Source: a virus
Strand: one strand, 5' to 3'
DNA: 21,385 nt
Virus record (IMG/VR): IMGVR_UViG_3300025669_000221
Span: 1-21,385 of that record
Made by a program: the position numbers and the translations under genes. Shown here in pieces: positions 1-21,385 of the stretch. Below the pieces are notes generated by a model, which saw only the letters and a list, made by a program, of their open reading frames with translations, made no database searches and was not told the origin of the DNA. Position 1 is the stretch's first letter. Each line of letters opens with the position of its first letter.

Positions 1-1
1 T

Positions 2-289
2 GTAATTAAAATGGATATAAGAGCAAGCAGAACTGGAAGTAATATTAAAATAGGGTTTCATGATTCTGGTGGAACCACAACAGAGCATACAGCAAATATA
101 GCTTCAGCAAATGAGTGGCAAACAGAAGATATAGATATTTCAGGTGTAGCAAACGCTGATAAAGATGCAATAGATAGTATAATTGTAACGATAACTAACG
201 CAGACGCATTAAATACTTTCTATATAGATAATGTATATGCAACGATACCAACGTTAGGTAATGCGATAGACTTTGGAGCTAACTTTTAG
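2..289 (+). CDS. Virion structural protein, C-terminal end (5' truncated)
   Basis: The reading frame is open from the left edge of the window, so the ATG at 11 is probably internal and only about the last 95 residues are seen. The fragment is a soluble beta-strand-rich sequence with alternating polar and hydrophobic residues. Its ending (IDSIIVTITNADALNTFYID, then NVYA) resembles the last strands of jelly-roll or carbohydrate-binding-module-like domains found on phage capsid decoration and tail proteins. It ends with TAG, which overlaps the AGGAGG ribosome binding site of the adaptor gene, so the two are cotranscribed. Role in the virion is inferred from the neighbours; the exact family is not identified. 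Confidence 0.6.
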   Translation, partial: VIKMDIRASRTGSNIKIGFHDSGGTTTEHTANIASANEWQTEDIDISGVANADKDAIDSIIVTITNADALNTFYIDNVYATIPTLGNAIDFGANF

Positions 290-299
290 GAGGTGTAAA

Positions 300-962
300 T
301 TGACACGTAAAGAAATAAGAGACTTAACACGCAAGAGATTAGGTGAGACAACTGCTGCTTTCTGGACTGATGTAGAGCTTAATACTTGGATTAATGATGC
401 TGGTTCAGAGATAGCTATTGCTACTAAATGTCTTAAAAGTAATGCTTATCTTACGACAGTTGAAGATACAGCAGAGTATCTTTTGACTGCTGTTGCTTCT
501 GGTATCAATATGATTTCAGATGTATACCTATATCTGAATGGTACTACTTGGGAAAAGCTCATACCAACATCCAGAAATGAACTTGATATATTCTTCCCGG
601 GTTGGAGAAGTGCTGATAGTGGTACACCTGACCATTACTATTGGGATAGGGAGGAGAACTTATTTGGAATCTATTTAAAACCCAACAGTGATAACTCGGG
701 TACTGATTATGTAAGAGCGTACTTCTCTAAAGACTATACTGATGTCAGTAGTGATGATTCTACCCCTGCATTACCGGAGTTCTTGCATATGGCTATGTCA
801 GACTATACTACAGCGTTGGGTTATGAACAGCGTGGGTATGGGGATAAAGCCAACGATGCCTGGTCTAAATATCACCAACGCTTACAAGGGTATCATACTA
901 TTAGAAACACAGAGAGAACAGAAGATGAGGAAATTATTATGAAACCGGAGAGAAATCTATAA
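300..962 (+). CDS. Head-tail adaptor protein (SU10-adaptor-like)
   Basis: This 220-aa protein would sit below the portal ring and join the head to the tail. The N-terminus (LTRKEIRDLTRKRLGETTAA, then FWTDVELNTWINDA) has the pattern of SU10-type phage adaptor proteins: a helix with charged residues, a short loop, then a Trp-Thr-Asp-x-Glu-Leu segment leading to Trp-Ile-Asn-Asp-Ala. A C-terminal helical part (roughly residues 155-205) follows a beta-rich middle. I chose the TTG at 300 because AGGAGG at 288-293 lies 6 nt before it; an in-frame ATG at 273 would overlap the previous gene and has no ribosome binding site. The stop overlaps the next start as TAATG, which suggests translational coupling to the nozzle-like gene. 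Confidence 0.75.
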   Translation: MTRKEIRDLTRKRLGETTAAFWTDVELNTWINDAGSEIAIATKCLKSNAYLTTVEDTAEYLLTAVASGINMISDVYLYLNGTTWEKLIPTSRNELDIFFPGWRSADSGTPDHYYWDREENLFGIYLKPNSDNSGTDYVRAYFSKDYTDVSSDDSTPALPEFLHMAMSDYTTALGYEQRGYGDKANDAWSKYHQRLQGYHTIRNTERTEDEEIIMKPERNL

Positions 963-3199
963 TGCCACTTACAAGCCAGATACAGAGCTTCTACATTAAG
1001 AAGTTTGCTGGTCAGAATACGAAAGTAGAAGAACAGGAACTTCCTATAGAACAGGCTATTAAAGCTCAGAACTGTGAGTTTGAACCAGAGTTGGGTTCTA
1101 TATCTAAACGTTCACCGTTGGCTTATTACAACACTTCAACGTTGGGTGCTAATCCGATATTGTCTATGTATAGGTTTTATAAGTCTGATGGCACTATCAA
1201 GCTCGTAACTTCTTACGATTCTACTATCAAGGTTGGTACAGATGCTTCGGGTGCATTCACGAGTATACGTACAGGTATGACTGCAGGTAAAAGACATTCT
1301 TTTGTTACTTACAAGGATATACTCATAGGTTCAAACGGATATGATAATCCGTGGTGTTATGATGGTGCCGACAATGTAACGTGGGAGCTTGGTTCCGCTA
1401 AGGCTGTCTTAACAGCAGGTGGTACTAATTTAGATAGTGGTGCAGCTTATTATTATGCAGTTACTATTAACGCTGATGCTTTTATATGCGGTGCTGTTAG
1501 TAACACAGTCACTACAGACGCAGGTAATCGTAAGGTTACTTTATCTAATATACCGTTGGGTCCAGCAGGGACAACCAATCGTAAGATATTCCGCACAGAA
1601 GGTGATGGCAGTACACTTAAGTTGTTGGCTACTATTGCAGATAATACTACTGTTACCTATGTAGATGACATAGCTGATGGTTCATTAAGCGACACTATGG
1701 GTGCTGTAACAGACGATATGCCTTTAGGCAACCTGCTTAATATCCATAGAGAAAGATTGTTTATATCTGGTGACCCAAGTAATCCTAACCGTATTTATTA
1801 TTCTAACCCATATCTGCCTCATTACATTGCACAGACTACAGACGTAGATTATATGGAAATAGAGAAAGATGACAATGATGAAATAGTAGGGATACCTATG
1901 CAGTTAGGTATATTATTATGTATAAAGAAAAACACCATAAGGAAAGTGCATGTTACAACTCCAGTTAGTGGCTACTCTCCATCCACCTGGTACGCGGATG
2001 ATCCTATAGCTTTTATAGGTTCACCTGCTAAGTGGTCTATTATCCAAACTCCTTATGGTGTTGTTTTTCAAGGTTGGGACCATTGGTATTTATTCAATGG
2101 TGTTAAAGCTGAACCCATTATAGACCAATTTGATACAGACGATATACTATCTGCTCGGTATGCTGAGACAGCGTGTCATTTTAATAAAGGTATTTTATAT
2201 ATTGCTTATACAGACGCTACAGATGCTAACCAGTATCATGACAGGGTAGCACGCTATAACTTCAAGAGGCAGACCTTAGCTGTTGACCTACTGAACGTAG
2301 CCAGCTTTACATCTTTTACTGGTGATGATGAATCAGGAGAAACCTATTATGGAGATAGCGTAAATGGTTTCGTGTATATGGCTCGTAAAGCAAACCTTTC
2401 TATTAGGTACAGAACCAAGACTCAGCTGGAGACTGGCACTACAGATGATATAGTTATATCTGGAGAAGAAGATGCACCTCAGATGGAGATAGCTCGAGAT
2501 GATATAATAGATGACCTTACAGGCATTATAGATGATTTGGTCGGTACTATTAACATGGGAGATACAGATGGCACAGTTACATTCCCGTCTATAGAGGTTA
2601 ATGCTGGTACGTTAGGTAAGATGTATTGGAACGTTAGGGAGCATAATGATGCTGACACTGTATATGCTCATACTCGGGTAGGAGCTGATAAGGCTGCTTG
2701 TGAAGCTGCAGGTTGGAGTGCTGCGTTAACTTTATCCGGGCAAGATATAACTTCTACTGCTAATCTTTGGATACAGGTTAAGTTTGAGTTCACTGCTAAC
2801 TCTACTGCTGGTTCTCCTGTTATGTATTATGCTGATGGTTTTGTGTGGAGGTTCACTTATACGAGAGATTATGGTACTACTACTGCAGAAGATTCAGTTG
2901 AATTTACTTATAGGATAGGATTTAGAAACTTAGATTCGCCTGCTGTAGATAAGGTGTTTAAAAAGTTATTCAGTTCTCATGAAGGTACAGCAGGTGATTT
3001 TGAGATACGTTGGTATACGGAGAACTCTAGCGGTACGTTTACAATTCCGCTATCAACATATCCTGCTAATTGGAGTACGTTCTTCCCGTCTAACGCTTTC
3101 GGTAAGAAGATAGACATAGAGTGGTATAAGAATGATTTGGAAGATTTTAAGGTTAAAGAATTAACGGGGATATATACCCCCGAGCCACTAATAATATAA
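962..3199 (+). CDS. Tail nozzle / tail-hub-like structural protein
   Basis: The 745-aa product is almost entirely beta-rich and has no membrane segments. Placement directly after the adaptor, the length, and two features match nozzle (stabilisation/tail tubular B-like) proteins of short-tailed phages: an early Gly-Ser-Ile-Ser-Lys-Arg-Ser-Pro stretch near residues 45-52, where the family describes the beta-propeller entry, and a segment around residues 265-285 (RLFISGDPSNPNRIYYSNP). The family closes the end of the stubby tail and carries the fibres. The C-terminal 250 residues (from about residue 500) look like a separate fibre-type beta domain. It shares TAATG with the adaptor gene and is followed by AAGGAGG for the next gene. 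The specific family assignment is by pattern and context, not by a profile search. Confidence 0.65.
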   Translation: MPLTSQIQSFYIKKFAGQNTKVEEQELPIEQAIKAQNCEFEPELGSISKRSPLAYYNTSTLGANPILSMYRFYKSDGTIKLVTSYDSTIKVGTDASGAFTSIRTGMTAGKRHSFVTYKDILIGSNGYDNPWCYDGADNVTWELGSAKAVLTAGGTNLDSGAAYYYAVTINADAFICGAVSNTVTTDAGNRKVTLSNIPLGPAGTTNRKIFRTEGDGSTLKLLATIADNTTVTYVDDIADGSLSDTMGAVTDDMPLGNLLNIHRERLFISGDPSNPNRIYYSNPYLPHYIAQTTDVDYMEIEKDDNDEIVGIPMQLGILLCIKKNTIRKVHVTTPVSGYSPSTWYADDPIAFIGSPAKWSIIQTPYGVVFQGWDHWYLFNGVKAEPIIDQFDTDDILSARYAETACHFNKGILYIAYTDATDANQYHDRVARYNFKRQTLAVDLLNVASFTSFTGDDESGETYYGDSVNGFVYMARKANLSIRYRTKTQLETGTTDDIVISGEEDAPQMEIARDDIIDDLTGIIDDLVGTINMGDTDGTVTFPSIEVNAGTLGKMYWNVREHNDADTVYAHTRVGADKAACEAAGWSAALTLSGQDITSTANLWIQVKFEFTANSTAGSPVMYYADGFVWRFTYTRDYGTTTAEDSVEFTYRIGFRNLDSPAVDKVFKKLFSSHEGTAGDFEIRWYTENSSGTFTIPLSTYPANWSTFFPSNAFGKKIDIEWYKNDLEDFKVKELTGIYTPEPLII

Positions 3200-3209
3200 G
3201 GAGGTTACA

Positions 3210-3935
3210 ATGGCAGACCAATGGATGCGAGGAGCAGGAACAGATGCATTACAAGGGGATGAAGCGGATGGTGCTTCTAAAATAGCTTCAAATGCTACAG
3301 CTTACCTACAAGACCCTTTAGATAGGTGTCTTCATGGGTATATTAATGGATGTAAGGTAGCTTATGCTTCAGCTTCTACAGTTACGGTGGGTGTAGGAGC
3401 ATGTATAGCCGCTAATTCTACTGGTCTTATCCATCAGATGAGACGTAATACTTCTGCTGTAACGGTAGATATTACTACCGACTTAGATACGGGTTCTGAG
3501 GCGGTGAGCACGAGGTACTACGTGTGGGCTATACAAGATGCAGATACTACTACATTTACTTGTAAGATGTCTCTATCCGCTACATTCCCTACTGGAGTTA
3601 CGTATTCAGTTCTTCTCGGGGAGTTGTATAACAATGCTGCTGGAGATATAGAACAAGTTAAGAGCAGTTGGAGTAGAGAGAGTATTGGGATACTTACAGG
3701 TACTGTCGCTCATGCAGGAACGATACCTTTGCCGGATGGATTTACAGAAGCACAATGTAAATGGTTTGTTAGTATCAATGCTCTCGTAGCTTCTCAAGAC
3801 CAACACGCAACTCGTGCAGAGAATTTAAGTTGTAGTGCAGACGGAACAAGGGTTGTTACAATATCGGAGTTAGGTGGTAACGGAATAATTGCAGCTAATG
3901 GAACAGCTAACTACTTTATTATAGGAATAAAATAA
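3210..3935 (+). CDS. Putative tail fibre / receptor-binding structural protein
   Basis: A 241-aa protein with a good ribosome binding site (AAGGAGG, about 7 nt upstream). The N-terminal 45 residues are polar and probably helical (Ala-Gly-Thr-Asp-Ala-Leu); the rest is rich in Thr, Ser, Ala and Val and reads as successive beta strands. The middle (about residues 95-145; VSTRYYVWAIQDADTTTF, then a Gly-Val-Thr-Tyr-Ser-Val-Leu-Leu-Gly-Glu-Leu motif) resembles the repeated module seen in many phage fibre proteins in which a physical quantity domain ends in LGEL. The position between the nozzle-like protein and further small fibre genes supports a fibre role. It ends as TAATG with the next gene. No specific family is recognised. 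Confidence 0.55.
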   Translation: MADQWMRGAGTDALQGDEADGASKIASNATAYLQDPLDRCLHGYINGCKVAYASASTVTVGVGACIAANSTGLIHQMRRNTSAVTVDITTDLDTGSEAVSTRYYVWAIQDADTTTFTCKMSLSATFPTGVTYSVLLGELYNNAAGDIEQVKSSWSRESIGILTGTVAHAGTIPLPDGFTEAQCKWFVSINALVASQDQHATRAENLSCSADGTRVVTISELGGNGIIAANGTANYFIIGIK

Positions 3936-4234
3936 TGGCTATATTAGATGACATAACAGCATTTGACGAAGCTAACCTGCCTCTGTTGCAGCAGATACTA
4001 AGGAGCATGCAGGAGGACGCAGCTAACGTTAAATTTGTTACTGAAACACCTACTGCAGATAACTTAGCTACTGGTGAAGTAGCTGTTAAGGATGATGGTT
4101 CTGGAGTTAAGACAGTATATTTTAGAACTCCTGAAGGGAACATAACAACACTACGTGATGGATTTATAGAGAACAGGACGGATGACCCTGCTTCTCCAGT
4201 AACAGGGCAGATATGGCTACGAACCGATTTATGA
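3935..4234 (+). CDS. Small tail-fibre-associated structural protein
   Basis: A 99-aa protein starting on the A of the previous stop (TAATG). An N-terminal helical part (residues 1-33, [15 protein letters not shown]) could trimerise; a beta-rich part follows. Its ending ([13 protein letters not shown]) is a motif common at the ends of phage fibre and head-fibre modules, in which Gly-Gln-Ile-Trp precedes a polar strand. It is cut off from its former partner gene at 4711 by the HNH element. The last five codons (CGA ACC GAT TTA TGA) repeat as AGG ACA GAC TTA TAA just before the ATG at 4711, so this 3' end may have been rebuilt when the element entered. The last two codons overlap the stop codon of the convergent HNH gene. 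Confidence 0.6.
4220..4234 (+). repeat. Left copy of the RTDL-stop junction
   Basis: Codons CGA ACC GAT TTA TGA end the 99-aa gene. They encode the same Arg-Thr-Asp-Leu-stop as 4697-4711, with every nucleotide difference synonymous (10 of 15 bases match). This marks the left edge of the HNH insertion. Confidence 0.6.
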
Positions 4235-4654
4235 GGTAATATGATGAGCAAAGGCAAACATACGACACTTATTGGAGCAAAACTTTTTCCGAATAATATC
4301 TCTTGTAGAATTAATTTGGAGTTCTTTTCCACATTGAAGACACTTTTTAATAGGCCATTCGTTATTATGATGTCGTTTGTGGTCTGCACCTTTCATACAG
4401 AGCTTAAGGTTTTCTATTCTATTATCGTCTTTAGTATTGTTTATATGATGGATGCACTCATCAGATTCAAGCTTTCTTCCAAGATGCTTCTCCATAACAA
4501 GGCGATGTTCGAGGACATAAGTGTAAGGAGCAATTCTGATACAGATATATCCTTTAGTATGTTTATACCTACCACCTTTCCATCTGTTGTTTTTGGAACC
4601 TTGACTGTGATAACCGATAAGTTTCTTAGCTTCTTCAGTATGTTTGTACCTCAT
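4229..4654 (-). CDS. HNH homing endonuclease
   Basis: The only minus-strand gene in the window, encoding 141 aa. The order of motifs is that of free-standing phage homing enzymes: an N-terminal DNA-binding NUMOD-like start ([19 protein letters not shown] with RWKGG, residues 4-28), then the HNH core with His50-Arg51, His69-His70 and Asn72, Asn78 and Asn82 ([18 protein letters not shown]), then a C-terminal zinc-finger pair, Cys105/Cys108 and Cys126/Cys130. HNH_3-type enzymes nick or cut a target site and spread the element by repair. It has its own promoter (4661-4689) and lies between two fibre genes, so its transcript runs antisense to the 99-aa gene. All key residues are present, so it looks intact. 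Confidence 0.9.
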
Positions 4655-4660
4655 AGGTAT

Positions 4661-4689
4661 ATAGTATGTCAGTACGGAACACTTGTCAA
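4661..4689 (-). promoter_or_regulatory. Promoter of the HNH gene
   Basis: On the minus strand, a perfect -35 box TTGACA (4684-4689) is followed after 17 bp by TACTAT (4661-4666), a 5/6 match to TATAAT (T A n n A T, with C for T at the third place). Only 6 nt separate the -10 box from the ATG at 4654, so transcription would start at or near the start codon, giving a leaderless or nearly leaderless message. No ribosome binding site is seen. Confidence 0.7.
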
Positions 4690-4696
4690 GTACAAA

Positions 4697-4711
4697 AGGA
4701 CAGACTTATAA
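4697..4711 (+). repeat. Right copy of the RTDL-stop junction
   Basis: AGG ACA GAC TTA TAA ends exactly on the A of the next ATG (4711), recreating the TAATG overlap used by other junctions in this block (960-964, 3933-3937). This is probably the ancestral gene end, now separated from its gene by the HNH element. Confidence 0.55.
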
Positions 4712-5409
4712 TGGCAGAATATAATTGGGCAGCTAATCCGTATAGTAGTAACTCTGGTAGTGTATCTTCTTGGGGTACAGGAGGTGACCCTACAAGAATA
4801 ACTAATACTACCTATGGAACTTATGCTAATGCTTTTGACAATAATATGGCTACTTTTTATGGAATTAAAGCATATACGACTATATACTCTCAGCTTTGGG
4901 CAAAATGTATAGTTACTTCTGAATTTGATGAAGCAGAAGATATAGACAATATGGTTATTAAAATACAGGAAACTGGATATGGTACTAGAAACTATGCTAT
5001 CTATTCTCTAGAATATTACGATACTGGATGGAATTTTATTGCTAATGGGACTTCTTTTACTGGAACTTCTACTGTTACTAATACTACTGGTTGGAGTGGT
5101 GTTAATAAAGCTAGGCTTACTGTAGAAGTACGTTATGATTATATAGCTCATTCTGGGCATCTTGACACTTATGCTTACATTTATGAATTACAGGCTTTTG
5201 GAACAAGATACAACGATATAGGACTTAGATTAAAAAACAATTCTACTACTATTAATATAGGTGTTCAAGATTTAGATGGACATAAATTACGAGTTAGCAA
5301 AGATAGTACTACATATGGAATACCTTTACTAACTCCAGGAGATGACGGTGATTCAGGTATTAGGTTTTATGATAATAGTAATGTTAAAGCGTTACCGATA
5401 GCAGATTAA
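4711..5409 (+). CDS. Putative tail fibre / receptor-binding protein
   Basis: A 232-aa beta-rich protein with many Thr, Tyr, Asn and Gly residues. Residues 39-51 (ANAFDNNMATFYG) followed by an aromatic strand recall the start of discoidin-like (F5/8 type C) sugar-binding domains. From about residue 173 a distinct module begins (IGLRLKNNSTTINIGVQDL), ending in a Gly-Asp-Asp-Gly-Asp-Ser turn; such tails recur in phage fibres. I chose ATG 4711, which was coupled to the upstream gene by TAATG before the HNH element entered; a frame-open ATG at 4666 lies inside the element and gives a nonsense-like extension. An AAAAGGA at 4694-4700 offers a weak ribosome binding site. Function is inferred from position and composition. 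Confidence 0.55.
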   Translation: MAEYNWAANPYSSNSGSVSSWGTGGDPTRITNTTYGTYANAFDNNMATFYGIKAYTTIYSQLWAKCIVTSEFDEAEDIDNMVIKIQETGYGTRNYAIYSLEYYDTGWNFIANGTSFTGTSTVTNTTGWSGVNKARLTVEVRYDYIAHSGHLDTYAYIYELQAFGTRYNDIGLRLKNNSTTINIGVQDLDGHKLRVSKDSTTYGIPLLTPGDDGDSGIRFYDNSNVKALPIAD

Positions 5410-5431
5410 TTACAACTAAAGGGAGGACAAC

Positions 5432-6286
5432 GTGAATTGGAAAGAATTTAAGGATGCTTGGAAGGTGGATATTGAAAGCGAAAGAGGCTGGATACCTATG
5501 GTAGCTTCAGCTCTTATAGGAGCAGGTGCTTCTATATATAATTCTAAGAAATCTCTTGATGCTACTCAAGGTGGAGGTATGGCAACTCAGCCTCAGTATT
5601 CGTTTACGGAACCTAGATTAAAGCTTGCATCTGACTTTGCTTCAGGAGCATTACAGAATATGAGTGAGGGTAAGTATCCTCAGTATTACCAAAATGCTAT
5701 GCCAGAACTTAGGGCAGGGATGCAAAGGAATCTTAAAGAATCTTTCTATGGTTCCCCTATGGGTGGACCAGGGGTAATGGGAGGAATCCGTGAGGCGGGT
5801 GCTGCTACAGGCTTAGGTCCAAGTCAGGTTACTGCTCAGACTAATAAGGCCATGTTGGAATATTCTAATAAAGAGAAAGAGATTGATGAATATTTAACTA
5901 GCCTTGGTGTAGGTATAATGCAACGTGATGCTACTCAGTTCACTCAGTTAGCTTCTCAGATGCCTCAAGGACCTGGTTCACAGATGATGCCTGGTTACGC
6001 TACAGGTGCACAGCCTACAGATTATAGTGGGTTAAATGCTATAGCATCAAATTTACCAGATTTTACAAGAAATCAAGGAACTCCTTCTGATATAAATTTA
6101 CCTAATACAGAATTATGGGGTAATCAAAGTCCTATGATGACTATGCCTAATACAGGCATTACTAATTATGGTGGCAGTATGAACACTCCGACTGGGATGG
6201 TGATGCCACAACAGAATTTTACTCCTAATTATAGTGACTATAATTTTAATCCAGGAGGATATACAGGAACAGGATATGGGTATTAA
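5432..6286 (+). CDS. Internal virion / ejection protein (T7 gp14-like position)
   Basis: A 284-aa protein with a GTG start 8 nt after GGGAGG. A hydrophobic stretch at residues 19-37 (GWIPMVASALIGAGASIYN) near the N-terminus is typical of the smallest of the three ejection proteins in short-tailed phages, which insert into the host envelope. The middle is helical (about residues 55-160), and the C-terminal third is low-complexity, rich in Pro, Gly, Met, Asn and Tyr (ending GGYTGTGYGY). The gene is the first of three consecutive internal-protein candidates ending with the giant gene, matching the T7 gp14-gp15-gp16 order. That order and the hydrophobic segment support the call; there is no direct sequence match that I recognise. 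Confidence 0.5.
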   Translation: MNWKEFKDAWKVDIESERGWIPMVASALIGAGASIYNSKKSLDATQGGGMATQPQYSFTEPRLKLASDFASGALQNMSEGKYPQYYQNAMPELRAGMQRNLKESFYGSPMGGPGVMGGIREAGAATGLGPSQVTAQTNKAMLEYSNKEKEIDEYLTSLGVGIMQRDATQFTQLASQMPQGPGSQMMPGYATGAQPTDYSGLNAIASNLPDFTRNQGTPSDINLPNTELWGNQSPMMTMPNTGITNYGGSMNTPTGMVMPQQNFTPNYSDYNFNPGGYTGTGYGY

Positions 6287-6304
6287 TTAAACAAGGAGGA
6301 ACAT

Positions 6305-7498
6305 ATGGCTATAATACCAGCAAGTTTTCAACAGTTACAACCTAACATACCGGTACAACAGAAGTCTCCGTTTGAGGTTATGTCCGGAGCGTTGGGTTCT
6401 TATATGAGTAGTCAAGCAAAGAAGAAGGCTACTGCACAAGAGGCTCAAGATAAGTTATTTATGAATGCGTTTCCTTCTTTATTAAAGCAGGGGAACATAG
6501 GATTTGGTAAGAATCCTTCTGGTAAGACTTTTAACCAAGCTGGAATCGGTGATTTTTATTATAAGCAAGGTGGGGGAGGTCCTCAAGCGTTAGCGGATCT
6601 AATGGAAACTAAATCTAAAACAGCAGAGAACATACAAGATAGGATATCAAGCCAAGCAAAGACTGGTAATCTTCCAGACGAAGACCAGACAGAGCAAACT
6701 GTTTCGATGTATTTTGATAATAAATATAGTGGGCAGATAGGATTTATGAAACTTGAGGCTGAGGCTACAGCACAAGAGACAACATCTGGAGAGTATCTTG
6801 AAAACTTAAAGCTTACCAAGTGGAATCAAATCCAAGAAAGATTAGGTCGAAAAGGAGCTCAGAAAAGATTAACATCTACAGCTAAAGTTCTTGCTACGGG
6901 ATCTAATGAAGCTCTAAGACAAGCTGAGTTGGCAAAACAATACAAGAATAGTCCGACCGCTCAAGCTTTTGGCAAACAAGGATTTTGGGAAAAAGCAGAA
7001 AGACAAGTAGGATTTGAGTTAGATATAGCAGAGCAGAAAACAAACTTTATTGATATAATAACACCAGAAGTAGATAAAATGCGTAAAGAGGGGAAAACAG
7101 ATAGCGAGATAATAAAGGTGCTCAAGTCTATGGAGTGGGATGTAGAAGGTACGATGCTGAGTTTTGATAGGTTAGCGAAAGAATACGGAGTAGATCTTCT
7201 AGAGTTAGGGTTGTCTGACGGAGGAGTGTCTAAGCCTACACAATCTCTTGTAGAACCACTTAGGACTCAGTCAGCAAGAAGTGAAACTCCCCAGCCACAA
7301 AGTGCTCCGTACTACGGCCCTGATGTTACACCTGAAGGTCCAGGTATACTTGGAGATATTGGAGCAAGTGTAGTTAAGGGTATAGCTGCGTGGAGGGCTA
7401 AATCAGCACAAGTAGATGAGGAGGCTAGGATTAAAAGAGAACAGTTAAATGCTGAATATGCATCAGGAGATTCTTCTTTTACTAACTTAATGAGATAA
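6305..7498 (+). CDS. Internal virion / ejection protein (second of three)
   Basis: A 397-aa, mostly helical, charged protein with a clear AAGGAGG ribosome binding site. Residues 20-60 and 100-180 look like long amphipathic helices (SPFEVMSGALGSYMSSQAKK; LEAEATAQET). A Pro/Ser/Gln-rich linker lies near residues 310-345, and a charged helix forms the C-terminus (SAQVDEEARIKREQLNAEYA). There is no signal peptide and no obvious catalytic motif. Its place between the 284-aa protein and the 2424-aa giant, with only one base between its stop and the next ATG (TAATATG), suggests cotranslation and a role in the internal core or ejection channel. Scaffold or another virion role cannot be excluded. Confidence 0.45.
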   Translation: MAIIPASFQQLQPNIPVQQKSPFEVMSGALGSYMSSQAKKKATAQEAQDKLFMNAFPSLLKQGNIGFGKNPSGKTFNQAGIGDFYYKQGGGGPQALADLMETKSKTAENIQDRISSQAKTGNLPDEDQTEQTVSMYFDNKYSGQIGFMKLEAEATAQETTSGEYLENLKLTKWNQIQERLGRKGAQKRLTSTAKVLATGSNEALRQAELAKQYKNSPTAQAFGKQGFWEKAERQVGFELDIAEQKTNFIDIITPEVDKMRKEGKTDSEIIKVLKSMEWDVEGTMLSFDRLAKEYGVDLLELGLSDGGVSKPTQSLVEPLRTQSARSETPQPQSAPYYGPDVTPEGPGILGDIGASVVKGIAAWRAKSAQVDEEARIKREQLNAEYASGDSSFTNLMR

Positions 7499-7499
7499 T

Positions 7500-10400
7500 A
7501 TGGTTAAATTTAAAATAATAGAACCACCAGATTTTAGCGATACAGCTACAACTGCAGTTGCAGAACCAGCTAATGTATTCCGAGGCGGAGAAGAAGAAAA
7601 GAAACCTTCTGCTCCCAAGCTTCCTAAAGAAGAAAAAGTAACGTTCACCATACCTAAGCCACCGTCCTCTGAAGATGGAGTTGCTTCCCCATTTAGTTCC
7701 CCTAGAAACGATGCTATTCGGGAAGGACGAGAACTAGAGCAGAAGAAAATCACTAACATTAAGGCAGATTCTTTCTTTAGAAAACTCAAAAAAATCAGTG
7801 AGTGGAATTATAAGCAAGGTGAACGTGCTGAAGAATCAGGTAAGTTAGCTAACCTACAGTGGGCAGGTAAGATTACTATAGAAGAGATGCTTGCTCAGGA
7901 TATAGAGCTACAGAAGAAGTACGCTAATATGGGTGATGACCCTACACCCAGTTGGGAACAGAATAAGTTTTGGGATATTTATGGAGCAGGCGTTAAACTT
8001 CTTCCATTCCAGTTTGGAGCATTCAAGAAGGGTGCTATCGGTGCTGCAGCTGGGTGGTTAGTAGGAGCTATAGCTACTCCGTTCATGCCTGGAGATGATG
8101 TTCTTCTAGCTGCTGCAGGTGCTAAGCTTGGTCCTAAACTTGCTGGTGCTATCGGTAAGAAAGCCATCCAAGCTACAGGAGCTAGGGTTGGAGGTGGTAG
8201 TGCAGTAGTAAACTACTCTATGAATATAGAGGGTGGTAATATCTATATAGATTTAATAAAGAGAGGAGTTGACCCTGAGTTAGCAAAGAAAGCATCTCGG
8301 ATAGGTGGTCTTGCTATAGGTCTTGTAGAGGTAGCTAAGTTTGGAGCCATAGCTAAGTTCCTTCCCGGTATCGGTTCTAAAGCTGTTCGAGCAGCACTCA
8401 AGACAAGTAGCTTTAGGGTAGCTCTTGGGAAAGCCCTTAAGGAATGGGGCAGTATGTATGGTCAGGAAGTATCTGAAGAATACATACAGAAGGTAATTGA
8501 GAACGCTACTATAATGGCAGCTGAGGCCCTTGACGATGGTGTAACGCCATCTTACAGGGATGTAGTAGACAAACTGTTTGATAATGCTTGGGTAGAAGCT
8601 AAGGCTGCTGCTAAAGGCATGCTTCTTACTTCAGGTCTATTAGGTGGAGCTGCTATAGGAACCAGTTCGGTGGGTTCTGTATTAAGAGAGAAGGCTAAAG
8701 AGTCTACTAGGAGGCAAGTTTTTGAAGGCACCAAGAGTGGTACTGCTCCCGATGTTCTTATAGGTGCCGCTAGAATGAGAGACAATCTTATAGGGGAAGA
8801 ATTAAAAGAAGGTGTTGCGTATGGAGAAGATGGATTTTTTCATAAGAGAGAAGGTAGGACTGATAAGCTTATAGAGGAAAAAGACCTTACTGAGAGGCAA
8901 AAAGAAATATCCTACCTTGACCAAGCTGTTAGCAATAAGGCCTCTAATGCTATTGCTAAGAAGTACGGGATAAGATTTAAGAAGTTTGGAGAGAGGGATA
9001 ATTTTAAATGGAAATTACTTAAAGATACACTTACAGGTACTAAGGTTAAGATAGCTTGGAAGGGTAAACCAGAAATAGTCGATACAGAGTTTGAGGTGGT
9101 AGGTAATGAAGGTAGTCCTCAAACAGGTAAATATGATGCTTTAACTCCTGAAGAAACTAAAGATGTTAAAGGTACAGCGTTAAAACTATTAAACAACTTC
9201 ACTAAGAAAGGTAAGAAAGGAAAGCCCGGTAAGCCTGTTGTTACCTATGATGAGTTAACTCCGTTCCTGCAGGCCAGATTATTAGACTACATTGCAAAAG
9301 CTAAAGAGTCTGGTGTAACAGAAGCAGATATGGAGACAGGACCATTCCTATCTAAGTTCTTCGTTGGGATTAAAGATAAGGAAGGTAACGTATTAGACCA
9401 CGGAACTAAGAATTTAGTTGAATATATAGGTGGTCAATTAGATGTTGAAGGTGGCGATATAAAGGTTTGGCTCGGGTTAGTACGGGGTCTGGTTGCTATC
9501 AAGGATATACCTGGGTTCCTTGCTCAAGCTGGAATGAAGTTCTCTGACCTTCAATTCGTTGCTTTAAAACTTAAAGGATACAGTAATGTAACTAAGGTAA
9601 GGGCTACTATTTTAGCTGAAGTTAAAAAACAAGCACAGCAACAAAAAGACTTAAAGGATACTATTGATGATTCTTATTATGTAGATATAGATTCACAAAC
9701 TGATTCATCTGATTCATCTACTACAAAGCCTGTAAAAGATGTTTCCTTACCTGAGCAGGAAGGTGTAGTTCCAAGTCAAACTGTAGAAAAGAAAGTAGAG
9801 ACTGAAGCTGTCGAAGTAATAGAGAAAATAAAACAAGATAACGCTACAAAGAAAAGTAACAGGAATCTTAAGAAGGGAGATGAACAAACACAAGCCAAAC
9901 CAACGGTAACTGAATCAAAGGGCATTGGATCAACTATAGAACAAATGCCCGGTCTTCCGAGGGGAGTTCTCCCTAGAGCTAAGTTTGGGCTTAAAACTAA
10001 AGTGAGATTTACTACAATAAATGCATTACGTAGACGGCTTAATAAGATTGGAGATATTAGAGACAGCATTAAGATTATTGCTACAGACAGCGAGGCGTTC
10101 GCTAATGGTGTTAAGATAAAAGATAGTATAGATAAAGATTTCTTAGCAGCTTTCATTACAGATGATAGGAAGACTATATATATAAATAAGAAGGTAATGG
10201 ATATTTGGTGGAAGCACTATAGTAAAAGGAAGAAGATAAAAGGGTGGAACAGGAAAAGCAAGAGTGAATCAGGCTATTGGTTACTCGACCTTCTTCCTAA
10301 GGGAATGTCTAAACGTGAGTTCTTTAGATTTGCTGCAGAACACGAAATGGTTCATCTTATTACTGGGTTAGATGGTGAACAAATAGATGAATTACTTGTT

Positions 10401-13400
10401 ACTGTTTTAGCTTTAGAAAGAATTGGTCGTGTTGAGGATGCTCAGTATCTCCAACAGTTTGCATCTATCACAAGAGCTCCACTCCAGAAGCTTGAGAAAA
10501 TCATAGTACCATTAGAAGATATTAGAGGAACAGAGGGGCTACAATACCAAACAACTCAAAAGGACCTTGTAGACATGAGTAACGTACCTTGCAAGGTTAA
10601 CCCTGTGTATTTAGATCCTGATAATCTTTTAGAAATAGATAAGATGGCTGGTACAAACCAAAGTTTTTCTTCGAGTCGTAAAGCACCTATAGCTAAGAAA
10701 AAAATATTAACAGAACTCAATCAAGGACTATTAACCGATGAATGGAGACAAGAGAATATAGTTTCTTTGAATAGGATGGTAGATGAATTCTTAAGGTATC
10801 ACCCAAGCATTGAAGGCAATACTACTACTAAGGCTGGTGTGAATAAAATCATCAACAATTTTACTCCAGATGAGAAATTAGCCTTTTATAAGTTGTTGAA
10901 GTCTAAAGATAAAGAGACTGGAGTGCAGAACGTCTACCTTAACCACGAAGTAAACGATGGTACTATAACACCGGATGTTTACAATAATGTTCCCGGTGAA
11001 GGGGTCAACTTCTGGGGTGAGAAAGTCGGTGGCGAGAAACCAGAAGCGATGCAAGATGGTGATGCTTATAACAATAATATGAAGGTTAGTAAGGTAAACA
11101 ATACTGAAGACCAGATTAGAAATGAATTAGGTTGGAAGATTAAACATTTCTATGAAGCTATATCAGGTTTATTATATGCAAAAAGAAGGATAAGCAGGAA
11201 GGTGGCTAAGACTGCTTGGGAGAAAAAGCGTGTCAATATGAAGCTTTCTAATGGGGCGATTCACAAACTAACGTTATTCCTTAAACAACATGGTGTCAAT
11301 GAACCTATTGCCGATACTGATACAGGCATACTAAACCAACTGTATGCTACCGGTGTGTTTAAAGAGAGTTCTGAAAGCTACCCTAGGGCTGTGGGTATTT
11401 GGTATAATGAAGAAATATACGACCCCAAATGGCCAAATAAACAAAGAGCAATGGCTATAAGCAGTATGCCTTTGTGTAAGAACGAATTGGCAAACTTATT
11501 AAGCATGAATGACCAAAATGTTAAGTTTCACGAAGATGATATAAACGATAGAATAGCACATCAGGGAGCCTTATGGCAGTTAGCCAAAGATAAAGATGGC
11601 AACGCTGTAAACGAAGGTTCTGTTGTGGACCGGATAGATAAGGTTACTGAAGAAGAAACAGTTCAGATAACAGAATTTATAAATGACCAAGTAGATAGCG
11701 TAGGACCTGAAATAATTCAAGAAGAAGAAACAGCAGCCCAGAAAAAGTTACGACATGATCTCAATGTGTTTTGGGCAGACCGTAGAAGCAGCGATCTCCT
11801 TGAGATGCAGAAGATAATGCAAGAAATTTCTGATGACGAGGCTGGTAAGCTCAACGCACCTGAAGATATTAAGAAAGAAACTGATGAAGAATACTATGGG
11901 ATGGAGGGTGATGAATCTGAGGACAGTGTTGGAGAGGTAGAGATTCAGGACGGTTTATTTGGATTAGGTGGAATATTTGGATTTACTAAGAAGGGCTCTG
12001 GTGATACCAAGACTAATAATACTCGGTCTCCGTCTACCGAGGCAGAACAGTTCCGTGTTGGAATAAGGATGCTGCTTAATGCTACTAGGTTCTTTGGTGC
12101 TAACGATTCCAACGTTCTTGATGCTATAGACCACTACGCTAACCCTAACTGGACTAAGAAGATACCTAAGGTGCCTTCTAAGTTACGAGGAGTGTTCCAC
12201 GAAATAGTAGAACCTCTTATGTTGTTTAGGAGAAGTGCTACTACCAGTGCTCTCTATGGAGCTATGATGGTTAATGTTGTAGTCAAGGAAATAGCCGGAG
12301 TAGCAGATAAAGATATGGGAGGGAAGAGGATAAGGTCAGGTGCATGGCTTAAGAGATACAAGTTCTATTCAGCGTTGCTGTGTAGGGCCGTAGAAGAGCT
12401 GCAGCCGGGTAATAAATACTCAGAGATAGGTAAGGGTGGCCCTCATAATACTCCGGTAATAGCAAGGAACTATCTGAAGGATATGACACACTTCTGGAAT
12501 GCGACACATGATACACCAGCCACTCCTCAGCAAGAACAAGGTTGGTTAAATAACAGAGACCCCTTATCATTTACCACCCTACTACCTACCGAACTTCAAG
12601 GATTAGTAGCGTGGGTACAGAATGAAATAGCTGCTCCACTATTACAAGAGCAGTTAGATAAAGGTATATTTGATAGTGCTTCTACCTATGCTTTAAGAAG
12701 AGAAGGTTGGTTTAGAAGGTGGGCTAACATAGATACTGATGAAAAAGGGAAGCAACAAACAGCTGTATCTTCTGAAATACCAGCTAAGAGAGAATACTAT
12801 GCGTTCAGTGACTTTATAGATATTGCTGAGAACAAGGCTCATATGGATGCTGCTCAGGACTTCGCGGCTATCTGTGGAGAGTATGTAACTGGTAGCCTTA
12901 ATAAATTAACTAAAGCTAATATACTACAAGAGTTCTTAGGTATGACAGCATTAGATGAAGAGCATCCGGATTGGACTCTGGTTATGTATGCTACTAAAGT
13001 TAAGGTTCCAGCAGTTGTGAACGGTGAGTCTACAGCAAATTGGACTAGAGAGGAGAAGGGTGCTTGGAAGAATGGTTACTTGCAGGATAGAGGGTTCACT
13101 CAGATGAAGAGTGCTCCTGGCTTAGCAGGTTGGTCCTTTGGTAAGTTTCAAGCACCGTGGGTACATAGTAGTGTTGCTAATCTAATAAGAACATTTACCG
13201 AGACTTCTAGGAAGAGCCAATGGTTAAAATCTTGGTTCGCTATTAACAGAATTGTAAAGCTTATGGTTATGTTTACACCATTTATGTATATGATGCAGAT
13301 TGTGTCTACACCGTTTGCTTGGGTACCTAGATTATTACCTAAAACTATTAAAGGCGTTGCTATGATGTTACCTGCAGGATTAAAGCAATCTGTCCTTAGG

Positions 13401-14774
13401 TTTCAAGGTAGGAAAGACCCATTCTCTCATCTTAAGGGACAGAACTACGATTATAAAAAGTTGTACTGGTTGCTTCAAGCAGGATTACCTGGATTTAATG
13501 TAGACTATGCTATGAAGGCATTGTTTGAACGGGAGATAGATTTATCTCATCCTATGACTAAAACTATACTACACAACGCTTACAAGGTAGTACGCAGTAA
13601 AGGCGGTATGGAGGATTATGCCTTCGATAGATTCATAGCCAGCCATATCTATGCTTTATCTTCCAAATTCTATGATGACTTTATGGCTAGAGGTTGGGGT
13701 GAAGAAGTTAGTGCTCGCAGAGCTGCTATGTTGGTGGGTGATATAACTGGTATGGTTAATTCCTCTATATATGGCAACGAAGGACAATTTCTCCAAGCTT
13801 TCTTATTTGCCAGAGATTTTACAATGACATTCTTCAGGCAGGTTACAGGAGCGTTGGGTTTAAAGTTCATAGTTCCAGGATCAAGAGATTTCCAGACAGG
13901 ACCGAGACACGTATTTAATTCATTACTACACGGAGAGAAGTCCGTTGCAGACATGCAGGCTTTACAGCCTCTTTACTTTGCTCACCTTATGAAGATAATG
14001 ATGTGGAGAATATCATTAGTTAATATGACGCAGTTTGGTTTAATGATGATGTTAGGAGATGAAGAAGATAAAAAGAAACCGTGGGCTTATCAGAATTCAG
14101 GTACTATGTCTAAATTGTTTATAAAGTTACCTTGGAAGAATAAAGAAGGAAAGCAAATGTATCTTGATCCTCTGATGTTAAGAGAGCCTTCTCAGTTAAT
14201 AGGGTGGCCTACTAAGCCCGGTAGGATGTTTAGGGGTAAGATGAACTATGCTGTTAGTGTGGCTTGGGACCTTATGAAGAACAGGGATTATAGAGATAGA
14301 TTAATATATCCTGAGTCCAGCGCAATGGGTGTTAGCGAAGGATTCCGCACTAAAAAGAAAGCTAGGTACGTTTGGGATGCTGCTTTACCTACTGCTTTCG
14401 ATAAAAATGCCCAGTTCCAAGGATGGTGGTTTCAAGTCCTTTCATCGTTGGGTTTAAATGTTAAGGTAGACCATTGGACTGAGAAAGGACATAGCAAAGA
14501 TGAGATTGTTGCAATAAAGGGCTGGCAAGCAACTCTAAGATGGTTGAATGATGATTTTTCTAGATTCCTTGAAACTACCACACCTCAAGAACAGTTAGAG
14601 TTAGCTTCTCGTGGTAAGCTGACACCGACTCAATTATTTAATCTCTATAAGAAAAGAAATTTCCGTATTAGCAGTGTAAAGTACGATGAAGCTATGACTC
14701 TATACAAAAGCTTGTGGAAGTATAGAGATATTATAGATTTACCAACAGCAAGAAGAGATATATTCAGCAGATGA
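7500..14774 (+). CDS. Giant polyvalent-type internal virion protein with zincin metallopeptidase domain
   Basis: A 2424-aa protein covering a third of the window. Layout by residue: a Pro/Lys/Glu-rich N-terminus (1-65); Gly/Ala-rich hydrophobic segments (172-219 and about 375-395) around a helical part containing YGQEVSEEYIQKVIENA; a Ser/Thr/Lys linker (725-800); a zincin-like domain in which AAFITDDRKTIYINKK leads to His948-Glu949-Met-Val-His952, with Glu960 and Glu964 downstream; an acidic linker (about 1440-1485); and a C-terminal helical region with PWVHSSVANLIRTFTETS (His1889) and a hydrophobic patch at 1918-1945. That C-terminal style resembles the LPD38-like part of large polyvalent phage proteins. 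Such proteins are packaged and ejected with the DNA. The HExxH plus upstream YIN strand supports an active protease; substrate unknown. It overlaps the next gene by ATGA. Confidence 0.65.
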   Translation: MVKFKIIEPPDFSDTATTAVAEPANVFRGGEEEKKPSAPKLPKEEKVTFTIPKPPSSEDGVASPFSSPRNDAIREGRELEQKKITNIKADSFFRKLKKISEWNYKQGERAEESGKLANLQWAGKITIEEMLAQDIELQKKYANMGDDPTPSWEQNKFWDIYGAGVKLLPFQFGAFKKGAIGAAAGWLVGAIATPFMPGDDVLLAAAGAKLGPKLAGAIGKKAIQATGARVGGGSAVVNYSMNIEGGNIYIDLIKRGVDPELAKKASRIGGLAIGLVEVAKFGAIAKFLPGIGSKAVRAALKTSSFRVALGKALKEWGSMYGQEVSEEYIQKVIENATIMAAEALDDGVTPSYRDVVDKLFDNAWVEAKAAAKGMLLTSGLLGGAAIGTSSVGSVLREKAKESTRRQVFEGTKSGTAPDVLIGAARMRDNLIGEELKEGVAYGEDGFFHKREGRTDKLIEEKDLTERQKEISYLDQAVSNKASNAIAKKYGIRFKKFGERDNFKWKLLKDTLTGTKVKIAWKGKPEIVDTEFEVVGNEGSPQTGKYDALTPEETKDVKGTALKLLNNFTKKGKKGKPGKPVVTYDELTPFLQARLLDYIAKAKESGVTEADMETGPFLSKFFVGIKDKEGNVLDHGTKNLVEYIGGQLDVEGGDIKVWLGLVRGLVAIKDIPGFLAQAGMKFSDLQFVALKLKGYSNVTKVRATILAEVKKQAQQQKDLKDTIDDSYYVDIDSQTDSSDSSTTKPVKDVSLPEQEGVVPSQTVEKKVETEAVEVIEKIKQDNATKKSNRNLKKGDEQTQAKPTVTESKGIGSTIEQMPGLPRGVLPRAKFGLKTKVRFTTINALRRRLNKIGDIRDSIKIIATDSEAFANGVKIKDSIDKDFLAAFITDDRKTIYINKKVMDIWWKHYSKRKKIKGWNRKSKSESGYWLLDLLPKGMSKREFFRFAAEHEMVHLITGLDGEQIDELLVTVLALERIGRVEDAQYLQQFASITRAPLQKLEKIIVPLEDIRGTEGLQYQTTQKDLVDMSNVPCKVNPVYLDPDNLLEIDKMAGTNQSFSSSRKAPIAKKKILTELNQGLLTDEWRQENIVSLNRMVDEFLRYHPSIEGNTTTKAGVNKIINNFTPDEKLAFYKLLKSKDKETGVQNVYLNHEVNDGTITPDVYNNVPGEGVNFWGEKVGGEKPEAMQDGDAYNNNMKVSKVNNTEDQIRNELGWKIKHFYEAISGLLYAKRRISRKVAKTAWEKKRVNMKLSNGAIHKLTLFLKQHGVNEPIADTDTGILNQLYATGVFKESSESYPRAVGIWYNEEIYDPKWPNKQRAMAISSMPLCKNELANLLSMNDQNVKFHEDDINDRIAHQGALWQLAKDKDGNAVNEGSVVDRIDKVTEEETVQITEFINDQVDSVGPEIIQEEETAAQKKLRHDLNVFWADRRSSDLLEMQKIMQEISDDEAGKLNAPEDIKKETDEEYYGMEGDESEDSVGEVEIQDGLFGLGGIFGFTKKGSGDTKTNNTRSPSTEAEQFRVGIRMLLNATRFFGANDSNVLDAIDHYANPNWTKKIPKVPSKLRGVFHEIVEPLMLFRRSATTSALYGAMMVNVVVKEIAGVADKDMGGKRIRSGAWLKRYKFYSALLCRAVEELQPGNKYSEIGKGGPHNTPVIARNYLKDMTHFWNATHDTPATPQQEQGWLNNRDPLSFTTLLPTELQGLVAWVQNEIAAPLLQEQLDKGIFDSASTYALRREGWFRRWANIDTDEKGKQQTAVSSEIPAKREYYAFSDFIDIAENKAHMDAAQDFAAICGEYVTGSLNKLTKANILQEFLGMTALDEEHPDWTLVMYATKVKVPAVVNGESTANWTREEKGAWKNGYLQDRGFTQMKSAPGLAGWSFGKFQAPWVHSSVANLIRTFTETSRKSQWLKSWFAINRIVKLMVMFTPFMYMMQIVSTPFAWVPRLLPKTIKGVAMMLPAGLKQSVLRFQGRKDPFSHLKGQNYDYKKLYWLLQAGLPGFNVDYAMKALFEREIDLSHPMTKTILHNAYKVVRSKGGMEDYAFDRFIASHIYALSSKFYDDFMARGWGEEVSARRAAMLVGDITGMVNSSIYGNEGQFLQAFLFARDFTMTFFRQVTGALGLKFIVPGSRDFQTGPRHVFNSLLHGEKSVADMQALQPLYFAHLMKIMMWRISLVNMTQFGLMMMLGDEEDKKKPWAYQNSGTMSKLFIKLPWKNKEGKQMYLDPLMLREPSQLIGWPTKPGRMFRGKMNYAVSVAWDLMKNRDYRDRLIYPESSAMGVSEGFRTKKKARYVWDAALPTAFDKNAQFQGWWFQVLSSLGLNVKVDHWTEKGHSKDEIVAIKGWQATLRWLNDDFSRFLETTTPQEQLELASRGKLTPTQLFNLYKKRNFRISSVKYDEAMTLYKSLWKYRDIIDLPTARRDIFSR

Positions 14775-14995
14775 AGCTATCTAACTCACAGTTGGTTCTT
14801 ATTGTAGAAAGATTGGTAGTACACGTAGCGTCACTTATGATTGAAAGCCTTAGGGATTTAGGTTTAATAGCGTTGGCGATAAGATTCGAAGAACTTCGAG
14901 AAGACATTCTTATCGAACTTATAAATCATTTTGATGAAGATGGCAACTACACAGGAGGAGAAAATGAACAAGCTGTTGATGAAGTTAGTACCTAA
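14771..14995 (+). CDS. Small hypothetical protein
   Basis: A 74-aa acidic protein starting on the last bases of the giant gene (ATGA). The first 40 residues are hydrophobic and helical (LVLIVERLVVHVASLMIESL) and may be amphipathic or membrane-bound; the tail is acidic (HFDEDGNYTGGENEQAVDEV). The tail overlaps the next gene by 32 nt, and part of it is encoded by that gene's ribosome binding site. No family is recognised. The place at the end of the late block would suit a lysis or assembly helper. Confidence 0.55.
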   Translation: MKLSNSQLVLIVERLVVHVASLMIESLRDLGLIALAIRFEELREDILIELINHFDEDGNYTGGENEQAVDEVST

Positions 14996-15194
14996 GAATG
15001 TAGCCGGTATCATTGGCTTGATACAAAGCATATTCGTAGTGGGTAGAGAAGTGTTGATGGTAGCTGCTCGTATATGCGCAGTTCTTATCCCGGGTGACAA
15101 AGATGATATAGTTGTTGCCAAGATTAAAGTAGTATTCGATAAGATAGAAGCTATCTTCAACAAGGCAAAAGGTTTTTTATTGCAGGCGGAGTAG
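14964..15194 (+). CDS. Small membrane protein, holin candidate
   Basis: A 76-aa protein. I chose ATG 14964 because ACAGGAGGAG lies just before it; an ATG at 14931 in the same frame has no such site. Residues 12-43 (NVAGIIGLIQSIFVVGREVL, then MVAARICAVLI) form one long or two short hydrophobic segments, followed by Pro-Gly-Asp-Lys-Asp-Asp and an amphipathic C-terminal helix (KIKVVFDKIEAIFNKAKG). Size, membrane segments and position after the ejection genes would suit a holin or another lysis helper, but there is no dual-start motif and no endolysin next to it. The end of the gene carries the frameshift-like element at 15173-15240. Confidence 0.55.
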   Translation: MNKLLMKLVPKNVAGIIGLIQSIFVVGREVLMVAARICAVLIPGDKDDIVVAKIKVVFDKIEAIFNKAKGFLLQAE

Positions 15195-15240
15195 GAATAT
15201 TTATCAAGAAACACCTAGAGATAGGTGAGTGTACTACTCC
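15173..15240 (+). promoter_or_regulatory. Candidate -1 ribosomal frameshift signal
   Basis: T TTT TTA at 15173-15179 is in the correct phase (zero-frame codons GGT TTT TTA), a canonical -1 slippery heptamer. After an 8-nt spacer, GGAGTAG (15188-15194) can pair with CTACTCC (15234-15240), enclosing a hairpin CACCTA-GAGA-TAGGTG (15212-15227) with a GNRA-type loop. The zero-frame TAG lies inside the outer stem. The -1 frame stays open to TAG at 15284-15286 and would add 35 residues beginning IAGGVGIFIKKH, giving a 107-aa product. The outer stem is only 7 bp with large internal loops, so the signal may be weak or fortuitous. Confidence 0.4.
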
Positions 15241-15270
15241 CAGTGGTAAGAAATATAGGGGCTTTAAATT

Positions 15271-15292
15271 TAAAATAAGATTTTAGTTTTTT
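15271..15292 (+). terminator. Weak intrinsic terminator candidate at end of late block
   Basis: TAAAAT (15271-15276) and ATTTTA (15280-15285) form a 6-bp hairpin with a 3-nt loop, followed by G and six T (15287-15292). The stem has no GC pairs, so it would be leaky. Its place after the last late gene and just before the early promoter is what supports it. Confidence 0.35.
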
Positions 15293-15296
15293 CCCC

Positions 15297-15325
15297 TTGA
15301 CAAGAAAAAAGATCTCCTGTATTCT
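15297..15325 (+). promoter_or_regulatory. Sigma-70-type promoter of the recombination/replication block
   Basis: A perfect TTGACA (15297-15302), a 17-bp spacer and TATTCT (15320-15325; 4/6 to TATAAT) lie at the only real gap between gene blocks. The -35 flank (CTTGACAAG) is the same as in the HNH promoter. Transcription would start near 15332, where an ATG opens a 13-codon mini-ORF. Confidence 0.7.
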
Positions 15326-15331
15326 TGGAGT

Positions 15332-15373
15332 ATGAAAAATAAAACTACCTTGTTCGATGTTAAGGATAAGTAA
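15332..15373 (+). CDS. Leader mini-ORF of 13 codons
   Basis: The short frame encodes MKNKTTLFDVKDK. Its ATG lies 6 nt after the -10 box, as at the HNH gene, so it would be read from a leaderless or nearly leaderless message. It overlaps the first codons of the nuclease gene in another frame, and the nuclease ATG at 15357 has no visible ribosome binding site. It may therefore pass ribosomes on to the nuclease by reinitiation, or be a chance frame. Confidence 0.3.
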   Translation: MKNKTTLFDVKDK

Positions 15374-16250
15374 TAATTCTACGACTTATCTTCGAGGTTG
15401 TCCTAAGAAATACTCTTGGCTTTATCAACATCAATTAGAACCAATCAAACAATCCGAAGTATTATTTGCAGGAAGCGTAATGCATGAAGCGTTCTATAAA
15501 TACTATACTGGAACCACAAACCAAGAAGTAATCCAATTCATTATAGACGAGTATAAAAAGCTATCAGCAACCGTTTCACTCCAAGACCAAGAATCCATAG
15601 ACATACAAAAATATACTGCGTTAGGGATGTGGGAGTTCTATCCGCATAAAAGATTAGATGAATTTGAAGAATGTTTTCCAGAGATGGAATTTGAAGTTAC
15701 TGTGGGGAAGCTACGAGGCGTGAGGTTAGTGGGGAGATTTGATGGATTAGTCAAGAAAGATGGCAAGTGGTGGATAAGAGAGGTTAAGACTACAGGACTT
15801 GGTATGAGTCAGTTAATGGGGAGAATGCAAACTTCTAATCAAGCCACCACTTATGTCTATGGAGCAAGGAAGCTAGGCATCGATGTTCAAGGTGTAATGT
15901 TTGACTGTATTAGAAGGCCTCTGCTCCGTAAGAGGCAGAGTGAAAGATGTATAGATTTCGGTAAGCGTATTATTACAGTCTATAAAGATGACGAGAAAGT
16001 TTTAGGAGACAGGAAGCTCTACAAGAGACACTTCGAGTATAGGAACCCAACGCAGTTAAAACACTTTGAAGAAGATACTATGTCGGTAGCCAAAGACATA
16101 CGCAGAAGAAACCGTGAGAATGATTGGAATAGAAACTTAGACCAGTGTTGGAACTACAATGCACTGTGTCCCTACTCACGCATTTGTCATATGGAAACCC
16201 CGGATAAATTGACTCTAGATTTATTCTACAAGACAAGGGAGAGAAACTAA
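15357..16250 (+). CDS. PD-(D/E)XK nuclease, Cas4/RecB-like with Fe-S cysteines
   Basis: A 297-aa DNA exonuclease candidate. Motifs in order: Cys15 in YLRGCPKKYSW; His43 in AGSVMHEAFYKYY (RecB-family motif I); Asp129 in GRFDG; Glu142-x-Lys144 in WWIREVKTT, the catalytic PD-(D/E)XK core; and near the C-terminus Cys264, Cys271 and Cys277 (CX6CX5C). With Cys15 these four cysteines are the pattern that holds a 4Fe-4S cluster in Cas4 and AddB-type nucleases. No cas genes or repeat array lie nearby, so a role in phage recombination or replication with the P-loop ATPase and SSB-like protein downstream is more likely than CRISPR adaptation. No usable start lies further upstream in frame. It is the first full gene after the promoter at 15297. 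Confidence 0.88.
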   Translation: MLRISNNSTTYLRGCPKKYSWLYQHQLEPIKQSEVLFAGSVMHEAFYKYYTGTTNQEVIQFIIDEYKKLSATVSLQDQESIDIQKYTALGMWEFYPHKRLDEFEECFPEMEFEVTVGKLRGVRLVGRFDGLVKKDGKWWIREVKTTGLGMSQLMGRMQTSNQATTYVYGARKLGIDVQGVMFDCIRRPLLRKRQSERCIDFGKRIITVYKDDEKVLGDRKLYKRHFEYRNPTQLKHFEEDTMSVAKDIRRRNRENDWNRNLDQCWNYNALCPYSRICHMETPDKLTLDLFYKTRERN

Positions 16251-16480
16251 TGGTTAGCATAGTTGTCCGCATGAAAAGTAGAACTGCTAGTTATAAAGTA
16301 GATAATATAGTTAAAGCTAGAGAACACGCACACCGAATAATAACTCAAGGGTTTAGGTGCCGAGAGAAGGTAGGTAGTGTATTCTTTAAAACAGTTAAAA
16401 AAATCGCGGTGTATTACCCTGTGCATCAGATATTAAAAGTCGAGTTTGCAGAGGAAGGTAATGATAAAAATGCCTTATAA
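16250..16480 (+). CDS. Small hypothetical protein
   Basis: A 76-aa basic protein joined to the nuclease gene by TAATG. The sequence alternates beta strands and one helix (IVKAREHAHRIITQGFRC; KIAVYYPVHQILKVEF), a compact alpha/beta fold of the type seen in small phage proteins. No cysteine pairs, membrane segment or known motif is seen. It is probably a real gene because of the coupled start and the tight packing with its neighbours; its function is unknown. Confidence 0.6.
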   Translation: MVSIVVRMKSRTASYKVDNIVKAREHAHRIITQGFRCREKVGSVFFKTVKKIAVYYPVHQILKVEFAEEGNDKNAL

Positions 16481-16514
16481 GCTTGCTGAGAGCAACGGAG
16501 AGGCGACTTTATGA
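16461..16514 (+). CDS. Putative 17-aa micro-ORF
   Basis: ATG 16461 follows GAGGAAGGT, and the frame ends in an ATGA overlap with the zinc-finger gene at 16511 (product MIKMPYKLAESNGEATL). It overlaps the end of the 76-aa gene by 20 nt. It may mainly serve to couple translation across the gap. Such a short frame can arise by chance. Confidence 0.3.
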   Translation: MIKMPYKLAESNGEATL

Positions 16515-16807
16515 GAAAGCTATACCTATGGTTACGTAAGTGTGTTACATGGCTTAAAACACGCTTATTACGCAAAGCTATTACGGAGAAGATTGTAGTT
16601 CCAGAGCCACGTAAACTATCTAATAAGAAGAAAGATCTATTTAAGCGACTGGCCAGATGGATTACGTCTTCTCCTAATTACTGTGTTGTTTGTAAAAAAC
16701 CCTTACACAGGGATAGCAGGCAGATAATGTATTACTGCAGTACGGTATGCAGGAGACGCGGTAGAGGTGGTAAGAAGAACAGAAAACTCTTAACAAGGGA
16801 GGCATAA
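16511..16807 (+). CDS. Basic zinc-finger protein
   Basis: A 98-aa, strongly basic protein. The N-terminal half is an amphipathic, Arg/Lys/Leu/Trp-rich helix region (MRKLYLWLRKCVTWLKTRLL). The C-terminal half has Cys58-x2-Cys61 and Cys76-x3-Cys80 separated by 14 residues, a probable zinc ribbon, followed by an Arg/Gly/Lys-rich tail (RRRGRGGKKNRK). This combination suggests nucleic-acid binding. GGAGAGG about 7 nt before the ATG is a fair ribosome binding site, and the stop shares TAATG with the next gene. The cysteine spacing resembles the C-terminal finger of HNH enzymes but no HNH core is present. Confidence 0.6.
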   Translation: MRKLYLWLRKCVTWLKTRLLRKAITEKIVVPEPRKLSNKKKDLFKRLARWITSSPNYCVVCKKPLHRDSRQIMYYCSTVCRRRGRGGKKNRKLLTREA

Positions 16808-17121
16808 TGGCAGACAGACCAGCAGCAAAGAAGGGAAGTAGGGATAGCAAAGGACACTTTGTCAAGAAGGAAGAGGTTAAATTTTCACCAGAAGTAAATG
16901 AACCACCAGGTATGGATACATCTGTTGATATGAGCAAGGAAGAGAAGGTGGAAGAGATGAAGAAGGATGTAGAAAAGACCTTTAAAGAAGTAGATGAAGT
17001 AGGAGAAGACATCAATACCGAGAAGCTTGATGCCATACTTGATGCTTGTAAGACTATGGTTAAAGAGTTCGGTCTCCTTAAAGAAGAGATGATGAGGAAA
17101 CGTAAGGCAGGCAACTTTTGA
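16807..17121 (+). CDS. Charged coiled-coil-like hypothetical protein
   Basis: A 104-aa highly charged protein. Residues 1-25 are basic (PAAKKGSRDSKGHFVKKEE); residues 40-75 are an acidic/basic helical stretch likely to form a coiled coil (SKEEKVEEMKKDVEKTFKEV); the last 30 residues are helical (ILDACKTMVKEFGLLKEEMM). It has no catalytic motif. It is joined by TAATG to the zinc-finger gene and by TTGA to the ATPase gene that follows, so it is probably made together with the ATPase. It may be a partner or loader for it, but this rests on position only. Confidence 0.6.
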   Translation: MADRPAAKKGSRDSKGHFVKKEEVKFSPEVNEPPGMDTSVDMSKEEKVEEMKKDVEKTFKEVDEVGEDINTEKLDAILDACKTMVKEFGLLKEEMMRKRKAGNF

Positions 17122-17855
17122 AAGACATCCACAAGATAGGCGATAAGATTGACAGGGGTATATCCATCATAGTATATGCAGACCCCGGTGCAGGTAAGAC
17201 TACATTAGCATCTACGTTACCTGCAGGTGAGACTCTTATCATCAATACGGAAGCAGGGTTAGGTCCATTGCTTGGAACAAATCACGTTGTATTTGACCTC
17301 CACGGAGAGAATGTAGACCAAGTAGAAGAATTATACAAGTATCTCCGTACTGAAAAACATCCGTTCAAGTATGTAGTTCTTGATAACATTAGTGAGCTTG
17401 AGCAGTGGGTGCTGCTATCCCTCACCCAACGCAGAGGGAAAGAGTTCACTGAAATCAAGGAATATGGGGACGCTGCTTTTAAGATGCGCGAGTATTTGCA
17501 TCTGTTCAGAGATTTGGTGTATAACGACATCTGTGTGATATTCAATGCTTGGGAATTCCTCTTAGACGTTAAACAAGAGAGTGGGATAATCATCACAAAG
17601 ACATTCCCTAAGTTAGCCAAGAGGTTAGCACCAGAAGCCTGTGGTATTGTTGATGTAGTAGCTCACCTGGAGGTACACGAGAAATCGAACAAACGTTGGC
17701 TTAAATTAGGATCATCCTCTCAGTACATTACTAAGAGCCAGTTTCAAGGGTTAGAAGACGCGGAGCCGGCTGACCTACCACCATTATTTGCTAAACTGTA
17801 TGCGTACGACTACAAAAAGGAGAGAGGTGTAAAAGATGGGGGAACTAAAGATTAA
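17118..17855 (+). CDS. Sak4/AAA_24-like P-loop ATPase (RecA-fold recombinase)
   Basis: A 245-aa ATPase. The Walker A motif is Ala21-Asp-Pro-Gly-Ala-Gly-Lys27-Thr28 in IIVYADPGAGKTTLAS; the first position is Ala rather than Gly, which the P-loop pattern allows. Walker B is YVVLDN (85-90), preceded by an acidic helix and followed by ISELEQW. These and the length fit the AAA_24/Sak4 group of phage single-strand annealing or recombination ATPases, which work together with an SSB. Here an SSB-like gene overlaps its end by 20 nt and a nuclease lies upstream. The start is TTG at 17118 on the stop of the previous gene (TTGA), with a weak AAGGCAGG site. Sak4 versus a more general AAA_24 ATPase cannot be settled by eye. 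Confidence 0.8.
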   Translation: MKDIHKIGDKIDRGISIIVYADPGAGKTTLASTLPAGETLIINTEAGLGPLLGTNHVVFDLHGENVDQVEELYKYLRTEKHPFKYVVLDNISELEQWVLLSLTQRRGKEFTEIKEYGDAAFKMREYLHLFRDLVYNDICVIFNAWEFLLDVKQESGIIITKTFPKLAKRLAPEACGIVDVVAHLEVHEKSNKRWLKLGSSSQYITKSQFQGLEDAEPADLPPLFAKLYAYDYKKERGVKDGGTKD

Positions 17856-18297
17856 CTTTGGTGAATCAGCAAACAGCAGTGGACCAAGAGAAGTATATCC
17901 AGAGGGTACCTATAAGGTAATCGTTAAAAATTATCAACAAGTAGTATCTAGTAAGGGCACTCCTCAAATCAGATGGTTCTCTGAAATTAAAGAACCTAAA
18001 GAATACGAAGGCAAGACGTTGGTAGACCATACACCATTGACGGAGTCAGCTCTATTCAGGGTAGCCAACCTTGTTAAAGGCTGTGGTATAAACATCATTG
18101 ACTTGCCAACTATGACTGTTATGGGTACTGCTTTCACTAGCCTTATGGACCAGTGTAAGGGTAGAAAAACGTATTGGAGAATATCAAGAGATACAACCTA
18201 CGATAACAACAAAGTACAAGAATGTATCGTAGATGAGGACCAAGAATTACTGGAGCCGGACATAAGTAAGAAGGACGATACTGAACCCCCATTTTAA
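17836..18297 (+). CDS. DUF669-like single-stranded DNA-binding protein
   Basis: A 153-aa protein whose gene overlaps the ATPase gene by 20 nt. The body has the DUF669-type pattern: an early Glu-Gly-Thr-Tyr-Lys-Val strand (residues 23-29), a Ser-Lys-Gly-Thr-Pro-Gln-Ile turn and strand (39-45), and a helix region LFRVANLVKGCGI. The tail is acidic and ends DDTEPPF, like the acidic Pro-Phe tip through which bacterial SSBs recruit partner proteins. DUF669 proteins in phage recombination operons act as SSB-like partners of Sak4-type or Erf-type recombinases. AGGAGAGGTG gives a good ribosome binding site inside the ATPase gene. Confidence 0.75.
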   Translation: MGELKINFGESANSSGPREVYPEGTYKVIVKNYQQVVSSKGTPQIRWFSEIKEPKEYEGKTLVDHTPLTESALFRVANLVKGCGINIIDLPTMTVMGTAFTSLMDQCKGRKTYWRISRDTTYDNNKVQECIVDEDQELLEPDISKKDDTEPPF

Positions 18298-18310
18298 AAG
18301 GAGGAATTAA

Positions 18311-18412
18311 ATGAAAAACTTCGTCATGTTCTTGATTTTAGCAGGATTTGTAGCATTTCTTATATTTGCAATAAACGGCTGTATAGGACCAGAGGTAGTA
18401 GTAGGACCATAG
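18311..18412 (+). CDS. Tiny putative lipoprotein (33 aa)
   Basis: ATG 18311 follows a strong AAAAGGAGG. The product is a Lys-containing start, a hydrophobic core (FVMFLILAGFVAFLIFA) and Ile-Asn-Gly-Cys24, close to the lipobox consensus although Asn at -2 is unusual. After cleavage only 10 residues would follow the Cys (IGPEVVVGP and nearby), a very small lipopeptide. The alternative is a single-span membrane peptide. Small phage lipoproteins are known as outer spanins (Rz1) and as superinfection-exclusion proteins (T5 Llp type). It lies in the early block, away from lysis genes, so exclusion is the more natural guess, but this is inference. Confidence 0.55.
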   Translation: MKNFVMFLILAGFVAFLIFAINGCIGPEVVVGP

Positions 18413-18418
18413 TTAGGT

Positions 18419-18490
18419 ATGGATAAACCATTAAAGTCTCTCTGGGGTCGCTCTATGGGCCTCAGAGGGCATCTTAAGGAGAGTATATGA
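18419..18490 (+). CDS. Putative 23-aa micro-ORF
   Basis: The frame MDKPLKSLWGRSMGLRGHLK followed by ESI ends in an ATGA overlap with the gene at 18487, and its tail carries that gene's AAGGAG site. Its own start has only a weak TAGGT upstream. The product is small and basic. It fills the gap between two genes and keeps the same junction style as its neighbours, so it may be real. Confidence 0.4.
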   Translation: MDKPLKSLWGRSMGLRGHLKESI

Positions 18491-18675
18491 AGTGTATTCA
18501 TGAAGGAGCAAGGGTTACTAAGTATTATGCGCCTCCTGCTAAACCAATTGTAAGTCATCACAACGAATGGTCATCATCTATAGAGAAAATATACTTAGGT
18601 GTAACTACCGAAGTTACAGAGTGCATTTGTGGATATAGGAATACAAACCAATACTTAGGTAAGGAGATTTTATGA
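18487..18675 (+). CDS. Small hypothetical protein
   Basis: A 62-aa protein with ribosome binding site AAGGAG and ATGA overlap at both ends. It has Cys3 near the N-terminus and a Glu-Cys-Ile-Cys-Gly pair near residue 49, so a small metal site is possible. No family is recognised. Confidence 0.5.
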   Translation: MKCIHEGARVTKYYAPPAKPIVSHHNEWSSSIEKIYLGVTTEVTECICGYRNTNQYLGKEIL

Positions 18676-18848
18676 TACAATACATCATAGTAGCAACTTC
18701 AAAGGGAGAGCTTCATAGAATACCCCAAGGTAAGTTTGATAACCTTCCAAAAGGTGCTGTGCTCACAATAGACCTTGATAAAGAAGACACGGTAATAGGT
18801 ATAGCAACTTTGTATTGTGAAGAACCTAAAATAAGGAGAATATCATGA
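18672..18848 (+). CDS. Small hypothetical protein
   Basis: A 58-aa protein read from ATG 18672, coupled to the previous gene by ATGA and preceded by AAGGAG. The first strands (MIQYIIVATSKGELHRI) and the charged, strand-rich remainder (VLTIDLDKEDTVIGIATLY) suggest a small beta-rich soluble fold. No motif points to a function. It ends in an ATGA overlap with the next gene. Confidence 0.6.
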   Translation: MIQYIIVATSKGELHRIPQGKFDNLPKGAVLTIDLDKEDTVIGIATLYCEEPKIRRIS

Positions 18849-19030
18849 CTGACGATGAGAAAGAAGAAATCCGGAATTTAATCGAAGCAGTAGGTGGTTC
18901 AACGCCAAAAACGAGATACAAAGAACTCAGTGCATGGTTAAAGATAGCAGTAATAGGTGGATGGATTTCGATAGGATACTACGCTGTAGCGTTTATAGTA
19001 GGCCTTATTGAGGGAGTGATGGCGTTATGA
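18845..19030 (+). CDS. Small membrane protein
   Basis: A 61-aa protein with ribosome binding site ATAAGGAGA. The N-terminal 27 residues are charged (MTDDEKEEIRNLIEAVGGS), followed by one transmembrane segment at about residues 31-58 (LKIAVIGGWISIGYYAVAFI). The predicted topology places the charged end in the cytoplasm. It ends as ATGA with the next gene. Function is unknown; small early membrane proteins in phages often modify host entry or defence. Confidence 0.55.
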   Translation: MTDDEKEEIRNLIEAVGGSTPKTRYKELSAWLKIAVIGGWISIGYYAVAFIVGLIEGVMAL

Positions 19031-19200
19031 ATGAGCTTGAAAAAGAGATGCGTAAATTAGAAGAACTCACCCAAATAGAAGCACTTATAAGCAATAGAAA
19101 TAAAGATAGAGTGTTGGTTATTAATGAGAAAAGCTTAAAAGGCTTTGTTAGGCGAGTTAAGGAATTGTATGCAGAAATAGCCCCACCAATATTAAATTAA
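19027..19200 (+). CDS. Small charged helical protein
   Basis: A 57-aa protein coupled by ATGA to the membrane protein upstream. The N-terminal 25 residues form a strong heptad-like helix (MNELEKEMRKLEELTQIEAL), then a short strand (VLVINEKSL) and another helix (FVRRVKELYAEI). No family is recognised. The even spacing and coupling support a real gene. Confidence 0.55.
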   Translation: MNELEKEMRKLEELTQIEALISNRNKDRVLVINEKSLKGFVRRVKELYAEIAPPILN

Positions 19201-19211
19201 AGGAGAATAAG

Positions 19212-19952
19212 ATGGGTAGACGGTTTACAGATTCAGCTAAATGGACTGATGATTGGTTCGGAGACTTAGACAAGAACTGTAAGCTGGCTTGGATATACCT
19301 ACTAGATACCTGTACAGCAGCAGGACGTTGGAAGAAAAGTCTTAAAAACCTTAACTTTCATTGTGATACTGAATACACAGAAGATAATATTAAGAACATC
19401 TTCAATGGTCGTCTGCTTGATTATGGAACCTTTTACTTTATACCCAAGTTCTTAGCTTACCAGTACCCCAAGGGGCTTAATTCAAGTAAGCCTGCCATAG
19501 TCTCTGTACGTGATGAGATAATGCTCTACAAATTAGACAGTATTGTGCGGGTATCATTAGGTAATAATTACTTAATGGTTAATGATTGTCTTAATGATTA
19601 CCTAATCATTAAAGACAAAGACAAAGATAAAGACTCTAGTATAACATCTATAACATCTAAAGCACTTATACAAGAGATAATAGATTATTGGAATAAAGGA
19701 GACTTACCTCAATGTGTAGCCTTATCAGATGCAAGGAAAGAGAAGTTTAAAGCTAGAGTTGTTAGCCAGCACTTTAGAGAGCATTGGAAGAAGGCTATAG
19801 ATAAGCTCAATGCAAGTAAGTTTGCTAAAGGGAGTAGTGAATCAGGTTGGAAGGCTTCAATAGATTGGTTTATTGGTAATGATAATAACTACCTTAAAGC
19901 GTTGGAGGGTAAATATGATGGGAAAAAACTTGGATACTTCGACACTCTTTGA
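19212..19952 (+). CDS. Replication initiator / replisome organiser-like protein
   Basis: A 246-aa protein with ribosome binding site AAAGGAGA. The N-terminus (FTDSAKWTDDWFGDLDKNCK, then LAWIYLLDTCTAAGRW) and the following helix-turn-helix-like part match the phage O/DnaD-type initiators that bind the origin. The C-terminal third (ALSDARKEKFKARV; FREHWKKAIDKLNASKF; GWKASIDWFIGNDNNYLKAL, then EG) is the DnaD-like or loader-contact tail, in which a helix with Trp-Lys-x-Ala-Ile is followed by Gly-Trp-Lys-x-Ser-x-Asp-Trp and Glu-Gly. A low-complexity linker (KDKDKDKDSSITSITSK) joins the halves, and its DNA carries iteron-like repeats (19572-19658). Confidence 0.75.
   Translation: MGRRFTDSAKWTDDWFGDLDKNCKLAWIYLLDTCTAAGRWKKSLKNLNFHCDTEYTEDNIKNIFNGRLLDYGTFYFIPKFLAYQYPKGLNSSKPAIVSVRDEIMLYKLDSIVRVSLGNNYLMVNDCLNDYLIIKDKDKDKDSSITSITSKALIQEIIDYWNKGDLPQCVALSDARKEKFKARVVSQHFREHWKKAIDKLNASKFAKGSSESGWKASIDWFIGNDNNYLKALEGKYDGKKLGYFDTL
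19572..19658 (+). other. Candidate origin of replication (iteron-like repeats)
   Basis: Inside the initiator gene: TTAATGGTT (19572-19580), TTAATGATT (19579-19587), then a perfect 10-bp inverted repeat TTAATGATTA-CC-TAATCATTAA (19591-19612), four AAAGAC-type hexamers (19611-19634) and two tandem ATAACATCT (19641-19658). Clustered AT-rich direct and inverted repeats within an initiator gene recall the lambda ori in gene O. The repeats also encode the Lys-Asp linker, so some repetition is due to coding. Confidence 0.4.
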
Positions 19953-20466
19953 TAATAAAGCAGAGATACAGACCGTTATAGACAGATTTAATAGAGAAAA
20001 TGTTATGGCGGACCTCGGTGCAGAGAGCCGGATAGGTGACCAATGCTTATCGCTTCTTCGTAATTGCAGTGTTGTCGAAGAAGTTGAGATCTGTTCCGCG
20101 GTGATTGCGTTGGGTTGCATTAATAAATATGCTTTTGAGGAGTTGCCTATCATCCCCTACGCTTTGCTTGAATTCCGTGAATGGTGTACAACAGATGATT
20201 GGTCAAAAATGAAGAAAGAGGATAAGCTGGATAAGCGTAGAATAATATTCTCACGTCCCGAGGTAGCAGACTATGTTAATAAGAAAAGCATAATACAAGC
20301 AAGTAATGTATCTAACTCCAAGGCTTTAGAGAAATTCATAGATGCGTTCTTAAGTTGGGGAGAGACAGAGAAAGCAAGGGAAGCGTGGCGGATATACAAC
20401 GGTTATCCTAATAATCTACAGATAGGGCAAGGAACTATATGGAAAAAGAGAAAGAACTTCCAGTAG
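19915..20466 (+). CDS. Hypothetical replication-block protein
   Basis: A 183-aa mostly helical protein. I chose ATG 19915 because GGAGG at 19904-19908 lies 6 nt before it (19918 is the alternative); the frame is open further upstream but without such a site. It overlaps the end of the initiator gene by 38 nt. The sequence has helical stretches (AEIQTVIDRFNRENVMADLG; EVEICSAVIALGCINKYAF; KALEKFIDAFLSWGETEKAR) and no Walker motif, so it is not a DnaC-like loader of the ATPase type. Its place directly after the initiator suggests a partner of it, for example a helicase-loading accessory protein, but I recognise no family. Confidence 0.6.
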   Translation: MMGKNLDTSTLFDNKAEIQTVIDRFNRENVMADLGAESRIGDQCLSLLRNCSVVEEVEICSAVIALGCINKYAFEELPIIPYALLEFREWCTTDDWSKMKKEDKLDKRRIIFSRPEVADYVNKKSIIQASNVSNSKALEKFIDAFLSWGETEKAREAWRIYNGYPNNLQIGQGTIWKKRKNFQ

Positions 20467-20729
20467 GGTTTTCGAATGAGATACGAGAAGAAGTGTTCAG
20501 TATGCAGAACGGTATATGCAAACATTGTCTTGATCCTATCCAAGATTTTCACCATTCCTTGCGTAATACTAAGGCTAACCGCAGGTTGTTCCATTTATTT
20601 ATTAATTCTCCTCTTAATTGCGTTGGTTTGTGCCGGGAGTGCCATACGAACAAATCTCATCTTTATAGGATCAAAAATAAAGAAGCTACTATATATGAGA
20701 ATTATTTAACATGTTTATTAAAATACTAA
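20439..20729 (+). CDS. HNH endonuclease / zinc-binding recombination protein
   Basis: A 96-aa protein overlapping the previous gene by 28 nt, with CAAGGA before its ATG. It has Cys27-x2-Cys30, His38-His39, Asn60 and Cys65-x2-Cys68-His69 (GICKHCLDPIQDFHH; SPLNCVGLCRECHTNKS). That is a compact HNH core framed by a CXXC zinc pair, as in small phage endonucleases. Unlike the minus-strand HNH gene, it is part of the operon and its overlap with the preceding gene argues against a recent insertion, so a role in packaging or recombination is also possible. The catalytic His and Asn are present. Confidence 0.75.
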   Translation: MEKEKELPVGFSNEIREEVFSMQNGICKHCLDPIQDFHHSLRNTKANRRLFHLFINSPLNCVGLCRECHTNKSHLYRIKNKEATIYENYLTCLLKY

Positions 20730-20776
20730 TCTTACTATTATTTACAATACAGAATCCATATAAGGAGATGATATGA
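20711..20776 (+). CDS. Putative 21-aa hydrophobic micro-protein
   Basis: The frame MFIKILILLLFTIQNPYKEM followed by I starts at ATG 20711, overlaps the end of the HNH gene by 19 nt and ends as ATGA with the gene at 20773. Its body is one hydrophobic segment; its tail (YKEMI) is encoded by the ribosome binding site of the next gene. The start has no clear ribosome binding site. Confidence 0.35.
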   Translation: MFIKILILLLFTIQNPYKEMI

Positions 20777-20777
20777 A
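20758..20777 (+). repeat. 20-bp translation-start repeat, copy 1
   Basis: The 20 bp ATATAAGGAGATGATATGAA include an SD (AAGGAG), an ATGA overlap and the start of the next gene. The same 20 bp occur at 20946-20965. Confidence 0.7.
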
Positions 20778-20964
20778 GAAAGACTTAAACAAAGAGAACT
20801 GTGAAAAATTTGCCAAGATGATACTTAAAGACCAACAAGAAGAAATTTATAAGAACAATAGAGCTATAGAACATGCTATGAAAAAACTTGGTATGGGTTG
20901 GAAAAGCAATAGACAAAGGCTGTGTTTTTATGAATATTTTAATGAATATAAGGAGATGATATGA
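20773..20964 (+). CDS. Small hypothetical protein
   Basis: A 63-aa basic helical protein (KKDLNKENCEKFAKMILKDQ, then QEEIYKNNRAIEHAMKKLG). It starts in the repeat at 20758-20777 and ends in the identical junction at 20946-20965, so its last residues (EYKEMI) come from the next gene's ribosome binding site. No family is recognised. Confidence 0.6.
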   Translation: MKKDLNKENCEKFAKMILKDQQEEIYKNNRAIEHAMKKLGMGWKSNRQRLCFYEYFNEYKEMI

Positions 20965-20965
20965 A
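20946..20965 (+). repeat. 20-bp translation-start repeat, copy 2
   Basis: An identical copy of the 20 bp at 20758-20777, again placing an SD, ATGATATGA and a start across a gene junction. Confidence 0.7.
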
Positions 20966-21236
20966 ACTACATAATGTAATAGGTGGGTTAGAGGAGAAGG
21001 AAGTAAAGGCATCTAAAAAGATAACACAAGAACACGCAGAAGCAACTGGACACAACCAACTCTGCAATAGAGAGGTAGAGGTTGATGAGAAAGAGATGTT
21101 AAGTACAGTAATTAATAGAAGAATAAAAGAAGAGAATGGATTTGTTGGAGATATAGGCTTGATAGAAAAAGAAATAAAAGCAATATCCAAAGCAATATCA
21201 CAAGGTAAGGTTTTGAAAATAACAAAGGAGGAATAA
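20961..21236 (+). CDS. Small charged hypothetical protein
   Basis: A 91-aa protein, Glu/Lys-rich and mostly helical, with no membrane segment. Residues 24-36 (EHAEATGHNQLCN) contain two His and one Cys but no full metal motif. It starts in an ATGA overlap and ends 1 nt before the next gene's ATG, with AAAGGAGG in its tail. Function is unknown. Confidence 0.6.
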   Translation: MKLHNVIGGLEEKEVKASKKITQEHAEATGHNQLCNREVEVDEKEMLSTVINRRIKEENGFVGDIGLIEKEIKAISKAISQGKVLKITKEE

Positions 21237-21237
21237 A

Positions 21238-21385
21238 ATGTGTAAATTCTTTAGTGGAGTATCAGACGGGAAAGGAAAGTTTATGTATTTTGACTCTAAA
21301 CTACGCAAAGAGTGTTTGAGTGGCAAGTTGAATTACAACCCCGATTCTCATACGTCAATAGCAGACTATTTTGGTTATAAAGGCA
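21238..21385 (+). CDS. Hypothetical phage protein, N-terminal part (3' truncated)
   Basis: ATG 21238 follows AAAGGAGGAATAA; 49 codons are visible before the window ends. The start (MCKFFSGVSDGKGKFMYFDS) and the Asn-Pro-Asp-Ser-His turn suggest a small soluble beta-rich protein of a kind often seen in phage early regions under the opening Met-Cys-Lys-Phe. I cannot name its family. Confidence 0.6.
   Translation, partial: MCKFFSGVSDGKGKFMYFDSKLRKECLSGKLNYNPDSHTSIADYFGYKG

Follow-up and report, generated by a model that had tools for sequence, protein, structure and literature searches.

An HNH endonuclease gene that now separates two structural genes of a virus probably entered their overlapping junction as a free-standing homing gene, together with a homologous replacement of the end of the upstream gene. 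The window, i.e., the whole stretch of DNA that was analyzed, is a 21.4-kb IMG/VR virus record (IMGVR_UViG_3300025669_000221, positions 1 to 21,385). In the reading that we favor, the native upstream gene (P0001) would have been broken close to its 3' end, and the repair would have copied in both the HNH gene (P0002) and the donor version of the gene end, which would be the left of the two copies seen today. The native end would now lie beyond the insert, as the right copy, and the upstream protein would retain its conserved RTDL C terminus through the imported copy. An element-free relative of the ancestral type would be expected to have a P0001 end like AGGACAGACTTATAATGGC. Phage genomes are packed and their genes overlap, which makes it a real question how selfish endonuclease genes spare essential neighbors. 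At this locus and its parallels, the solution would be to bring in a spare gene terminus and to leave the native terminus to serve the neighboring gene.

The duplicated gene end and the HNH gene

P0001 (99 amino acids; positions 3935 to 4234, plus strand) belongs to a structural/fiber block, and its C-terminal motif is common to about 25 phage contigs. Its functional end, CGAACCGATTTATGA (positions 4220 to 4234; CGA ACC GAT TTA TGA, i.e., RTDL and a stop), recurs on the plus strand as AGGACAGACTTATAA (positions 4697 to 4711; AGG ACA GAC TTA TAA) at the start of the downstream structural gene P0003 (232 amino acids; positions 4711 to 5409, plus strand), whose homologues lie directly 3' of the P0001 homologue in contigs L003 and L091. 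This duplication had been described in an earlier note on the same DNA, and its details were all confirmed: the copies are 462 bp apart, they differ in four of five codons and five of 15 bases with all changes synonymous, and the right copy forms a TAATG overlap that is shared with the neighboring junctions at 960 and 3933. A degenerate RTDL-stop pattern matched exactly twice in the window, where 0.10 matches were expected, and none of 100 shuffles contained two. Since a second contig, L002, carries the identical arrangement (100% identity to the window over 4714 bp, spanning both copies), the duplication is not a one-off assembly error. An identical target-site duplication, as left by transposons, was ruled out, because the copies differ at five of 15 bases in these two identical contigs.

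P0002 (141 amino acids; positions 4229 to 4654, minus strand) matches the HNH_3 family (PF13392; E = 9.6e-10, above the cut-off), has an intact catalytic motif (EHRL...), and carries a C-terminal Cys4 zinc-finger-like segment. It is a free-standing open reading frame on the strand opposite to the flanking genes, lies in neither an intron nor an intein, and ends inside the left copy, its stop codon TAA being complementary to the TTA codon there. A group I intron was ruled out, as there was no Rfam match to an intron between positions 3800 and 5100; a PDB profile search using the HNH alignment also gave no match. Directly upstream of P0002 and on the same strand lies a promoter-like TTGACA-N17-TACTAT (positions 4661 to 4689, minus strand), which is a consensus match only, such sites being found four times with 2.4 expected. 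The element is polymorphic in its presence, being absent from the homologous site in L091/L093 and in L003, and P0002 presumably cleaves such element-free alleles site-specifically and homes into them, with the left copy putatively resistant to its cleavage. Elsewhere in the window (positions 20439 to 20729), a small protein with a CxxC...H...CxxC spacing (CKHC...HH...CREC) resembles another HNH nuclease and has no Pfam model at the cut-off.

The junction in element-free relatives

Profile searching for relatives of P0001 yielded 33 loci; no homologues of P0001 or P0003 were found in named phages. The C terminus of the family, ...IENRT(S/D)DPxSPxxGQIW(L/F)RTDL, is strongly conserved, and the codons that encode it vary widely among relatives. 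The single fused RTDL-stop/ATG junction predicted by the earlier note for relatives without the HNH gene is present, with the same upstream ending and a junction that corresponds to the right copy. It reads AGGACGGATTTATAATGGC in L091/L093, which share the gene order of the window (220 amino acids, 745 amino acids, 270 amino acids, P0001 homologue, and P0003-like gene), and AGGACTGATTTATAATGGC and CGGACTGACCTCTAATGGC in the element-free L101 and L090, respectively. RTD(L/I)-TAATGGC is found in L101, L090, L095, and L107, and in the element-free L003 the overlap that follows RTDL is ATGA. The fused junctions of L091/L093, L101, L090, and (in its ATGA form) L003 support the proposal that the element was inserted into an ancestral RTDL-TAATG junction.

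The junctions of L091 and L101, which are distant relatives, share 17 of 19 bases with the right copy and 12 with the left. The best-supported assignment is that the right copy represents the displaced native end of the upstream gene and that, by analogy with loci L055 and L058 (below), the left copy probably derives from a diverged homologue and was brought in along with the HNH gene. The vestige in the window comprises 15 to 19 nucleotides, too few for placement in a tree. At overlapping junctions the arginine codon is mostly AGG, which yields an AGGA Shine-Dalgarno-like core 10 nucleotides before the ATG; AGG is kept in the right copy, CGA stands in the left copy, and the preference for AGG at overlapping junctions is suggestive only (Fisher P = 0.06). 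In the window, the Shine-Dalgarno-like AAAAGGA (positions 4694 to 4700, plus strand) includes this AGG codon and lies 10 nucleotides 5' of the P0003 start. We propose that the right copy has persisted because it supplies P0003 with its ribosome-binding site and TAATG start, and the vestige would then have a role in the translation of this gene.

The structural block is strongly mosaic. P0001 is at most 46% identical to its relatives, and the otherwise diverged P0003 contains a tract of 217 bp (positions 4749 to 4965, plus strand) that is identical to positions 4155 to 4371 of the element-free L003. This tract begins 38 bp past the right copy and lies within a homologous stretch of 677 bp that is 84.8% identical, which reveals recent recombination close to the element. 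L003 also features four consecutive homologues of the structural block (1467 to 3785, 3782 to 4069, 4066 to 4815, and 4825 to 5379) with N termini that, by eye, resemble signal peptides (e.g., MKILLLLLFCNICFAG, MKTLLCLILLLSLYKNSSA, and MKRITVLLAMLMATNAYAG), which the versions in the window do not have. Further downstream in the window, an open reading frame of 2424 amino acids (positions 7500 to 14774) contains a zinc-protease-like HEMVHL motif and possibly encodes a large virion protein.

Duplicated termini at other HNH loci

Two other HNH loci could be compared with close element-free relatives. At L058, the duplication concerns the start of a gene, and the element-free relative L203 is 93 to 94% identical on either side of the insert. 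Over its first ~115 nucleotides the functional gene in L058 shows only ~55% identity to L203, and over the remainder 90 to 97%; the vestige, in turn, continues contiguously from the upstream gene, matching the layout of L203. At L055, the interrupted gene encodes a protein of 824 amino acids related to P22-like portal proteins, and a 43-codon vestige of its end forms a TAATG overlap with the next gene. Relative to the portal gene of the element-free L200, the functional gene is ~80 to 100% identical (mostly 90 to 97%) up to its last ~130 nucleotides, where identity drops to 53 to 77%. The vestige has the native sequence LTPEAMTQQNPQPQPPIQDTGQNP and matches L200 at 113 of 146 positions, versus 103 of 141 for the functional end. 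Judged from these alignments, the insert at both loci is an HNH gene plus a foreign gene terminus, with the native terminus displaced.

To obtain a broader view, we compared the left and right flanking DNA of 136 distinct HNH_3 genes of viral contigs. About ten other HNH loci in phage contigs showed the same kind of terminal duplication, with one copy truncated. The duplication is clear in L055, L189, L085, L154, L144, and L025, where the terminal pair reads RFTANFHQIR and KFTAHFHQIR, each followed by a stop; L176 and L149 are ambiguous. Equally clear duplications of gene starts occur at L128 and L147 as well as at L058. In L144 (4977 to 5633), the HNH frame appears to enter the displaced gene end (...SKNKLYFVKDE, versus SKNKLYFVKNE in the upstream gene), a read-through that would supply the nuclease with a borrowed C terminus, and L069 may be another case of this type. 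Records of named phages contributed ten HNH loci, none of which showed a terminal duplication; one of them, L216 (Javan616), interrupts a lysin gene in the manner of an intron.

Similar flanking peptides were found for 9 of 136 HNH genes and for 15 of 681 other open reading frames of the same contigs (P = 0.01, rising to 0.06 when the cut-off is made stricter). The statistic is of modest strength, as a background of ~2% arises from tandem paralogues, repeats, and low-complexity frames, so that the structural evidence of L058/L203 and L055/L200 has to bear the argument. We nevertheless prefer the within-contig figure to that of a first control, in which the left flank of one locus was compared with the right flank of another: there, 7 of 136 genes scored above the control maximum of 52 in 1000 comparisons, a result inflated by the tandem paralogues and low-complexity frames that a cross-locus control misses. 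An automatic filter for the terminal type was too permissive (14 of 136 versus 32 of 604) and was not relied on. Some of the high-scoring control genes are themselves HNH or HNH-like, namely, L157 (by Pfam), L012 (antisense to HNH_3), and L059 and L051 (both by eye). In L157, an AP2-HNH gene (7666 to 8196, minus strand) is flanked by copies of INFSQRVRDLP plus stop that differ only synonymously (ATT/ATA, TTA/TTG, CCA/CCG, and TAA/TAG), which makes it the second clear example of this kind after the window, and in L012 an N-terminal pair surrounds the gene that is antisense to HNH_3. Two HNH genes of cellular contigs likewise have similar flanking peptides, one in a Pacearchaeota contig (L228, 3788 to 4285; KMRNKVWSTKIADKYFSQF... 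and KKIKRVWSTQVADRKFSEF...) and one in L238 (1194 to 1757).

Origin of the arrangement and its known counterparts

How the two copies came to differ is the point on which the possible explanations part. The earlier note held that the cleavage site had been removed by rebuilding the left copy with different codons, i.e., that selection after the insertion favored synonymous changes that let the enzyme spare the occupied site. That every difference is synonymous, with four of five codons affected, agrees with this view, as does the need of homing elements for an uncuttable occupied site. However, the insertion alone already splits the site, the pairs at parallel loci differ both synonymously and nonsynonymously, as diverged alleles do, and the functional termini of L055 and L058 are imported homologous segments, foreign over more than 100 nucleotides, while the other copy is native. 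The recoding is thus not supported, and we regard it as very unlikely. If the left copy stems from a diverged homologue, the synonymous-only differences would be ordinary divergence of a conserved C terminus, as expected from the conservation of the P0001 C terminus across phages with varying codons. This view requires no purpose-made recoding, and divergence of the gene end would at the same time contribute to protecting the occupied site from cutting.

A short target-site duplication of ~15 bp might alternatively have been generated by the insertion, its copies drifting apart afterwards, the left one under protein constraint and the right one under the constraint of the start signal or under none. 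The insert does have a short direct duplication at its borders, and each copy is sufficiently functional to have been kept, yet five of 15 bases differ even though the two element-bearing contigs are identical over 4.7 kb. Moreover, the differences between the right copy and the relatives are also synonymous, although this copy would be noncoding, and parallel loci have imported termini of at least 100 nucleotides instead of short duplications, which leaves this explanation unlikely. A related idea, differing from the favored one in a longer imported tract and in that homing is not required, is that another phage donated the whole upstream gene and the HNH gene as one module, the crossover on the right falling within the RTDL end of the recipient. 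The strong mosaicism would fit, with P0001 being so dissimilar from its relatives next to a tract of P0003 that is identical to L003; at the two testable loci, however, the imported terminus is short (100 to 130 nucleotides) and the remaining gene is native, and of all the explanations we give this one the least credence.

Insertion with replacement of the gene end, as favored here, has a counterpart in fungal mitochondria. The mORF gene hybrids in Allomyces (atp6) and Glomus (atp6, atp9, cox2, and nad3) harbor an endonuclease gene at a gene end, where a foreign homologous C terminus stands in place of the native one, which has been moved to the far side (PMC3630166). In both fungi, it is the displaced terminus, not the functional one, that agrees with close relatives; the functional end in Glomus differs in DNA from that of a close relative but encodes a nearly identical protein sequence (PMC3630166). 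A duplicate gene terminus likewise flanks the endonuclease gene in the window, in L055, L058, L025, and others. The pattern of a foreign functional and a native displaced end is present at L055 and L058; in the window, where the comparison is with distant relatives only, the right copy fits these relatives better than the left copy does. In contrast to the mitochondrial LAGLIDADG or GIY-YIG endonucleases, the genes described here belong to tailed phages, encode HNH_3 proteins, and frequently lie on the opposite strand. Further differences are the N-terminal versions (L058, L128, and L147) and, in the window and L055, a vestige that also provides the start region for an overlapping gene.

Among phage elements, the mob/seg genes of T4 and the HNH_3 genes of ICP1 are similar, according to the accessible portions of the reports, in combining an HNH_3 domain with a C-terminal zinc-finger-like segment and in lying beside essential structural genes at boundaries of exchange (PMC2988022, PMC10448857). 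These portions describe insertion near genes and coconversion of flanks, but no displaced duplicate of a neighbor's terminus (PMC2988022, PMC10448857). No phage report of displaced gene termini was found in the accessible literature searched, which included papers on T4, ICP1, and lactococcal HEGs; within this scope, a mechanism so far known from fungal mitochondria appears to be newly extended to phages. It explains some of the short "remnant" open reading frames that adjoin phage HNH genes.

In outline, the arrangement also resembles engineered home-and-rescue drives, in which, as far as the accessible text describes them, a homing nuclease travels with a sequence-diverged copy that restores the interrupted gene (e.g., PMC7968924). 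Those drives are CRISPR based and engineered (PMC7968924), whereas the phage element is natural and its cleavage resistance putative. Tentatively, phages may possess a class of natural "home-and-rescue" elements, that is, HNH homing genes regularly accompanied by a diverged, cleavage-resistant copy of one terminus, from either end, of their target gene. If so, they would be a natural counterpart to the engineered drives and could enter essential genes with tight overlaps without destroying them. The displaced vestige, finally, suggests the approximate position at which the enzyme would cut.
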